Part shown: positions 1-64,000 of the stretch, one piece after another
Numbering within the stretch: the first letter of the stretch is position 1
Layout of the letters: every line of letters begins with the position of its first letter
DNA from: Bacteroidota bacterium
Lineage (GTDB): Bacteria; Bacteroidota; Bacteroidia; Bacteroidales; VadinHA17
Length of the DNA stretch: 64,000 nucleotides
Reading direction: 5' to 3'
Assembly: GCA_011050615.1 (NCBI GenBank)
Contig: DRFJ01000055.1
Location: 1 to 64,000 of the forward strand
Position numbers and translations under genes: made by a program
The notes under the pieces: generated by a model
The model's input: the letters and a program-made list of their open reading frames with translations, nothing else
Database searches by the model: none
Told to the model about the DNA's origin: nothing

Positions 1-447
1 CCTGAAGACGAAGCTGGCAAGAGACAAATAAAGGTAGTAAAACAACTACGCTTAAGAAAGGTGTGCTACCAGGATGAGCAGAACCGTTATTATGAGTTTC
101 TGACAAACAGTTTTGAGATACCAATGGCATCCTTTGACTTTTCTGACGGTGATGTTTCAACTTACTGGTTGATGCACCCTGCCTACAGCAACAGTGAGAT
201 AAATGCTTGCAAGATGAAGGATTTTCACAGGCTTAACATATCATATACCCACAGTTTTGAAAGAAAGAAATGGTCCGGTGCACTGGAACTCAGCATATAT
301 AATGTTTATAACAGGAGAAATTCGTATTATTATTACTTGGATGCAACTATAGTCAGCTCCACAAACAATGCAGTTATACCAACATTAAAATCAGTTTCAC
401 TATTCCCCATTATTCCTGCTATATCTCTTAAGATTGATTTGAAATAA
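1..447 (+). CDS. TonB-dependent outer-membrane receptor, C-terminal fragment
   Basis: The frame is open from base 1, so the gene starts upstream of the window; 148 codons are visible. The end has alternating hydrophobic/aromatic strands, a tyrosine run after NVYNRRNS, and the terminal segment SLFPIIPAISLKIDLK. This matches the last barrel strands of TonB-dependent receptors in Bacteroidota, where 'NVYNRRNPYYYY' and 'PIIPSISY' are typical. Such receptors import polymers, siderophores or cofactors across the outer membrane using TonB/ExbBD energy. The plug domain and substrate class are outside the window, so the substrate cannot be stated. The family call is fairly secure; the role is not. Confidence 0.85.
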   Translation, partial: PEDEAGKRQIKVVKQLRLRKVCYQDEQNRYYEFLTNSFEIPMASFDFSDGDVSTYWLMHPAYSNSEINACKMKDFHRLNISYTHSFERKKWSGALELSIYNVYNRRNSYYYYLDATIVSSTNNAVIPTLKSVSLFPIIPAISLKIDLK

Positions 448-560
448 TACAGGATGCAAGAAGCTTGAATCAAATCTAATACCGCACCAGCAGTGTGAGG
501 CAATTATGAATTATGAGGTTGAATCCTCAATAGCGTCGCGACTTATCGTGTCGTAAAAAA

Positions 561-585
561 CCAGAAACCAGAAACGAGCAACGAG
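561..585. repeat. Short AT/GA-rich intergenic repeat (CCAGAAA / CGAGCAA units)
   Basis: The gap between the TonB-receptor stop and the next gene contains two CCAGAAA units followed by CGAGCAACGAG. It reads as a degenerate minisatellite of a kind often scattered between Bacteroidota genes. No function is visible. Confidence 0.35.
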
Positions 586-595
586 TACCCAGGAT

Positions 596-1192
596 CTAGT
601 AGAAAGGGGTGTAGCGGTAAGGTCTATAAGAAGGATACATATAATAAGGGTTAAATCCGTTGGTGCTGGTAATACTTGCCCCTATGCGGAATCCGGGCAG
701 TGGCATGAATTCCATTCCAAGGGTCATGGATTGAAACCCATCCCGGCCGAACATGCCCTCATTAATCAGGGATCTTGAATATTGCCCGAAGACAGTCATC
801 TTCTCATTCACTGAATAAATGCCGCTTACATTCAAAATAAAATCAGAAGTCCTGTCCATCTCATTTTCTTCAGTGTATCCCGGGAAATAGCTATTGATAT
901 ATGTTCCTTCAATGCTTACTGCAAATTTGGAATTTACCGGAATTAATACAGAAGGTGATATCCATGAACTATATGATTTATAGCCATTTAATGAGTTAAA
1001 TATTATACCTGTACGAAGCTGGTATCTTGCCCATGAATGGTCATCTGAACCTCCCTTTTCATTCTTATCAGCATAGTATTTTTCAGGTCCGGGAGCAGGC
1101 ATATAAAAAATACCCGGATTAATAAAAGGATTTTGTCCTTTAAGGCTTAGTCCGAGCAGAATCAGAAGCGATATAAATACTATTTTCCGCAT
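596..1192 (-). CDS. Secreted, probably outer-membrane beta-barrel protein of unknown function
   Basis: The protein has 198 residues. A signal peptide covers residues 1-19 (MRK, then a Leu/Ile-rich core, then LKGQ), with likely cleavage before Gln20. The mature part has alternating strands such as SKFAVSIEGTYINSYF and GFRIGASITSTNGF separated by polar turns, as in small outer-membrane barrels. The tail is rich in Tyr and Pro (YPSYRPYRY). It stands alone on the minus strand, convergent with the TonB-receptor gene and downstream of the relA-like gene with a gap of about 40 bp, so it may be read from that promoter. I do not recognise a named family. The export signal is clear; the barrel is inferred from composition. 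Confidence 0.6.
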   Translation of the reverse strand: MRKIVFISLLILLGLSLKGQNPFINPGIFYMPAPGPEKYYADKNEKGGSDDHSWARYQLRTGIIFNSLNGYKSYSSWISPSVLIPVNSKFAVSIEGTYINSYFPGYTEENEMDRTSDFILNVSGIYSVNEKMTVFGQYSRSLINEGMFGRDGFQSMTLGMEFMPLPGFRIGASITSTNGFNPYYMYPSYRPYRYTPFY

Positions 1193-1234
1193 GATGTAAA
1201 TCTAATGTATTTTAAGAATATTTCAAAATAAGTT

Positions 1235-3433
1235 TCAATTATACCGGCTGGCTTTAAGGACTCCTTCAATGGAAACAATCTTTTTTATTAAACCATTAAG
1301 GATGTTAATATTAGGAACATATAAATAAACTATGCCTTCAAACATTCCGTCATGATTCTCGTATTTAAAATTCCTGAGGCTTACCTTATATGAGGTAAGC
1401 ACATCGTATATTTTGCTTATCATGGCATGATCATCTATACCTATAATGCGTATACCGGTCTGAAAAGCCGGGCTGTCTTTCACTTTTGTCCACCTGGCCA
1501 TCAGCACCCTGTAGGGATAATTACCCATCAGGTTAGGAGCATTGGGGCAATTTACACGGTGAATTTTGACACCTTCGCTTATTGTGACAAAGCCAAATAT
1601 TTTGTCGCCTGGTACCGGGTTACAACATTGTGCAAGCTTATAATCGAGTCCTTCAACCTTATTCTCGATAATGAGATAGTCACGGAACATGGTAGCAGAA
1701 GCAACCCCGTTACCGGCATCTTCAGGTATTGTTTTACTTAATTCTCCCCCGGATGAAATTTCACTTTCATGGTTTTGTTCACCCCTTTTAATAAAATCTT
1801 TAACATTTTGAAGATCAATCTTTTCACACTGTATCTGGTAATACAATTCGCCTGCACTTGGTAATTTAAAGTGGTCAAGTAAAGATTTCACAAGGGCATC
1901 ATCGTAGGTAATTTTCCAGTTTTTCAATCTCCGGACCAGAATTTCTTTACCTTCAGCTGCGGCTTTAACTTTTTCCGCGTTCAGTGCGCTTTTAATACGG
2001 TTTTTAGCTTTTCCTGTAACGACATAAGAGAGCCAGTCCCGTTTTGGTTTCTGGTTTTTGGAAGTTATTACCGCCACCTGGTCACCATTTTCAAGGACAT
2101 GTTTAATTCCAACGTTTCGTCCATTCACTTTTGCCCCAACGCAGTTCTCTCCCACCTGTGTATGTATTTCAAATGCAAAATCCAGCACTGTGGCACCGGC
2201 TGCCAGTCTTTTCAGATCTCCCCTGGGTGTAAAAACAAATACTTCATCTGTATACAGGTCTGATCTGACCTGGTCGAAAATCTCTTTATCCTCTCCGTTT
2301 GATGATTCAAGTATTTCCCTCATATGGACGAGCCATTTATCAATAGCCCTGTCGCCTTCCGAACTTTTATACCTGTAATGTGCAGCGAGTCCTTTTTCTG
2401 CTATGTCATCCATCCTTGTAGTTCTTATCTGTACTTCGACCCACCTGTTACGGGGTCCTATCACAGTTGTATGAAGCGACTCATAGCCATTTGATTTAGG
2501 TACAGATATCCAGTCTCTCAGCCTGCTGGGATTGGGCTGATAGAGATCGGTAACAATTGAATATACCTTCCAGCAATCGGCTTTTTCCTGTTCTTTATCG
2601 CTATTCAGGATAATCCTTATGGCAAAAACATCATACACCTCATCAAATTCAATCCCCTGGCGTTTCATCTTCTGCCATATTGAATGGATAGATTTTGTAC
2701 GTCCCTTTATTTCGTATTTTATATTCTGTCTGTCAAGTGCCTCTTTCAAGGGTGAGGAGAAATCACGTATCAGCCTGTTACGTGAGGAGGTTGTTTGTTT
2801 TAATTTTTGTTCAATCATCCTGTATGCAGCCGGGTCAAGGTACATCATTGCCCTGTCTTCCATCTCCGATTTCAGCTTGTATAGTCCCAGCCTGTGAGCC
2901 AGTGGAGCATAGAGGAAGTATGATTCGGAGGCCAGCCTGAGGCGGACATCAGTTTTAGCACCTTCGAGCTTCCTCATATACTCAAGACGTTCAACCAGTT
3001 TTATCAATATTACCCTGATATCTTCAGCCAGGCTGGGAATAAGCTTCAGGAAGTTTTCAGCCTGGTATGCCGACCTGGTGGTTTCAATATTTTCAATATT
3101 TGCCAGGCCTTTCAGAACTTTGAGTACATTATCACCGAAAGTTTTTACAAGCTTTTTGTCAGCAAGGTCAATCTTTCCGGCGCAATCGTGAAGTATGGAA
3201 GCTATCAGGGAGGGTAATCCCAGTCCCATTTCCTCCACAATCATCCGTGCAACAGTAAGTGCGTGTATCACTGATGATTCTCCGGTGATGGTCTTCGTAT
3301 CACCCAGGCAATCAACGAGGATTTCAAGAGCTTTTCTGACCTTTTTCTGGTCATCAGAGCTCTGAATAACATGAGTTGAAGCCCTCAGGAGAGACCTGTA
3401 CCTGTTTCTTATGGCTGATTTCTGGTCTGGCAT
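1235..3433 (-). CDS. relA: RelA/SpoT-family (p)ppGpp synthetase with degenerate hydrolase site
   Basis: This long RSH protein has 732 codons from the start chosen here. It makes the alarmone (p)ppGpp from ATP and GDP/GTP in the cytosol. Domains in order: HD domain (about 50-165), synthetase (about 236-356) with GRTKSIHS, SVPKSNGYESLHTTV and VEVQIRT, TGS (about 395-455), a Cys-containing zinc-finger/RIS segment with QCCNPVPGDKIFG, and a C-terminal ACT domain. The HD pair is kept (LHD), but the usual acidic pair of HDxxED reads CAGK and the DRLHNMR box reads ERLEYMR. Hydrolysis is therefore probably lost while synthesis is intact. The start at 3433 is preferred over 3460 because a TATTTTTG box lies at 3458-3465, overlapping the longer start. 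The pattern fits the synthetase-type RSH of Bacteroidota, which normally coexists with a hydrolase-competent paralogue elsewhere. Confidence 0.9.
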   Translation of the reverse strand: MPDQKSAIRNRYRSLLRASTHVIQSSDDQKKVRKALEILVDCLGDTKTITGESSVIHALTVARMIVEEMGLGLPSLIASILHDCAGKIDLADKKLVKTFGDNVLKVLKGLANIENIETTRSAYQAENFLKLIPSLAEDIRVILIKLVERLEYMRKLEGAKTDVRLRLASESYFLYAPLAHRLGLYKLKSEMEDRAMMYLDPAAYRMIEQKLKQTTSSRNRLIRDFSSPLKEALDRQNIKYEIKGRTKSIHSIWQKMKRQGIEFDEVYDVFAIRIILNSDKEQEKADCWKVYSIVTDLYQPNPSRLRDWISVPKSNGYESLHTTVIGPRNRWVEVQIRTTRMDDIAEKGLAAHYRYKSSEGDRAIDKWLVHMREILESSNGEDKEIFDQVRSDLYTDEVFVFTPRGDLKRLAAGATVLDFAFEIHTQVGENCVGAKVNGRNVGIKHVLENGDQVAVITSKNQKPKRDWLSYVVTGKAKNRIKSALNAEKVKAAAEGKEILVRRLKNWKITYDDALVKSLLDHFKLPSAGELYYQIQCEKIDLQNVKDFIKRGEQNHESEISSGGELSKTIPEDAGNGVASATMFRDYLIIENKVEGLDYKLAQCCNPVPGDKIFGFVTISEGVKIHRVNCPNAPNLMGNYPYRVLMARWTKVKDSPAFQTGIRIIGIDDHAMISKIYDVLTSYKVSLRNFKYENHDGMFEGIVYLYVPNINILNGLIKKIVSIEGVLKASRYN

Positions 3434-3457
3434 CGCAGATGAATATTTTCTGTGCAG

Positions 3458-3465
3458 CAAAAATA
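3458..3465 (-). promoter_or_regulatory. Promoter -7 box (TATTTTTG) for the relA-like gene
   Basis: This is a perfect TAnnTTTG match on the minus strand, with transcription expected to begin near 3451, about 18 nt before the start at 3433. It decides between the two in-frame start codons. No good -33 TTTG was seen. Confidence 0.5.
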
Positions 3466-3507
3466 ATAATTATAGTGTTTGTATGGAATAGTTTAAGACG
3501 CTGAGGG

Positions 3508-3568
3508 AAGTTGACAGAGTTGATAAGGGTGATGGAGGTTGATAAGGTTGATAATGATTTGTGATAAT
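3508..3568. repeat. Degenerate GTTGATAAGG intergenic repeat
   Basis: Between the relA-like gene and the DUF6588 gene the sequence repeats GTTGACAGA, GTTGATAAGGG, GTTGATAAG, GTTGATAATG and GTGATAATC. It is a short imperfect array, AT-rich and non-coding. Its function is unknown. Confidence 0.45.
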
Positions 3569-3574
3569 CAGCAT

Positions 3575-4675
3575 TTAGCGGAGGGAGATACCCAGGCCGG
3601 CCGTAAGAACATTATAGTCGGCATAGGTATAGTCGGCATGTATTGTAAATACTCCAAATTTAAAGCGGCCGCCAACATTCAGCCTCAAGCCTGAATAACT
3701 GTCAATTCTTATTTCTTCCACATCCTCCACAACCCCGGCATCAGTATATACAGGATTCGTTGTTGAAATATCCGGATCAAGGGTCGGTAGCGGGATATAT
3801 CCATCAAGATCCATAATGGTAGTGGTTTTGCCATACCCGATGCCTGCATATCCAGTGATAATGGGAAAATTGACCGAAGCTATCACTGAAAGATTCCATG
3901 ATGATACATCCAGAATAAAAGACTGATTATTAAAGTCTGAAAATGTATAGTTCTCGAAATTAGCATCTGTATCTGGCTCCACACTTATTGGAATAATTCC
4001 CCTCAGATTATTATAGCCTCCAAAAGCTGAAACAGTGACCGGGATGAGTCTGAAAGCCGCAATATGGTCTGTTATACTCTTCATAAGACCTCCACCTATA
4101 AGTCTCACCGATCCTTCGCCTATTGGTGTTGTTGGGATATATCTGATCTTTATTTCTGAAGCCATCGGCATTCCTATACCGGCCTGCAACATTGGTGCAG
4201 GTACGATGCCAAAGCCTGTTCCGGGCGGAGAATTAAAATTAACCATTTCAACCTGGTTGCCAGGCATTCCCGGCACATCCTGCACAAGCTGAAGGACAGG
4301 TCCTTCCTCGTTCAAACCCGCTATTGTCGGAGCCATTGTATTCCCGGAGGGATTAAGCAGTTCAAGCCTGGAGAAATCTATACCGGCAAGATCAAATTCC
4401 AGTGCGTTTGCCGGCACAAAACCGGCACTAACACTTAATGTTACATCAAAGCCACCTAACTTATGGGGTTTAGCAGTATTATACCATGCCGAATTAAAGC
4501 TTGCGCCAAAGGCATTGGCAAAAGGTTCTATATAGGCCTCCATCAGCAGCATGCCGTCATTTATACCGGCTTTAAAGAAATCGGCTTCAATCTGTGCACT
4601 GGCTTCAGGGATTGAAGCAGAAAGCAGAACAACTGTCGCCACCAGGTACAGGTATATTTTAAATTTTCTCATCAT
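3575..4675 (-). CDS. DUF6588-family outer-membrane protein
   Basis: The protein has 366 residues from the ATG at 4675; an upstream ATG at 4693 is possible but adds only six residues before a good signal peptide. The leader MMRKFKIYLYL...ASAQ is cleaved after SAQ or before it. The mature protein has many alternating strands, conserved-looking GGFDVTLSVSAGFVP near the N-terminus, and a final strand ADYNVLTAGLGISLR ending in Arg, consistent with an outer-membrane barrel. I recognise it as DUF6588, a family of uncharacterised Bacteroidota envelope proteins. It is the last gene of the sigma-factor/DUF4252 run, 75 bp after the lipoprotein gene, so it may be a member or target of that regulon. Confidence 0.7.
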   Translation of the reverse strand: MMRKFKIYLYLVATVVLLSASIPEASAQIEADFFKAGINDGMLLMEAYIEPFANAFGASFNSAWYNTAKPHKLGGFDVTLSVSAGFVPANALEFDLAGIDFSRLELLNPSGNTMAPTIAGLNEEGPVLQLVQDVPGMPGNQVEMVNFNSPPGTGFGIVPAPMLQAGIGMPMASEIKIRYIPTTPIGEGSVRLIGGGLMKSITDHIAAFRLIPVTVSAFGGYNNLRGIIPISVEPDTDANFENYTFSDFNNQSFILDVSSWNLSVIASVNFPIITGYAGIGYGKTTTIMDLDGYIPLPTLDPDISTTNPVYTDAGVVEDVEEIRIDSYSGLRLNVGGRFKFGVFTIHADYTYADYNVLTAGLGISLR

Positions 4676-4750
4676 AGCATGATATTTTAGCATGCTAATG
4701 TAGAATTAATATAAATTAAATCAAAGCGTCGGAAAGGATTTAAGAAGCTT

Positions 4751-5266
4751 TCAGTGCTGATTTATGAAACTGCGGAGCTTGTTGAATTCTATTTCGGAAG
4801 CAAATTTCAGGATTTCTTCCCCTTTGAGTCGTCCTGACAGGCCAAGACAGGCCAGCGATTCATTTTCTCTGAAAAGTATCATCAGGTCGCTTACATAGTC
4901 ATCATTTTCAAGAATATATGCTGAAATAAAGGCCTTGCCTGAATTAAATCCAAATAGATTTTCATATTGATAATCTGTCAGTTTGCCACTGATCCTGTCA
5001 TACATCAGACCCCTCTTGTTGTCAGTATCATTTTCACGACTGTATATCAGGAGCTTGACAAGCTGTATATTGCCCATATCGTGGTTCCTGACAGTATTTC
5101 CCTCCATACCTGTTAGCTTGAGGAAGAGTGCGGGGGGTAATTTCACCATATAAACACCCTTTTCACCTTCAAATTCGGTGAATATATCATCATTGTTCTT
5201 TTTATTCGAGCATGATGAGAAAGAAAGAATAAACACAGCCATGAGGCTTATAGAAAGATATCTCAT
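4751..5266 (-). CDS. DUF4252 lipoprotein
   Basis: The protein has 171 residues. The leader MRYLSISLMAVFILSF is followed by a lipobox ending SSCS, with Cys19 as the lipidated residue. The body, with paired alpha/beta segments such as GVYMVKLPPALFLKLTG and LVKLLIYSREND, matches DUF4252 and resembles the two other DUF4252 genes nearby. DUF4252 proteins are secreted Bacteroidota proteins without a proven function. The gene follows the next DUF4252 gene with a 4-bp gap and belongs to the same transcript as the sigma/anti-sigma pair. It is the only lipidated member of the trio, and so the one expected to be membrane-anchored. Confidence 0.75.
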   Translation of the reverse strand: MRYLSISLMAVFILSFSSCSNKKNNDDIFTEFEGEKGVYMVKLPPALFLKLTGMEGNTVRNHDMGNIQLVKLLIYSRENDTDNKRGLMYDRISGKLTDYQYENLFGFNSGKAFISAYILENDDYVSDLMILFRENESLACLGLSGRLKGEEILKFASEIEFNKLRSFINQH

Positions 5267-5270
5267 AAAA

Positions 5271-5777
5271 TCAGTATTTTACGTTATCCTGTAATTCTTC
5301 AATGCCCATGGCTTTGCTAATTGAGGTAATATTTTCCAGATCGAGGTCGCCTTTAATGGATATAAGCACATTCTGACCCGGACCGCCTCCTATCATAAGT
5401 AACTCATCTATCCTTTTGCCCTTTTCCTTTACAAGGAATTTCAGGTCCCTGTCACTTCCCTTTACCACCATTAGCTCTTCATAGGCGTTAAAATCCAGAT
5501 CCTTCTCAAGTTCAGAAAAGAAATTCAGCTTCTTATTTAGTTCATCATCATCAACAGTAAGTATACGTATTGATTTAAGGTTATTTATTACATCCTGCAG
5601 TTCATCATCATCCAGGTCTGCTTTTCCCATCATGCTGAACATTTTACTTGAGATATATACGGTAGTAATGCCCTCTTTTCCTGCATATTTATCAAACATT
5701 GCATCTATTGGATTCTTCTGTGCGAATGAAGAAACAGCCAGGATAAGGGTAAATGATAAGAGTACTATCCTTTTCAT
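5271..5777 (-). CDS. DUF4252 secreted protein
   Basis: The protein has 168 residues with a signal peptide cleaved after about Ala19 (VSSFA|QK). The core follows the family pattern: DAMFDKYAGKEGITTVYISSKM, an acidic DDDELQ helix, SIRILTVDDDE, and a C-terminal LISIKGDLDLENI segment. It is paralogous to the genes at 4751-5266 and 6919-7413, most clearly in the 'ds.fdkYagkeG.t.VyIS..f' start. It lies 13 bp downstream of the anti-sigma gene. It probably acts in the periplasm; whether it binds the anti-sigma periplasmic domain is inference only. Confidence 0.75.
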   Translation of the reverse strand: MKRIVLLSFTLILAVSSFAQKNPIDAMFDKYAGKEGITTVYISSKMFSMMGKADLDDDELQDVINNLKSIRILTVDDDELNKKLNFFSELEKDLDFNAYEELMVVKGSDRDLKFLVKEKGKRIDELLMIGGGPGQNVLISIKGDLDLENITSISKAMGIEELQDNVKY

Positions 5778-5790
5778 TATTTCATGTATT

Positions 5791-6372
5791 TTAATTTTGC
5801 TCCCTCGATTTATCTATATTATTGATATTCAACAGTTCAACACTGTTCTCAATATACCTGAGCGCGTTTAGCTCCCGTAAAACGACATTTCCGGACCCGG
5901 ATATCAGTTCTAATTTAGCCCTTGCATCATTAATCATTGAAAGTTCTTTTATATGGGTTCTTCCCGTGTTAAGGTTGTCTGACAGTTGATACAGCACTTT
6001 AACTGTCTCATTGTAGGCAAGCTGTGGATCATCAAAAGTATCCTTAAGTCCGGGCTTATCTGCCAGGGTGAACCAGAAGCTAAGAATTATGAGCAGACCG
6101 GCTGCTACTGACACGATGCTGTACAAGCGTCGTTTACCTGATATTATTTTCTTTTCTGACTCATCTATGGCAGCCATAATCCTGTCATTAAGATCAGGAG
6201 AAGGTTCAGGTATATTCCCCCCGTGCAGTCCTTCCATCAACAACCTGTCGTCATAGAATTCAGCCGGAAGATCATTCCTTTCAAGCAGTTCAAGAATCTT
6301 TTGCTCGTCATCTGCCGTTGATGTGCCGTCATAATACTTCTCAAGTAATTTTTTAAGCACTGACCAGTTCAT
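5791..6372 (-). CDS. Probable anti-sigma factor (single-pass membrane protein)
   Basis: The protein has 193 residues: a cytoplasmic N-terminus rich in charged helices (1-80), one transmembrane helix at about 83-103 (LYSIVSVAAGLLIILSFWF), and a 90-residue periplasmic part with helical heptads. The start overlaps the end of the ECF sigma gene by 20 bp, the classic translationally coupled sigma/anti-sigma arrangement. No zinc-binding HxxxCxxC motif is present, so it is not a ZAS-type anti-sigma. The role is inferred from topology and gene order, not from a recognised domain. Confidence 0.65.
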   Translation of the reverse strand: MNWSVLKKLLEKYYDGTSTADDEQKILELLERNDLPAEFYDDRLLMEGLHGGNIPEPSPDLNDRIMAAIDESEKKIISGKRRLYSIVSVAAGLLIILSFWFTLADKPGLKDTFDDPQLAYNETVKVLYQLSDNLNTGRTHIKELSMINDARAKLELISGSGNVVLRELNALRYIENSVELLNINNIDKSREQN

Positions 6373-6868
6373 AATTCTTTTTTTTTAGTTCTTCTCTAAC
6401 CATTTTTCTTGCCCTTGAGAGAATCACCCTCAGGTTACTTATGTCCATATTCAGTTTTTCCGCCAATTCCTCATATTCATAGCCTTCTATATCACGAAGT
6501 TGTATGACGGTTCGATAATTTTCAGGCAAAGCATCTATTATCCCGGATACTATTTTAAATTTCTCACTGTTCTCCATGCTCTTCTCAAGATTCATGTCAG
6601 AGGCTCTGGTGTCATCTTTTCCGGTGTCATCAAAAAAAACCATTTTCTTTTTCCTCAGGCTGTCAAGGCATTGATTACGGGTCACAGTCATTGTAAAAGC
6701 CTGAATACTATTATATTCAGATAGTTTATCACGCATCTTCCATAGTTTCAGGAAGACCTCCTGAACCGTGTCTTCCGCTTCTTCCTTATTTGAGATGAAG
6801 CGGAAGGCATAACGGTACAGGGTGCGGCTTAAGGGTATTATGTCAGTTTCAAATTCTTTCCTGGTCAT
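6353..6868 (-). CDS. ECF-type RNA polymerase sigma-70 factor
   Basis: The protein has 171 residues from the ATG at 6868 (MTRKEFETDI); an upstream start at 6910 would add a poorly conserved 14-residue leader. Region 2 holds AEDTVQEVFLKLWKM and region 4 holds LPENYRTVIQLRDIEGY followed by a helix-turn-helix (YEELAEKLNMDISNLRVIL). Regions 1 and 3 are absent, as in group 4 (ECF) sigma factors. It directs RNA polymerase to a small regulon in response to an envelope signal. It is sandwiched between a DUF4252 gene and the probable anti-sigma gene, so it most likely controls its own operon. Confidence 0.9.
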   Translation of the reverse strand: MTRKEFETDIIPLSRTLYRYAFRFISNKEEAEDTVQEVFLKLWKMRDKLSEYNSIQAFTMTVTRNQCLDSLRKKKMVFFDDTGKDDTRASDMNLEKSMENSEKFKIVSGIIDALPENYRTVIQLRDIEGYEYEELAEKLNMDISNLRVILSRARKMVREELKKKNYELVSA

Positions 6869-6918
6869 AATCCATTGGCTTGCTGTAAACCAGGCTTTAA
6901 ATTTAGTCAATAAATATT

Positions 6919-7413
6919 TTATCTCATCCCGAACATTACATTATCATCATCTATCGATTCTGACATTTCCCTTATCATCTCCTCGGTCAGTTTTCCTTTG
7001 ATCTGTATTATTGCATTTTCACTGCCTCCTGTTACCAGCAGGAATTCAGTAAATACATTTCCTTCAGCCTTTACCATGATTTTAACGTCAGAATCAGATG
7101 AATTGACCCTGACCATTTCCTCATAGCCTCCTTTATCGATTTCATCCATCACAATATCGTAAAAGTTGTCAACCTCCATATTGTCATCTTCCTGGGCAAG
7201 AATTCGTATGGCAGTAAATTTATCGGCATTCCTGAGGAAGTCGTCATCACCATCATCAAATTTCCCTACCATCTTAAGGAAGTTGCCAGATATAGTCACG
7301 GTTACAAAGCCATCAAGTCCCTGGTATCTTTCAAATAACCTGTCTATTGAACTCTGGGCATTCAATGAAATTGCAAACACAAAAAATAAGACAGGTGCAA
7401 TCATTCTTTTCAT
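6919..7413 (-). CDS. DUF4252 secreted protein, first gene of the sigma operon
   Basis: The protein has 164 residues with a signal peptide cleaved after SLNA (about residue 19). The body shows the family pattern, RLFERYQGLDGFVTVTISG, FTAIRILAQEDD, and IIQIKGKLTEEMI, with acidic loops (KFDDGDDDF). It is the first gene of the run, 8 bp before the longest possible start of the sigma gene. No TAnnTTTG box lies upstream, which would fit transcription by an ECF sigma factor rather than the housekeeping factor, but no ECF promoter motif could be defined by eye. Confidence 0.75.
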   Translation of the reverse strand: MKRMIAPVLFFVFAISLNAQSSIDRLFERYQGLDGFVTVTISGNFLKMVGKFDDGDDDFLRNADKFTAIRILAQEDDNMEVDNFYDIVMDEIDKGGYEEMVRVNSSDSDVKIMVKAEGNVFTEFLLVTGGSENAIIQIKGKLTEEMIREMSESIDDDNVMFGMR

Positions 7414-7487
7414 CTTTTCGTAGTTTTAGTTTAACTGTTTTCATACTGATGACGAATAAGTCCGGAAAACATAACAGTGAGGAGGGT

Positions 7488-7544
7488 AAAAAAGCAAAAA
7501 AGGTCTTGCTTTCCCTAACGCACCGGCAACGGGGAAAGCCAAGC
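7488..7544 (-). terminator. Rho-independent terminator of the Lrp-type gene
   Basis: Read on the minus strand, arms at 7532-7544 and 7502-7515 (core GGCTTTCCC and GGGAAAGC, with a 16-nt loop) are followed by TTTTTTGCTTTTTT at 7488-7501. It lies about 40 bp after the regulator stop and insulates the sigma operon from it. Confidence 0.75.
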
Positions 7545-7585
7545 CAGGGCACCCAGGCACCTAAACAAAAGAAATCTTACTGTTA

Positions 7586-8071
7586 TCAGTCATTATTTTC
7601 CCGGGTTGACAGAACCGGTATTTGCCTGTTTATTGATTCTTCAAGGGAAATGAGAGTTTCGGTACGGGTAACACCTTCAATTTTTTGAATACTGTTGGTC
7701 AGGACTTCCCGGAGATGCTCATTATCAGTTGTATAAACTTTAATGAACAATGAATAATTGCCTGTAGTGTAGTGACATTCAATTATTTCTGGTATTTCTT
7801 CGAATTTTTCGATTACCTTTCTGTAATGACCGGGGTGTTCAAGAAATATACCAATATAGGCACATGTTTTAAAGCCAACCGTAACGGGGTCGACCTTAAA
7901 TTCTGAACCCTTTATCACACCTGATTTTATTAGTCTCTGCACTCTTTGATGAATTGCGGCTCCTGACACATTACATGCCCTGGCTACTTCGAGATAAGGA
8001 ATACGGGCATTTTTGGTTATTATGTCCAATATCTGTCTGTCAAGAGCATCTATCTGTAAGTTTTTAACCAT
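7586..8071 (-). CDS. Lrp/AsnC-family transcriptional regulator
   Basis: The protein has 161 residues. The N-terminal helix-turn-helix (about 6-65) has the family start IDALDRQILDIITKNARIPY and the recognition region VSGAAIHQRVQRLIKSGVI. The C-terminal RAM/AsnC ligand-binding domain (about 70-150) contains GFKTCAYIGIFLEHPGHY and GNYSLFIKVYTTDNEHL. Members sense amino acids and control metabolism or transport as octamers. It is monocistronic, with its own terminator downstream and pyrD 82 bp upstream in the same direction. The effector cannot be told from sequence. Confidence 0.92.
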   Translation of the reverse strand: MVKNLQIDALDRQILDIITKNARIPYLEVARACNVSGAAIHQRVQRLIKSGVIKGSEFKVDPVTVGFKTCAYIGIFLEHPGHYRKVIEKFEEIPEIIECHYTTGNYSLFIKVYTTDNEHLREVLTNSIQKIEGVTRTETLISLEESINRQIPVLSTRENND

Positions 8072-8153
8072 GTCGATCCAATATTAACAATATTTAATAA
8101 TTAGAGGTCATAAATTTAGAAAATTATAAGTAAAATAAAAACATGTTTTAAAA

Positions 8154-9065
8154 TTAGCTTTCGAGGGTAGCCCTGAGATCTGCGACCCTTTTAAAACCAT
8201 TATTATCAAGGTATTGATTCAGCTCCCTTATAATATCAACGGGTGTGCCAGGTTCGACAAAAAGGGCTGTTCCCACCTGTATTGCCGAGGCACCTGCAAT
8301 GATAAATTCAGCTGCATCAGTGGCATTCATTATACCTCCAACACCTATTACAGGAATTTTAACTGCATTTGCCACCTGCCATACCATTCTTAAAGCCACA
8401 GGTTTAACAGCAGGGCCCGAGAGTCCGCCTGTAACAGTTGAAAGGGCCGGTTTTCTGGTTTTTGCATCCACTGCCATTCCCAGGAGAGTATTTATAAGTG
8501 ATACTGAATCGGCACCCTGGTCCTCAGCAGTCCGGGCAAACTCGGTAATATTGGTTACGTTTGGTGAAAGTTTGACCATCAGGTGTTTACTATAGACTTT
8601 TCTCACTGCCCTGATAACTTTTTCAGTGGTTGGAAGATGGGTTCCGAAGGCCATACCTCCCATTTTGACGTTGGGGCATGAAATATTGAGTTCTATACCC
8701 GCGATGTTATCGAGTTCACTAATCCTTTCTGAAAGATCTACGTATTCTTCTATCGAACTGCCATTTACATTTATTATGACAGCTGTATTGTACCTGCCTA
8801 TAAGTGGATAAGTATTTTCCCTGAAATATTCAAATCCCTTATTTTGCAGACCCACAGAGTTAAGCATCCCTGATGCGGTCTCCGCCATCCTGGGATAAGG
8901 ATTGCCCTCCCGTTTTTCGAGTGTTGTACCTTTCACAATCAGTGCCCCCAGCGACGAAACATCAATGAAAGGCTCCAGTTCAGGTCCGAAACCACATGTT
9001 CCTGAAGCTGTCATTACAGGGTTTTTTAAAGGAAGTCTGCCTATATCTACAGTCAAATCTGCCAT
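8154..9065 (-). CDS. pyrD: Dihydroorotate dehydrogenase B, catalytic subunit
   Basis: The protein has 303 residues, full length for class 1B. It oxidises dihydroorotate to orotate with FMN in pyrimidine synthesis. The class 1 signatures are present: NPVMTASGTCGFG at 16-27, the catalytic-loop cysteine Cys130 in LNISCPNVKMGG, and the FMN-phosphate segments IPVIGVGGIMN and GASAIQVGTALF. Cysteine as the active base, rather than serine, fits the NAD-linked 1B class. The start overlaps the pyrK stop by 13 bp, so the two subunits are translationally coupled. Confidence 0.97.
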   Translation of the reverse strand: MADLTVDIGRLPLKNPVMTASGTCGFGPELEPFIDVSSLGALIVKGTTLEKREGNPYPRMAETASGMLNSVGLQNKGFEYFRENTYPLIGRYNTAVIINVNGSSIEEYVDLSERISELDNIAGIELNISCPNVKMGGMAFGTHLPTTEKVIRAVRKVYSKHLMVKLSPNVTNITEFARTAEDQGADSVSLINTLLGMAVDAKTRKPALSTVTGGLSGPAVKPVALRMVWQVANAVKIPVIGVGGIMNATDAAEFIIAGASAIQVGTALFVEPGTPVDIIRELNQYLDNNGFKRVADLRATLES

Positions 9066-9820
9066 TTAAGTTCAATTATGTTAAAAACAGGTCCTTCAGT
9101 ACAGGTGCAAACCTTACCCCTTGTAGTATCGACTACACAGCAAAGGCATACTCCGTAACCGCATGCCATTGTATTTTCAAGGGATACTTCACAGAATTTG
9201 TTACCGGAATGAGCAATAGCTGCAACAGCTTTCATCATTGGTTCAGGCCCGCAACAATAAATCCGGTCATAATTATATTCATACAGTTCAGGGTGTTCCG
9301 TAACCAATCCCTTATAGCCATAGCTGCCGTCGTCAGTTGTAATTAGTAAATCACCCATCCGGGCAAATCTTTCTTCTTCAATAATATCTTCAGAAGACTG
9401 GTAACCCAGTAAAAACTTGAATTTATGTGAGTTGGCACTTAAAATCCTTGCAAGAAAAAAAAGCGGAGCCACTCCAACTCCCCCTCCCACCAGGAGAGAT
9501 CTTGTATTTTCAGGACCAAGGCTGAAGCAGTTACCCAGAGGATAGATAATATTAATTCTTTCCCCTTTCGAAAGCCTGGACATTGCCTTTGTGCCGCTTC
9601 CAACCTGTTTAATAAGGAGGCTTATAATATTTTTATCGTAATCAACATCAAAAACTGATATCGGCCTTCTGAGAAAGGCCTTCCTGTCATTGTCAACTCT
9701 CATCTGAACGAACTGCCCCGGCAATATTTCAGGAAGATTTCCTTTGCTTTCCAGGTCAAGAATAAAATAATCCCGGGTAAGCCTGCGATTGGCTATCAGT
9801 TCAAAATCCTCAATCCTCAT
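9053..9820 (-). CDS. pyrK: Dihydroorotate dehydrogenase B, electron-transfer subunit
   Basis: The protein has 255 residues. It passes electrons from the PyrD FMN to NAD+ through FAD and a [2Fe-2S] cluster. It shows the FAD-binding RRPISV at 51-56, the NAD-binding LLVGGGVGVAPLFFLA, and a C-terminal cysteine cluster MACGYGVCLCCVVD...KVCTC for the Fe-S centre. It heads the pyrKD pair. A TATCTTTG box at 9837-9844 gives a very short leader of about 10 nt. The assignment is secure; an alternative ferredoxin-reductase role is unlikely given the overlap with pyrD. Confidence 0.96.
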   Translation of the reverse strand: MRIEDFELIANRRLTRDYFILDLESKGNLPEILPGQFVQMRVDNDRKAFLRRPISVFDVDYDKNIISLLIKQVGSGTKAMSRLSKGERINIIYPLGNCFSLGPENTRSLLVGGGVGVAPLFFLARILSANSHKFKFLLGYQSSEDIIEEERFARMGDLLITTDDGSYGYKGLVTEHPELYEYNYDRIYCCGPEPMMKAVAAIAHSGNKFCEVSLENTMACGYGVCLCCVVDTTRGKVCTCTEGPVFNIIELKWQI

Positions 9821-9836
9821 TGTTTAATTTTGATGA

Positions 9837-9844
9837 CAAAGATA
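9837..9844 (-). promoter_or_regulatory. Promoter -7 box (TATCTTTG) for pyrKD
   Basis: Perfect TAnnTTTG on the minus strand, 17 bp upstream of the pyrK start codon. Transcription would begin near 9830. Confidence 0.45.
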
Positions 9845-9880
9845 AATAAAAGAGAAAAGGAAAAAGGTATAAGTATAAAG

Positions 9881-10327
9881 CTATTTACGCCGTTTATATT
9901 CTTTGTATGTTCCGTCGGGGTAGAATATGATTATTACCTTTGAAAAAGAGTCTCCAGGGCCCTCATTAAGGTTATTTTGCCTGTTAGTGCCCGTCTCTGC
10001 CGGGTCCTTTTGCAATTGTCCGTCATCAAATAAGCTTACATCCCTGTATTCAGACTTATCAGCGGCATGTAAATCAGATTCTGAACCGGCAAATAAGGAT
10101 GGTTCTGACTCAGTCCTGTACATTTCACCCCTCCCGAACAATAACCAGTCAGTATTAAGCTCAGAATAGGTTGTCAGCATTTTGATTATAAAATCAAGAC
10201 TTGGTTTGTTCCGGCCGGATAAAACATGAGACACACCTGAAGGCTGTATTCCAATTTCTTCTGCAAACTGGGATGATGTTTTATTTTCCTTCTCTATAAA
10301 TAACCTTATTCTGTCTTTCATAGTCAA
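9881..10327 (-). CDS. XRE-family transcriptional regulator
   Basis: The protein has 148 residues (ATG at 10327; a second ATG two codons later is equally good). The N-terminal helix-turn-helix (about 5-60) reads SSQFAEEIGIQPSGVSHVLSGRNKPSLDF. The middle (70-125) is acidic and low in complexity, and the end has KVIIIFYPDGTYKEYKRR, a short strand motif seen in Bacteroidota XRE proteins of this type. There is no phage or toxin partner next to it. Three palindromic TTnACAnATGTAAAT sites lie directly upstream of its start, one covering its own -7 box, so it probably represses itself. Confidence 0.88.
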   Translation of the reverse strand: MTMKDRIRLFIEKENKTSSQFAEEIGIQPSGVSHVLSGRNKPSLDFIIKMLTTYSELNTDWLLFGRGEMYRTESEPSLFAGSESDLHAADKSEYRDVSLFDDGQLQKDPAETGTNRQNNLNEGPGDSFSKVIIIFYPDGTYKEYKRRK

Positions 10328-10338
10328 TACATTTCACC

Positions 10339-10400
10339 TTCACAAATGTAAATAAAATATGTTTAACATATGTAAATAATAATAATTCACATATGTAACA
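10339..10400. promoter_or_regulatory. Proximal operator array: three TTnACAnATGTAAAT palindromes
   Basis: Three near-identical 15-mers lie at 10339-10353 (TTCACAAATGTAAAT), 10363-10377 (TTAACATATGTAAAT) and 10386-10400 (TTCACATATGTAACA). The starts are 24 and 23 bp apart, so successive sites are separated by just over two helical turns. A degenerate inverse copy overlaps at 10394-10408. Each site is a dyad around ACAnATGT, as expected for a dimeric helix-turn-helix regulator. The adjacent XRE protein is the obvious candidate ligand, but that is inference. Confidence 0.65.
10343..10350 (-). promoter_or_regulatory. Promoter -7 box (TACATTTG) for the XRE gene, inside operator 1
   Basis: Perfect TAnnTTTG on the minus strand, 16 bp upstream of the start codon at 10327. 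It lies wholly inside the first palindromic repeat (10339-10353); the second repeat falls near the -33 region. Confidence 0.55.
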
Positions 10401-10667
10401 TTTATAAACGGAGCAATAATATCATTTATAATTTCAATAATTATATTATTAATATACAATCAGTTATAATATACATTTATTTAAAGTATTTATTGATATT
10501 AGATATATAAAACACTGGTATATAGTATTATAATTTCAATTTATAATGTAATCTAAACCTGGTCATACAGGAAGTCTACAGTTCAGTTGAATAATAAGCT
10601 GATATAATTACTATATATGTCTGGTATACAATGTAATATACTTTGATCTGCTATAAATATCATAATT

Positions 10668-10785
10668 ATTACAAATGTAACCATAACTTCGCTTTACATT
10701 TATAAATATTTATATCCTTGATTAATCAACTATAGTTTACAGATGTGAATCCTTAATAATCTTTCAAATTTTACCAGATGTAACA
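10668..10785. promoter_or_regulatory. Distal cluster of XRE-type operator palindromes
   Basis: Four further sites lie at 10668-10682 (core TTACAAATGTAA), 10692-10706 (inverse, TTTATAAATGTAAAG), 10736-10750 (TTTACAGATGTGAAT) and 10771-10785 (TTACCAGATGTAACA). The first two are again 24 bp apart. No gene starts here, so the cluster may aid looping, act on an unannotated transcript, or bind a structural protein. Confidence 0.5.
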
Positions 10786-10949
10786 TTTAAAATTCACTTT
10801 TCTAAATTCTACAGCATATAACATATATTTAAACCAGTCTCTCCCACCCTTACACTGTTTATAAGATTATGTTAATCCAGGGATTTATTTTATTACCTAT
10901 GAATCAGATTAATCAGCTCAGAATCATATACGGATCAGGAGGGATTGTT

Positions 10950-10995
10950 AATACTCCCGGATTTGAATAAGAATGATTTCTCTCAAGGGAGTATT
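10950..10995. repeat. Inverted repeat AATACTCCC / GGGAGTATT
   Basis: Perfect 9-bp arms at 10950-10958 and 10987-10995 with a 28-nt loop. The right arm extends into its own small palindrome GGGAGTATTCCC. There is no T-tract, so it is not a clear terminator. It lies about 160 bp downstream of the symporter stop. Confidence 0.4.
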
Positions 10996-11158
10996 CCCTG
11001 TTGTAGATAAAAATTGGATTCCAATGAAGACAAAATACCGAAATATGTATATTATCATCCTGTATTACAATTTATTACAAGCATAATTGCATTTTTGTCC
11101 TGTTAATTGAAACAGAATGAAACAGTGTTTTTAAAGATTTCGTACCGGCTATCCGGAA

Positions 11159-12463
11159 TCAGAGTTGAGGGTTTTGCAAGGGTTTTGCTGTTTTATTGTT
11201 TCTTTTCTGCTCACTGTAATTAATAATATTCGCAATTGTGGAGTCCCCGGTGATATTAACTGATGATCTCAGCATATCCAGCGGCCGGTCTACTCCAAGG
11301 ATCAGGGCCAGGCCTTCCACGGGCAGTCCAACTGAGGTAAGCACCATAATAACCAGCACTATACTTCCACCCGGAACCCCCGGTGATCCGATAGATGACA
11401 TGGTTGCCATCAGGACGATGGTAATTTGTTGGGCAATTGTGAGATCTATACCATATACTTGTGCGATAAAAACCGCGGCGACTGACTGGTAGAAGGCTGT
11501 TGCATCCATATTTATGGTAACACCGACGGGAAGAACAAAATTGGCCACTTCTTCAGAAACTCCCAGCTCTTCGGTATTTTGTCTCATATTTACAGGCAGG
11601 GCTGCAGCGCTCGAGCTTGTGGAAAAGGCCACCATCTGTGCCGGTAACACTGCTTTCAGGAATTTACTCACGGGTATTTTTCGTGTAAATATTTTCAGGT
11701 AGGCTGGATAGAGCAGAAGGATCAGTATGAACAAACCCACCATAACAGTTACAAAATACTTACCCAGGGCAACGAAAATATCAGTATCCCCCGCAAAATC
11801 AACCACAACACCTGCGAGCAGGGCAAAAACACCGTAGGGTGCGAACAGCATTATCAGTTCTATGATTTTGATTATTATATCATTAAGACCATCAAAGATA
11901 TATTTTACTGTTTTTACCTGGCTTTCCTTTACCAGGATCATAGCGACAGCAAAAAGTATGGCAAAAAAGATAATCTGCAGCATCTGGGAATTATCGCCCA
12001 TGGCAGAAATTATATTATCCGGCACAATATCTACAATGAACCTGAGTGGTGATCGATCGCTTGATTCAGCAAGGAGCTGGCTTTGATCTATTGTTCCCTG
12101 CCACTTGGCCGCGAATTCCGCCCTTTTTTCTTCCGGGAAAGTATCTCCGGGTTTAATGGTATTTACAAGGAATAAACCGAATGTGGTTGCTATCAAAGTG
12201 GAAACCATGTAGTAAGCAATAGTCTTCACTCCTATTCTTGAAAGCTTGGATATATCGGTAAGGCTTGATATACCTTTTACAAGAGAAACAAAGATAAGGG
12301 GTACTGCAATGAGCTTCAACAATTTTAAGAATATTGTTCCCCAGGGCTTTATCCAGTCAATTGTAAAATCGCTTAAGCCTGTCCTGGTAGCTATCATACC
12401 CCAGACGAGACCGAGTGCCATTCCAATAATTATCTTAGCCCACAGAGGCAGATGTTTCCACAT
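11159..12463 (-). CDS. Dicarboxylate/amino acid:cation symporter (DAACS family)
   Basis: The protein has 434 residues, full length. It imports glutamate, aspartate or C4-dicarboxylates with Na+ or H+ across the inner membrane. It begins with the typical first helix LWAKIIIGMALGLVWG, has the family hairpin FSTSSSAAALPVNM, the substrate/Na+ helix VTINMDATAFYQ, and the second hairpin IGSPGVPGGSI. About eight membrane helices plus two re-entrant loops are expected. It lies 16 bp after a close paralogue on the same strand, so the two are co-transcribed. The substrate cannot be resolved by eye. Confidence 0.93.
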   Translation of the reverse strand: MWKHLPLWAKIIIGMALGLVWGMIATRTGLSDFTIDWIKPWGTIFLKLLKLIAVPLIFVSLVKGISSLTDISKLSRIGVKTIAYYMVSTLIATTFGLFLVNTIKPGDTFPEEKRAEFAAKWQGTIDQSQLLAESSDRSPLRFIVDIVPDNIISAMGDNSQMLQIIFFAILFAVAMILVKESQVKTVKYIFDGLNDIIIKIIELIMLFAPYGVFALLAGVVVDFAGDTDIFVALGKYFVTVMVGLFILILLLYPAYLKIFTRKIPVSKFLKAVLPAQMVAFSTSSSAAALPVNMRQNTEELGVSEEVANFVLPVGVTINMDATAFYQSVAAVFIAQVYGIDLTIAQQITIVLMATMSSIGSPGVPGGSIVLVIMVLTSVGLPVEGLALILGVDRPLDMLRSSVNITGDSTIANIINYSEQKRNNKTAKPLQNPQL

Positions 12464-12479
12464 AGTATGTTTTTAATTA

Positions 12480-13787
12480 CTAGCTATCGTCACTATCATA
12501 AAATTCTTCAACCCCGATTTCATTTTCAGTGGATGCTACTATGCTTGTCACAGCAGCGTCACCGGTAACATTTGCAACAGTACGTATCATGTCAAGAGGA
12601 CGTTCCACACCCATAATAAGAGCAAGTCCTTCGGCGGGAATGCCCACTGAGCTAAGCACAACAACCAGCATTATCACTGCCCCGCCCGGCACTCCGGGGG
12701 CTCCAATGGATGCCAGGAGGGCTGTGAGAACAATGGTTAATTGCTGACCTATGTCGAGGTCAAGACCAAAAACCTGGGCTATAAAGACGGCCGATATTGC
12801 CTGATAAAAGGATGAGCCATCCATATTAATTGTTACTCCCACGGGGAGAACAAAATTTGCGACGCTCCTCGATATCTTCAGTTTTTCCGTACATTGCTTG
12901 AGAGTAACCGGTAGTGTGGCAGCGCTTGAACTGGTTGAGAAAGCCACCATCTGGACCGGCAGAAGGTTCCTATAAAAGTCCCTGGTTTTAACTTTGGTAA
13001 ACAACCTGATATAGAGTGGATAAAGACCGAATATCATCAGCAGTAGGCCCACAATGGTAAGGATAGCGTATTTACCCAGGGCAACAAAGAGCTGCACATC
13101 CCCTGAAAATTCGCTTATAAGGGCAGAAAGCAGGGCAAAAACTCCAATGGGTGCAAAACGCATGATAATATCCACTATTTTAAGGATAATATCATTCAGT
13201 CCGTCAAAAAGTTCTTTTACTACCGTTACCTTATTTGCTTCGAGTATAATTATGGCTATGGAGAAGAGTATTGAAAAGAATATAACCTGGAGCATATTCG
13301 AATTGTCGGCACTGGCGGCAAAAATATTGTCGGGAACCATATCCTCGAAAAAGGCCAGGGGTGGTCTTTCCTTGACCAGCCCGGCTATGTCTTCTGAATC
13401 CCTGACACTATTCTCATACTGGGCCTGAAATTCCTGTCTTGTCTCCTTGCTGAATGAATGACCCGGCTTAATTGCATTGACAAGGACAAGTCCGAAAACA
13501 ATGGCGATAACCGTCGAAGCCATGTACAGCCCAACAGTCTTCAGCCCAATCCTCGACAGTTTGGTAATATCTGTAATACTTGTTATTCCTTTGACAAGAG
13601 ATACGAAAATAAGGGGAACAGCAACCAGTTTAAGCAGCTTAATAAATATTGTGCCCCAGGGCTTTATCCAGTTTTCAGTAAATTTATCAAGTCCGGTTTC
13701 TACGGCAATAAGACCCCATATAATGCCAAGTATCATCCCGAAGATTATCTTTATCCACAGGGGATATTTTTTCTTTTTCAGCTTCAT
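12480..13787 (-). CDS. Dicarboxylate/amino acid:cation symporter (DAACS family), tandem paralogue
   Basis: The protein has 435 residues and is closely similar throughout to the downstream symporter. The same landmarks are present: first helix LWIKIIFGMILGIIWG, FSTSSSAATLPVTL, VTINMDGSSFYQ and IGAPGVPGGAV. Differences sit mainly in the loop after the third helix and in the first hairpin (VTLKQCTEKL against VNMRQNTEEL), so the pair may differ in substrate or affinity. It is the upstream gene of the pair. The acidic tail GVEEFYDSDDS is longer than needed for transport. Confidence 0.93.
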   Translation of the reverse strand: MKLKKKKYPLWIKIIFGMILGIIWGLIAVETGLDKFTENWIKPWGTIFIKLLKLVAVPLIFVSLVKGITSITDITKLSRIGLKTVGLYMASTVIAIVFGLVLVNAIKPGHSFSKETRQEFQAQYENSVRDSEDIAGLVKERPPLAFFEDMVPDNIFAASADNSNMLQVIFFSILFSIAIIILEANKVTVVKELFDGLNDIILKIVDIIMRFAPIGVFALLSALISEFSGDVQLFVALGKYAILTIVGLLLMIFGLYPLYIRLFTKVKTRDFYRNLLPVQMVAFSTSSSAATLPVTLKQCTEKLKISRSVANFVLPVGVTINMDGSSFYQAISAVFIAQVFGLDLDIGQQLTIVLTALLASIGAPGVPGGAVIMLVVVLSSVGIPAEGLALIMGVERPLDMIRTVANVTGDAAVTSIVASTENEIGVEEFYDSDDS

Positions 13788-13911
13788 CTAAATATCATAA
13801 TTTCATTTCAGAATATTCATATTTATTCAAATCGCCTAAAATTAGGAATAATAATCATCCCAGGAATTAGTCTGGAATATTATACAGCATAAAATTCAAT
13901 AAACAGTGTTC

Positions 13912-14442
13912 TCAGCAATTTCCCGAGCAGTCATCATGGCTCCCGCATGTACTGCAATCGCCTGCATTATACTGGTTTAACTCATCTTCAGTTGCTTCCC
14001 GCACATCAAGTATTTCTCCTGTGAAATGCAATTCAGCCCCTGCCATTGGATGGTTGAAGTCCATTTTGACCGAGTTATCCGTATGTGAAAGGACTCTTCC
14101 TAAGAGCCTCCTTCCCTGGGCGTCGGCCATCGGTACCTGGGAACCTGTCTTGAGCAGGTTTTCATCAACTTTCCCGTCAATTTCAAAAACCGACATTGGA
14201 AGGTCTACTACCAACTCCTCCCTTTTATTTCCATAGGCCTGTTCGGATGTGAGTTTGAACTCGAATTTATCGCCTTCAGCCAGGTTCTCAATATTTGATT
14301 CAAAATGAGGTAGCATCTGGCCTGCTCCATAAAGAAATTCCAGGGGGTTCTCAATGCTAACCTCCTCAACTATATCACCTTCTTTGCTGCCTTCTCTCAA
14401 AACATACTTCAGAGACACCATCTTGTCTTTTTCAATTACCAT
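13912..14442 (-). CDS. slyD: FKBP-type peptidyl-prolyl isomerase, SlyD-like
   Basis: The protein has 176 residues. It has the SlyD layout: half FKBP (about 5-70, LEFLYGAGQMLPHFE), an inserted IF chaperone flap (about 75-130), then the FKBP closing strand MDFNHPMAGAELHFTGEI. The tail CSTCGSHDDCSGNC is a Cys/His cluster like the nickel-binding tail of SlyD. It assists folding in the cytosol and may donate nickel to metalloenzymes, though no nickel enzyme is in the window. A TACTTTTG box at 14474-14481 precedes it. SlyD versus a close relative is the only doubt. Confidence 0.88.
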   Translation of the reverse strand: MVIEKDKMVSLKYVLREGSKEGDIVEEVSIENPLEFLYGAGQMLPHFESNIENLAEGDKFEFKLTSEQAYGNKREELVVDLPMSVFEIDGKVDENLLKTGSQVPMADAQGRRLLGRVLSHTDNSVKMDFNHPMAGAELHFTGEILDVREATEDELNQYNAGDCSTCGSHDDCSGNC

Positions 14443-14473
14443 AAACTTCTTATTTAATTTGTTTTAAAGTGGC

Positions 14474-14481
14474 CAAAAGTA
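14474..14481 (-). promoter_or_regulatory. Promoter -7 box (TACTTTTG) for the SlyD-like gene
   Basis: Perfect TAnnTTTG on the minus strand, 32 bp upstream of the start codon. Transcription would begin near 14467. Confidence 0.45.
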
Positions 14482-14565
14482 ATGATAAAGCAGCAATCTG
14501 CCAATTAAATATCCTGACAAAGCGGAATGGCGGAATACTGGAACCGGGGAACCTGAGTTTGCCGG

Positions 14566-14600
14566 AAGCAAGCGAGGGTGACGAGCTCGACGAAACTCCG
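14566..14600. repeat. GC-rich intergenic element with CGAGCTCGACGAA core
   Basis: Between the SlyD-like gene and the next gene sits a GC-rich stretch with GCAAGCGAGGGTGACGAGC followed by TCGACGAA. Flanks at about 14530 and 14617 (CGGAATACTGG and CAATATTCCGG) are roughly inverted. A related core (CGAGCTCACGAA) occurs at 44286-44297. It looks like a decayed dispersed element; no coding sense was found. Confidence 0.35.
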
Positions 14601-14627
14601 CGATAGCGGGGTGAGTCAATATTCCGG

Positions 14628-15212
14628 TTAAAAAAGAAAATCTATCCTTATTTCCGGGTTATCGTATAACTGGTATTCAGTTCCAGTGATTGCCCAGAGG
14701 AAGCTTATATTAAACGAGGATTTCACGCCTATAGGCTGGCTGAATCCCAGTCCCAGAAGTGCAGTATGCTGCCATATCCTGGGACCGCCGGTGGGATATC
14801 CTGTCCAGAAATCATGTTCAAGGCTAAGTGCTTCGTATTCAGCGTGGGCGAATAAGCCAAAATTTATTCCAAGGGGTATGAGGCTGTTGAAATCCCGAAC
14901 AAACATAAACCTTGAAAAGCTTCTGCCTCCGTAAATACTTGTTTTCCCCATCGGGTCCTTATAATATTGCCATTTGGGGCCTGCTGCGACAGCAAGGCGG
15001 GGCAGCAGCCATATACCCACAACCGGTGACAGTTCTATATTCGTAATTGTACCAAACTGCAAGCCAAAGCCGCCTCCGAAGAATATCCGTTCCGCTACCG
15101 GAGGGCTGATTACTTTCCTTTTTTCTCTTTCGGTCTGTCCGGTGCAGCTTATAACCGAAAGGAAGAAAAGTACTGTAAGCAGCAAAAAATATTTACAAAT
15201 AACCGTTCTCAT
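14628..15212 (-). CDS. Putative envelope beta-barrel protein
   Basis: The protein has 194 residues. The leader ends LSVISCTGQ, which could be a lipobox (Cys23) or a plain signal peptide cleaved before the Gln. The mature part carries repeated strand-like segments, for example IFFGGGFGLQFGTITNIELSP, LAVAAGPKWQYY and FNISFLWAITG, and ends with an aromatic residue (IDFLF), all typical of small outer-membrane barrels. It is a single gene, divergent from the SDR gene. The family is not recognised. Confidence 0.6.
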   Translation of the reverse strand: MRTVICKYFLLLTVLFFLSVISCTGQTEREKRKVISPPVAERIFFGGGFGLQFGTITNIELSPVVGIWLLPRLAVAAGPKWQYYKDPMGKTSIYGGRSFSRFMFVRDFNSLIPLGINFGLFAHAEYEALSLEHDFWTGYPTGGPRIWQHTALLGLGFSQPIGVKSSFNISFLWAITGTEYQLYDNPEIRIDFLF

Positions 15213-15262
15213 CTTCCATCTTTATAAGGTCAATTTCAAACCTGTTAGACGATTAAAAAATG

Positions 15263-15270
15263 TAACTTTG
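15263..15270 (+). promoter_or_regulatory. Promoter -7 box (TAACTTTG) for the SDR gene
   Basis: Perfect TAnnTTTG on the plus strand in the divergent intergenic region, 51 bp before the start codon at 15322. Confidence 0.4.
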
Positions 15271-15321
15271 TCTGCAATAATACAAATTTTAGCATTAATG
15301 ATTATTTAAGCATAAAAATTT

Positions 15322-16017
15322 ATGAATATCATAATTACTGGAGCAAGCAGGGGAATAGGCCGGGAGACAGCCATTTCACTTGCAGCACAGAGAAATAATC
15401 GCATACTGGTTGTTTCAAGAACTGAATCCCTCCTTCAGAAGCTTTCCCGCGAGACAGAATTCAACAATATCAGTTATATAGCCACTGACCTTAATGAAAG
15501 CCTCCGGAGTCCTGAAGGTTTCTTAGAACAGGTTGATTCTCATTTTAAAAAGATTGATATCCTGATAAATAATGCCGGAATACTGATATACAAGCCTTTC
15601 ACAGATTTAAATTATTCAGAGATAAGGCTTATGACAGAAACAAATTTTATGAGTCCCATGCTTCTGATAAAAGCTTTATTCAGCAGCTTTCACCGGGGAA
15701 GTCATATAGTAAACATAAGCAGCATGGGTGGTTTTCAGGGCAGTTCCAGGTATCCCGGGATGTCTGTTTACAGTGCAGGTAAGGCTGCTTTGGCCAATCT
15801 TACGGAAAGTCTTGCTTCGGAATATGAGAAGGAAGGGATATTTTTCAATTGCCTGGCACTGGGGGCTGTACAAACAGAGATGCTTAAAGAGGCATTTCCG
15901 GGTTACAGGGCACCGTTAAAGGCTGGGGAGATGGCTGGATTCATAAGCTGGTTTGCTCTTGAGGGAAATAAATTATTCAACGGTAAGGTATTACCTGTTT
16001 CGGTGAGTAATCCCTAA
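15322..16017 (+). CDS. Short-chain dehydrogenase/reductase (SDR)
   Basis: The protein has 231 residues, a classical SDR with a Rossmann fold. The nucleotide motif TGASRGIG is at 7-14, NNAGIL is near 89, the catalytic serine is in NISSMGG and the catalytic YSAGK is near 152-156. An Arg after the glycine motif and SRTE at the end of the second strand suggest NADPH. It is an NAD(P)-dependent oxidoreductase of unknown substrate. It stands alone, divergent from the envelope protein and convergent with buk, so context gives no further hint. Confidence 0.9.
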   Translation: MNIIITGASRGIGRETAISLAAQRNNRILVVSRTESLLQKLSRETEFNNISYIATDLNESLRSPEGFLEQVDSHFKKIDILINNAGILIYKPFTDLNYSEIRLMTETNFMSPMLLIKALFSSFHRGSHIVNISSMGGFQGSSRYPGMSVYSAGKAALANLTESLASEYEKEGIFFNCLALGAVQTEMLKEAFPGYRAPLKAGEMAGFISWFALEGNKLFNGKVLPVSVSNP

Positions 16018-16040
16018 AGAGAAATGAGGTATAGCTTGCT

Positions 16041-17114
16041 TTACTTATATTCCTTGATCTGTATTTTTTTATCCAGTGCCAGAAATCCGCTATGTGCAAG
16101 TGCCTGTAATTCATCTTCGCCCGGATATATTACGATATTTGCAATAAAGCCAACCATTTCCCTTATATATTCGTTATGAGAATCTTCGTAAGCCATTCCG
16201 CCTGTCAGTATAATGGCATCAACCTGTCCCTTCATCACGGCAGCGCAGGCAGCTATCTCTTTGGCGACCTGGTATGATGATGCTTCCTTTACCAGTTGTG
16301 CCTTTTCATCTCCGGAATCGGCTTTTTCGCATATTTCCTTAAAGTTGTTTGTGTCGAGATAGGCCACCATCCCCCCCCTGCCATTAATCATTTTCATCAC
16401 TTCACTTTCGGAATATTTACCACTGAAGCACAGTTTCACGAGCTGTCCCGCCGGCAGTGTCCCCGACCTTTCGGGTGAAAACGGCCCTTCGCCGTTAAGT
16501 GCATTATTAACGTCCACCACCCTGCCCTTCACATGAGCTCCCACACTTATTCCTCCACCCATATGTGCAACAATGAGGTTCAAATCCTCATACTCTTTAT
16601 TCAGTGACTCTGCATATGATCGTGCCACGGCTTTCTGATTCAGGGCATGAAATATTGAATTACGCTGCAGCAGGGGGTGGCCGGAAAGGCGTGCCACTTC
16701 ATAAAGTTCATCAACAACTACCGGGTCAACAATAAAGGCAAGTGCACCAGGTATATCGACGGCTATTTCAGCAGCTATCAATCCTCCCAGGTTACTGGCA
16801 TGCTCACCACGCTCAGCACGTTTCAACTCATTTAACATCTGCCGGTTGACCTGATAGACACCTGATTCAACAGGTTTAAGAAGCCCTCCCCTTCCAACAA
16901 CAGCACTTATCTTTTTAATGTTTATTTCCCGTTTTTCCAGTTCCTTAATTATCAATTCTTTTCTAAAGGAAAGCTGCTCACTTATTTTCCCGAAACCTGA
17001 TATTTCGTCAGAGCTGTGCCTTATTGTTTCGTTAAAAACTATTTTATCATCACTATAAAGTGCGAATTTAGTTGATGTAGATCCGGGGTTTACTGCCAGT
17101 ATCAATCTTTCCAT
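16041..17114 (-). CDS. buk: Butyrate kinase
   Basis: The protein has 357 residues, the usual length. It transfers the phosphate of butyryl-phosphate (or a branched acyl-phosphate) to ADP, making ATP and the acid. It has ASKHA-fold signatures: the N-terminal LAVNPGSTSTKFALY, the central LIVAHMGGGISVGAHVKGR, the Buk-type FSPERSGTLPAG, and the C-terminal ILTGGMAY. It closes the pta-ackA-ptb-ptb-buk run, 14 bp after the second ptb gene. Whether it prefers butyrate, isobutyrate or isovalerate cannot be read from sequence. Confidence 0.93.
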   Translation of the reverse strand: MERLILAVNPGSTSTKFALYSDDKIVFNETIRHSSDEISGFGKISEQLSFRKELIIKELEKREINIKKISAVVGRGGLLKPVESGVYQVNRQMLNELKRAERGEHASNLGGLIAAEIAVDIPGALAFIVDPVVVDELYEVARLSGHPLLQRNSIFHALNQKAVARSYAESLNKEYEDLNLIVAHMGGGISVGAHVKGRVVDVNNALNGEGPFSPERSGTLPAGQLVKLCFSGKYSESEVMKMINGRGGMVAYLDTNNFKEICEKADSGDEKAQLVKEASSYQVAKEIAACAAVMKGQVDAIILTGGMAYEDSHNEYIREMVGFIANIVIYPGEDELQALAHSGFLALDKKIQIKEYK

Positions 17115-17128
17115 AATAATATATCGAG

Positions 17129-18043
17129 CTAATTATTTTTGCCTGACATAAGGCATGACAGGGCTATGCAATAGAATTTTGATTTTTCACTTTCGCTTCT
17201 TGACATTAATACGACAGGCACCTCTGTACCCATGAGCATTCCGGCCAGTTCCCCCCTTCCAAAAAGCATAAGCCCTTTATAAAAGGGATTACAGGCTTCA
17301 AGAGAGGGGAAAAGAAGGATATCGGCATCTCCTCCTACAGGTGTATCAACACCTTTTATTTCAACACTTTTCTTATCACAGGCAAGAAAAATATCGAGGG
17401 GGCCGTCCATTATGCACGGACTTATCTGTCCTCTTTCAGCCATCTTGCACATTACAGCATAATCGACTGCATTCTGAAAATGTTTACTCATTTTCTCGGA
17501 AGCTCCTATAAGTGCCACCCTGGGTTTCCTGATCCCGAATTTTCCTGCCATTTCGATTGCATATTCAGCCATGGCCACTTTCTGGTCAAGATCGGGGAAG
17601 GGTAATACTGCAGTATCGGTAATAAAAAGCAATTTATGATAATCAGGCACATCCACGGCACATACGTAGCTCAGGACAGCCTTTGGCTTCATCAGCCCTT
17701 TTTCCTTGTCAAGGACAGCTTTCAGAAATTTATCAGTGCCTATGAGGCCCTTCATCAGGATATCAGCCTCGCCGGATTTCACAAGCCTGACTGTCTCCTG
17801 TGCTGCTTCTATTTCATTATTAACATGTTGCAACTTAAAAAGATCAAGGTCAAGCCGAAGTTTACGTGCAATATCCTCTATCCGTGACCTGTCGCCAAAG
17901 AGCCAGGCTTCAATCATATTGGCTTTCACTGCTTTTTCCACTGCGCCCAGGGTATTTTCATCCTGGGCCCAGGTAACGGCCATTCTTGGTTTATCCTTTC
18001 TATCTTTTACTATTTCAGCGAGTTGCTCCAGTGATGTAATCAT
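17129..18043 (-). CDS. ptb: Phosphate butyryltransferase (paralogue 2)
   Basis: The protein has 304 residues from the ATG at 18043 (MITSLEQLAEIVKDRK); the open frame extends upstream but overlaps the preceding ptb gene with unconserved residues. It exchanges CoA of butyryl-CoA for phosphate. Family features: DILMKGLIGTDKFLKAVLD, KLLFITDTAVLPFPDL, RVALIGASEKMS and GDADILLFPSLEACNPFYKGL. It lies 7 bp after the first ptb gene and 14 bp before buk. The two paralogues differ clearly (this one has LFITDTAVLPFPDL where the other has IAVTDVAMNIAPNL), which suggests different acyl groups or a hetero-oligomer. Confidence 0.88.
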   Translation of the reverse strand: MITSLEQLAEIVKDRKDKPRMAVTWAQDENTLGAVEKAVKANMIEAWLFGDRSRIEDIARKLRLDLDLFKLQHVNNEIEAAQETVRLVKSGEADILMKGLIGTDKFLKAVLDKEKGLMKPKAVLSYVCAVDVPDYHKLLFITDTAVLPFPDLDQKVAMAEYAIEMAGKFGIRKPRVALIGASEKMSKHFQNAVDYAVMCKMAERGQISPCIMDGPLDIFLACDKKSVEIKGVDTPVGGDADILLFPSLEACNPFYKGLMLFGRGELAGMLMGTEVPVVLMSRSESEKSKFYCIALSCLMSGKNN

Positions 18044-18050
18044 TGGATAT

Positions 18051-18953
18051 TTATTTAGCTGTTGCAGCAGCCAGCAGCAGGCTGTCGTATTTTGCCTGTT
18101 CACTGTCTGATCGGGAGGTAAGTACAATAGGTGCCGCAGCTCCCAGTATGACAGAGGCTACTTTAGCTTTGGCAAAGAAAACCAGGGATTTATAAAGCAC
18201 ATTACCCACTTCAATATCGGGCATAAGCAAAAGGTCTGTATCGCCGGCCACTTCGGATTTTATTCCTTTATGTATTGCGCTTTCCAGGCTTATTGCATTA
18301 TCAAAGGCAAGAGGGCCGTCGATAATACAGTTCTTAATCTGGTCTCTCTGGTTCATCTTGGATAGCAAAGCCGCATCGAGGGTAGCCTGCATGCTTTCAT
18401 TAACCATTTCCACCGCACCCAGGACAGCCACTTTAGGCATATCAATACCAAGCATGTTAAGGCATGATACAGAATTATTTATAATTGATATTTTTTCCCG
18501 AAGGTTAGGTGCAATATTCATGGCAACATCAGTAACAGCAATTAGCTTATGGTAGGTTTTCACCTCGAAAATAGCAAAATGCGACAGAAGGTTTCCTGTT
18601 CTCAATCCCCAGTTTTTATCAAGTATATGTTTTAGCAGTGTAGATGTACCCACCTTCCCCTTCATCAGTACATCGGCCTCCCTGTTATGCACCATTTTTA
18701 CTGCTATTTCAGAAGTTTTTTCTACATCGTGCTCATTTATTATCTTAATTCCCTCGATGTTTTGATTAGCTTCCCCGGCCAGTCTTCTTATTTCTTTTTC
18801 ATCACCGATAAGGACAGGTTGAACAATTCTGTCAGCTGCGGCTTTCAGAACGGCCCCTAGTGACTGGCTATCGTGGGCTGCAGCCAGGACAAGGCGTTTA
18901 AAGGGTTTATTGTCAAGCAGTTTATGCAGTTCACTTAACTTTTTCAGGGTCAT
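18051..18953 (-). CDS. ptb: Phosphate butyryltransferase (paralogue 1)
   Basis: The protein has 300 residues. It carries the Pta/Ptb-family landmarks ADVLMKGKVGTSTLLKHIL, KLIAVTDVAMNIAPNL, KVAVLGAVEMVNESM, NCIIDGPLAFDNAIS and GDTDLLLMPDIEVGN. The last of these forms the CoA/phosphate site. It converts acyl-CoA to acyl-phosphate for the kinase downstream. It sits between ackA (13-bp gap) and the second ptb. The substrate is probably a C4 or branched C4-C5 acyl-CoA, by context with buk. Confidence 0.9.
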   Translation of the reverse strand: MTLKKLSELHKLLDNKPFKRLVLAAAHDSQSLGAVLKAAADRIVQPVLIGDEKEIRRLAGEANQNIEGIKIINEHDVEKTSEIAVKMVHNREADVLMKGKVGTSTLLKHILDKNWGLRTGNLLSHFAIFEVKTYHKLIAVTDVAMNIAPNLREKISIINNSVSCLNMLGIDMPKVAVLGAVEMVNESMQATLDAALLSKMNQRDQIKNCIIDGPLAFDNAISLESAIHKGIKSEVAGDTDLLLMPDIEVGNVLYKSLVFFAKAKVASVILGAAAPIVLTSRSDSEQAKYDSLLLAAATAK

Positions 18954-18965
18954 GGTAAATATGGA

Positions 18966-20186
18966 TTAGGTTTTAACTTTTTTCTGACTGGCAACAATAT
19001 TTTTTGTGTCGCTTGCTATAACCAGTTCTTCATTTGTTATAACAACCATAACTGTCACTCTGGACGAGGGTTTTGATATAACTAAATCCTGGCTCTTTTT
19101 CCCATAGTTCATCTCACTGTCGAATTCAATACCCAGGTTTTCCATGTCGGAGCATATCATCTTTCTGACGTTGAAATCATTCTCGCCCACTCCCCCTGTA
19201 AAAATAAGTAAATCCAGACCATTAAGAGCTGCTATATATGCTCCTATAAATTTTTTGACTTTGTAGGCATACATTTCCAGGGCAAGGATAGCTCTCTTAT
19301 TGCCTGAATCTGCTGCCAGTTCGAGGTCACGCATATCAGATGAAATATTGCTGATACCCATAACCCCGCTTTTCTTGTTTATCATATTGCTTACCCCCTG
19401 CAAGCTAAGATCTTCTTTATCTGCTATATAGATAAGAACCCCCGGATCAATTTCTCCTGTTCGTGTACCCATGATAAGTCCATCCACAGGTGTAAATCCC
19501 ATGGATGTATCAATTGACTTACCATTCTTAATTGCAGCCACGGAGGCTCCGTTACCAAGGTGGCAGCTTATAATTTTGAGGCTGTTGAAATCTCTGCCAA
19601 TTATCTCTGCAGCTTTTTTAGCTACGAACTTATGACTTGTTCCATGAAAACCGTATTTACGGATCTTATATTTTTTATAATATTCATAAGGGATAGCGTA
19701 CATATAAGCATAATCCGACATGGTCTGGTGAAAGGAGGTATCAAAAACAGCCACCTGGGGTACGCCGGGCACCAGCTTTTCCACTGAGAGTATACCCTTC
19801 AGGTTAGCAGGGTTATGCAAGGGAGCCAGTTCACCACACCTTTCGATATCTTTTTTTACCTTATTGTCAATCAGTACGCTTTCAGTGAAATTCTCTCCAC
19901 CGTGTGCAACCCTGTGGCCAACAGCAAATATATCCCTGACATCTTTGATAACTCCCCATTTCTTATTGGTAAGCGCTTCAATAACCAGGTTTATGCCTAT
20001 AGTATGGTCAGGTATATCAGTAATCGTCTTATAAGTATCTTTACCGGTAGGCTTATGTGTGAGAATACTATCCATCAGACCTATGCGTTCAACAAGGCCC
20101 TTGGCCATAACTTCAGCGCCATTGTCAAAATCAAACACCTGATATTTAATAGAAGAGCTACCGCAATTGAGGACAAGAATTACCAT
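18966..20186 (-). CDS. ackA: Acetate kinase
   Basis: The protein has 406 residues, full length. It makes ATP and acetate from acetyl-phosphate. Signatures: VLNCGSSSIKYQVFDF at the start, YGFHGTSHKFVAKKAAE, the phosphate-loop ISCHLGNGASVAAIKNG, MGTRTGEIDPGV, and LIFTGGVGEN near the C-terminus. It follows pta and precedes the two ptb genes, all on the minus strand and closely spaced, which makes an acid-forming, ATP-yielding fermentation operon. Confidence 0.97.
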   Translation of the reverse strand: MVILVLNCGSSSIKYQVFDFDNGAEVMAKGLVERIGLMDSILTHKPTGKDTYKTITDIPDHTIGINLVIEALTNKKWGVIKDVRDIFAVGHRVAHGGENFTESVLIDNKVKKDIERCGELAPLHNPANLKGILSVEKLVPGVPQVAVFDTSFHQTMSDYAYMYAIPYEYYKKYKIRKYGFHGTSHKFVAKKAAEIIGRDFNSLKIISCHLGNGASVAAIKNGKSIDTSMGFTPVDGLIMGTRTGEIDPGVLIYIADKEDLSLQGVSNMINKKSGVMGISNISSDMRDLELAADSGNKRAILALEMYAYKVKKFIGAYIAALNGLDLLIFTGGVGENDFNVRKMICSDMENLGIEFDSEMNYGKKSQDLVISKPSSRVTVMVVITNEELVIASDTKNIVASQKKVKT

Positions 20187-20267
20187 AATTATATTATATA
20201 TTTTGAGAATAAAACTTTAATATGACAATATACTAATAAAGAATTAATATGAATGGTTGTGGCCCAC

Positions 20268-21287
20268 TTAAAACACCGTTTGTTTAGTAGCCTGGGCAGA
20301 CTGTGTTGCAGTAATTGCCACCAGGCTAACTATATCATCTACCGAGCATCCTCTTGAGAGGTCATTTATAGGGGCAGCCATACCCTGCAGTATTGGTCCC
20401 ACTGCTTCCGTATTACCCAGTCGCTGTACAAGTTTATAGGCTATATTACCCGCATCCAGTGAGGGGAATACCAGCACGTTGGCTCTTCCAGCGATAGTGC
20501 TGCCGGGTGCTTTTCTCTTCCCGATTGTTTCTATCAGTGCGGCATCAGCCTGCAGTTCACCATCAATCTCAATATCAGGAGCCATTTCCCTGGCCATTTT
20601 TGTTGCATTTACCACCTTGTCTACCATTTCATGCTTTGCACTGCCTCTGGTACTGAAGCTCAGCATTGCAACCCTGGGTTCCATACCCAGAATGGATTGT
20701 GCTGTCCTGGCTGTTGCAACGGCTATTTCAGCCAGTTCCTTTTCAGTAGGGTCAGGATGGACAGCACAGTCAGCAAAAACCATAACCCCGTCATTACCGA
20801 ATGATTTGTCAGGATGGATCATTATAAAGGCACCTGAGACGACCGATATGCCGGGTTTAGTTTTAACATACTGGAAGGCTGGCCTCAGTACATCGCCCGT
20901 GGCATTGGCAGCACCGGCCACTTCTCCGTCCGCATCTCCGTTTTTGATCATCAGGACTGAAAGGTAGAGTGGATTTTCTATAAGTTTCAGTGCCTCCTCC
21001 CTGGTCAGACCTTTATTCTTCCTGATGTCGACCATCATATCCACATAGAGATCTTTTTTACTGTGCTTAACAGGATCAACTATTTCAGCTTTCCCGATAT
21101 TATCCAATTTTAAATCGTGAGCCTGCTTTAAAAGCTCTTCCCTATTACCTATCAGTATGACCCTTGCCAGTTCTTCAACTATAATCCTGTCTGCCGCCCT
21201 GAGTGTTCTTTCTTCGGTACTCTCAGGCAATACTATACGTCTGTTAAGCCGTCGGGCCTTTTCTTTTATGCCATCTATTAATTTCAT
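20268..21287 (-). CDS. pta: Phosphate acetyltransferase
   Basis: The protein has 339 residues, the short single-domain form. It converts acetyl-CoA and phosphate to acetyl-phosphate and CoA. Signatures: [18 protein letters not shown] near the N-terminus, [31 protein letters not shown] and [17 protein letters not shown]. It is the first gene of the fermentation operon, with a TACTTTTG box at 21324-21331, and is 81 bp upstream of ackA. Confidence 0.97.
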
Positions 21288-21323
21288 TGTATATCAGTAA
21301 ATTATGAAAAAAAAATAATTCAT

Positions 21324-21331
21324 CAAAAGTA
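21324..21331 (-). promoter_or_regulatory. Promoter -7 box (TACTTTTG) for the pta-ackA-ptb-ptb-buk operon
   Basis: Perfect TAnnTTTG on the minus strand, 37 bp before the pta start codon. Transcription is expected near 21317. Confidence 0.5.
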
Positions 21332-21478
21332 TAAAAAAATGCTCAGACCCTCAAAGCCGGATAACATGATTAATGTCAGAAAAACCGTTTTTTTTTATGC
21401 CTTGAATCAAATAGCAAATTAGTTTTATCAGCTTGATAATATTATATATTTTTACACATTTTTAACTATTTTTAGCAC

Positions 21479-24406
21479 ATGTACCGCGATAAATCTCTTG
21501 ACAGGCTGTCAGGTTCACTTAAGGGCAGTTTAAAATACGATAACATTACCAGGGCTATCTACAGCACCGATGCCTCAATGTACCGGGAAGAGCCGCTGGC
21601 CGTAGCTTTTCCTGCTGATGAGGGTGATCTTAAAATTCTCATTGATTATGCAACCACGAATAAAACAAGCCTGATAATGAGGGGTGCGGGAACATCGCTG
21701 GCAGGTCAGGTGGTAGGCCCCGGCATCGTAGTGGATATCAGCAGGCACATGAACAACATACTGGAGATCAACGCTGAAGAGAGATGGGTAAGGCTTCAGC
21801 CGGGTGTTATTCCTGATGAACTTAACAAAACCCTGGCCAAATATGGCTTGTTCTTCGGTCCTGAAACATCCACGGCAAACAGGTGTACAATCGGGGGGAT
21901 GCTCGGTAACAACGCCTGCGGACTGCATTCACTCAGATATGGCAGCACCCGGGAGCATACTCTGGAGGTAAAAGCCTTGCTCAGTGACAGCAGCAATGTT
22001 GTATTCGGTGAGCTCACGGATAAAGAATTCAGGAGAAAATGCGACCTGAACAGCCTTGAAGGGAAAATCTACAGCAAGCTTTACGAAATATTGTCAGATA
22101 AGGAAATGGCAGATGAGATCAGGAAGGAATACCCTGATCCAATGGTACCGAGGAGAAATACGGGTTATGCCCTTGACCTGATGCTTGAAACCTCAGTTTT
22201 TAATAAGGACAGCAAAACCAATATCAATCTTGCAAGGCTGATAGCCGGATCAGAAGGGACTCTTGCCATAGTAAGCGAAATTAAGCTTAACCTGGTTCCT
22301 CTCCCGCCCCCTGTTAAAGTTCTGTGCTGTGTTCATCTCAAGGAGAGGGACGAAGCATATAAAGCCAATCTCATTGCCCTTCAGCATGATCCAGATGCCG
22401 TAGAAATGATGGATGATAAGATACTGGATCTTACCGGGGATAATATTGAGCAAAGGAAAAACAGATTTTTTCTCGAAGGTAAACCGGGAGCTATATTAAT
22501 AGTTGAATTTGCACGGAACAGCCAGGAAGAGATAAATCAAATCTGTGATTCAATGGAAGAGGCTATGAGGAAGGAAGGTTACGGATATGCCTTCCCCAGG
22601 ATATGGGGTAATGACATACCGAAGGTCTGGAATCTCAGAAAAGCCGGTGTCGGTGTCCTGGGCAACATGAAAGGTGATGCCAAACCTGTGAGCCTGCTGG
22701 AAGATACCGCGGTGAGTGTTAAACTCTTGCCACAGTACATGCATGAGTTTGACAGCATGCTTGCAAAATATAATAAAGAATGTGTTTATCATGCCCATAT
22801 AGGTACCGGAGAGCTACACCTGCGGCCTGTTTTAAACCTCAAGGAAGAAGGGGATGTGGAGTTGTTCCATACCCTTGGGATGGAGACAGCCATGCTTGTA
22901 AAGAAATTCAGGGGGTCATTAAGCGGGGAACATGGAGATGGAAGGTTAAGGGGTGAATTTATTCCCCTGATGATGGGAAACAGGATATACAATACACTCA
23001 GGGATGTAAAATATACCTGGGATCCGGAAGGTATATTAAACCCGGGCAAGATTATAGATACACCACCCATGAATACCTGTCTTCGCTATACTCCCGGCCA
23101 GGAAGTAAAGGAACCGGAGACCTGCTTCAGGTTTGATGACACAGGCGGGTATATAAGAGCAGCCGAGAAATGCAATGGCTCGGGCGACTGCAGGAAGAGT
23201 GAAATTATCGGAGGGACCATGTGTCCAAGCTATATGGCTACCAGGGATGAGATGAACACCACAAGGGCAAGGGCAAATGTCCTGAGGGAATTTCTAAACA
23301 AACCGGGCAATGAATGGGCCCATCCTGAGATATACAGTATACTTGATTTGTGCCTTTCATGTAAGGGGTGCAAGAGTGAATGCCCTTCGAATGTGGACAT
23401 GGCAAAGCTGAAGGCTGAATTCATGCAGCATTGGTACGATAATCACAGGGTACCCGTACGGACACTTCTTATAGCTTACATCAGTACAATAAATAAACTG
23501 GGTTCAATTTTACCTGCAATCTATAATTTTTTTCTTAAGAACAGGTTCGTATCAGGTTTAATAAAGAGGGTCATTGGCTTTGCAAAAGAACGTTCAATGC
23601 CCCTTATATACAGGACCACGCTAAAAAAATGGTCAAAAAGGAACCTTCCCCTGCTTAATCCTGTGAATCCCATGAAGAAGGTTTATATTTTTGCTGATGA
23701 GTTTACCAACTATAATGACACCCTGGCAGGCATACAGTCGATTAAGTTGTTAACTGCCCTGGGTTACAGTGTAAGTATACCGGATCACAATCTCAGTGCC
23801 CGGTCATTCCTGTCCAGGGGATTATTGAGAAAAGCGGCCAGGATTGCAACAGATAATGTTATCAGGCTAGCTCCGCTTATTACGAAAGACAGCCCTCTCA
23901 TTGGCATTGAGCCCTCAGCCATACTGGGTTTCAGGGATGAGTTCCCGGAGCTGGTAAGCGAAGAACTTCGCTCAAAAGCCTTAAGACTTTCAGAAAACGC
24001 TTTACTGATTGATGAATTTATCTGCCGCGAGTTTAAAGAAGGCAATATCAAACCATCAATGTTCAGCACAGATTCAAAACAGATATTATTACATGGCCAT
24101 TGCCAGCAAAAGGCTGTTGCAAATACATCAAGCACCATAGAAATGCTTTCAATACCAGTTAACTATAGTGTAAAGGAGATACCTTCCGGGTGTTGTGGTA
24201 TGGCCGGGTCGTTCGGCTATGAAAAAGAGCATTACGATCTGTCTATGAAAGTTGGGGAACTGGTATTATTTCCCACTGTGAGGAACTCGGGCGAAGATGT
24301 TATTATAGCAGCTCCCGGGACAAGCTGCAGGCATCAGATAAAGGATGGAACAGGCCGAAGGGCCTTGCATCCCGTTCAGGTATTGCATGAGGCTTTACTT
24401 GTCTGA
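21479..24406 (+). CDS. FAD/Fe-S oxidoreductase (D-lactate or glycolate dehydrogenase type)
   Basis: The 975-residue protein joins a GlcD-like flavoprotein to a GlcF-like iron-sulfur part. The N-terminal FAD domain (about 30-260) has MRGAGTSLAGQVVGPGIVVD and GGMLGNNACGLHSLRYG. The FAD-oxidase C-terminal domain follows (to about 545), with SGEHGDGRLRGEF. Next come two cysteine clusters for 4Fe-4S centres (CNGSGDC...MCPSY, then CLSCKGCKSECPSNVD near 625-640) and a CCG domain with HGHCQQK and PSGCCGMAGSFGYE. It probably oxidises D-lactate or another 2-hydroxyacid and passes electrons to the respiratory chain or a quinone. It diverges from pta. The substrate is not resolved. Confidence 0.9.
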   Translation: MYRDKSLDRLSGSLKGSLKYDNITRAIYSTDASMYREEPLAVAFPADEGDLKILIDYATTNKTSLIMRGAGTSLAGQVVGPGIVVDISRHMNNILEINAEERWVRLQPGVIPDELNKTLAKYGLFFGPETSTANRCTIGGMLGNNACGLHSLRYGSTREHTLEVKALLSDSSNVVFGELTDKEFRRKCDLNSLEGKIYSKLYEILSDKEMADEIRKEYPDPMVPRRNTGYALDLMLETSVFNKDSKTNINLARLIAGSEGTLAIVSEIKLNLVPLPPPVKVLCCVHLKERDEAYKANLIALQHDPDAVEMMDDKILDLTGDNIEQRKNRFFLEGKPGAILIVEFARNSQEEINQICDSMEEAMRKEGYGYAFPRIWGNDIPKVWNLRKAGVGVLGNMKGDAKPVSLLEDTAVSVKLLPQYMHEFDSMLAKYNKECVYHAHIGTGELHLRPVLNLKEEGDVELFHTLGMETAMLVKKFRGSLSGEHGDGRLRGEFIPLMMGNRIYNTLRDVKYTWDPEGILNPGKIIDTPPMNTCLRYTPGQEVKEPETCFRFDDTGGYIRAAEKCNGSGDCRKSEIIGGTMCPSYMATRDEMNTTRARANVLREFLNKPGNEWAHPEIYSILDLCLSCKGCKSECPSNVDMAKLKAEFMQHWYDNHRVPVRTLLIAYISTINKLGSILPAIYNFFLKNRFVSGLIKRVIGFAKERSMPLIYRTTLKKWSKRNLPLLNPVNPMKKVYIFADEFTNYNDTLAGIQSIKLLTALGYSVSIPDHNLSARSFLSRGLLRKAARIATDNVIRLAPLITKDSPLIGIEPSAILGFRDEFPELVSEELRSKALRLSENALLIDEFICREFKEGNIKPSMFSTDSKQILLHGHCQQKAVANTSSTIEMLSIPVNYSVKEIPSGCCGMAGSFGYEKEHYDLSMKVGELVLFPTVRNSGEDVIIAAPGTSCRHQIKDGTGRRALHPVQVLHEALLV

Positions 24407-25174
24407 TCGCAGCTCAAAGGAGTCGGCATCGAGCCATACCGGGAATTTTGCCCTGAAAGCTTTCATATCATCAATAAAAATTTCAGATGTGATTAGCTCT
24501 TCGGTATTCAATTTAGATTTTACCACGATATTTCCCCGGGGATCGATAAGGGCAGAATCGCCACAATAGTCAATCCCGTTACCGTCTTTGCCTGTCCTGT
24601 TCACTCCAAGTACAAAGCACTGGTTTTCAATAGCCCTTGCCATCAACAGGGTATTCCAAACCTTACGCCTGGCTGCAGGCCAGTTAGCTACATATACCAG
24701 TATATCATAAGCATTATTAATATTCCTGCTCCACACGGGGAACCTCAGGTCATAGCATATCTGGAGGGAAAAGTTCCAGCCCATGTATGTATCGATTACT
24801 GTCTTTTCCCCTTTTGTAAAAAACATATTTTCCTTTTCCATCCTGAACAGGTGTCCTTTATCGTAAGCAGAGTAACTACCATCAGGTTTCATAAAGACAA
24901 GCCTGTTAAAGTATCTCCCATTTTCAGCAGCGATAAAGCTGCCTATCATTCCAAAACCGGTATCTGATGTTATTTCACTCATCCACTTCATGGTTTGACC
25001 CTTCATATTTTCGGCCAGATTTTCAGAATCCATGGAAAACCCGGTATTGAACATTTCGGGCAGCACTACCACATCTGTTTGTCCTTTAAGACTTGTGAGC
25101 CGTGATTCATATTTACTGAAGTTAGCCTCCTTATCTTCCCACACTATGTCTGCCTGCAGCCATGATATTTTCAT
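24395..25174 (-). CDS. Omega-amidase / nitrilase-family amidohydrolase (YafV-like)
   Basis: The protein has 259 residues. The nitrilase catalytic triad is present: Glu40 in VLPEMF, Lys106 in YDKGHLF and Cys140 in LQICYDLRFP. The length and the RFPVWSRN context match the YafV/omega-amidase branch, which clears the toxic tautomers alpha-ketoglutaramate and alpha-ketosuccinamate in the methionine-salvage side path. It is cytosolic. Its 3' end overlaps the convergent oxidase gene by 12 bp. A terminator upstream separates it from the gene before it. Confidence 0.9.
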   Translation of the reverse strand: MKISWLQADIVWEDKEANFSKYESRLTSLKGQTDVVVLPEMFNTGFSMDSENLAENMKGQTMKWMSEITSDTGFGMIGSFIAAENGRYFNRLVFMKPDGSYSAYDKGHLFRMEKENMFFTKGEKTVIDTYMGWNFSLQICYDLRFPVWSRNINNAYDILVYVANWPAARRKVWNTLLMARAIENQCFVLGVNRTGKDGNGIDYCGDSALIDPRGNIVVKSKLNTEELITSEIFIDDMKAFRAKFPVWLDADSFELRSDK

Positions 25175-25185
25175 AATTCAGGATT

Positions 25186-25215
25186 TAAAAAAAAACAGGC
25201 TGTTAAACAGCCTGT
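25186..25215 (-). terminator. Rho-independent terminator after the 385-residue unknown gene
   Basis: On the minus strand ACAGGCTGTTTAACAGCCTGT (25195-25215) forms a near-perfect hairpin with a tiny loop, followed by a run of nine T (25186-25194). It ends transcription of the gene at 25240-26397. Confidence 0.85.
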
Positions 25216-25239
25216 CTGCAATCAATCAACAATATATAA

Positions 25240-26397
25240 CTATTCCATTTCAAGAGCAACATAATAATCATTGAGTATACCCGTGAGGAGAGGTTTATAG
25301 TATTGCCAGAAGAAACGGCGGGTATCGTTAATCTCCCCGTTTTTATAGAGCATACCTTTCAGTATGTTAAGAGAGCCAAAACTGGCTGTCCACGGGGGCA
25401 GGTTACTTGTGGCAAAGTCGCCACAAAAATAAAATGAACGCCTGTCACCGGGATTTGCTATTACTGCGGGGAATTCATCAGACAGGAAGTGTTTATCCAG
25501 CAGCAAATTACCAGCCTCATTGGTCATCAGTTTAAAATTTGAAAGCACCTCATTATTTATTGGGTCAACTATATCAAAGGGCTTATCAAAAGCTACCTGT
25601 TCGGCCAGGTTATACTTCCCTGCCACGTCCTGCCCCGAAATTATGAGAGGCATGGCATTGTCAAGGTGTGTGCCTTCTTCAAGCACCAGTATTTCGTTCT
25701 TTCCTTTAAGCAGTACCACGCCAGCATTTTTAAATAGCCATGGTTCCCTTGTTTTCTTTTTGTAAAGTTCCACTACCCAGAGGGGCAGGCCGGGGCTGGC
25801 TGAATCAAGGGATGAATAATACTGACCTGACCAGCCGCTTGATTTAAACCCGAGTAATTCCTCCACGCGGTATTTTTCATATGCATCGGTGGGATAATCA
25901 ATGGTATTATATTCCAGTATAGTAAGTTTATTCCTTTTTCTCATTTCTGAAAGAAGGAAATAATCATTATTATTCAATCCACCATAAAGTTTCCTTGAAT
26001 ACCTGCTTCTGTTTATTCCCTGATACCAGTCATTAAAGAAAACACCGTAAGTATCAGCATAATACAATGCATCACTGTTCTGGGCAATGTCAATCACCTC
26101 GGCCAGGCGGAAATCATTTCTCCTGAACTGTTTGGACCTCAATGGCTTTATTGGGTAAAAGCCGTAATAGTCTTTTCTAGGTGAATATTTGCGCATGTTG
26201 TCCTTTACAAACCTGTCATTGGCTAATACCCAGTTAAGTGAGCGATGTTTTACCCTGTCGAGAGAGTGTACTGTTTTATCAAGTATGACAATATTAATTG
26301 TTTTTTTTTCCTGAAAGAACCATCCAAAAAATCCAATTGCCGGAAGAATAAGGATGATAAGCAGAATGATGAGGGCAATTATCAGAGTTTTTTTCAT
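25240..26397 (-). CDS. Membrane-anchored protein of unknown function
   Basis: The protein has 385 residues. A strongly hydrophobic N-terminal helix (about 4-27, LIIALIILLIILILPAIGFFG) is not followed by a cleavage site, so it is probably an anchor with the rest outside the membrane. The body mixes alpha/beta segments: TINIVILDKTV, NSDALYYADTYGVFF, AGVVLLKGKNEILVLEEG and SFYFCGDFATSNLPPWTA. The opening strand followed by motifs about 'today/time-out' residues slightly resembles DUF4350-type or glutamine-amidotransferase-like folds, but I cannot name the family. It is 127 bp downstream of ggt and has its own terminator. Confidence 0.6.
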   Translation of the reverse strand: MKKTLIIALIILLIILILPAIGFFGWFFQEKKTINIVILDKTVHSLDRVKHRSLNWVLANDRFVKDNMRKYSPRKDYYGFYPIKPLRSKQFRRNDFRLAEVIDIAQNSDALYYADTYGVFFNDWYQGINRSRYSRKLYGGLNNNDYFLLSEMRKRNKLTILEYNTIDYPTDAYEKYRVEELLGFKSSGWSGQYYSSLDSASPGLPLWVVELYKKKTREPWLFKNAGVVLLKGKNEILVLEEGTHLDNAMPLIISGQDVAGKYNLAEQVAFDKPFDIVDPINNEVLSNFKLMTNEAGNLLLDKHFLSDEFPAVIANPGDRRSFYFCGDFATSNLPPWTASFGSLNILKGMLYKNGEINDTRRFFWQYYKPLLTGILNDYYVALEME

Positions 26398-26524
26398 ATT
26401 ACAGCTATTTGAAACTTTTCAAATATTTACCTGGTAACTGTTTCAACTGATAAAAGTATTAATTTATTTGATTTTATGAAAAAAAAAGCCCCTGTATTTA
26501 CAAAGAGAAGGTAAAAACCCGGTT

Positions 26525-28234
26525 TTAGAAAGCACATGCCGTATCATCCCCCCTGGGGTCGGCACCTGCCTCCATACTTCCTTCAGGCAGTATCCTTATT
26601 GCGTCAACTCTGCCTATGGATGACCGAAGCCTTGTTTTATGCCCCATCATTTCCAGCTTCTGTATAAGGAGGGTATCAGCTCCTTTTTCTTCAAAATAAA
26701 TAAGATCAGGCATCCACTGGTGGTGGAACCTTGCAGCATCAACAGCTTCTTGCATGTTCATTCCATATTCAATTACATTCAGTATTGTTTGAAATACGGA
26801 TGTTATAATTGTTGATCCACCGGGAGATCCCAGTACCATATAAAGTTTCTGATCTTTTTCGATGATTGTGGGTGTCATTGAACTCAACATTCTTTTACCA
26901 GCCTGTACGGAATTGGCTTCACCGCCAATAAGGCCGTAGATATTCGGATAAGCGGGTTTGGATGAAAAATCATCCATTTCGTTATTCAGAAGAAAGCCTG
27001 CGCCTTCCACTACAATGCAGTTCCCATAGCCACTGTTAAGTGTAGTCGTAAAGGCGATCGCATTTCGGTCTTTATCTACCACAGAAAAATGTGTTGTTTC
27101 CTCACCTTCCCATGCGGGTATGGCACCATGGGATATATCTTCCGATAAGGAAGCCTTTTCAGGATTAAAGTCAGACATCCTTTCCTGGAGGTACTCTTTA
27201 CTTACAAGTTCATCAACAGGTATATTAATATAATCAGGATCTCCAAGATAATATGACCTGTCGGCATAAACCCTGCGCTCAGCCTCTGTTATCAGGTGCA
27301 CTTCCTCAGGAGATTGGAAAACGGGCTCTTCAGGCAGCATTTCTTCCATAATACCAAGGAGCTGCATTAATGCTATACCTCCACTGGAGGGAGGAGGCAT
27401 AGATATTATCCTGTAAGCCCCATAAGTGCCAATCACAGGTTCTCTCCAGACAGCCTCATAATTATCCAGGTCATCATGGCTTATAAGGCCATTACCCTTT
27501 TTCATTTCAGCAACTATTAAATCTGCCGTGATCCCTCCGTAGAAGCCATCTCGACCATAATCACATATTCTCTCAAGTGTCCGGGCCAGGTCTTCCTGTA
27601 TGAGGGTATCGCCTTCGCACCAGGTTTCATCTTTTACAAAAGGCACGGGGTGATCATTTCTCTGGATGAATCTATTACGGGCATGATTTAATGATTCAGC
27701 CTGTTTAGCTGTAATGGAAAAACCTTTTCGTGCAAGGTTAATTGCAGGTTGGATGACTTTCGTCAATGGAAGAATACCAAACCTGGAATGCAATTCAAGT
27801 ATTCCCTCGACCGATCCAGGTACTGCACTTGCTGCAAGTGTGCCGGTACTCATTCCTTCAATCACGTTACCCGATTCATCGAGATACATGTCACGACTTG
27901 CAAGTCCAGGAGCTTTTTCCCGGCAGTCAAGTGAAGAGTAATTACCCTCGGCATCCCTGATAACCATAAGGCTACCGCCTCCTAAATTACCGGCGGCAGG
28001 ATAACTGACAGCCAGTGCGAATGCCACAGCTGCGGCAGCATCAAAGGCATTACCTCCATCAAGGAGTATTGCAGTTCCTATTCTTGATGCTTCAGGGTGG
28101 GCAGAAACAACCATGCCATTTATGCCTGTTATGCCCCTTCCTTCTATAATCTCGTAGTCTCTTTCCTTGCATGATGATATTATTACTACCGTAAGTAGCA
28201 ACATTGCAAGTCCGGACAGCAAATGCTTATTCAT
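26525..28234 (-). CDS. ggt: Gamma-glutamyltransferase (lipoprotein)
   Basis: The protein has 569 residues. It cleaves gamma-glutamyl bonds of glutathione and related peptides, or transfers the glutamyl group. The leader ends VIISSCKE, a lipobox with Cys22, so it should be membrane-anchored. The autoprocessing nucleophile is Thr381 in EETTHFSVVD, and oxyanion and glutamate-binding segments (GGSLMVIRD, SSMTPTI, GSPGGSTIITSVFQ) are in place. It follows the Crp-type regulator by 6 bp, so the regulator may be its controller. It is expected to mature into large and small subunits. Confidence 0.94.
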   Translation of the reverse strand: MNKHLLSGLAMLLLTVVIISSCKERDYEIIEGRGITGINGMVVSAHPEASRIGTAILLDGGNAFDAAAAVAFALAVSYPAAGNLGGGSLMVIRDAEGNYSSLDCREKAPGLASRDMYLDESGNVIEGMSTGTLAASAVPGSVEGILELHSRFGILPLTKVIQPAINLARKGFSITAKQAESLNHARNRFIQRNDHPVPFVKDETWCEGDTLIQEDLARTLERICDYGRDGFYGGITADLIVAEMKKGNGLISHDDLDNYEAVWREPVIGTYGAYRIISMPPPSSGGIALMQLLGIMEEMLPEEPVFQSPEEVHLITEAERRVYADRSYYLGDPDYINIPVDELVSKEYLQERMSDFNPEKASLSEDISHGAIPAWEGEETTHFSVVDKDRNAIAFTTTLNSGYGNCIVVEGAGFLLNNEMDDFSSKPAYPNIYGLIGGEANSVQAGKRMLSSMTPTIIEKDQKLYMVLGSPGGSTIITSVFQTILNVIEYGMNMQEAVDAARFHHQWMPDLIYFEEKGADTLLIQKLEMMGHKTRLRSSIGRVDAIRILPEGSMEAGADPRGDDTACAF

Positions 28235-28240
28235 AATCCA

Positions 28241-28945
28241 TTAACCAATTTCAGACAGTACCTTAATCAGATCAGTTGACAGTATCTCAATATTTTTACC
28301 TTCAAGCCTTATTATTTTATCATTTTTAAATTCGTTAAGTGTCCTGATCAGGCTTTCTTTGGTTGTACCAATCAGTTCGGCCATTTCCTGCCTGGTTAAT
28401 GACACAGTAAACTTATTGCTTTTAAAAACTTCCTCGGAAAAATAGCGGAGCAGGTCGGCAACTCTTCCCGGTAACTGCTTCATTGTAAAGGCAACCAGTT
28501 TGTTGGACACATCAATGATCTCCTTTCCCATCAGATTTATTATCGAAACAGCAAACATACCATTCCCTTTTACAATTTCCTTCAGGCTTTCCTTCCTGAT
28601 CATAAGAGCCACTGTCTTTTCAATTGCTGCGGCCGAATTCACATAAACATTTGATGCAAAGGCACTGGAAAGAGCAACAAAGGTTCCGGGCCCTGACAGT
28701 TTAATACATACGACACGACTGCCTCTTTCTCCGCTGTATACCTTTAAGAGTCCGCTAATAACATAAACCAGGTGATCGGATGGCATATTCTGCTTAAAAA
28801 GAATATCCTGCCTTTCGAAGGTCATAAGGGTAACTCCCATCGACAGTTTTACCCTCTCGTCCCTGGTCAGGTAATTGAATATACCATCACCAGGTATTAA
28901 ATCCTGAGAATTTCTATATTCCGAATTCAAACCAAAATCATTCAT
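28241..28945 (-). CDS. Crp/Fnr-family transcriptional regulator
   Basis: The protein has 234 residues. The cyclic-nucleotide-binding-like domain (about 20-140) reads FERQDILFKQNMPSDHLVYVISGLLKVY, and the C-terminal winged helix-turn-helix (about 165-234) holds LTRQEMAELIGTTKESLIRTLNEF. There is no Fnr-type cysteine cluster, so no Fe-S oxygen sensing. The Arg/Ser pair that binds cAMP in Crp is not evident. It is the first gene of a two-gene operon with ggt. A TACATTTG box at 28980-28987 precedes it. Confidence 0.9.
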   Translation of the reverse strand: MNDFGLNSEYRNSQDLIPGDGIFNYLTRDERVKLSMGVTLMTFERQDILFKQNMPSDHLVYVISGLLKVYSGERGSRVVCIKLSGPGTFVALSSAFASNVYVNSAAAIEKTVALMIRKESLKEIVKGNGMFAVSIINLMGKEIIDVSNKLVAFTMKQLPGRVADLLRYFSEEVFKSNKFTVSLTRQEMAELIGTTKESLIRTLNEFKNDKIIRLEGKNIEILSTDLIKVLSEIG

Positions 28946-28979
28946 TAAGTTTACACCTGAGAATCAAAGTGATTACAGG

Positions 28980-28987
28980 CAAATGTA
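28980..28987 (-). promoter_or_regulatory. Promoter -7 box (TACATTTG) for the Crp-type gene and ggt
   Basis: Perfect TAnnTTTG on the minus strand, 35 bp upstream of the start codon; transcription is expected near 28973. Confidence 0.45.
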
Positions 28988-29106
28988 TGATTTATTTTTT
29001 AATGATGATTTAAATCACCATAAAATGGTAATATTTTTTCCCGCTGAAGGCGCATATAAAATTTTTTAATTTATCATCTTTGCTATTTAAAGTAAACCGG
29101 TGCCCG

Positions 29107-29478
29107 ATGAGTAAAAAGGATATACTGATAATTGATGATTCAAACACCAATCTGGTTCTTCTTGAATCACTTTTAAAGCGTAATGGTTACAGTGTCTTTT
29201 CAGCCACCAATGGAAGGCTGGGCCTGGATATGGTAAATAAAAACATTCCCGACCTGATCTTCCTGGATATCAAGATGCCCGGCCTGGGAGGCTTTGAGTT
29301 CATAGAGATTTTGAAGAGAAATGAGGACTTTAAAAATATTCCGGTAGTTATATTATCAGCAGTATCTGACAGGGAATCAATAAAAAAGAGCCAGGAATTA
29401 GGTGTATGTGATTACCTTACCAAACCCCTCAGCCTTGACAGGATTCTGAATACTGCCAGGAACATATTGGAAGAATAA
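29107..29478 (+). CDS. Single-domain response regulator (CheY-like)
   Basis: The protein has 123 residues from the ATG at 29107 (MSKKDILIIDDSN); the upstream frame to 29080 is unconserved. It is a receiver domain alone, with the acidic pair in IIDDSN, the phospho-acceptor Asp in LIFLDIKMPG, a Ser/Thr in VVILSAVSD and the Lys in YLTKPLS. It has no output domain, so it must act through protein contact. No histidine kinase lies next to it. It lies between a divergent Crp-type gene and the phosphate transporter, which may be chance. Confidence 0.9.
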   Translation: MSKKDILIIDDSNTNLVLLESLLKRNGYSVFSATNGRLGLDMVNKNIPDLIFLDIKMPGLGGFEFIEILKRNEDFKNIPVVILSAVSDRESIKKSQELGVCDYLTKPLSLDRILNTARNILEE

Positions 29479-29567
29479 AACTTTGTTTTACAGGCTCTTA
29501 ACCTACATCCTCCATTTACTTAACAATTACTTAACATTAAATTAATTATTTAATAAAAATAGCTGGA

Positions 29568-29575
29568 TACATTTG
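29568..29575 (+). promoter_or_regulatory. Promoter -7 box (TACATTTG) for the phosphate transporter
   Basis: Perfect TAnnTTTG, 23 bp before the start codon at 29598. Confidence 0.45.
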
Positions 29576-29597
29576 TCCCATATTTTTATTTAGCCAG

Positions 29598-31838
29598 ATG
29601 GAAAAATATTACATATTCATAGTTGGGATTCTCTTCCTGCTAGCCGTAACTGATTTGATTGTAGGTGTCAGTAATGATGCTGTTAATTTCCTGAATTCTG
29701 CAATTGGTTCAAAGGTTGCCTCACTTAAAACCATATTGATTATTGCAACTCTCGGAGTCATTATAGGCGCAACTTTTTCAAGCGGGATGATGGAAGTTGC
29801 AAGAAAAGGAATATTTAATCCCGGTCAGTTTTACTTTGGTGATCTTATGATAGTGTTCATGGCAGTTATGCTTACCGACATTATTCTTCTTGATCTGTTT
29901 AATACATACGGTCTTCCGACCTCAACTACTGTATCAATTGTTTTTGAACTCCTCGGGGCTGCAGTTGGTATGGCAATGGTAAAGCTTATTGGTGATCCTG
30001 AAGGAGCTCATACACTGGGAACCTATATTAATTCAAGCAAAGCTCTTGCAATTATTTCCGGGATCCTCCTATCGATTGTAATAGCTTTCACTGCAGGAGC
30101 GATTATAATGTACCTTACCAGGTTATTATTCAGTTTCAACTACCAGAGAAACATGAAGTATTTCGGATCCTTATGGGGAGGGATAGCCATTACGGCAATT
30201 ACTTACTTCATGCTTATCAAAGGAGCCAAGGGAGCATCTTTCATGAGCGATAATGTGACAGACTGGATAATGAATAACACCGGTATCCTGCTTCTTTACA
30301 GCTTCATCGGATGGACAATCCTGCTCCAGGTACTGATGTGGTTATTTAAAATAAATATTACGAAAATTATTGTCCTGGTTGGTACCTTCTCACTCGCGAT
30401 GGCCTTTGCAGGAAACGACCTTATAAACTTTATAGGTGTGCCCCTTGCAGGTTTCGAATCGTTCAAGGCATGGATGGCCAGTGGCATTTCGCCCGATCAA
30501 TTACCTATGACAGCACTTGCGGAGCAGATAAAAACACCCACATATTTCCTCCTCATTGCCGGGATTATTATGGCTCTGGCACTCTGGTTTTCAAAAAAAT
30601 CCAGAACAGTAAGCCAGACGGAGATAAGTCTTGCGCAACAGGATGAAGGAGAAGAAAAGTTTAAATCACTTGGCCTGGCCCGGTCGATGGTAAGGTTAAG
30701 TACGCAAATATCAGATGGTTTTGGTAAAATTTTCCCCAGAAATGTAAAAAAATGGTTAAATACCAGGTTTGATACTTCCAAAATAAAAGAAAGGAACAAA
30801 AAAGAAGATGCTTCATTTGACCAATTGCGGGCGTCAATAAATATGGTGGTAGCAAGCATATTAATTGCTTTTGCCACCTCTCTCAAACTTCCCCTGTCAA
30901 CAACCTATGTTACATTTATGGTTGCAATGGGAACTTCACTGGCCGACAGGGCATGGGGCAGGGAAACCGCAGTTTACCGCATATCAGGGGTTATGATTGT
31001 GATTACAGGTTGGTTCTTCACGGCAATGGCTGCTTTTATCAGTGCATTCCTGATAGCATTATTCATAAATTGGACAGGATTCATAGGTATACTGATCGTA
31101 ATTGTCTTAATCCTTTTAATACTTTTTGGCAATTACAAGGCACACAAAAACAGGGTCAAGGAGGCCAATGACCGCGAGGCCGAACTTGAAGCCACTGAAA
31201 ACGAGGAGGCGATTACCGACATTACCAGGGATATGCTCATTAAAGAGCTTCTTACCGTTTCCTCACTTTATGATAAGACTATAATTTCCTTCATGAAGGA
31301 AAAGCTGAAAAGTCTCAGAAATATCAAAAAAGAAATAAAACATTTTGATATTTCCGCAAAACTGAAGAAGGACAATGTCCATAAGTTTATCAGGACACTG
31401 GACGATTCCAGGATAGATGCAGGACCATATTATGTTCAGATACACGATTACCTCAGGGAAAGCGCACATTCATTGTCATATGTTTTCAACCCTGCCTACA
31501 GGCATGTTGATAATAATCATCAGCCCCTAAGCCCTGAACAGCAGGATGACCTCACGAATCTCAGCCGTGAGCTGGGTGAATACCTCAATTTCCTGGTCGC
31601 CATTCTAAAATCAAATAATTTCGATAATATAAGGCAATCTTTTGACAAGCAGGCCAAGCTTATTGATTTTATTGATACCATTCGAAAGAAACAGGTAAAG
31701 CGAATTAAAAAAGGTGCATCGGGAACAAAGGCAACACTCCTCTACCTTGATCTTCTGACCGAAACGAAAAACCTTGTATTACAAGCAGGTAACATACTGA
31801 AAGCCTACCGTGACTTCTGCAATGTAATGAAGAGATAA
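29598..31838 (+). CDS. pit: PiT-family inorganic phosphate transporter with C-terminal PhoU-like domain
   Basis: The 746-residue protein moves phosphate with Na+ or H+. The N-terminal PHO-4 signature VGVSNDAVNFLNSAIGSKVAS is at about 23-43, and its internal duplicate around AGNDLINFIGVPLAGFES is near 275. The paired motif GLPTSTTVSIVFELLGAAVG recurs as LPLSTTYVTFMVAMGTSLA. About ten to twelve membrane helices end near 520. A 220-residue soluble tail of helices (TRDMLIKELLTVSSLYDKT...) is of PhoU type, which usually gates or signals phosphate uptake. It is much longer than E. coli PitA (499 residues) because of this fusion. Confidence 0.92.
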   Translation: MEKYYIFIVGILFLLAVTDLIVGVSNDAVNFLNSAIGSKVASLKTILIIATLGVIIGATFSSGMMEVARKGIFNPGQFYFGDLMIVFMAVMLTDIILLDLFNTYGLPTSTTVSIVFELLGAAVGMAMVKLIGDPEGAHTLGTYINSSKALAIISGILLSIVIAFTAGAIIMYLTRLLFSFNYQRNMKYFGSLWGGIAITAITYFMLIKGAKGASFMSDNVTDWIMNNTGILLLYSFIGWTILLQVLMWLFKINITKIIVLVGTFSLAMAFAGNDLINFIGVPLAGFESFKAWMASGISPDQLPMTALAEQIKTPTYFLLIAGIIMALALWFSKKSRTVSQTEISLAQQDEGEEKFKSLGLARSMVRLSTQISDGFGKIFPRNVKKWLNTRFDTSKIKERNKKEDASFDQLRASINMVVASILIAFATSLKLPLSTTYVTFMVAMGTSLADRAWGRETAVYRISGVMIVITGWFFTAMAAFISAFLIALFINWTGFIGILIVIVLILLILFGNYKAHKNRVKEANDREAELEATENEEAITDITRDMLIKELLTVSSLYDKTIISFMKEKLKSLRNIKKEIKHFDISAKLKKDNVHKFIRTLDDSRIDAGPYYVQIHDYLRESAHSLSYVFNPAYRHVDNNHQPLSPEQQDDLTNLSRELGEYLNFLVAILKSNNFDNIRQSFDKQAKLIDFIDTIRKKQVKRIKKGASGTKATLLYLDLLTETKNLVLQAGNILKAYRDFCNVMKR

Positions 31839-31868
31839 ATAAGCTGCCGGTATTTCGCTTTCATTTAC

Positions 31869-31876
31869 TAATTTTG
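31869..31876 (+). promoter_or_regulatory. Promoter -7 box (TAATTTTG) for rarA
   Basis: Perfect TAnnTTTG, 15 bp before the start codon at 31891, with a short leader of about 8 nt. Confidence 0.45.
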
Positions 31877-31890
31877 CTGAAAACATCGTT

Positions 31891-33177
31891 ATGTTATCGA
31901 ACAAACCCCTTGCAGAAAGGATGAGGCCTTCTGCCCTGTCAGATTATGTCGGGCAGGATCATCTCACCGGACTTAATTCCACATTGAGAAAAAACCTCGA
32001 ATCTGGAGGTATACCATCCTTCATTCTCTGGGGCCCACCGGGAGTAGGCAAAACGACCCTGGCAGGGATAATTGCTTCAATGCACAAAAGGCCATTTTAC
32101 CAGATAAGTGCGGTGCATTCAGGAGTAAAAGATGTAAGGGAAACCATAGATAAAGCAAAAAAACAGCAATTCTTTGATAATCCCAGTCCTATCCTGTTTA
32201 TTGATGAGATCCACCGCTTTTCCAAATCCCAGCAGGATTCCCTGCTTGGTGCGATTGAAAAGGGTATAATTATTCTTATAGGTGCCACAACTGAGAATCC
32301 TTCCTTCGAAATTATCTCCCCGCTCCTATCCCGCTGCCAGGTATATGTACTTAAAGCGCTCCAGGACAAAGATCTCAGGCTTCTGGCTGACAGGGCTTTA
32401 AAACAAGACCGTTACTTGAAGGACCTGGATATTGAGATTACCGAATACAGTGCCCTTGTAAAAAGTTCAGGCGGAGATGCCCGTAAACTCTACAATGCTC
32501 TTGAGCTGACCATTTTTTCTGAGCTCCAGGCACTGGCTGACAAGAAAGGGAAGATCATTATTACCGACGAAAAGGTAATGAATCATATACAGAATAACAT
32601 GGCCCTTTATGACAAGGGTGGAGAACAACATTACGATATTATTTCAGCTTTTATCAAATCAATCAGGGGGAGCGATCCCAATGCTGCCGTTTACTGGCTT
32701 GCAAGGATGGTGAAAGGTGGTGAGGACGTTAAATTCATAGCACGACGGCTACTGATACTTGCAGCAGAGGATATAGGCCTTGCAAATCCGAATGCACTTT
32801 TAATTGCACAGGCATGTTTTGATGCCGTTCACCTTACCGGATGGCCTGAGTCACGTATAATACTTTCTGAGACAGCCATATACCTGGCATGTTCACCAAA
32901 AAGCAATACTGCCTACATGGCTATCGAAAAAGCCCTCAGCGAGGTTGAACGATCAGGTGACAGGCCTGTGCCACTGCATCTTCGTAATGCCCCAACAAGG
33001 CTTATGAAAGACCTTGGCTATGGTAAAGAGTATAAATATCCGCATTCATATGAAGGTCATTTTACGAAAGAGGAATATCTGCCTGACGAATTAAGTGAAA
33101 GGGAATTCTATACCCCCGGAGACAATGCACGGGAAAAAGAATTCAGGGAAAGGCTAAAAATTCTCTGGAAGAAATGA
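31891..33177 (+). CDS. rarA: Replication-associated recombination ATPase RarA (MgsA)
   Basis: The protein has 428 residues, full length. It is an AAA+ clamp-loader-like ATPase that acts at stalled replication forks. Walker A GPPGVGKTT is at 48-56, Walker B ILFIDEIHRF near 105, sensor 1 IGATTENPSF and the arginine finger in LLSRCQVY. The C-terminal MgsA/WHIP-like tetramerisation domain has DIISAFIKSIRGSDPNAAVYWLARM split by a helix break, and PLHLRNAPTRLMKDLGYG. It stands alone, ending just before rnpB on the other strand. Confidence 0.96.
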   Translation: MLSNKPLAERMRPSALSDYVGQDHLTGLNSTLRKNLESGGIPSFILWGPPGVGKTTLAGIIASMHKRPFYQISAVHSGVKDVRETIDKAKKQQFFDNPSPILFIDEIHRFSKSQQDSLLGAIEKGIIILIGATTENPSFEIISPLLSRCQVYVLKALQDKDLRLLADRALKQDRYLKDLDIEITEYSALVKSSGGDARKLYNALELTIFSELQALADKKGKIIITDEKVMNHIQNNMALYDKGGEQHYDIISAFIKSIRGSDPNAAVYWLARMVKGGEDVKFIARRLLILAAEDIGLANPNALLIAQACFDAVHLTGWPESRIILSETAIYLACSPKSNTAYMAIEKALSEVERSGDRPVPLHLRNAPTRLMKDLGYGKEYKYPHSYEGHFTKEEYLPDELSEREFYTPGDNAREKEFRERLKILWKK

Positions 33178-33218
33178 ATTTGGCAGGGAGAATGGACAAT
33201 CAGTCTTTTTAATAAAAT

Positions 33219-33602
33219 AATGCAGCAAACCTGTAAGCCGGATTCTGTTACCAGTCCTTCAATCTCACAGAGATAAACAGACTGGTATCCTGTCATTTCT
33301 CTACGCCGGTCATTGCTGAACGGCTTTAACGACCTACCCCCCGGCATCGGACGAGCAATCCTCAGCGCCGGTATACATGGTCTTTCAACCCATAAGACGT
33401 ACGGCACCCCGTGTCGCCACGGGGCCCGGTGAGCCCTTACCTCACCTTTTCACCCTTACCCCGATTGCTCGGGGCGGTTATTTTCTGTTACGTTACTATA
33501 CCCTCGCGGGTATCTTCCCGTTAGGAAGTATGGTGCTCTGTGTTGTCCGGACTTTCCTCCCCATGCACATTAGCATGGAGCGACAGAACGGTTTGCTGCA
33601 TT
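33219..33602 (-). ncRNA. rnpB: RNase P RNA (class A)
   Basis: On the minus strand the P1 arms pair perfectly over 13 bp: 33590-33602 (AATGCAGCAAACC in the RNA) with 33219-33231 (GGTTTGCTGCATT). The conserved GAGGAAAGTCCGGAC (rnpB core, 33545-33559) and the universally conserved ACAGAATCCGGCTTACAG near the 3' end (33231-33248) are both present, as are GGGGGTAGGTCG and a GC-rich P12-like hairpin. The length of about 384 nt fits bacterial RNase P RNA, which trims tRNA 5' ends with RnpA protein. Confidence 0.95.
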
Positions 33603-33626
33603 GCAAAGTTAATCAATTATTTACAA

Positions 33627-34991
33627 TCAGAATACAGTAATAGTTTTTATATTTACAAACTCCATAAGCCCATATTCAGATAGTTCCCTTCCATAGCCTG
33701 ACTCCTTCACCCCACCAAAAGGAACGGCCGGATCAGATTTTGTAAAACTGTTAAATGCAATTGTTCCGGTATCAACATCTTCAGATAATTGTTCAATAAT
33801 TTTACTGTTTCCGGTAAATACCGAGCAGCCTAAGCCGAACCTTGAATCATTCACCCTGCAAACCAGTTCGTCATAATCCCTGAAACTAAAAACCGGTAAT
33901 ATGGGTCCGAACACTTCTTCCCTGGCAAGAGGGCTCTCATAGGACACATTAACAAGGACAGTAGGCTCAAAGAAGCAGTCACGCGGCTTGCCGTATTTAC
34001 CACCCAGGATTATTTCGGCGCCCATGTCAACGGTATGGTTCAGCTGACGTTCCAGTTCCATTACCGCGGTTTTATTCACAAGGGGGCCGATAAAGGTATC
34101 CTGCAGTAAAGGGTTACCCATCCTGAGAGTCTTAATTCGTCCTGTTATAAGGTTCAGGAATTCGGGGTATACCCGTTCATGAACAAAGAGTCTCTTTGAA
34201 GCGATGCAACTCTGACCCGTATTTTGAAATCGTCCGTAAACAAGGGCTTCTGCAGCTTTCTCCAGTTCAGCATCGTCAAATACGATAAAAGCATCATTAC
34301 CTCCCAGTTCAAGCACCAGTTTTTTGATCTTTGATCCTGCCTTTGCAGCAATCTTTTCTGCTGCGGTATTACTGCCCGTCAGGCTTATTGATCTTACATA
34401 CTCTGAATCCAGAACCTTTGATACCTGGTTGTAATCCATGAAAAGGTTCCTGAATACATCAGCCGGGAATCCTGCTTTAATAACTGCATTCTCAATATTT
34501 TCAGCGCATTGAGGCACATTGGAGGCATGTTTCAGAAGGACGGTATTTCCTGCAGCCAGGGCCGGAGCCAGACATCTGATTACCTGCCAGTACGGAAAAT
34601 TCCAGGGCATGATGGCCAGGACTATCCCCTGTGGATCGAATCGTATCATTGAAGATCCTGCCGATGATGGATGTTTCCGGGGTTTTAGAAACTCATCCGC
34701 CCGTTCTCCATAATACCTGCAGGCCAAAGCACTCTTTTCCACCTCGGCAAGAGACTGACTGATTGGTTTGCCCATCTCGGATGTTATGCTTGCCGCGTGA
34801 AAGTCTTTTTCTATCTCCAGGAGATCGGCAAGCCTGAGAAGATAATCCTGCCTTTTTTCAATATTCAGCTTTCTCCACTTTCTGAATGCCCGCGAGGATG
34901 AAAAAATTATATTCTCCAGTTCCTCGTTACTGATCAGTTCATATTGTTTATTCAATTTTCCTGTGTACGGATCAATACTTTTATAGACCAT
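33627..34991 (-). CDS. NAD(P)-dependent aldehyde dehydrogenase (succinate-semialdehyde type)
   Basis: The protein has 454 residues. Catalytic Glu228 is in LVLELGG and Cys262 in NTGQSCIASKR. The start SIDPYTGKL, IMPWNFPYWQVIRC, LLKHASNVPQCA and SEYGLMEFVNIKT closely resemble E. coli Sad/YneI-type succinate-semialdehyde dehydrogenases, which oxidise the aldehyde to succinate. It is cytosolic. It is divergent from the QueA-like gene; the two promoters nearly touch. The exact aldehyde is uncertain, because the broad family also serves lactaldehyde and others. Confidence 0.88.
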   Translation of the reverse strand: MVYKSIDPYTGKLNKQYELISNEELENIIFSSSRAFRKWRKLNIEKRQDYLLRLADLLEIEKDFHAASITSEMGKPISQSLAEVEKSALACRYYGERADEFLKPRKHPSSAGSSMIRFDPQGIVLAIMPWNFPYWQVIRCLAPALAAGNTVLLKHASNVPQCAENIENAVIKAGFPADVFRNLFMDYNQVSKVLDSEYVRSISLTGSNTAAEKIAAKAGSKIKKLVLELGGNDAFIVFDDAELEKAAEALVYGRFQNTGQSCIASKRLFVHERVYPEFLNLITGRIKTLRMGNPLLQDTFIGPLVNKTAVMELERQLNHTVDMGAEIILGGKYGKPRDCFFEPTVLVNVSYESPLAREEVFGPILPVFSFRDYDELVCRVNDSRFGLGCSVFTGNSKIIEQLSEDVDTGTIAFNSFTKSDPAVPFGGVKESGYGRELSEYGLMEFVNIKTITVF

Positions 34992-35029
34992 ATTGCTTCT
35001 TTTAGTTTAATTTTAAATGCTGCTACCAA

Positions 35030-35047
35030 CAAATTTAGTTATTTTTG
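35030..35047. promoter_or_regulatory. Abutting divergent -7 boxes for the aldehyde dehydrogenase (-) and QueA-like (+) genes
   Basis: TAAATTTG on the minus strand (35030-35037) and TATTTTTG on the plus strand (35040-35047) are separated by 2 bp. They sit 39 bp from the minus-strand start codon and 59 bp from the plus-strand start codon. Polymerases could not load on both at once. Confidence 0.5.
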
Positions 35048-35105
35048 GCCATCCTGGGTGAGCATTTAAAGTTTAATGTTCCCGTTTTAATATTTATGGT
35101 TCAAG

Positions 35106-36320
35106 GTGACTGAAGATCCCCGAAATATAAAAATCAAGGATTATACCTACGTATTGCCAGAGGAGAAAATTGCAAGGTATCCCTTAAAAAGGAGAGATTC
35201 ATCAAAACTGCTGATATATAATAAGGGAAGCATAAGTCATGATATTTTCTATAATCTTGGCAATTACCTCTCAGAAGGTGATATTCTCGTATATAACCAG
35301 ACAAGGGTAATAAGGGCAAGGCTCATATTCAGGAAGCCAACTGGTGCCATAATTGAGATATTCTGTCTTGAACCTGCAAAACCGTCAGATTACGAGAGCA
35401 ATTTTTCTGCGAGGAAGACAGTTGAATGGCGATGTCTTGTAGGTAGGCGTAAGAAATGGAAGAGTGGCGCCCTGAAGATGGAACTGCAGTACAACAACAA
35501 TAAGGTTAAGCTATATGCCGAGCAGATTGAAAGCATGGAAAAAGAAAGTCTCGTAAGGTTCAGATGGGATAATGAGCAATTGTGCTTCAGCGAGATACTG
35601 GATATTGCAGGGCATGTTCCTGTTCCCCCTTACCTCAAAAGGGAAGATGAGGTCATTGACAAAACAAGGTATCAGACAGTTTATTCAAGGGATGATGGAT
35701 CTGTGGCTGCTCCTACGGCTGGTTTACATTTTACAGAAGGTGTTCTTTCAGACCTTAGGGAGAGAGGTATACGAACTCATGCAATAAGCCTCCATGTGGG
35801 AGCCGGAACATTTATCCCGGTAAAATCAGCTACTGCAGGCGGTCACAGCATGCATATTGAACATTTCAGGATTGAAAGAGAGGTCATTGAAAAAATTACC
35901 GGAGGGCGGGTTATTGCCGTTGGCACGACCTCACTTCGCACCCTTGAAAGCCTCTACTGGATCGGGCATAAAATAAGGGAAGGAGCCATAGTGCCCGGTG
36001 AGAAAATCAGCCTTGAACAATGGTATCCCTATGATAATAATTCGGATATTGACTATAGAGAAGCTATGGTAACAATACTGGATTTCATGGATAAGAATAA
36101 GCTTCAATATCTGGAGGCCAGGACGGGTATAATAATAGTCCCCGGATACCGGATGAGAATAGCGGAAGGATTAATAACAAACTATCATTTGCCGGGCAGC
36201 ACACTGTTGTTACTTGTGGCTGCCTTTGCAGGCGATGACTGGAAAAGAATTTACGATTATTCCCTTGATAATGATTTTCGCTTCCTCAGTTATGGTGACA
36301 GTTCCCTTTTATTACCCTGA
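35106..36320 (+). CDS. QueA-like S-adenosylmethionine:tRNA ribosyltransferase-isomerase, long form
   Basis: The protein has 404 residues and starts with GTG (no in-frame ATG gives a better start). QueA transfers and rearranges the ribosyl group of SAM onto preQ1-tRNA to form epoxyqueuosine. Shared motifs: DYTYVLPEEKIARYPLKRRDSSKLL, DDGSVAAPTAGLHFTEG, ISLHVGAGTFIPVK, AVGTTSLRTLE and LITNYHLPGSTLLLLVAAFAG. Between TSLRTLE and the ending there is an extra segment of roughly 50 residues (from about 288 to 340), and the usual TDIFIxPG is TGIIIVPG. E. coli QueA is 356 residues. This is probably a Bacteroidota paralogue; the same reaction is likely but not certain. Confidence 0.8.
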   Translation: MTEDPRNIKIKDYTYVLPEEKIARYPLKRRDSSKLLIYNKGSISHDIFYNLGNYLSEGDILVYNQTRVIRARLIFRKPTGAIIEIFCLEPAKPSDYESNFSARKTVEWRCLVGRRKKWKSGALKMELQYNNNKVKLYAEQIESMEKESLVRFRWDNEQLCFSEILDIAGHVPVPPYLKREDEVIDKTRYQTVYSRDDGSVAAPTAGLHFTEGVLSDLRERGIRTHAISLHVGAGTFIPVKSATAGGHSMHIEHFRIEREVIEKITGGRVIAVGTTSLRTLESLYWIGHKIREGAIVPGEKISLEQWYPYDNNSDIDYREAMVTILDFMDKNKLQYLEARTGIIIVPGYRMRIAEGLITNYHLPGSTLLLLVAAFAGDDWKRIYDYSLDNDFRFLSYGDSSLLLP

Positions 36321-36322
36321 GA

Positions 36323-37372
36323 TCAACCATAGAATTCTTTCATTTTCTTTTCCAGCAGGTCAGCAAAACCCTCTATATCTTTCTCAGTTGTATCCCAGCT
36401 TGTCATCAGCCTGTACTCAGACAATACCTCGTTCCATGGGTAAAAGAAATATCTTGACCTCACTTCAGCAGCCACTTCAGCAGGCAGAATTACAAATACC
36501 CCGTTTGCATTTACTTCCTGTGTGATTCTTACCCCTTCTATCTTACCAATGCGATCAGCCAGCTTTCGTCCCATCATGTTCGCATGCCTTGCATTTTCAA
36601 GCCACAGGTCATTCCTGAAATACGCAATAAACTGTGCTGATACGTAACGCATTTTTGATGCTAGCTGCATACCCTGCTTCCGGATATATTTAAAGTTTTC
36701 AGACAGACCTTCTTTAAGGAAACAGACTGCTTCCCCGTACATCATTCCATTTTTTGTGCCCCCGAATGACAATACATCCACTCCAGCCTCCGTGGTAAAA
36801 TCCCTGAAAGGAAGGTTCAGTGAAGCGGCGGCATTGGCAATCCTTGCTCCGTCCATATGTAAAAGCATATCATAGCTGTGCACAAAATCGGCCAGGTCAC
36901 GTATCTCTTCAGGCGTATATACTGTTCCCATCTCCGTTGCCTGGGTAATTGAAACAACCTTTGGCTGTGAATGATGCTCAAAATCAAAGCCATGCAGATG
37001 CTTCCCCAGGTCTTCCTTTCTCAGTTTACCATCGCCTGTATCAACAGTCAGCAGCTTGCAGCCTGTAAATTTCTCCGGAGCCCCGCATTCATCCTGCCCA
37101 ATGTGGGCGGTAAAAGCCGTTATAACTGAATTCCAGGACCTTGTTATCCCGGTTAGTCCAAGCACATTTGCAGCAGTACCGGTAAAAACAAAATAAACCT
37201 CTGTTGAAGGTCCGAAGATTATCCTGAAAAGTTCTTCTGCCTCCCTGGTATACCGGTCATCACCATAAGCAATAACATGGCCATTATTTACACTTTCGAG
37301 TTCTTTAAGAATCTGAGGATGTATTCCTGCATTGTTATCACTTGCAAAACCCCTTGAAACTGACTTTTTCAT
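36323..37372 (-). CDS. ltaE: Low-specificity L-threonine aldolase
   Basis: The protein has 349 residues. It is a PLP enzyme cleaving threonine or allo-threonine to glycine and acetaldehyde. The PLP lysine is Lys207 in SFGGTKNGM. Supporting motifs are YGDDRYT, FVFTGTAANVLGL, AHIGQDECGAPE, LLHMDGARIANA. The fold is type I aminotransferase-like and cytosolic. Its stop lies 2 bp from the convergent QueA-like stop, with no terminator seen. The stereospecificity is not decidable by sequence reading. Confidence 0.92.
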   Translation of the reverse strand: MKKSVSRGFASDNNAGIHPQILKELESVNNGHVIAYGDDRYTREAEELFRIIFGPSTEVYFVFTGTAANVLGLTGITRSWNSVITAFTAHIGQDECGAPEKFTGCKLLTVDTGDGKLRKEDLGKHLHGFDFEHHSQPKVVSITQATEMGTVYTPEEIRDLADFVHSYDMLLHMDGARIANAAASLNLPFRDFTTEAGVDVLSFGGTKNGMMYGEAVCFLKEGLSENFKYIRKQGMQLASKMRYVSAQFIAYFRNDLWLENARHANMMGRKLADRIGKIEGVRITQEVNANGVFVILPAEVAAEVRSRYFFYPWNEVLSEYRLMTSWDTTEKDIEGFADLLEKKMKEFYG

Positions 37373-37505
37373 ATTTTTTAATAAATATTTCCCGTAATTT
37401 AAGCTAATAAAACGTAAATATAATTCTTATGTATTTCCCTTAAATGAGGGATATTAATTTAAAGAGATTATAAATAAAAATTCCATAGGAATTAATAATA
37501 TATGT

Positions 37506-37513
37506 TATTTTTG
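37506..37513 (+). promoter_or_regulatory. Promoter -7 box (TATTTTTG) for the sodium:solute symporter
   Basis: Perfect TAnnTTTG, 37 bp before the start codon at 37550. Confidence 0.45.
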
Positions 37514-37549
37514 AGATTTTAATTCAGCAACTAACTAATTTCTTTCAAA

Positions 37550-39193
37550 ATGAACGGTAATTTTGCTTTTCTGGATTACACGATCTTCATAGTATATGCT
37601 GTAGGTCTGATTGCTCTTGGTTTATGGGTTTCCCGTGACAAAAAGGGCACGGGCAGAAATGCTGAAGACTATTTCCTTGCGAGCAAATCATTACCCTGGT
37701 GGGCAATTGGAGCCTCTCTGATTGCTGCCAATATCTCAGCTGAACAGATGATTGGAATGTCAGGTTCAGGCTTTGCCATTGGTCTTGCCATTGCCACATA
37801 TGAATGGATGGCTGCGGCAACCCTGATCATCGTAGGCAAATTCTTCCTTCCGATTTTCATTGAGAAAGGCATCTATACTATTCCGGAATTTGTTGAGAAA
37901 AGGTTCAATAAATCATTGAAAACAATTCTGGCGGTATTCTGGATCGCTCTGTTTATTTTCGTTAACCTGACCTCGGTACTTTTTCTGGGTGCCAAAGCCA
38001 TTGATACAATAATAGGGACGGGAGATGGTTCAATATTGATTTACGCAATAATAGGGCTGGCCTTTGTTGCAGCAGCATATTCACTGTACGGTGGCCTGTC
38101 TGCAGTGGCATGGACCGATATTATCCAGGTTGCCCTCCTTGTGATTGGAGGAATAATTACCACCATAATAGCTCTTGACAAAGTAACACCTGATGGTGGG
38201 CTGGGCAATGGGATCAGTCATGTTTATCATACAGCCGGTGACAAGTTTCACATGATACTTTCCAGGGACAACCCCGAGTATTTTAATCTTCCGGGGATTG
38301 GTGTACTTATTGGTGGTATGTGGATTGCCAACCTGTATTACTGGGGATTCAACCAGTATATTATTCAGAGGACATTAGCTGCAAAATCCTTACGCGAAGC
38401 ACAGCGTGGGATTGCATTTGCCGCCTTCCTGAAGCTTCTTATACCGTTATTTATTGTAATTCCGGGTATTATTGTATGGGTTATGTACACACAGCCTGAG
38501 GGTACAAATATCATTCCCGGTGTTGTTGAATCATTTACCAAGGCTGATGGCACTACAAATTACGACAAGGCCTTTCCCTGGCTTATAAGCACTTTTATAC
38601 CTTCCGGACTGAAAGGGATTGTTGTAGCTGCCCTGGCCGCTGCTATTGTGTCATCACTGGCATCGATGCTTAACTCAACATCAACCATTTTCACAATGGA
38701 TATTTACAAGCCGTATTTCAACAAGGATGCCTCTGACAAAGTAACTGTCAGGGTAGGAAGAATAGCTGCTTTTTCTGCTCTTATTATTGCCATCCTTGTT
38801 GCACCCCTGTTGCAAAATATTGAACAGGCTTTTCAATATATACAGGAATACACGGGAATTGTCAGCCCGGGTATACTTGCCGTTTTCATTATGGGCTTAT
38901 TCTGGAAAAAGGCTAATTCAAGGGGTGCAATTATAGGCGCCATCTCTTCCATTCCTGTTGCTTTAATACTCAAATTAAGCATTATTGACCTTCCCTGGAT
39001 GGATCAGATGTTATATACATTCCTGATCACCACGGTTATTATACTCGGTATAAGCCTTACCACCAATAAGGAAGACGATGATGCGAAAGGTATCAGACTG
39101 GTTTCATCAATGTTTAAGACTGGCAAAGCCTTTAATGTGTCTTCATATGTAATTTTACTCATACTGGCATTATTATATGCAATATTCTGGTAA
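37550..39193 (+). CDS. Sodium:solute symporter (SSS family, sugar type)
   Basis: The protein has 547 residues and about 14 membrane helices. It couples sodium entry to uptake of a solute, probably a sugar. Landmarks of the SGLT-like branch: EDYFLASKSLPWWAIGASLIAANISAEQMIGMSGSGFA, YTIPEFVEKRFNKSLK, and YSLYGGLSAVAWTDIIQV. The C-terminal helices follow a short loop. It is not accompanied by sugar-catabolic genes, so the substrate stays open. It is upstream of truA by about 45 bp, and the two may share a transcript. Confidence 0.9.
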   Translation: MNGNFAFLDYTIFIVYAVGLIALGLWVSRDKKGTGRNAEDYFLASKSLPWWAIGASLIAANISAEQMIGMSGSGFAIGLAIATYEWMAAATLIIVGKFFLPIFIEKGIYTIPEFVEKRFNKSLKTILAVFWIALFIFVNLTSVLFLGAKAIDTIIGTGDGSILIYAIIGLAFVAAAYSLYGGLSAVAWTDIIQVALLVIGGIITTIIALDKVTPDGGLGNGISHVYHTAGDKFHMILSRDNPEYFNLPGIGVLIGGMWIANLYYWGFNQYIIQRTLAAKSLREAQRGIAFAAFLKLLIPLFIVIPGIIVWVMYTQPEGTNIIPGVVESFTKADGTTNYDKAFPWLISTFIPSGLKGIVVAALAAAIVSSLASMLNSTSTIFTMDIYKPYFNKDASDKVTVRVGRIAAFSALIIAILVAPLLQNIEQAFQYIQEYTGIVSPGILAVFIMGLFWKKANSRGAIIGAISSIPVALILKLSIIDLPWMDQMLYTFLITTVIILGISLTTNKEDDDAKGIRLVSSMFKTGKAFNVSSYVILLILALLYAIFW

Positions 39194-39227
39194 TCGAAAG
39201 GCAGGCAGCTTAAATTAGCCATTTCAT

Positions 39228-39235
39228 TATATTTG
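39228..39235 (+). promoter_or_regulatory. Possible promoter -7 box (TATATTTG) right at the truA start
   Basis: Perfect TAnnTTTG whose expected transcription start (about 39242) coincides with the truA start codons at 39239/39242. If used, the mRNA would be nearly leaderless. Confidence 0.3.
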
Positions 39236-39238
39236 CAT

Positions 39239-40012
39239 ATGATGAAAGGATTCAGGTATTTTTTACAATTATCCTATCGAGGTACTGCTTATCATGGATG
39301 GCAGGTACAGGCAGGCAGCCAAACAGTCCAGGAAACAGTTGAAAATTCACTCTCTGTTATCCTGCAGCAACAAATTTCAACTACCGGATGTGGCAGGACT
39401 GATACCGGAGTGCACGCCAGATATTTCATTGCCCATTTTGATTCTGAAACAGAACTGGGCCTGCAAAAAGAAAATTTAATATTCCGGCTTAACCGTCATT
39501 TGCCTGACGATATCGAAGTAAGGGCCATTCACAGGGTAACCAGGGATGCCCATGCACGCTTTGATGCCTTATTCCGGACTTATGAATATCATATTACCAG
39601 GAACAAAGACCCTTTCATGGCAGACCTGGCCTGGCACAGGTATGGCTACCTGTCAGTTACCGACATGAATAAGGCCTGTGATATTTTATTGAAATACAAT
39701 GATTTTACCAGCTTCAGCAAGTTACATAGCGATGTTAAGACAAATAACTGCCGTATTACTCATGCAAGATGGTTCATCACTGATACGGGATATATCTTTA
39801 TTATCAGGTCTGACAGGTTTTTAAGAAATATGGTCAGGGCAATTGTTGGAACAATGATTAATACAGGCACAGGTAAGCTCAGCATATCAGATTTCGAGCA
39901 TCTTATTGAATCAAAGGATCGGAATAATGCAGGGATGTCTGCTCCTGCCAAGGGACTCTTTTTAACACTGGTTGAGTATCCTTACTCCTTAAGTTCCCCC
40001 GGAAAAGCATGA
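39239..40012 (+). CDS. truA: tRNA pseudouridine(38-40) synthase
   Basis: The protein has 257 residues from the ATG at 39239 (or 255 from 39242). The upstream TTG at 39233 is unlikely to be used. It isomerises uridines 38-40 of the tRNA anticodon arm. The catalytic Asp55 is in GCGRTDTGVHAR, with LSYRGTAYHGWQVQ near the start, RTYEYHITRNKDPF, and FLRNMVRAIVGTMINTG near the C-terminus. Its stop overlaps the convergent aroE stop by 24 bp. Co-transcription with the upstream symporter gene is possible. Confidence 0.95.
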   Translation: MMKGFRYFLQLSYRGTAYHGWQVQAGSQTVQETVENSLSVILQQQISTTGCGRTDTGVHARYFIAHFDSETELGLQKENLIFRLNRHLPDDIEVRAIHRVTRDAHARFDALFRTYEYHITRNKDPFMADLAWHRYGYLSVTDMNKACDILLKYNDFTSFSKLHSDVKTNNCRITHARWFITDTGYIFIIRSDRFLRNMVRAIVGTMINTGTGKLSISDFEHLIESKDRNNAGMSAPAKGLFLTLVEYPYSLSSPGKA

Positions 40013-40753
40013 AGTCCATATTTCCCATGTTTTTTCAGCCTGGATATGTAGCATCTCCATGCCATTCTTTATCGTACAAGCCCTCTCCTTCCCTCTTTTC
40101 AGGAAAAGAGATTCCGGGGGATTATAAACCAGGTCGAAAAGAATACATCCTTTCCCCAGCGATTCATAAGGAATATCGGGAGCGCTGGTTGTATCGGGAT
40201 ACATGCCCAGGGGTGTTGCATTTATTATTAGCCGGTAATCAGTGATAAATTCACCTGTCAGGTCAGCATAGCCAAGGTCAGCTTTTATCTTATTGCGGGA
40301 CACTACGGAACAGTCTATTCCAAGCCTTTCGAGGCCTGCCTGGACAGCACGTGAAGCCCCGCCTGTACCAAGCACCAGTGCCTTAGTTATACTATTGTCT
40401 ATTAAAGGTTTCAATGACAAAACAAAACCATCGGTATCGGTATTGAATCCTTTTAATGTTCGCTTAGATCCTTTCCGGGTAATATGTATTACATTAACAG
40501 CGTTGGCTTTCAGAGCTGCATTGTCAATATCATCCATATAATTAATAATTGATGCTTTGTATGGATGAGTAACATTTAATCCATTAAGATCAGGGTATTT
40601 TTTGATAAGATCCGGGAATTCAGCAATTGTTTTAATCGGGAAATTATTATATACAGCATCCACTTTCTCATTACGGAACTTATTCATAAAATAGTTCTCT
40701 GAAAAAGAATGATGAAGCGGGTATCCTATCAGCCCATATCGTTTCATACTCAT
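39989..40753 (-). CDS. aroE: Shikimate dehydrogenase
   Basis: The protein has 254 residues. It reduces 3-dehydroshikimate with NADPH in aromatic amino acid synthesis. The catalytic Lys66 is in NVTHPYKASI and the paired Asp in FNTDTDG (about 103-109). The nucleotide loop LGTGGASRAVQAGL follows, with SRNK after the next strand. The N-terminal YPLHHSFSENYF binds shikimate. The start overlaps the popT stop (ATGA), so translation is coupled. It is the last gene of the TPR-comA-popT-aroE operon. Confidence 0.95.
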   Translation of the reverse strand: MSMKRYGLIGYPLHHSFSENYFMNKFRNEKVDAVYNNFPIKTIAEFPDLIKKYPDLNGLNVTHPYKASIINYMDDIDNAALKANAVNVIHITRKGSKRTLKGFNTDTDGFVLSLKPLIDNSITKALVLGTGGASRAVQAGLERLGIDCSVVSRNKIKADLGYADLTGEFITDYRLIINATPLGMYPDTTSAPDIPYESLGKGCILFDLVYNPPESLFLKRGKERACTIKNGMEMLHIQAEKTWEIWTSCFSGGT

Positions 40754-41673
40754 CTTGAGCTCAGCTTATCCAGAAATAATACTATGGCAGAGGCCGTTAT
40801 CATCAGCAGGACTGCCTGTAGGAAGTAGGGTTCACTACCTGTTATATCCCTGTAAAGGTGGGGTAAAATATTACGCTGTACCAGTGGTATTGTTTCTCCG
40901 CGTCTATCTATCACGGAACTGATCGTTTCTTTCCAGGGCCATATTTTATTGAGCGACCCTATGATAAAACCGGCCAGCACTGCTATGGTCAGATCGTGAT
41001 ATTTCCTGAACAGCCATGAGAGCAGGTTGGCGAAACTGAGCAGCCCGGTAATAACTCCAAGGCCGAATATAAGCAGTACAGGTATGTTAAAATCGCTCAC
41101 AGCTCCCAGTATAAACTGGTACTTTCCCAGAATAAGCAGGATAAAGGCACCTGATATTCCGGGAAGTATCATTGCGCAGATAGCGATAGCACCAGCAATA
41201 AAAATATACCAGTAGGCATCGCTTGTCTGTGCCGGTGCAAAGCGGGTAATAAAAAACATCAGTATGCTCCCTGCGAGCAATCCTGTCAGGCGGGTAAAAT
41301 TCCATGAGTTTATTTTCCTGATCACGATTAGTGCAGATGCCAGTATTAGTCCGAAGAAAAAGGCCCAGATTAATATGGGATGATTTTCCATCATCCATTT
41401 GAGCAGCCGGGCCAGGGAAAAAATACTCAAGAGTATACCGCCAAAAACAGCAAGAAGGAAATTACCGTTTATCCTTTTCCAGAAAAGTGAAACCTTAAAT
41501 TTAAGAAGTAATTTAAGAGCCTCCAGTCCGACTGATTTTATTGAACTTATGAGTTCTTCGTATATACCGGTAATAAAGGCAATTGTGCCACCTGAAACGC
41601 CGGGAACGACATCAGCTGCACCCATGCCCATTCCTTTGAGGAAGAGCAGGCTATAATCTGAAAATTTACTCAT
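40750..41673 (-). CDS. popT: DUF368 membrane protein (PopT-type polyprenyl-phosphate transporter)
   Basis: The protein has 307 residues and about eight to nine membrane helices. The family signature GAADVVPGVSGGTIAFITGIYEELI is at the N-terminus and is echoed in the second half by ICAMILPGISGAFILLILGKY, the paired re-entrant repeat of DUF368. DUF368 and DedA proteins were identified as transporters that return undecaprenyl phosphate to the cytoplasmic face for cell-wall recycling. In this operon it sits between the phosphosulfolactate synthase gene (6-bp gap) and aroE. Confidence 0.85.
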   Translation of the reverse strand: MSKFSDYSLLFLKGMGMGAADVVPGVSGGTIAFITGIYEELISSIKSVGLEALKLLLKFKVSLFWKRINGNFLLAVFGGILLSIFSLARLLKWMMENHPILIWAFFFGLILASALIVIRKINSWNFTRLTGLLAGSILMFFITRFAPAQTSDAYWYIFIAGAIAICAMILPGISGAFILLILGKYQFILGAVSDFNIPVLLIFGLGVITGLLSFANLLSWLFRKYHDLTIAVLAGFIIGSLNKIWPWKETISSVIDRRGETIPLVQRNILPHLYRDITGSEPYFLQAVLLMITASAIVLFLDKLSSR

Positions 41674-41679
41674 ATCTAT

Positions 41680-42444
41680 TTACTGACCTGGCAGGAACTG
41701 GAAAAAGGTGTCTCCCCTCAATCCGTTCCTGAGTGATTCAAGGGCTATTATTTCATCAGGAGCAATATTACCGAGATTAACATTTGCTCCAAATTGTTTT
41801 ATGAACCATGCCTGCTGTGATTTTAAAGGAGCTTCCCAGATTATACGGTCGAAACCTACATCAATCGACAGTTTATCGATCAGTACTGTGTTAATTGAGC
41901 CGTCGCTGTTATAGATACCTGTGGTTCCGCTTTCCCTTGCTTCAGCTATCACCTTATCAGAGCCAGCCTCCAGTTCTGAGACCATCATTTCCACCCATTC
42001 TTCCGGGCTGTATACCACATCTTTTTTCTTGGAACCTACTTCAGAAAGAACATAATACTTCTCCGACAACTTTTTTATATAGGCTGTTTTCCTGTCCTGG
42101 TCCATCTCGAATGATCCATCTGATACCTCAACAGACCTGATCCCCAGTTTCTCCAGCAACTCAATGTAATCATCGAACATATCCCTGATAACAAAAGCCT
42201 CAAAGAGGGTACCTCCGAGGTATGTTCTTACACCTGCTGCCTCATATACTTCCACCTTTTCCCTTACATCAGGAGTAAAAACAGAGGTTCCGAATCCAAG
42301 TTTAAGGTAATCAATATACTCACTTCCAACACTCATCAGGTCTTCTGCCTCCCTGAGGCTCAAACCCTTATCCATTACCATTGTGAGTCCGCCCGTTCGC
42401 GGTTTAACTTTTCTGTCGGGCATTCCCGGCAAATTTACCATCAT
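41680..42444 (-). CDS. comA: Phosphosulfolactate synthase (ComA family)
   Basis: The protein has 254 residues. Family members add sulfite to phosphoenolpyruvate to give phosphosulfolactate, first known from coenzyme M synthesis. Family pattern: RTGGLTMVMDKGLSLREAEDL, YIDYLKLGFGTSVF, YLGGTLFEAFVIRD, SVEVSDGSFEM and YVLSEVGSKKKDVVY. A TIM-barrel fold is expected, in the cytosol. There are no coenzyme M genes around it, so the product may feed a sulfonolipid or sulfolactate route; that is inference. The gene lies 4 bp after the TPR gene and 6 bp before popT. Confidence 0.88.
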   Translation of the reverse strand: MMVNLPGMPDRKVKPRTGGLTMVMDKGLSLREAEDLMSVGSEYIDYLKLGFGTSVFTPDVREKVEVYEAAGVRTYLGGTLFEAFVIRDMFDDYIELLEKLGIRSVEVSDGSFEMDQDRKTAYIKKLSEKYYVLSEVGSKKKDVVYSPEEWVEMMVSELEAGSDKVIAEARESGTTGIYNSDGSINTVLIDKLSIDVGFDRIIWEAPLKSQQAWFIKQFGANVNLGNIAPDEIIALESLRNGLRGDTFFQFLPGQ

Positions 42445-42448
42445 AATG

Positions 42449-43858
42449 TTAACCGTTTATATTCTTTTTAATAAGTTTATGTATTTTCCTGTCAATCATA
42501 TTATCAGGGAATAGCGGTCTGTAAAAGCCAAAAAGGGAAGGGGACTCATTCATGGCTTTTTCAAAATGCAGTCTGAAAGATACCTTATCCCCAGAGTATA
42601 AATAAGTTGAAGCAAGAATATACCTTATGCCATGAACATCACCTATTACCTTCATTCCTTTTTCAAGTATTCCGGATGCATGGGTATAATATCCGCCCTC
42701 AATAATAATTTTTCCTATTTTGAGCCATGCGAGGTCATAATAAGGATTGATATTTACTGACTTGATTAGAGATCTGAATGCTTCTTTTATCCTGTGGCAG
42801 TTATAATAAGCTTCAGAGAGGTAATACCAGTATTCGTATTCGTCATCTTTAAGCGACACCGCTTTGCTTAAATATTTTATACTCTCTTCCGGTTTCTCAT
42901 CCATCATCAGCAAGCCTAAGCCGTACCAGGGTTCAGAAAAGTCAGGATCAAGGTCAATTGCGTCATTATACATTTTAAAGGCCCTGGTGCGATCTCCCGT
43001 TTTTTCGTAACACTCGGCTGCATATGTCATAGCCTCTGAGCTTTCATCCTCATATTCAAGGTAATGGTGATATGCTTCCAGGGCTTCCCTGTACTTACCT
43101 TCCTTGCTGAGGATATTTGCCATATTAAAAATAGCAAAGAAATTATCAGGGTTTACCGCAACTGAAAATTCATAGGCATCGAGGGCTTTTTTCATCATCC
43201 CTTCCCTGGTATAAAGAAGACCCAGGTTATACCAGGCATTATCAGAGAAAGGTTCCATGTCGAGGTATTTCTTGTAGTATTTAATACTGCTCTTATATTC
43301 TCCAAGCTTCTCAAAAGCAAATGCCAGGTCATAGAGGTGATTTGTATCTTCAGGCTCCAGTTCAGCCAGGCGTTCAAGGTACCTGGTGAGCAATTTGTAA
43401 TGATTCAGGTCATTCAGTATCCCTGTTATGTTAATAAGGATATTTATTTGCTCTGTTTCATCAAGGGAAAGAGCTATATCAAAGTATTTTCTGGTTCCGT
43501 TAAGATCGCCAAGCATACCCAGTGCGGCTCCCTTAAGGAGGAATACCTCATAATTGCTGACTTCTATTTTCTCTATCACCTTGGTTATTTTCAGCACATC
43601 CAGGGGCCGTCCCTTATCGATGAGTACCTTTGCCTTCTTTACCTGGATTGATGTTGAAGCCGGGTGTTGCTGACAGGCTGATTCAGCAACTTCAAAAGCA
43701 TAATTAACATCATTAATCTCGAGATAATAATCTATTAATGTTTCAAACTCAGCAACATCAAAGAAATAGTTTTCATTATTATCGCGCATCCGCTCGTAAC
43801 GCTTCACTATTTCAAGTATCTCCTCCTCTATGTTTCCAAATCCCTGGTCTTCCATCAA
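42449..43858 (-). CDS. Tetratricopeptide-repeat protein
   Basis: The 469-residue protein is almost entirely made of TPR helical hairpins, about ten, for example YDLAFAFEKLGEYKSSIKYYKKYL, AWYNLGLLYTREGMMKKALDAYE and PWYGLGLLMMDEKPEESIKYL. It has no signal peptide or membrane helix, so it is probably a cytosolic scaffold for protein contacts. It is the first gene of the operon with phosphosulfolactate synthase, popT and aroE. A TATTTTTG box lies at 43877-43884. The partner proteins are unknown. Confidence 0.88.
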   Translation of the reverse strand: MMEDQGFGNIEEEILEIVKRYERMRDNNENYFFDVAEFETLIDYYLEINDVNYAFEVAESACQQHPASTSIQVKKAKVLIDKGRPLDVLKITKVIEKIEVSNYEVFLLKGAALGMLGDLNGTRKYFDIALSLDETEQINILINITGILNDLNHYKLLTRYLERLAELEPEDTNHLYDLAFAFEKLGEYKSSIKYYKKYLDMEPFSDNAWYNLGLLYTREGMMKKALDAYEFSVAVNPDNFFAIFNMANILSKEGKYREALEAYHHYLEYEDESSEAMTYAAECYEKTGDRTRAFKMYNDAIDLDPDFSEPWYGLGLLMMDEKPEESIKYLSKAVSLKDDEYEYWYYLSEAYYNCHRIKEAFRSLIKSVNINPYYDLAWLKIGKIIIEGGYYTHASGILEKGMKVIGDVHGIRYILASTYLYSGDKVSFRLHFEKAMNESPSLFGFYRPLFPDNMIDRKIHKLIKKNING

Positions 43859-43876
43859 CTCAAATTATATTTCATG

Positions 43877-43884
43877 CAAAAATA
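43877..43884 (-). promoter_or_regulatory. Promoter -7 box (TATTTTTG) for the TPR-comA-popT-aroE operon
   Basis: Perfect TAnnTTTG on the minus strand, 19 bp before the start codon at 43858, leaving a leader of about 12 nt. Confidence 0.45.
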
Positions 43885-44040
43885 ATACATTTTATCAGAC
43901 AATCTCCACGGGTCGCTTCGATTTATAAACATGTCCATATTTTTTTAAACAGCTCTAATACAATAAAGAAGCCCTGATTGTTAAAAAAAATACTATAAAG
44001 AAAAAAAACAAACGCAACCATTTATGCCTGATGTTCATCT

Positions 44041-44048
44041 TACATTTG
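44041..44048 (+). promoter_or_regulatory. Promoter -7 box (TACATTTG) of the candidate small RNA
   Basis: Perfect TAnnTTTG, enclosed in the palindrome TTACATTTGTAA (44040-44051). The same 12-mer occurs in reverse complement at 10669-10680 in the operator array by the XRE gene. Confidence 0.45.
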
Positions 44049-44054
44049 TAATTA

Positions 44055-44149
44055 AAGGAGAGATTTTAAGTTACCTTCATATCCTTAATTACCCTAAAAT
44101 TAACCTAAATTCTACCTTCAAAGAGCCGGGTTTCAGCCCGGTTTTTTTT
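44055..44149 (+). ncRNA. Candidate small RNA with its own promoter and terminator
   Basis: A predicted transcript of about 95 nt would start near 44055, downstream of the -7 box, and end in the strong terminator at 44126-44149. No plus-strand gene lies upstream to need that terminator; the nearest is truA, more than 4 kb away. The open frame through this stretch (54 codons from about 44025) reads across the terminator and is unlikely to be translated. The family is not recognised. Confidence 0.4.
44126..44149 (+). terminator. Rho-independent terminator
   Basis: A CCGGG (44126-44130) / CCCGG (44137-44141) stem with a 6-nt loop is followed by eight T (44142-44149). It is a strong plus-strand terminator with no upstream plus-strand CDS. 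Confidence 0.8.
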
Positions 44150-44379
44150 GATTATAATTTTTATCTACTTTTGATATGTACCAATTAATTTTTCAAATAA
44201 ATGAAACGAACATGAATAAATTTAATCTCTTACTTCACAATAGAAGATGACTAAATTTTTCATGCGGGAGCGAACCGGGCACAGCGAGCTCACGAACAGT
44301 TTTACTGTAAGTAAGCGCCTGCATTCGTTCTCAGATTTTTAATTAAGTTATATTCAGTTAATTATAAAATTTTAAACGA
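44150..44379. other. Non-coding stretch with a GC-rich CGAGCTC element
   Basis: Between the terminator and the next gene lies AT-rich sequence interrupted by a GC-rich patch at about 44264-44300 (GCGGGAGCGAACCGGGC, then AGCGAGCTCACGAAC). This resembles the patch at 14566-14600. No gene or clear promoter was found. The whole gene-free stretch is 43859-44379. Confidence 0.4.
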
Positions 44380-45390
44380 ATGAAAAGGACAATAAAAATA
44401 TATCTTAGTGTCTTTATGGTGTTGATAATTGTCAGCAGCTGCTTAAAAAAGGATGAAGGTGAAATAAATTATGAGACAGGTTTTTTCCCCGAGGAAACAT
44501 ATAACCTGGAAGGCATCAATTCAGCCTGGGATGATTTCAATGTAGCCTTGCCCCAGCTGGCGGGAGAGTTGCCTGTCATGTTTTCCAGTAACAGGAACAG
44601 CCAGGGATCACATTTTAACATTATTACAGGTTTTATATATTTTGCCTTCAGTCAGGTTGATGCAGGTTTCTGCATTGAAAGTTTCATGTTCCATAATTCT
44701 TTTTATGAGGGTCTGGAAGACAAGGTTAATACAGACAGGGATGAGCTTGGCCCATACAGGCTTTTCAACAGTGAAAATGGTCTTGAATATTTCTTTTATG
44801 CCGGTGCTAATACTTCAGGGAGCCTGAATCTCAAATATCTTTATTATTCACCAGCAAATCCTGATGCTTCTCTTTTCGGACAGGAACCTGCTGACATAAG
44901 CGCCTTAAACAGTGATTCCAATGATGCTTATATCTGTTTTGACAGTGATTTTACGACTGTTTATTTAACCAATGACAGTGACGGTAATTTTGACATTAAG
45001 CAAGCTGAAATAAATAAGGATATACAATTTGATGCCTGGCTTAAGGGAGACCCTGTCAGCCTGAGTGTTACTGACAGTGTGAACAGTGTTTATGATGACA
45101 AATGCCCCTTTGTCAGGGATAGCATAATGGTATTTACTTCTGACAGGCCCGGTGGCCTGGGAGGCTTTGACCTGTACTATTCGGTCTTTCGTGACGGGAA
45201 ATGGAGCAGTCCATATAATATGGGACCGGAGATAAATACCGAACATAATGAATACAGGCCACTTATTGGCAGCTGTCCGGGTTTCGGTAATCACTTCCTT
45301 TTATTTTCCTCAGACCGCCCTTCAGGACTTGGTGGTTACGACCTTTATTTAAGGGGAATTGACCTCGGGGTTCTTGCCGAGGGTTCTTAG
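44380..45390 (+). CDS. Lipoprotein with PD40 (WD40-like) beta-propeller repeats
   Basis: The protein has 336 residues. The leader ends [11 protein letters not shown], a lipobox with Cys21. The C-terminal part carries PD40-type repeats: [43 protein letters not shown] and [15 protein letters not shown], the '[13 protein letters not shown]' blades known from TolB-like and OmpA-associated proteins of Bacteroidota. It is anchored in the envelope and probably binds protein or peptidoglycan partners. It stands alone, and its stop overlaps the convergent folD stop by 4 bp. Confidence 0.75.
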
Positions 45391-46259
45391 TATTTTTGCT
45401 TGCAGGCCTTCAGTGTATTCTGCAGCAAGGACACAATAGTCATGGGTCCCACACCCCCCGGTACAGGTGTTATGTAAGAGCATTTGGGAGCTACATTGTC
45501 AAAATCAACATCACCTTTCAGTTTCCATCCTGATTTTGTTTTATCCGATTTAACCCTGGTTGTACCCACATCGATAATTACGGTGCCTTCTGACACCATA
45601 TCTGCTTTTACAAATTCAGGTATACCTATGGCTGCAATAATGATCTCTGCTCTCCGGACTATTTCTTCGAGGTTTTTTGTACGGCTGTGAACAAGAGTAA
45701 CTGTTGCGTCCACTCCCTTTTTTGACAGGAGTATGCTCACAGGCCTGCCAACAATATTACTTCTTCCTATTACCACACAATTCTTGCCAGATGTTTCTAT
45801 ATTATATCTTTTTATAAGCTCCATAATTCCTGAAGGGGTAGCCGGCACGAAGGAAGGTAATCCTATTGTCATCTTCCCCAGGTTCACAGGGTTAAAGCCA
45901 TCTACATCCTTTTCGGGGTCGACTGCTTCGATAACCTTGTCTTCAGATATATGATCAGGCAGGGGAAGCTGTACAATAAAGCCATCAATGCCCTTATCAC
46001 CATTCAGTTCACCAACTTTATCTAGCAATTCTTTTTCGCTCACGCTTTCTTCCATGCGGATAAGAGTTGATTTAAAGCCCACCTGTTCACAGGCCTTTAC
46101 TTTATGCGATACGTAGGTTTCGCTGGCACCGTCGTTGCCTACAAGAACGGCTGCAAGATGGGGTACTTTACCTGTTTCTTTCTTAAATTTTTTAACTTCC
46201 TCTGCAATTTCCAGTTTGATATCAGAGGATACTTTTTTTCCATCGATTAATGTATACAT
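45387..46259 (-). CDS. folD: Methylenetetrahydrofolate dehydrogenase/cyclohydrolase
   Basis: The protein has 290 residues. It interconverts 5,10-methylene-THF, methenyl-THF and 10-formyl-THF in one-carbon metabolism. The catalytic Tyr and Lys lie in [13 protein letters not shown], with [22 protein letters not shown], and the nucleotide loop [16 protein letters not shown]. The C-terminal [18 protein letters not shown] completes the pattern. It follows ffh by 8 bp and is the last gene of argS-ffh-folD. Confidence 0.97.
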
Positions 46260-46267
46260 ATCAAGTT

Positions 46268-47599
46268 TTATTTGGTTCTGAGCATATTTGACAGCTGGGC
46301 GGCTCCTCCCCTGCCTGACACGGCTTTCATCATTTTCCGTGTTTCATTAAACTGCTTGAGCAGCTGGTTTACCTCCTGTACCGTTGTACCTGAGCCCAGG
46401 GCTATTCTTTTTCTGCGGCTGCCGTTTATAATAACCGGGTTAGAACGCTCATCGGGGGTCATGCTATGGATTATTGCCTCTATACCTTTAAATGCGTCAT
46501 CGTCGATATCAAGGTTTTTAATTGCCTTACCCACACCTGGTATCATTGCCATCAGGTCCTTCACATTACCCATCTTCTTTATTTGCCGTATCTGGGAAAT
46601 AAAGTCATTGAAGTCGAACTGGTTCTTTGCTATTTTCTTCTTTATCAGTGCGGCTTCACGCTCATCATACTGTTCCTGGGCTTTTTCAACAAGTGATACT
46701 ATATCACCCATCCCCAGGATCCTGTCGGCCATCCTGTCGGGATGAAATAATTCAATGGCATCCAGCTTCTCTCCTGAGCCAATGAATTTAATTGGTTTAT
46801 TAACAACACCCCTGATTGACAGGGCTGCCCCTCCCCTGGTATCACCGTCCAGCTTGGTAAGAACCACCCCGTCGAAATCCAGCCGGTCATTAAATTCTTT
46901 GGCGGTATTCACAGCATCCTGTCCGGTCATTGAATCTACCACAAACAAAATTTCGTGCGGGCTGACAGCTTCCTTAATAGATGCTATTTCATCCATCATT
47001 TGCCGGTCAATAGCCAGTCGGCCTGCTGTATCAATAATCAGCACGTCAATCCCCGAATTTTTTGCTTCCCTGATTGCTCTTTTAACTATTTGTACCGGGT
47101 TCCTGTTATCTTCTTCAGTATATACGGGCACTCCTGCCTGTTCACCAAGCACTTTCAGCTGTTCAATAGCAGCAGGCCGGTACACGTCGCCTGCCACCAG
47201 CATAGGATTTTTCGCATTCTTGCTTTTCAGCATACGTGCAAGTTTACCGCAGAAGGTAGTTTTTCCGGACCCCTGTAATCCTGCCACAAGGACAATGCCG
47301 GGATTTCCTTTAAGGTTAATATCGGCCTTTTCACCGCCCATAAGGCTTACCAGCTCATCATGAACAATTTTCACCATCATTTGCGATGGTTTGACAGCAT
47401 TCAGGACATTCTGGCCAAGGGCTTTCTCCTTTACCGTATCGGTAAAATTCTTTGCTATTTTGTAGTTAACATCAGCATCCAGGAGTGCACGTCGTACATC
47501 TTTTAAGGTTTCAGCAATATTTATCTCCGTTATCCTTCCCTGCCCTTTAAGCATCTTAAAAGATCTCTCCAGCCTGTCAGTTAAATTTTCAAACATCAC
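46268..47599 (-). CDS. ffh: Signal recognition particle protein Ffh
   Basis: The protein has 443 residues: N domain (1-85), G domain with P-loop [15 protein letters not shown] (about 108-122), the closing GTPase motifs [19 protein letters not shown], and the methionine-rich M domain (about 295-443) with [17 protein letters not shown] that binds 4.5S RNA and signal sequences. It targets nascent membrane proteins to the Sec translocon with FtsY. The 4.5S RNA gene was not found in this window. It lies 39 bp after argS. Confidence 0.97.
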
Positions 47600-47638
47600 T
47601 CTTACCCTTTTTTATACTTCTCAAATATATTAATAATA

Positions 47639-49417
47639 TTACATTCTCTCAGGCATCTCAATGCCGAGCAAGCACATCGACTTGTTTATTATTTTGCCTG
47701 TATATTCCGATAAAGCTATCCTGAAATTCCTTAGGCCGGGATCATGCTCACCAAGGATGGTATGGTCATGGTAAAACTGATTATATTCCCTGGCAAGCTC
47801 ATAGGCATAATTTGCAATAACCGAAGGATTAAGTGATTGTGCTGCCTCCTTCACCACACTTTCATACTTTCTTAGAAGTTTAACAAGGTCTGATTCCTTT
47901 TCATTCAATACCAGGTCGGTGCTGATTTCAATAACTGAATATCCTTTATCCTGTGCCAGTCTCAGCACAGATTTTATCCTGGCATAGGTATATTGTATGA
48001 AAGGTCCCGTATTGCCATTAAAATCAATTGATTCCCGGGGATTGAACATCATGTTTTTTCGGGGATCAACTTTAAGAATAAAGTATTTCAGTGCAGCCAG
48101 TCCGATCTTGCGGTATATTGCTTCTTTTTCCTCATCACCGTAATCGTGGAGCTTGCCCAGTTCCTCCGCCATCTCCCTTGCTGTATGTATCATGTTATCA
48201 ATCAGGTCATCAGCATCCACAACCTTTCCTTCCCGTGATTTCATTTTACCTTCAGGCAGGTTGACCATGCCATAGGAGAAATGATGAATTCCCTCAGCCC
48301 ATTCATAACCGAGTTTTTTCAATATTAATTTCAGGACCTGGAAATGATAATTTTGTTCGTTTCCGACCACATAGTATTGATGATCGAACTTATAATCATT
48401 ATATCTTTCAACTGCCGTACCCAGATCCTGTGTCATATAGACAGCCGTTCCATCTGCTCTTAATAACAGTTTTTCATCCAGGCTGTCGGCTGAAAGGTTT
48501 ACCCAGACAGAGCCATCCTCTTTCCTGTAAAAAATTCCTTTTTGCAGGCCAGCCTCAACTATCTCCCGCCCCAGCATATAAGTTTCAGATTCATAATATA
48601 TTTTATCAAAATCAACCCCCAGGGCTTCATATGTAATATTAAATCCTTCGTAAACCCAGCTGTTCATTTTCATCCAGAGGCCAACAGTCTCCCTGTCGCC
48701 TGCCTCCCACTTCCTGAGAAGATCCCTGGCGCCGGCCATAAGCTCTGAGCTTTCTGCTGCTTCCTCTGCTGTCATGCCTTTCTGGATGAGCTCATTTATT
48801 TCTTTTTTGTATGCAGTTTCAAACTCAACATAGAATTGTCCCACAAAATGATCACCCTTCATACCTGTATCAGCCGGGGTTTTACCCTGTCCGAAAAGTT
48901 TCCATGCCAGCATTGATTTACAAATATGTATTCCCCTGTCGTTTACTATATTGGTTTTAAATACCCTGTGCCCGCATTCAGTCAGTATCCGGGAGAGGGA
49001 AAAACCCAGGAGATTATTTCTTATATGCCCGAGGTGTAATGGTTTATTGGTATTGGGTGATGAGTATTCTACAAGTATGGTCTGGCCTTTTTTGTATAAA
49101 TCATTAGTTTCCCCGGCAGTCCACAGCTTAATAAATTCACCGAGCCATGCTGAATTACTGACCTGCAGGTTAAGAAATCCCTTTACAACGTAAAATGTGC
49201 TTATTCCCGGGGTTGACTTCAGCAAATAATTACCCAGATCATTAGCGGTATCTTCGGGTGATTTACCCGAATATTTCAGTAATGGAAAAACCACAAGCGT
49301 AATATCTCCTTCAAATTCCTTCCTTGTGGGCTGGACCTGGATATTTGACGTATCAGCCTCAGATCCGTACAAGACTTTTAAAGCCCTGATAACATTATTC
49401 TCAATAGTCTTTTCCAT
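47639..49417 (-). CDS. argS: Arginyl-tRNA synthetase
   Basis: The protein has 592 residues from the ATG at 49417 (MEKTIENNVIRALKVLYG). The frame stays open upstream to 49447, but those codons belong to a repeat unit and are not conserved. It charges tRNA-Arg with arginine in the cytosol. Class I motifs: HxGH in PLHLGHIRNN and a KMSKS-like EGKMKSREGKVV. The C-terminal DALR anticodon domain ends GIEMPERM, a typical finish. The first ten codons lie in the first unit of a 43-bp tandem triplication (49386-49514). Confidence 0.96.
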   Translation of the reverse strand: MEKTIENNVIRALKVLYGSEADTSNIQVQPTRKEFEGDITLVVFPLLKYSGKSPEDTANDLGNYLLKSTPGISTFYVVKGFLNLQVSNSAWLGEFIKLWTAGETNDLYKKGQTILVEYSSPNTNKPLHLGHIRNNLLGFSLSRILTECGHRVFKTNIVNDRGIHICKSMLAWKLFGQGKTPADTGMKGDHFVGQFYVEFETAYKKEINELIQKGMTAEEAAESSELMAGARDLLRKWEAGDRETVGLWMKMNSWVYEGFNITYEALGVDFDKIYYESETYMLGREIVEAGLQKGIFYRKEDGSVWVNLSADSLDEKLLLRADGTAVYMTQDLGTAVERYNDYKFDHQYYVVGNEQNYHFQVLKLILKKLGYEWAEGIHHFSYGMVNLPEGKMKSREGKVVDADDLIDNMIHTAREMAEELGKLHDYGDEEKEAIYRKIGLAALKYFILKVDPRKNMMFNPRESIDFNGNTGPFIQYTYARIKSVLRLAQDKGYSVIEISTDLVLNEKESDLVKLLRKYESVVKEAAQSLNPSVIANYAYELAREYNQFYHDHTILGEHDPGLRNFRIALSEYTGKIINKSMCLLGIEMPERM

Positions 49418-49514
49418 CCTAATGCAATCTGATAACATTATTTTCAATAGTCTTCTCCATCCTCGTATAACCTGATGACATTATTCTCAATAGTCTGTCC
49501 CATCCCAATACAAC
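49386..49514. repeat. Three 43-bp tandem repeats covering the argS start codon
   Basis: Units at 49386-49428, 49429-49471 and 49472-49514 match almost base for base (CTGATAACATTATTCTCAAT, then AGTCTTxTCCATCC). Each contains a start codon on the minus strand followed by codons for KTIENNVIR or QTIENNVIR. Only the unit nearest the gene is in frame with argS. The spacing of 43 is not a multiple of three, so the outer two encode short peptides (13 and 19 codons) that stop early. Confidence 0.9.
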
Positions 49515-49668
49515 AGGTAACAGCGAGCAAAGATAATACATTTTATCATACCCTATTTTTGAAATTTGTGAGCTGGAAACCCGGTCAATTTATACTAAAT
49601 ACCATATCTATTTGACAGACGGTTTATTTTTTTTGACGAACAACAAAGAATGTATAAAAAAAAAAGAA

Positions 49669-49676
49669 TACTTTTG
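49669..49676 (+). promoter_or_regulatory. Promoter -7 box (TACTTTTG) for the DUF1987 gene
   Basis: Perfect TAnnTTTG, 37 bp before the start codon at 49713. Confidence 0.45.
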
Positions 49677-49712
49677 AAACAAACCAACGTCTAATTCGTT
49701 GAGACAAACAAG

Positions 49713-50168
49713 ATGAAGATTACAAAACTACACATTCCAGAAACAAAAAGCGCACCAGAGATTGATTTTAACCCCGATGACGGTATGCTTGTACTTAAGG
49801 GAAAATCTATACCGGAAAACGCAACTAAAATTTATGAACCTATAATTGAATGGCTTAAGGAATATATATTGGATCCGCCTGAAAAAACTTTTCTCCATTT
49901 CAATTTAAGTTACTTCAATACGGCATCGTCAATCTGGATGGCGCGCATGGTTAAAGTACTCTCAAAAATTGATGACAGGGATAAACTACTTACAATAAAT
50001 CTGTACTTTCATGTTGAGGAATATGATGAGATGGATGACGATGATCTCCAGGATTCCATTTCAATCGTCCTGAAAGTGATTCATGATGCAACTGTCAGCC
50101 TGGGAATCAAAATATTCGGGATAGATGATGACGACACCATTGTAAAGGAAAGACTCATTCTTCTCTGA
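49713..50168 (+). CDS. DUF1987 (SiaC-type regulatory phosphoprotein) domain protein
   Basis: The protein has 151 residues and is a single DUF1987/SiaC domain. In Pseudomonas, SiaC is phosphorylated by SiaB, dephosphorylated by SiaA and binds the diguanylate cyclase SiaD. The pattern TKSAPEIDFNPDDGMLVLKGKSIPENA and LHFNLSYFNTASSIWMARMVKVL matches the family; the FNTASS stretch carries the region of the SiaC phosphosite. No siaA, siaB or siaD lies next to it here, so the partner set must be elsewhere or different. The acidic DDDD patches near the C-terminus are notable. Confidence 0.8.
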   Translation: MKITKLHIPETKSAPEIDFNPDDGMLVLKGKSIPENATKIYEPIIEWLKEYILDPPEKTFLHFNLSYFNTASSIWMARMVKVLSKIDDRDKLLTINLYFHVEEYDEMDDDDLQDSISIVLKVIHDATVSLGIKIFGIDDDDTIVKERLILL

Positions 50169-50178
50169 CAAATACCCT

Positions 50179-50198
50179 GGAGAAGCTTCATTTTCTCC
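50179..50198 (+). terminator. Weak hairpin after the DUF1987 gene
   Basis: Perfect 6-bp arms GGAGAA (50179-50184) and TTCTCC (50193-50198), loop of 8 nt, followed by TTCCGTTTGC. There is no strong T-run, so termination is doubtful; it may still be a transcript end. Confidence 0.3.
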
Positions 50199-50241
50199 TT
50201 CCGTTTGCTTAATTTTATTCTTCGTTATAATTTTTTAATTC

Positions 50242-51747
50242 ATGAAAGCCATTTATGGATTTCTGATAATGATATTTATGACCATGAATATTTCAGGCCA
50301 GCAGAGAGGGTTTGACAGGGACCCGGTAGTGGCAGGATCATTTTATCCGGCCGGTGAAACAGAATTGAAAAGGCAGCTTGAGCGGCATTTCAGGGATGCT
50401 GCCGCAATGAAGTCTTTTACAGTTAAACAGGGAGAAAGAGTAAGGGCTTTAATTTCTCCGCATGCAGGATACGTATTTTCTGGCACGGTGGCAGCATCCG
50501 CCATAGGATGTATTCCTTCAGAGGCAATATATGACAATATCTTCCTGATTGGTTCAAGTCACAGGCTTTCTTTTCCCGGAGCATCAGTCTATTCAGCGGG
50601 AAATTACAGGACACCACTGGGTACTGTTATTGTTAATACCGATATAGCTGAAAATCTTACAGAAAACTCAGAGATATTCACTTACCTGAAATCCGCCCAT
50701 CTGAATGAGCACAGTCTGGAAGTGCAACTACCTTTTCTGCAGTATCACCTGGGAAGGAATATAAGAATTGTTCCGATTATTATCGGAACACAAAACAGTA
50801 AAATCTGCAAGGACATTGCCGCGGTTCTCAAACCCTGGTTCAATGGGAATAATCTCTTTGTCATCAGCAGTGACTTCAGCCATTACCCTTCATTTGAAGA
50901 TGCAGAAAAAGTGGACGGGCTGACTCTGGAAGGTTTAATGTCAGGAGACCCTGAAACCTTTCTCGGTACCCTCAGGGAAAATTCAGCACTGAAGATCAAT
51001 GGACTTGCAACCAGTATGTGTGGCTGGACATCAGGTCTTGTTCTCCTTCATCTTGCGAAGTCAGAGCCGGGACTGGAATTTAAACACATCCTTTACCAGA
51101 ATTCGGGACACAGCAAGCTGGGTGACCGGTCAGGGGTTGTGGGCTATCATTCCCTTGCCCTCATTGAAAAGGAAGATGCAAGCGCTAATGGCCAGGATTT
51201 CAGTATAGGTCTTGAAGATCAGAACCGCCTGCTTGATATAGCCAGGCAATCAATAAGATCATTCCTGCTTAAAGAAAAACAGCCTGAGATAGATGAATCT
51301 AAGCTATCTCCGTCACTGCTAAAGCATCTGGGAGCCTTTGTCACACTTAATATGGACGGGCAGCTGAGGGGTTGTATAGGCAGGTTCATGCCTTCAGAAC
51401 CGCTTTATGAGACCGTGCATGCGATGGCTCTCGAAGCCGCTTTTAATGATGCACGTTTTAAACCACTCGGCCGGGACGAACTGGAAAAAGTTACAATTGA
51501 AATATCAGTGTTAAGCCCGCTCAGGAGAATTGATAGTACAGACAAAATTGTTCTTGGGAAACATGGTGTTTATATAAATAAAGATAGCCGGTCAGGAACG
51601 TTTCTCCCCCAGGTTGCAAATAACCGGGACTGGACAGTTAGTGATTTTCTTGGTCATTTATCGCGTGATAAAGCAGGCCTGGGATGGACAGGCTGGAAGG
51701 ATGCGGAAATTTATGTATACGAAGCCTTTGTTTTCGGGGAGGAATAA
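50242..51747 (+). CDS. amrB: AmmeMemoRadiSam protein B-A fusion (MEMO1 + AMMECR1 domains), exported
   Basis: The 501-residue protein begins with a signal-peptide-like leader (MKAIYGFLIMIFMTMNISGQ) that would put it outside the cytoplasm. The MEMO1-like domain (about 28-310) keeps the family histidines and cysteine: His74 in ISPHAGYVFSG, His107 in IGSSHRLSF, His157 in HSLEVQLPFLQ, His214 in SSDFSHY and Cys260 in TSMCGW. These resemble the metal or active site of MEMO1. The AMMECR1 domain (about 325-501) has LRGCIGRF at 375-382 and LEAAFNDARFKPL. The trio of MEMO, AMMECR1 and a radical SAM protein is widely conserved but its reaction is not established. It is 5 bp upstream of the membrane protein gene. 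Confidence 0.9.
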   Translation: MKAIYGFLIMIFMTMNISGQQRGFDRDPVVAGSFYPAGETELKRQLERHFRDAAAMKSFTVKQGERVRALISPHAGYVFSGTVAASAIGCIPSEAIYDNIFLIGSSHRLSFPGASVYSAGNYRTPLGTVIVNTDIAENLTENSEIFTYLKSAHLNEHSLEVQLPFLQYHLGRNIRIVPIIIGTQNSKICKDIAAVLKPWFNGNNLFVISSDFSHYPSFEDAEKVDGLTLEGLMSGDPETFLGTLRENSALKINGLATSMCGWTSGLVLLHLAKSEPGLEFKHILYQNSGHSKLGDRSGVVGYHSLALIEKEDASANGQDFSIGLEDQNRLLDIARQSIRSFLLKEKQPEIDESKLSPSLLKHLGAFVTLNMDGQLRGCIGRFMPSEPLYETVHAMALEAAFNDARFKPLGRDELEKVTIEISVLSPLRRIDSTDKIVLGKHGVYINKDSRSGTFLPQVANNRDWTVSDFLGHLSRDKAGLGWTGWKDAEIYVYEAFVFGEE

Positions 51748-51752
51748 ATTTT

Positions 51753-54197
51753 ATGTACCATGTAATACTAATAGGCATTGTTTTTTTAATTCTGTATTTC
51801 CTGACCCTGACCGCCAGTAAATTCAGAATAATCACTGTAAGGGGGCACAGGGCTTTCTGGAATACAATTCTTCTTATTACCTTTCTCACAGCAGCTTCAG
51901 CAGGCATTTTCCTGGCCCTTCAGTCAAACTATAAATGGGAAATACAGTCAGTTGAAAAGATACTTAGCTGGCATGTGGAAGCTGGAATTGCCATGTCATT
52001 TACAGCATTTTTACATCTGACATGGAACCTGGGTTATTACATAAGAATAATTACCGGAGGCGGTGAAAAGAACAGCGTGCCTGTAAATTATGGAGTTAGT
52101 AAGGAGTTATTCTTCAATTACAGGATTATGCTTCTTATACTGGGTTTTATATCCGGTGCAGTCCAGGTCATTTTCCTCAGGGAGATCTTAAACCTGTCAG
52201 GTGGTTATGAAATAGCTACCGGTGCTGTTTTTGCGTTCTGGATAATTATTTCAGCATTTGGAGCCAGGATGGCCGGGAAAAGCAAAAATACAAATCTGGT
52301 AAGCTTGACGGCTGTCCTTCCCCTTGGAAGTATTATTAGCCTGGTTATTTTTATTGTTTTATCCAAAGTCATGATCGAAGAAGGGCTTACACCGGGAATT
52401 ATTTATACTCTTATAATAACCGGCCTTTCATTAATCCCCTTCTGCTTCCTTTCCGGTTTCCTTTTTGTAAGACTTTCCTTCTGCGCCAGTCGTGAGACAC
52501 AATTACTACCGGGCGACTCATTTGCACTGGAAACAACCGGCAGTATGATTGCGGGTATAATTGTAACTATTGTTACCGGAAATATTCTCGGCAATTTCCA
52601 GATACTGGCTGCAGCAATTATTTTATATTATATCGTTTATCTGATTGCAGGCAGATTCAGGTATTATAGAATACTGACAGGCATTGCGGCATTGTGCCTG
52701 GTGGCCGTGATAATATTTAAACCCGATACCTTCGTCAGGAATATCCTGCTGGGCAGTGTCAAGGTTACCCGGAGTATTGATTCCAAATACGGCAATGTGG
52801 CAATCAGTGAATACGAGGGTTCAGGGAGTGTTTTCTATAATCACAGGCTTATAGATTATGAGCAGGATGAAAAGCAGACAGAAGAAAATATTCATTATGC
52901 AATGCTACAGAGTGAGGCCCCTGAAGAAATACTTATTATCTCGGGAGGAGCCGATAAACATATAGGTGAAGTGCTTAAATACCCCTCGGTCAAATCAATA
53001 AGCTATCTGGAGCGTGACCCCGTTTTGATTGCATGCACCAGGGACACAAGCATTAATTACACCAGTGCCGAAGTGGTATTTGAAAATGATGATGCATTCA
53101 GTTATATACGGGGTAGCAGTAAAAAATATGACGTAATAATATCCCTGCTGGCTGAGCCGGAAAATATAGTTACAAACCGATTTTATACAAGAGAATATTT
53201 CCAGGCTATAAAAAGGATAATGTCAAAGGGCGGGATATTCATGCTTAAGGCAGGCGGATCAGGCACTTATTTAAGTGATGAAGAAACCGGGTCCCTTTCA
53301 GCAATATATAATAGCCTGGTCGGGGTATTTTCAAATATTCTTCCCATAAAGGGAGAATCTCTTTACCTGATTTCTTCAGACAGCATGCTGAACGCAAACA
53401 TACCTGATCTGGTAGCAGACCGGGGTATAGAAACCACTTATGTAAACAGCTATTATCTGAGCAGGCAGATTATAAAATTTAATTCCGACCAGGTAGTAAG
53501 TATAATAGACAGTCTTATGCCGGGAAACATGCTGGACAAACCCAGGGCTGTCTTTTACAGGCAGAAGCATCAACTAAAAAAAGCCGGCAGGTACAGGATA
53601 CCTTTTATAGCCGCTATCTGTGTTTTATTGCTTATTCCCTTCCTGACGGGAAACAACAGTTCCAGGACTATGTACAGTGCTGCTTTAAACCTTGCAGGTA
53701 CGGAGTTACTGGCTCTTATCCTTATCCAGTCAACTGCAGGTAATTTCTACCAGCTTGCCGGTTTATTAATAGCTGTTGTTATGGCAGGGCTTGCCATTGG
53801 CAGTGCTTCAGAAATAAAAATAAGTCCGTGGTTAATAGAAATGATTCCCGTAATGCTTGGATTCCTGGCTATAATATTTGCCCTGGTATCGCCATTAATA
53901 CTTGAAATACAGAGTGGTACAATACCAGTAATACTTTCATTACTAATTGTAATTATACCTGCCGTACTGGCCGGGTCCTATTACCGGAGGAAGACCGGAG
54001 AAGAGCTTAGTTCAAAGATTATTTCGGGCATTTACTTTGCTGATATGTGTGGAGCGGCCCTGGGTTTCATGATTATAGCAGGCATACTGGTACCCCTGTT
54101 TGGTATAAAATCGACTTTCTTTATTCTTGCTTTTTTTAATTTTGCCTCATATATTACAAACAGGGTAATAAGTGGTATTGGGAATCTTGTTCAATAA
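51753..54197 (+). CDS. Multi-pass membrane protein with spermidine-synthase-like domain
   Basis: The protein has 814 residues from the ATG at 51753, which follows GGGGAGG by a few bases and the previous stop by 5. About ten membrane helices (1-325), a soluble Rossmann-like domain (about 335-560) and about seven more helices follow. The first 100 residues hold a helix with His74 and His88 in LSWHVEAGIAMSFTAFLHLTW, like b-heme-type DUF4405 domains. The next part has REILNLSGGYEIATGAVFAFW, typical of membrane-fused spermidine-synthase-like proteins. The soluble domain keeps ILIISGGADKHIGEVLKYPSV and YLERDPV, but the SAM-site GGGDGG is degraded and the catalytic DxxDP region reads SLLAEPEN. It is not a functional polyamine synthase by these residues. 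Its place between memo and radical SAM genes suggests it belongs to their system. Confidence 0.75.
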   Translation: MYHVILIGIVFLILYFLTLTASKFRIITVRGHRAFWNTILLITFLTAASAGIFLALQSNYKWEIQSVEKILSWHVEAGIAMSFTAFLHLTWNLGYYIRIITGGGEKNSVPVNYGVSKELFFNYRIMLLILGFISGAVQVIFLREILNLSGGYEIATGAVFAFWIIISAFGARMAGKSKNTNLVSLTAVLPLGSIISLVIFIVLSKVMIEEGLTPGIIYTLIITGLSLIPFCFLSGFLFVRLSFCASRETQLLPGDSFALETTGSMIAGIIVTIVTGNILGNFQILAAAIILYYIVYLIAGRFRYYRILTGIAALCLVAVIIFKPDTFVRNILLGSVKVTRSIDSKYGNVAISEYEGSGSVFYNHRLIDYEQDEKQTEENIHYAMLQSEAPEEILIISGGADKHIGEVLKYPSVKSISYLERDPVLIACTRDTSINYTSAEVVFENDDAFSYIRGSSKKYDVIISLLAEPENIVTNRFYTREYFQAIKRIMSKGGIFMLKAGGSGTYLSDEETGSLSAIYNSLVGVFSNILPIKGESLYLISSDSMLNANIPDLVADRGIETTYVNSYYLSRQIIKFNSDQVVSIIDSLMPGNMLDKPRAVFYRQKHQLKKAGRYRIPFIAAICVLLLIPFLTGNNSSRTMYSAALNLAGTELLALILIQSTAGNFYQLAGLLIAVVMAGLAIGSASEIKISPWLIEMIPVMLGFLAIIFALVSPLILEIQSGTIPVILSLLIVIIPAVLAGSYYRRKTGEELSSKIISGIYFADMCGAALGFMIIAGILVPLFGIKSTFFILAFFNFASYITNRVISGIGNLVQ

Positions 54198-54214
54198 AAA
54201 ACACAAAAGAAGAC

Positions 54215-55327
54215 ATGAAGAAGCGTGAGTTTGTAAAAAACTGTCTTATGGGTGCCGGGGTTATTACTGCCTGCCCTGCACTATTGCATGGCAGCCCGTC
54301 CCGGCATGTAAAGGAGAGGAATTACAGGCTTGCCCTCTTCCAGGAAGAATCGGCTAAGGGCATTATGTGCAGGATATGTCCTAATGAATGTGTCTTAAAA
54401 GAGGGTGAGTTAAGTGAATGCCGGAACCGTATTGTGAGAAACGGCAAATTATATACCATGGCTTATGGTAATCCATGTGCCATCAATCTCGACCCGGTAG
54501 AGAAAAAGCCATTATATCATTTCATGCCTTCCACCATTACTTTCTCCATTGCTACGGCAGGATGTAACCTGGCTTGCCTGAACTGTCAGAACTGGACCAT
54601 ATCCCAGACAAGTCCAGATAAAACACGCAATTCAGATCTAATGCCAGGGAGCGTTATAAGCAATGCTCATAATTATCAGTGTAAATCAATATCCTATACT
54701 TACTCTGAACCAATCACTTTCTACGAATATGTATTTGATTCAGCAACACTGGCCAGGCAATCAGGACTGAGGAATATCCTTGTTTCAAACGGTTATATAA
54801 ACACCGAACCTCTCCTTAAGCTCAGCAGTGTGATAGATGCTGCAAATATTGATCTTAAATCGTTCAATGATAAAACCTACATTAAACTTACCGGCGGAAA
54901 GCTTGAGCCTGTACTTGAAACCCTGAAAATATTAAAAGAAGAGCAAGTCTGGCTTGAAATTACCAACCTGGTAGTTCCCGAATGGACAGATAAAATGGAT
55001 GAGATAAGGGAAATGTGTAAATGGCTGTACTCAAACGGTTTCAGTGACACCCCTCTTCATTTCAGCAGGTTTACTCCTATGTACAAGCTCGAACAGCTTC
55101 CCCCCACACCGGTAAGTATTCTCAACAGGGCATGGGAAATTGCCAGGGAAGAAGGCATTAACCATGTATATATAGGCAACGTACCCGGTACTCATGCATG
55201 TGACACCTTTTGTGATAAATGCGGAGAGAAAGTTGTTGAACGAAGAGGATATACCATTACGGCCAACAATATAGAAAATGGCAGATGCAAATTCTGCAAT
55301 TCCGTAATTAGCGGAGTGTGGGAGTAA
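54215..55327 (+). CDS. amrS: AmmeMemoRadiSam system radical SAM enzyme with Tat-like leader
   Basis: The protein has 370 residues. The radical SAM CxxxCxxC is Cys117, Cys121 and Cys124 (CNLACLNC), followed by the SAM-binding region and IDLKSFNDKTYIKLTGG. Extra cysteines occur before it (CRICPNEC at 52-59, and Cys69) and near the C-terminus (CDTFCDKCGE, CKFCNS), which could hold another Fe-S cluster or zinc. The N-terminus MKKREFVKNCLMGAGVITA looks like a Tat or secretory leader, with KR in place of RR. A leader on a radical SAM enzyme is unusual because it needs SAM and a reductant. It is 17 bp after the membrane protein gene. Confidence 0.88.
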   Translation: MKKREFVKNCLMGAGVITACPALLHGSPSRHVKERNYRLALFQEESAKGIMCRICPNECVLKEGELSECRNRIVRNGKLYTMAYGNPCAINLDPVEKKPLYHFMPSTITFSIATAGCNLACLNCQNWTISQTSPDKTRNSDLMPGSVISNAHNYQCKSISYTYSEPITFYEYVFDSATLARQSGLRNILVSNGYINTEPLLKLSSVIDAANIDLKSFNDKTYIKLTGGKLEPVLETLKILKEEQVWLEITNLVVPEWTDKMDEIREMCKWLYSNGFSDTPLHFSRFTPMYKLEQLPPTPVSILNRAWEIAREEGINHVYIGNVPGTHACDTFCDKCGEKVVERRGYTITANNIENGRCKFCNSVISGVWE

Positions 55328-55345
55328 TATCTAACCTAATTATAA

Positions 55346-57361
<2,016 letters not shown>

Positions 57362-57404
57362 GTTTCAGAATATATATTCTTCAAAAATCGATTAGGTTTG
57401 CATA

Positions 57405-57956
57405 ATGGAACGTTGTAAAGTGATAAGGCTATTAATTGGCAGGCTCATACTAAAGCAGCGTCTTAAAAGAGTAAGGCGCCAGAAGAAATTCAATAATCTC
57501 CGTAATGCACACAAAATAGGAATAGTATGGGATGGTACCAATACAGACGATTTTGAAGCTGTTTCAGCCTTCTACCAGGATATGCTTAAAATAAATATTC
57601 AGGTTGATATAGTTTGTTACTATCCAAAAACCATCCTCCCTGATAAATATACGGCAATTCGGTACCTGACATGCATAAAAAAAACAGATCTGAATTTTTT
57701 CTGCATACCCGGATCAGATGACATTGACGAATTTATTAATACTCCCTATGAGATTCTGATTGACGTAAATAACAATAATCATTTCCCCCTTAAATTCATC
57801 TCGCTCTTGTCCAGGGCTGAATTCAAGGTAGGCCCGGGAAATTCTGATTACAAGGATAAATTAGATATGACCATCAATATAAACAGGAAGAATGACCTTG
57901 TCTATTATCTGCAACAGGTTAAATTATACCTCGAGATGATTAATACCAGTAAATGA
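57405..57956 (+). CDS. DUF6913 protein
   Basis: The protein has 183 residues and is basic at the N-terminus (ILKQRLKRVRRQKKFNNLR), followed by an alpha/beta core: KIGIVWDGTNTDDFEAV, DIVCYYPKTILP and LIDVNNNNHFPLKFISLLSRAEFKVGPG. This arrangement matches the DUF6913 family in Bacteroidota, of unknown role. No signal peptide is seen. It lies between ligA (43 bp) and dapA (12 bp), a neighbourhood that is often kept in this phylum. A nucleic-acid-binding role suggested by the basic start is only a guess. Confidence 0.7.
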   Translation: MERCKVIRLLIGRLILKQRLKRVRRQKKFNNLRNAHKIGIVWDGTNTDDFEAVSAFYQDMLKINIQVDIVCYYPKTILPDKYTAIRYLTCIKKTDLNFFCIPGSDDIDEFINTPYEILIDVNNNNHFPLKFISLLSRAEFKVGPGNSDYKDKLDMTININRKNDLVYYLQQVKLYLEMINTSK

Positions 57957-57968
57957 AAATATAAATGA

Positions 57969-58871
57969 ATGTTCACTATGAAGCAATTCGAAGGCCTTGG
58001 TGTAGCCATGATAACACCTTTCAAGTCGGACAGGAGTGTTGATTTTAAAGCATTGGAAGTTATTACCAATCACATTATTGACAATGGTTGTGATTACCTT
58101 GTTGTTATGGGCACAACAAGTGAGACAGTGACCCTTAACCAGGAGGAAAGGGAGGCTGTCACCTCCTATATCAAAGAAATAAATAACGGAAGGTTACCTG
58201 TTGTACTTGGTATGGGCGGCAATAATACCCAGCACTTAACCGATACAATTAAGCGAACTGATTTTGAAGGCATAGATGGTATTCTTTCTGTGGCACCATA
58301 CTACAATAAACCGGGTCAGAAAGGGCTTATGCTGCATTTTAAAGAGATTTCCATGGTATCACCAGTACCTGTTATTCTGTATAATGTACCGGGCAGAACC
58401 AGCAGTAATATTGACGCTGAAACATGTCTTGAACTGGCCTGGGGTTTTGATAACATTGTAGGGATAAAGGAAGCATCCGGCAATATGGCCCAGGTCATGA
58501 AAATAATAAAGGACAAGCCCGATAAATTCCTTGTAATCTCAGGTGATGACCTGATAGCATTACCCATTATCACCCTTGGGGGATCAGGAGTAATTTCAGT
58601 TCTTGGAAATGCTTTTCCCTCTGAGTGGAAAGAGATGATAAGCCTTGCCCTTAAATCTGATCTCGGCAGTGCACGTGAGCTTCATTACAAATACACTGAA
58701 CTTATTGATCTCCTCTTTATTGATGGCAATCCGGCTGGCATCAAGTCTGTAATGAACAGCCTGGGGCTGTGTCAGAACTACCTTCGTCTTCCCCTGACGG
58801 CCGTATCCAGACAGACAGGCATAAAGATAAATACGACTCTTGAGGATCTTAAGCTAAAAGCTACTGTTTAG
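57969..58871 (+). CDS. dapA: 4-Hydroxy-tetrahydrodipicolinate synthase
   Basis: The protein has 300 residues (297 from the ATG at 57978). It condenses pyruvate with aspartate-semialdehyde, the first step of lysine and diaminopimelate synthesis. The Schiff-base lysine is in [11 protein letters not shown] (about residue 167), with [13 protein letters not shown] and [12 protein letters not shown] carrying the Thr and Tyr of the catalytic relay. It is a TIM barrel and cytosolic. It ends the plus-strand run from 50242, and its stop overlaps that of secA by 4 bp. Confidence 0.96.
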
Positions 58872-61800
58872 ACTCCTTTCTGTGCCTGTTGTGGAGGACC
58901 TGTACTGATCCTTCCGTGGCAGTGCTTATATTTTTTGCCGCTGCCGCAGGGGCACGGATCATTTCTTCCCACCTTTTTTTCCACCCTCACCGGTTCGGCT
59001 TTCTGTGGCCTGTCGGGCTGTCCCCCTCCTCCTGAAGTATCGCTGTATGATGAATAATCACTCTTCGAGGCCCTGTACCTGCTCATATCCGTTCTTCGTC
59101 TCCGTTCAGCCTCACGTACCTGGTCAGGATCGGGGCTGGGTATATGTCCCTTCATCAAAGTGGATATAACACTTTTGTTTATCCTTTCAATCATGGACTT
59201 AAACAGCTCGAACGACTCAAATTTATAAATCAGCAGCGGGTCCTTCTGTTCGTATGTTGCATTCTGGACTGACTGCTTGAGTTCATCCATTTCTCTCAGG
59301 TGTTCCTTCCAGAGCTCATCAATGGTAGCCAGCACCACTGTTTTCTCATAAGACCTGGCCAGTTCTTTCCCGTCTGATTCAACCGTTGCTTTAAGGTTTG
59401 TAATAACCTGGTATACTTTAGTTCCGTCTGATATAGGCACAACAACATTTTCATATACATGTGCCTGTCGCTCATACACATTCTTTATCACGGGATAGGC
59501 TTCCGATGATATTTTCTCGACTTTTCTCCTGTATGTATCAATAACATTCCTGTTTAACATCTCAATCAGTTCATCAGCATTTATTTTCAGGAATGCTTTT
59601 TCATCCACCGGTGATTCCATTGAGAATGATCTCAGGAGATCGATGCTGAAATTTTCATAATCTGCTTCGGGAAGGTAGGTATTGACTATACTTTCGGAAA
59701 CATCATACATCATATTAGCTATATCAACACTAAGCCTGCTGCCCTGCAATGCATGCCTTCGCCTTTTATATATCACCTCCCTCTGGCTGTTCATTACATC
59801 ATCATATTCAAGCAGTCTTTTACGTATACCGAAATTATTTTCTTCAACTTTTTTCTGCGCCCTTTCAATTGATTTGGAGATCATCTGGTGTTGAATCATC
59901 TCCCCTTCACGCAAACCAAGGCGGTCCATAACACCTGCTATCCTCTCTGATCCGAAGAGTCTCATCAGGTCATCTTCCAGTGAGACATAGAATTGCGATG
60001 AGCCCGGATCGCCCTGCCTGCCTGCCCTTCCCCTGAGCTGACGGTCAACACGTCGTGATTCATGTCTTTCAGTACCTATTATAGCCAGGCCACCTGCTTT
60101 TTTCACACCTGGGGTCAATTTAATATCTGTACCACGACCGGCCATATTGGTAGCTATGGTGACAGCTCCTTCCTTACCTGCTTCAGCTACTATTTCAGCT
60201 TCACGGGCGTGAAGTTTGGCATTCAGGACATTATGCTTGATGCCCTTCATATTGAGCATCCTGCTCAGCAATTCAGATATTTCAACCGAGGTTGTACCTA
60301 CCAGTACCGGTCTTTTCTTACTGTTCAGATCAAGTATTTCATCTATGGCGGCATTATATTTTTCCCTCTTGGTTTTATAAACCATATCATCCATATCGTT
60401 CCTTATGACAGGCACGTTTGTAGGGATAACCATCACATCCAGCTTATATATATCCCAGAATTCACCTGCTTCGGTTTCAGCGGTACCGGTCATGCCAGCC
60501 AGTTTATTGTACATCCTGAAATAGTTCTGGAGGGTTATTGTAGCAAAGGTCTGGGTAGCGGCTTCAACCTTAACCCGTTCTTTTGCTTCTATTGCCTGAT
60601 GCAGTCCATCGGAGTACCTGCGGCCTTCCATTATTCGTCCGGTCTGCTCATCAACAATTTTGACCTTATTGTCGATTACTACATATTCAACATCAATTTC
60701 AAAGAGTGTATATGCCTTGAGCAGCTGGTTCATGGTATGCACACGCTCCGATTTAACTGAAAAATCCTGCAGTAATTCATCCTTGGCCTTAAATTTTTCT
60801 TTTTCTGAAAGTTCAGACCTCTCTATCTCGGCAATTTCGGCACCCACATCAGGAAGCACAAAGAAGCTGGCATCTTCCACCGAAGTAGAGATCAGGTCAA
60901 TACCATTTTCGGTAAGTTCTATGGAATTGTTTTTTTCGTCAATGATAAAATAAAGGGGATCAGTCACCTTGGGCATTTCCTTGCTGTTATTCTGCATATA
61001 GAAATTCTCTGTCTTCAGTAACAGGGATTTTATGCCTCCCTCACTGAGGTATTTTATCAAAGCGCTGTTTTTCGGCAGGCCTTTATATGCCCGCAGCAGT
61101 AAAAGTCCGCCTTCATCGGTATTGTCTTCCTTAATCAGTCTTTTGGCATCAGCAAGAAGCTGTGTCACAAGTTTTTTCTGGGCACTGACAAGTTTTTCAA
61201 CCCTGGGTTTAAGTTCGTCAAATTGCTGGGTATCGCTTTTGGCTGTCGGGCCTGATATTATCAGGGGGGTACGTGCATCATCTATCAGAACAGAGTCGAC
61301 CTCGTCAACAATGGCATAATTATGTTTTCTCTGTACCAGGTCTTCAGGATTGATTGCCATATTATCCCTCAGGTAATCAAAGCCGAATTCATTATTTGTA
61401 CCGAAGGTAACATCGGCCAGGTAAGCCTTGCGGCGGGCCGGAGAGTTTGGTTCATGCTTATCGATGCAATCCACCGAAAGTCCGTGAAACTCATAAATAG
61501 GTCCCATCCATTCAGCATCACGTCGTGCCAGATAGTCATTAACGGTAACCACATGCACTCCCCTGCCTGTTAGTGCATTTAAGAATACCGGCAGGGTAGC
61601 CACAAGAGTTTTACCTTCACCTGTAGCCATTTCGGCAATTTTACCTTTATGCAGGGCAACCCCGCCTATTAGCTGAACATCGTAGTGGACCATGTCCCAC
61701 TGTATCTCATTACCCCCTGCAATCCACCTGTTTTTCCAGTAAGCCTTGTCCTTTTTAATTTCAATACTTTCTCTTCTGGCAGCAAGATCCCTGTCGAAAT

Positions 61801-62203
61801 CAGTTGCTGTGACCTCGATCACTTCATTCTCCTTAAAGCGTTTTGCCGTTTCTTTTACAAGGGCAAAAGCTTCGGGCAGCAATTCATCAAGGAAGTTTTC
61901 AAGTTTGCCATCAATTTTCTCCTCAATCTTATCTATCTCATCGAAGATAGCTTCTTTGGCAATAATGTCATCTTCAGCAGCAGCCTTATCTTTAAGCGCC
62001 CTTATCTGATCCTCTTCCTCCTTTATTGAATCTTTTACCCTTTGTTTGAGCTTCCCGGACATTGAACGCAATTCGTCATTGCTTAAGGAGCCAAGCTTTT
62101 CGAATTCAAGCATGACCCTGTCAACGAAAGGCGACACCTCCTTTAAATCGCGCTCATATTTATTACCGAGAAATACTCCCAGTACCTTATTTAATACGTT
62201 CAT
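58868..62203 (-). CDS. secA: Preprotein translocase ATPase SecA
   Basis: The 1,111-residue motor drives unfolded proteins through SecYEG. It has the Walker [34 protein letters not shown], the preprotein-binding region, [26 protein letters not shown] and a C-terminal zinc-binding [14 protein letters not shown]. At about 900 residues for E. coli SecA, this one is longer by an insert of about 110 residues in the first nucleotide domain region (about 330-440, acidic and charged, with [10 protein letters not shown]-like segments) and a longer linker before the zinc finger. This length is usual for Bacteroidota. Transcription is from the opposite side of dapA. Confidence 0.97.
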
Positions 62204-62352
62204 CTTATTTTACCAATCATTAATTGCTATTCTTTACTCCTTGATATAAAAATCAAAGAATAAAGAACAAAATTAAGGTCTTTTTCCCGATAATAAAAGG
62301 AAAGGCTAAGTGGAATGTTGTCTTATTGCTGAGGCCCTGGTAAAATCCAGCT

Positions 62353-62868
62353 TTATTCTCCGCCCTTTTCAGTTCGCATAGACATTATATCCCTATCGAA
62401 CATATAAAGGTTATGGTCACCTACCAGATCCAGCTTATCGATGATGGCCTGTACTGAACTCTCTTCCTCAACCTGCTCTGAAACAAACCATTGCAGCCAG
62501 TTATTAGTAGAATAATCCTTCTCCTTTTCCGTTTCAGCGACGATCTCATTTATGCTGCCGGTAATATATTGCTCATGTTCCAGAACCTGGTCAAACATAA
62601 TTTTCAAGCCTTCAAATTCTGCTGGTGGCCTGTCGAACGATGGAATAATAGCTTTACCGCTCTTTTTGTTAATATACCTTATTATTTTAAGCATATGCAT
62701 CTTTTCTTCTTCAGCCTGGGCATAAAGCCATTCTGCAACCCCGGCATATCCCCTGGTCTCGGCCCACGAAGCCATTGACAGATACAGGATGGAACTGTAT
62801 CCTTCCCTTTCTATCTGCCTGTTAAGCAGATCTTCAACAGATTTTTTAAGCATTTTATGTAGTTTCAA
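62353..62868 (-). CDS. ftnA: Ferritin
   Basis: The protein has 171 residues forming a four-helix bundle. The ferroxidase ligands are present: Glu17-region in NRQIEREGY, EEEKMHM (Glu and His pair), EHEQY and EQVEEE. It oxidises Fe2+ and stores iron as a 24-mer in the cytosol. The tail TEKGGE is polar. It is a single gene with the receiver gene about 75 bp downstream on the same strand. No regulatory box was clear. Confidence 0.94.
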   Translation of the reverse strand: MKLHKMLKKSVEDLLNRQIEREGYSSILYLSMASWAETRGYAGVAEWLYAQAEEEKMHMLKIIRYINKKSGKAIIPSFDRPPAEFEGLKIMFDQVLEHEQYITGSINEIVAETEKEKDYSTNNWLQWFVSEQVEEESSVQAIIDKLDLVGDHNLYMFDRDIMSMRTEKGGE

Positions 62869-62942
62869 AAAGGTTAATAAATCAACTATTAAATAAACAA
62901 CTTCTTCCTCTGAAAGTTCATTAATGCCTCATTCATCCGGCA

Positions 62943-63311
62943 TTATCGCACAGCCAGTCTCTCAACTTCCTCAATAAAGCTTTTCAGGTTAAAAGGTTTC
63001 GGAAAAACTGCATCGGCGCCAAGTGTTTTTGCAACATCAAGGTAATTTGAGGGACCTATTTTACCACCCCCGGAAATGGCAATTATTTTTATCTCCGGTT
63101 GTACCTTCCTGAGTTCCATGATAAGTCCAATGCCATCCTGCTCAGGCATCAGGAGATCTGTGATAACCAGATCAGTAGCCGATGACTTGAATTTGCTTAA
63201 TGCTTCCCTTCCGTTTGATGCTTCAATTATATAATGTCTTCTTTTTTCCAGAGCATCCTTAAGCATTGTTCTGAGATCATCATTATCTTCAACAAGTAAT
63301 ATTCCTGCCAC
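62943..63311 (-). CDS. Single-domain response regulator
   Basis: The protein has 122 residues, a receiver only. The acidic pair is in LLVEDNDD, the phospho-acceptor Asp in DLVITDLLMPEQDG, the Ser in IIAISGG, and the Lys in VFPKPFN. It lies 12 bp after the histidine kinase gene and is presumably its partner, although the kinase has its own degraded receiver. There is no output domain, so it acts through protein contact. Confidence 0.92.
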   Translation of the reverse strand: MAGILLVEDNDDLRTMLKDALEKRRHYIIEASNGREALSKFKSSATDLVITDLLMPEQDGIGLIMELRKVQPEIKIIAISGGGKIGPSNYLDVAKTLGADAVFPKPFNLKSFIEEVERLAVR

Positions 63312-63323
63312 TGCACAATGGTA

Positions 63324-64000
63324 TTAGTATAAATGACTTAATATATCCTTCAATGTTAAGGGTTCTTTTATCAGGGCAAAATTCCTGTTTTTAGTCAGCG
63401 GACTTACTTTATCTATGCCTGTATCTTTATCCTTGATAAGACAAAGCCTGAAACTCATGCCTTCATTTTGTTTTCTTTCGAGGATATCGCATATTTTCGT
63501 GTCAGCAAATTTATTTACTATAAACAGGGTATCACAGTCAGACAGTTGATAGCTGATTGCATTTTCAATATCACTCATTGAATTCAATAAAATTACCCTG
63601 TATCCCATTTGTTCGAGAGCCATAGACAGGGTACGTGAGAGATGAAGATTATCGTGTGCGAAGAAAATATTACCGGCATGTTCATCAGGTGTATTAAAGG
63701 ATTTTGAATCCATTTTTTTCAGGGGTATTCTCAAAGTAAAAACAGAGCCTTCACCCGGATTACTTTCAACATTTATCTCACCCCCTATTCCGCTTATTAT
63801 CCCATGTGAAACAGCAAGGCCCATTCCTGTTCCTTTATTGGCTTCTTTGGTCGTAAAAAATGGTTCAAAAATCCTGTCTGTAATAGAAGGATCAATTCCT
63901 GTTCCCGTATCGGCAATTGATATATCGGCAAAGCTCCTGTCATCTGTTTTTGATTCTGAAAGACTGATTGTCATAGTACCTCCCCCATCTTCCATTGCAT
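63324..64000 (-). CDS. Histidine kinase, C-terminal part (ATPase domain plus pseudo-receiver); partial
   Basis: The frame continues off the right edge, so the sensor and His-containing dimerisation domain are missing. Visible is an HATPase_c domain: the end of the N box (AMEDGGGTM), DTGTGIDPSITDRIFEPFFTTKE (G1 box and F box), KGTGMGLAVSHGII (G2 box). It is followed by a 110-residue receiver-like tail: FFAHDNLHLSRTLSMALEQMGY and LIKEPLTLKDIL. The expected phospho-acceptor Asp is absent there (DTLFIVNKFAD), so it is a pseudo-receiver. It is co-transcribed with the downstream single-domain regulator. Confidence 0.88.
   Translation of the reverse strand, partial: AMEDGGGTMTISLSESKTDDRSFADISIADTGTGIDPSITDRIFEPFFTTKEANKGTGMGLAVSHGIISGIGGEINVESNPGEGSVFTLRIPLKKMDSKSFNTPDEHAGNIFFAHDNLHLSRTLSMALEQMGYRVILLNSMSDIENAISYQLSDCDTLFIVNKFADTKICDILERKQNEGMSFRLCLIKDKDTGIDKVSPLTKNRNFALIKEPLTLKDILSHLY

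Follow-up and report, generated by a model that had tools for sequence, protein, structure and literature searches.

Can radical SAM chemistry run outside the cytoplasm? This question is raised directly by three adjacent genes found in the window, by which we mean the whole 64,000-nucleotide stretch of DNA, from an uncultured Bacteroidales bacterium, that was analysed. They belong to the AmmeMemoRadiSam system, which is widespread and for which, to our knowledge, no chemistry has been established; two of its parts, MEMO1 and AMMECR1, reach as far as humans. Radical SAM enzymes normally draw on reductants of the cytosol, and we are aware of none that has been characterised as working outside the cytoplasm, of no published explanation for the fuel supply of an exported one, and of no account of SAM availability in the periplasm. 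A literature search, which covered few subscription journals, found no papers on AmmeMemoRadiSam chemistry or on extracytoplasmic radical SAM enzymes. A recent predictor lists AMMECR1 with the most anaerobe-indicative protein families (50.7% of anaerobes versus 3.4% of aerobes; PMC13386939). Judging from its sequences, the window system appears to be an exported variant of this known but unexplained system, and our overall reading, to which we give a probability of about 0.55, is that it is an extracytoplasmic AmmeMemoRadiSam form with an MFS-like partner. A version that is exported and has its own membrane partner is of use in itself, as it narrows the location of the substrate and gives a genetic handle on export, transporter and enzyme.

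Three open reading frames occupy positions 50242-55327 of the plus strand, and the tight packing claimed in the initial annotation is borne out by intergenic gaps of 5 bp and 17 bp (Table 1). All three NCBIfam models of the AmmeMemoRadiSam system (3/3) score above their cut-offs: TIGR04336 (225 bits, cut-off 26) and TIGR04335 (172 bits, cut-off 99) on the first protein, and TIGR04337 (349.5 bits, cut-off 220) on the third. The hallmarks of the system are present in the window as well, namely adjacent genes, the CxxxCxxC motif, the MEMO metal ligands and LRGCIG.

Table 1. Features of the three-gene locus; positions are those of the window.
Feature	Position	Strand	Details and basis
MEMO-AMMECR1 fusion (AmmeMemoRadiSam proteins B + A)	50242..51747	+	501 aa, export leader; TIGR04336, TIGR04335
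Sec-type leader MKAIYGFLIMIFMTMNISGQ	50242..50301	+	lipobox form in some relatives
MEMO domain	50317..51159	+	H74, H107, C260 = metal-ligand positions
AMMECR1 domain	51226..51735	+	LRGCIG motif
Membrane protein	51753..54197	+	814 aa from ATG at 51753; 17 helices
3-helix DUF4405-like module	51753..52088	+	H74, H88; weak family assignment
First MFS-like six-helix bundle + helix 10 (aa 118-322)	52104..52718	+	PepTSt fold match; internal repeat
Spermidine-synthase-like domain (aa 323-614), predicted periplasmic	52719..53594	+	SpeE Z 27.3; topology; acids lost
Helix 11 + second MFS-like six-helix bundle	53595..54191	+	model, hydropathy, repeat
Radical SAM enzyme (NCBIfam AmmeMemoRadiSam rS; NCBI gene name amrS)	54215..55327	+	370 aa; TIGR04337
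Tat-like leader (KREFVK + hydrophobic stretch)	54215..54304	+	leader comparison; TatC in genome
Radical SAM core	54350..55324	+	C117-x3-C121-x2-C124; N- and C-terminal cysteine sets

The first product had been described as a MEMO1-AMMECR1 fusion with a secretory-type leader, and this description holds: Pfam places a MEMO domain at residues 28-305 (PF01875, E=1.6e-57) and an AMMECR1 domain at residues 332-498 (PF01871, E=1.5e-50), in agreement with the NCBIfam matches, behind a Sec-like leader. It is the only MEMO protein encoded in its own genome. The metal ligands of human MEMO1 are H49, H81 and C244 (PMC11081632), which were matched by motif to H74, H107 and C260 of the window protein; these three residues are invariant across 21 aligned sequences, and so is the LRGCIG core of AMMECR1 (R376, G377, C378, G380). 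Among relatives, every MEMO ORF that has a complete 5' end and adjoins the membrane gene carries an export leader (71/71), and the check on leaders in homologues thus came out in favour of export. These leaders are Sec-like in about 50 cases and bear a lipobox-compatible cysteine in about 20, the latter count resting on a loose pattern that takes in some doubtful cases. The four leaderless MEMO ORFs in the leader count are all without the membrane gene.

The third product has its Radical_SAM domain at residues 113-267 (E=5.2e-15), together with two further invariant sets of cysteines, one N-terminal (C52, C55, C59, C69) and one C-terminal (C333, C336, C358, C361). In its structure model (pLDDT 83, weak near residues 20-32 and 117-128) the core is closest to the PFL activase (3c8f) with Z 20.6, the next family reaching 14.9, and sequence comparison likewise points to the pyruvate formate-lyase activating enzyme. 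The window enzyme differs from the latter in its extra cysteine sets, its leader and the lack of a clustered glycyl-radical enzyme, and the PFLA family model stays below its cut-off on this protein (63 of 231.75 bits). The scan of the three proteins and of flanking genes turned up no glycyl-radical enzyme, and so we do not class the radical SAM protein as an activase.

This protein begins with MKKREFVKNCLMGAGVITACPALLHG, which is Tat-like, as previously noted, except that KR replaces RR. In relatives the leader follows the frame S/T-K/R-R-x-F-L/I-K, with KR in 106 of 134 leaders and RR in the other 28, while the S/T, F, L/I and K/R around this pair are kept. TatC is encoded in the window's genome (226.5 bits), where the other Tat-like leaders seen have RR, unlike that of the radical SAM enzyme. 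One could suppose that the leaders are uncleaved N-terminal anchors, so that the radical SAM domain would stay on the cytosolic face and only MEMO-AMMECR1 would be outside. The prevalence of KR would suit such an arrangement, as would two relatives (G381 and G540) with a plain hydrophobic N-terminal anchor helix in place of the Tat-like leader, and the cytosolic location of SAM and reductant. However, an N-inside, C-outside orientation is favoured by the placing of the positive residues ahead of the hydrophobic stretch, the S/T-x-R-x-F-L-K frame is conserved far beyond the needs of an anchor, and the partner's domain is predicted to lie outside. We consider the anchor arrangement quite improbable and keep to export of the radical SAM enzyme as the probable case.

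An AlphaFold2 model (pLDDT 89.4, pTM 0.89) and 17 hydropathy peaks bear out the 17 helices claimed for the product of the middle gene, which are arranged as three, then seven, then a large domain (about residues 323-614), then seven. Residues 118-807 match the POT-family MFS transporter PepTSt (Z 25.8, rmsd 3.8, 352 residues), and six helices of the first half recur as a direct repeat in the second (hhalign 96.7%, E 3.9e-10), in which the conserved acids E260 and D764 align in symmetric helices. The protein thus has the two homologous six-helix bundles of the MFS fold, and from sequence and model we predict an MFS-like 14-helix transporter fold preceded by a 3-helix module. Pfam MFS_1 has no match in the window protein and finds one of 35 relatives at E=0.007, and the NCBIfam model for a 'fused MFS/spermidine synthase', NF037959, gives 16.4 bits, short of its cut-off of 40. 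The initial annotation had suggested either an anchor or a substrate channel. A simple anchor role is disfavoured by the MFS repeat and the conserved acids, and the fold points to a transporter-like role beyond anchoring.

POT transporters carry two extra helices between their bundles. With PepTSt and the NF037959 proteins the window protein has in common a pair of six-helix bundles separated by two additional helices; it differs from them in the large domain placed between these additional helices, one of which flanks the domain on each side. Since this is the arrangement of POT transporters, the inserted domain should face the periplasm. As independent evidence, predicted inside loops contain 24.6 K/R against 5.0 in outside loops, with inside exceeding outside in 57/57 sequences. 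The domain is therefore most likely periplasmic, as far as sequence and model can tell, and both the charge counts and the parity of the repeat speak against placing it in the cytosol.

The N-terminal 3-helix module resembles DUF4405. Its H74 and H88 are conserved, the window protein has N where most relatives have H92, and 20 of 102 relatives lack the whole module. The Pfam DUF4405 model has no match in the window membrane protein and detects four relatives with E values from 5e-4 to 0.008, which do not reach the cut-off; profile comparison (hhalign) gives a probability of 43%, and a HMMER search of DUF4405 proteins with the module profile gave no match. A haem role for this module is only a suggestion.

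With regard to the inserted domain, Spermine_synth is found at residues 380-500 (PF01564, E=3.2e-17; 63.1 bits, cut-off 22.9) and the fold matches spermidine synthase (1uir) with Z 27.3. The claim of a Rossmann-like, spermidine-synthase-like domain is thus correct as to fold, with the aminopropyltransferase acids lacking. When residues are mapped onto spermidine synthase by sequence alignment, the acid position of GGG(D/E)G (400) is L, I, V, P, A or T, and never acidic, in 57/57 sequences. Conservation is also lacking at the catalytic Asp positions: 465 is L, N, A or I, and 468 is mostly P, with E in 8/57 and D in 3/57. Since aminopropyl transfer requires acids that are missing here, we predict that the domain is not a spermidine synthase, and we rejected this activity. 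Unlike a true polyamine aminopropyltransferase it also falls below the cut-off of the speE family model (64 of 249.55 bits) and is predicted to be periplasmic. By the same mapping the positions that contact ribose (E420) and adenine (D447) are kept, and E377, E378 and H381 are too, all being invariant or nearly so; the degenerate glycine loop is a putative SAM site.

Loss of the motif acid is known from another membrane protein. Fungal NHMT, a 7TM protein, carries a fused spermidine-synthase-like methyltransferase; it acts on secreted metalloproteins/copper enzymes, and the absence of its GxG(D/E)G acid has been tested experimentally (PMC10349129). Both are membrane proteins with a spermidine-synthase-like domain devoid of this acid; NHMT, however, is fungal and has only 7 helices, and the likeness was drawn from the domain. 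It is plausible to ask whether the trio is an exported methyltransferase unit, in which the domain would be a SAM methyltransferase acting, as NHMT does, on an exported protein such as MEMO-AMMECR1, with the radical SAM enzyme adding a second modification. Besides the NHMT precedent, the non-acidic position 400, the retained E420 and D447 and the preserved His/His/Cys metal site of MEMO agree with this idea. On the other hand, no methyl-acceptor motif is known, the motif after the fourth strand is LPPP in most relatives but LLAEP in the window, and SAM would still be required outside. We hold such a unit to be rather unlikely.

Alternatively, the middle protein may carry a small molecule, either substrate or product of the pathway, into or out of the cell, with the domain as a catalytically dead, ligand-sensing gate and SAM arriving otherwise. 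The MFS fold with its paired acids in symmetric helices would fit a gated transporter, and so would the missing aminopropyl-transfer acids, but the near-invariance of E377, E378, H381, E420 and D447 is more than a pure gate needs, and the gate also seems unlikely to us.

The membrane protein is present in 37/60 close relatives and in 69/295 genomes of the order, and comparison of genome lists showed that 68 of these 69 also carry the radical SAM family; the exception (G377) has only a fragment of the membrane protein at a contig end. The check on recurrence of the gene order was likewise positive: MEMO-AMMECR1, membrane protein and radical SAM enzyme follow one another in 45 of 55 well-flanked loci, and two further loci have all three genes in a different order. 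The gap is at most 50 bp between MEMO and membrane gene in 62/78 cases, and between membrane gene and radical SAM gene in 56/85. In the close clade the trio is flanked by SiaC, LigA, DUF6913 and DapA, neighbours vary beyond the clade, and no further operon member is co-conserved beyond this synteny. As the order is kept while the flanks vary, the three genes are the unit. Absence of the middle gene elsewhere, which had been named as a point against the proposal, was found in part: in the phylum sample of 296 genomes it occurs in 7, versus 67 with the radical SAM gene, and is thus missing from most AmmeMemoRadiSam genomes, but the loci read without it are of the leaderless, apparently cytosolic kind. 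When plasmids were searched for the membrane protein beyond Bacteroidota, matches were confined to the synthase-like domain.

A gene for a SiaC-like regulatory phosphoprotein lies just upstream of the trio (49713-50168). This gene and the downstream LigA gene are kept in 56 close-clade loci, and their conservation with the trio is probably synteny.

How closely the leader and the membrane gene go together was read from loci picked by the radical SAM gene alone; the larger leader count is biased, because many of its leadered loci were retrieved via the membrane protein, and the radical-SAM-picked set is fairer. It contains 49 ORFs counted as leadered; 44 of these come from genomes that also encode the membrane protein, 34 of them having it at the same locus. 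Among leaderless ORFs 3/24 adjoin the membrane gene, two being second tandem copies and the third that of G540, counted as leaderless by the leader pattern although it is anchored. Five radical SAM genes counted as leadered are exceptions, from genomes without a membrane-gene match (G058, G400, G502, G593, G559). That of G058 is an apparent false leader call, and G400, G502 and G593 are one family, in which the membrane gene was not found; since in these three and in G559 a leadered enzyme was seen and no membrane gene was found, the latter is not strictly required. Within this survey of one phylum and a few plasmid loci, the radical SAM tree shows no more than 4-5 changes each for leader and membrane gene. 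Their association is therefore not independent of ancestry and we claim no significance for it; an independent-contrast test had too few pairs for significance, and common ancestry explains much of the association.

The claim that the whole trio works at the inner membrane or beyond it thus gains from the recurring order, the kept leaders and the membrane gene staying with the leadered version, and is weakened by KR in place of RR and by the tie to ancestry. In the mechanism that we propose, the three proteins would very probably come together at the periplasmic side of the inner membrane, and the radical SAM protein would probably be exported folded, clusters included. With PFL activase as its nearest fold, hydrogen abstraction from a protein is a natural guess for its reaction; tentatively, it may act like glycyl-radical activases, with the AMMECR1 or the MEMO domain as candidate target. 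The MFS-like protein would deliver or take away a small ligand by way of its external domain; it could possibly bring SAM, or another cationic adenosyl/amine ligand, to the outside, where the synthase-like domain would bind it and hand it on, and we put this step forward with similar reserve. Where present, the DUF4405-like histidine module might pass electrons to the radical SAM cluster, which seems very doubtful. Location and partner fold are, on sequence grounds, well supported; ligand and reaction are what we infer. The fullest version would be a self-contained extracytoplasmic radical SAM pathway, in which S-adenosylmethionine is exported by the MFS-like protein and bound by the latter's periplasmic domain, a Tat-exported glycyl-activase-like enzyme uses it to put a radical-derived modification on the exported MEMO-AMMECR1, and, in those family members that have it, a fused b-haem-like module supplies the electrons; we regard it as a long shot.

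A cytosolic-looking counterpart is provided by a plasmid of Ideonella dechloratans (L306:3537-6029), where a leaderless amrB-amrS pair is located near an arsenic-resistance gene cluster. It has the same MEMO-AMMECR1 fusion beside the same radical SAM enzyme, with the same motifs. The Ideonella pair, however, is devoid of leaders and of the membrane gene, whereas the window version has both leaders and the MFS-like partner.

The window's own genome also encodes a leaderless radical SAM paralogue elsewhere. In two other loci (L049:318-2489 and L227) leadered and leaderless paralogues stand side by side, adjoining the membrane protein, possibly as a duplication with different targeting. Two or three tandem leadered radical SAM genes adjoin the membrane protein in G368 and G474 (L249:3449-7266 and L250:3150-5581). 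Finally, in three genomes of the phylum (L161, L169, L182) a leaderless radical SAM gene lies directly 3' of a gene judged from its sequence to be pyruvate-kinase-like, and many sister loci have an upstream ORF of similar size.

Follow-up and report, generated by a model that had tools for sequence, protein, structure and literature searches.

A three-gene AmmeMemoRadiSam operon

The window, a stretch of 64,000 nucleotides (positions 1 to 64,000 of contig DRFJ01000055.1), encodes a large membrane protein, here named SpdH (P0001), whose gene is the middle one of a conserved operon, with a MEMO-AMMECR1 fusion upstream and an AmmeMemoRadiSam radical S-adenosylmethionine (SAM) enzyme downstream (Table 1). 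The SpdH gene lies 5 bases downstream of the fusion gene and 17 bases upstream of the radical SAM gene. Its frame is open and yields a product of 814 amino acids; a longer frame (51684-54197, 837 amino acids) begins inside the MEMO-AMMECR1 gene. Because the starts of homologues match the residue encoded at 51753, the ATG at that position is the likely start rather than the upstream ATG at 51684. All three AmmeMemoRadiSam proteins (TIGR04335, TIGR04336 and TIGR04337) are present above curated cut-offs. The arrangement differs from ordinary AmmeMemoRadiSam in that proteins B and A are fused and predicted to be exported, the radical SAM enzyme carries a Tat-type signal, and there is a dedicated polytopic partner with a spermidine-synthase-like domain.

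Table 1. Features of the SpdH operon in the window
Feature	Position	Strand	Description and basis
MEMO-AMMECR1 fusion (AmmeMemoRadiSam proteins B and A)	50242..51747	+	TIGR04336 225 bits, TIGR04335 172 bits, both above cut-off; N-terminal Sec-type signal peptide MKAIYGFLIMIFMTMNISGQQ
SpdH	51753..54197	+	17-helix membrane protein: 3-helix His domain, MFS-type fold, spermidine-synthase-like domain predicted extracytoplasmic
N-terminal 3-helix domain, residues 1-122	51753..52118	+	probable b-type heme domain; conservation, weak family matches, model
His32	51846-51848	+	
His74	51972-51974	+	
His88	52014-52016	+	
MFS N-bundle, model helices 4-9, residues 123-300	52119..52652	+	AlphaFold model pLDDT 89; MFS structure matches
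TM10, extra helix preceding the insert, residues 305-332	52665..52748	+	model; far end outside according to charge pattern
Spermidine-synthase-like domain, residues 337-596	52761..53540	+	predicted extracytoplasmic; Pfam, PDB, alignment, structure match, charge
TM11, extra helix following the insert, residues 615-632	53595..53648	+	model
MFS C-bundle, model helices 12-17, residues 635-813	53655..54191	+	model, structure match
AmmeMemoRadiSam radical SAM enzyme	54215..55327	+	TIGR04337 350 bits; CxxxCxxC intact
Tat-type signal peptide of the radical SAM enzyme, MKKREFVKNCLMGAGVITACPALLHG	54215..54292	+	[KR]R-x-F motif in linked enzymes; TatC in host

Relatives were drawn from 60 related genomes, of which 37 gave a match, and from GTDB genomes (the best 80 of 445 relatives); a scan of contigs with the single protein found nothing, and the 445 relatives were found with an alignment as query. 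Nearly all are named as Bacteroidales or other Bacteroidota metagenome-assembled genomes, and the operon survey is one within Bacteroidota. In the 80 testable loci, namely those with room on both sides of the gene, all three operon genes occur in 75 and the strict order is kept in 70. The linkage persists in loci that are no longer neighboured by argS, siaC and ligA. Outside the taxonomic order, all six strong matches in the phylum-wide sample adjoin a TIGR04337 gene, and all six are without the N-terminal domain. The gene occurs with no radical SAM enzyme nearby at four loci (L123, L125, L045 and L049); one of the genomes concerned encodes the enzyme elsewhere and another has a complete operon at L044. 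No fourth neighbour gene, as a candidate for the substrate, recurs across distant loci. A plasmid search with SpdH was matched by the spermidine-synthase-like part alone, and weakly.

Several loci depart from the common pattern. In genome G029 the membrane protein is encoded a second time (L045:3922-6066), in a copy lacking both the N-terminal domain and the operon partners. At two loci (L085:8536-10932 and L087:8473-10869) a 798-amino-acid frame on the opposite strand, which looks like an FtsX/MacB-type permease, splits the operon between the partner and radical SAM genes. Tandem radical SAM copies, one with a Tat-type signal and one without, follow the partner gene at L039:318-2489 and L132. 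In six related genomes (L042, L056, L129 and three more loci; for example L129:5612-6496) the operon is adjoined by the gene of a protein whose Tat signal, MKHSRRDWLKLS, has a true RR; we take this protein to resemble DUF362 proteins. The membrane-protein gene is broken into two frames at L113 and L118, through either sequencing error or decay.

The component families are known. The open-access literature (preprints excluded) yielded no paper in which a radical SAM enzyme is exported or AMMECR1 is paired with spermidine synthase, and an exported AmmeMemoRadiSam system with this membrane partner was not found there.

A transporter-like body carrying an altered spermidine-synthase-like domain

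The AlphaFold model of SpdH, built with 61 sequences in the alignment, has a pLDDT of 89, a pTM of 0.89 and 17 membrane helices in the order three, then seven, then the spermidine-synthase-like domain (residues 337-596), then seven. In VIA-align comparisons residues 118-807 resemble MFS transporters (PepTSt, Z 25.7; SV2A, 24.4; NarK, 21.9), so that the spermidine-synthase-like domain is placed midway through an MFS fold, flanked by two extra helices. SpdH, with 14 core helices, shares its overall 12+2 helix fold with POT/MFS transporters: the match to PepTSt covers 352 residues at an rmsd of 3.8, a likeness of fold between a predicted model and a transporter of about 10% identity that lacks the 260-residue domain between the extra helices. 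The modelled body of SpdH therefore has the two-bundle MFS fold. The sequence-only reading had placed two histidines, His74 and His88, in the first helices, ahead of a fused spermidine-synthase-like domain; the histidines are there, and the helices that hold them form a separate three-helix domain ahead of a 14-helix MFS-type transporter.

PF01564 (Spermine_synth) is the sole Pfam domain found in SpdH (residues 380-500, 63 bits against a cut-off of 22.9). The PDB matches are aminopropyltransferases (E 7e-14), which are the nearest solved structures, and the superposition that had been proposed as a check gives a Z score of 27.1 (VIA) between the domain model and the Thermus thermophilus aminopropyltransferase 1uir. 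The model thus has the spermidine synthase fold. Both strings quoted from the sequence, the fold-level ILIISGGADKHIGEVLKYPSV and SLLAEPEN, are present.

The catalytic acids, which had been read as missing in this protein, are missing in the whole family, as counted in the alignment of 61 proteins. Ala400, at the position of the acid in GGG(D/E)G, is acidic in none of the 61 homologues, which have Leu, Ile, Pro, Val, Ala or Thr instead. Leu465, at the first Asp of D-x-x-D-P, is likewise acidic in none, and Glu468, at the second, is acidic in 11. The acids of the adenosine site are kept (Glu420 in 60/61, Asp447 in 61/61), and Glu377, Glu378, His381, Ser397, Gly398, Glu406, Lys409, Pro469 and Tyr506 are invariant. 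These invariant residues indicate that the domain is under selection for some role, and that this role is not aminopropyl transfer. A decayed pseudo-domain is ruled out by the invariant pocket residues Glu377, Glu378, His381, Glu406, Lys409, Asp447 and Tyr506.

The idea that SpdH is an ordinary membrane-fused spermidine synthase, as the Pfam name of PF01564 would have it, is hardly credible. None of the 61 homologues keeps the acid that recognizes decarboxylated SAM (dcSAM) or the first catalytic Asp, and SpdH scores 90 bits against the nearest equivalog, the NCBIfam polyamine aminopropyltransferase, whose cut-off is 472. SpeD (PF02675) was not found in the host genome (85% complete) and is absent from 58 of the 60 related genomes; it exceeds the cut-off in one (G051), whose match (L052) is a canonical GGGDG enzyme. 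With the residues lost and SpeD missing, a polyamine synthase was rejected, and since the putrescine/dcSAM site is not intact, the earlier conclusion to the same effect stands. The closest architectural analogues are the fused MFS/spermidine synthases of NF037959 and the PRK03612-type fused aminopropyltransferases, which also have MFS-like helices on a spermidine-synthase fold. In SpdH, by contrast, the domain lies between two complete MFS halves, the acids are lost, a His-bearing N-terminal domain is added and scores fall far below the cut-offs (16.4 bits against 40 for NF037959).

A parallel for the altered pocket is NHMT, a fungal 7TM N-terminal histidine methyltransferase, in which a spermidine-synthase-like domain also sits on a membrane part, loss of the GxG(D/E)G acid accompanies the use of SAM in place of dcSAM, and SAM binding requires a Glu (PMC10349129). 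Residue comparison makes Glu420 the counterpart of this Glu in SpdH. The likeness is drawn from the spermidine-synthase-like domain: NHMT has seven transmembrane helices only, is fungal and is without a radical SAM partner. Judged by these residues, the SpdH pocket looks suited to SAM rather than dcSAM, whose supply would need the SpeD that was not found in the host, and the odds that the domain binds a SAM-type ligand appear slightly better than even.

The same comparison raises an alternative in which SpdH would itself be an extracytoplasmic SAM-dependent methyltransferase of the NHMT kind, acting on MEMO-AMMECR1 or on another exported protein that the radical SAM enzyme also modifies. The two proteins share a membrane-anchored spermidine-synthase-like domain with the same change, the acid lost and the SAM-binding Glu kept (PMC10349129), and the pocket region of SpdH has acquired conserved new residues (Arg476, Lys409, Tyr506 and Glu377). 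This residue-level analogy is nevertheless an unlikely guide to function, since there is no known target, the MFS body exceeds what a mere anchor needs, and the tight linkage to a radical SAM gene calls equally for a supply of SAM.

The charge pattern of the loops places the spermidine-synthase-like domain outside the cytoplasm. In the SpdH family the Lys and Arg count of the loops is 26.2 on one side of the membrane and 6.0 on the other, with the same direction in 61/61 homologues, and by the positive-inside rule this asymmetry puts the domain outside, where an insert flanked by two extra helices midway through an MFS fold would be expected. The rule was also applied, as a control, to 17 spermidine synthases that are membrane-fused and keep intact motifs (counted as having seven helices, since one of eight hydrophobic peaks was too near its neighbours to be a separate helix), and it puts their catalytic domain outside too. 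Either the entire fused family works outside, as the action of NHMT on exported proteins suggests (PMC10349129), or the charge rule misleads. Fused 7TM spermidine synthases of other Bacteroidota (L150-L171) combine intact GGGDG and DxPDP motifs with a domain placed outside, which makes their access to dcSAM puzzling.

The sequence-only reading had also offered SpdH as a sensor of SAM or dcSAM. The apparent fit for SAM rather than dcSAM, the predicted outside placement and the transporter fold together make the supply or docking of SAM likelier than sensing.

Export signals on the two operon partners

Their need for SAM and a strong reductant is why radical SAM enzymes are regarded as cytoplasmic. 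We know of no radical-SAM chemistry outside the cytoplasm and, to our knowledge, the presence of SAM in the periplasm is not established. The enzyme encoded next to SpdH nevertheless begins with a Tat-type pattern, (S/T)-(K/R)-R-x-F-x-(K/R) followed by a mildly hydrophobic stretch, a signal present in 85 of the 89 distinct linked enzymes. Sixteen of these 85 have RR and the remainder, like the enzyme of the window, KR. Of the four linked enzymes without the signal, three have frames that are disturbed or given a wrong start, and the fourth is the second member of a tandem pair. The G041 enzyme is encoded on a different contig from the partner gene and still retains the signal (L224).

None of 52 unlinked paralogues (34 and 18), many of them from the same genomes, has a Tat-type signal; two match the pattern by chance and are without the hydrophobic stretch. 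The genome of the window itself has a second TIGR04337 enzyme (L173; G000:C3:39031-40032), free of a signal unlike the operon copy, and no linked MEMO, AMMECR1 or spermidine-synthase-like genes were found in the 11 kb examined around it. The linked enzymes form nearly one clade (two changes on the tree against a shuffled mean of 30). The co-occurrence of TatC is useless as a discriminator, being near universal in these genomes; it was not found in G021 (97% complete), which has the operon.

The second partner is predicted to leave the cytoplasm as well: a hydrophobic signal is present in 88 of the 89 linked MEMO-AMMECR1 proteins, some of which also have a lipobox-like Cys. The CxxxCxxC of the radical SAM enzyme lies at 54563-54586, its C117, C121 and C124 are at least 95% conserved, and eight further Cys are conserved in the linked clade. 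The metal ligands of human MEMO1, H49, H81 and C244 (PMC11081632), correspond to H74, H107 and, since the alignment stops before it, probably C260 of the fusion protein; the linked proteins conserve these to at least 95%.

The export signals on both proteins point to radical-SAM chemistry outside the cytoplasm, and an extracytoplasmic location of this AmmeMemoRadiSam variant is judged likely from the sequences. It is improbable that the system is instead cytoplasmic, with KR-type N-termini that are membrane anchors or chance matches and with SpdH as a SAM sensor that regulates the radical SAM enzyme. Such a view has in its favour that most linked enzymes have KR and not RR, that SAM is a cytoplasmic compound, and that the positive-inside rule puts the domain of active fused spermidine synthases outside too. 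It has to contend with true RR motifs that fill whole clades of the same linked family, with the signals on 88/89 of the second partner, with the absence of the signal from all unlinked paralogues and with a charge bias shared by 61/61 SpdH homologues.

The N-terminal His domain and a possible role for SpdH

The histidines that had been singled out for a check of invariance are indeed conserved: among the 59 homologues with an N-terminal domain, 58 keep His74 and all 59 keep His88. His32 is His in 57, and a further His occurs at position 92 in 57 aligned homologues, with Asn in SpdH. The domain is conserved at least as well as the remainder of the protein (mean column identity 48%, 21 sequences). 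It has no Pfam match over a cut-off. Below the cut-offs, scans of the 59 members matched DUF4405 in 36, prokaryotic cytochrome b561 in 20, ferric reductase in 15 and eukaryotic b561 in 5, and a control stretch of equal length from these proteins gave no match to DUF4405, b561 or ferric reductase among the families listed. SpdH scores 10 bits with the DUF4405-type profile (cut-off 26.7), and the best member reaches an E value of 4.5e-4.

The likeness to DUF4405, prokaryotic cytochrome b561 and ferric reductase (PF14358, PF01292 and PF01794) thus consists of a helix with two conserved His 14 residues apart and of sub-threshold matches; the SpdH domain differs in having three helices only, with nothing over a cut-off. 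The three-helix model (pLDDT 87.8) returned no significant fold match with Foldseek and VIA, which gave generic helix bundles only, and a fold identity for the domain was not obtained in this way. From conservation and family resemblance, the N-terminal domain probably binds b-type heme. Two His 14 apart on one helix cannot share one heme, so a second helix or a dimer would have to provide partners.

The domain comes and goes within the family. Fifteen relatives are listed without it, two of them at contig ends, and a rough tree implies about nine gains or losses; it was never found alone in the 60 relatives. The core function cannot reside in a domain that several relatives do not have, and having been repeatedly lost or gained and never standing alone in the 60 relatives, it was rejected as the seat of that function. 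The potential usually required by a radical SAM cluster is probably out of reach for a b-heme. The first role offered by the sequence-only reading, electron transfer to the radical SAM enzyme, is favoured here as a putative one: the conserved His74 and His88 and the matches to heme-b families speak for it, and the scores below cut-off, the missing fold match and the absence of the domain from several relatives speak against it.

With export signals on two partners and a putative adenosyl-binding domain placed outside, on a transporter-like body, it is simplest to suppose that SpdH supplies SAM or removes 5'-deoxyadenosine, with an optional heme conduit. The Sec system would export the MEMO-AMMECR1 fusion and the Tat system the radical SAM enzyme, already folded with its Fe-S clusters, and SpdH would be the membrane partner of both. 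Its spermidine-synthase-like domain, on the outer face, would make no polyamine and would still hold the adenosyl group of SAM. Most likely SpdH would carry SAM across the membrane out of the cytoplasm and dock it on the outer face for the radical SAM enzyme; alternatively it would remove spent 5'-deoxyadenosine. Members with the His-rich N-terminal domain, that of the window included, may pass electrons outward to the enzyme's cluster through a b-type heme. We put the probability of this combined account at roughly 40%; it envisages an AmmeMemoRadiSam variant working outside the cytoplasm, with a membrane partner that supplies SAM and, in members with the His domain, electrons as well. It is doubtful that one fused protein, made of a cytochrome-b-like domain, an MFS transporter and a dead spermidine synthase as SAM dock, gives an extracytoplasmic radical SAM enzyme both SAM and electrons.

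A transporter could also serve the chemistry at its other end. SpdH might export or import the substrate or product of the exported MEMO, AMMECR1 and radical SAM proteins, with the spermidine-synthase-like domain as a nucleoside-binding lid or a scavenger of 5'-deoxyadenosine. The MFS fold with its high structural scores and the retained adenosine-site residues would suit such a role, as would the inhibition of radical SAM enzymes by 5'-deoxyadenosine (PMC8102628). The substrate of AmmeMemoRadiSam is not known, which tells against this possibility, and it is given little likelihood next to the supply of SAM.

If the system does work outside the cytoplasm, the rule that radical SAM enzymes are cytoplasmic would be broken by one that is widespread, conserved, of Tat type and provided with a membrane partner, and the question would arise of how SAM and electrons leave the cytoplasm. 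The AmmeMemoRadiSam proteins, known in people as MEMO1 and AMMECR1 and widespread though unexplained, would gain a bacterial variant whose location and partners narrow the possible chemistry. Membrane proteins that are annotated as spermidine synthases and have lost their active sites would gain a testable role.
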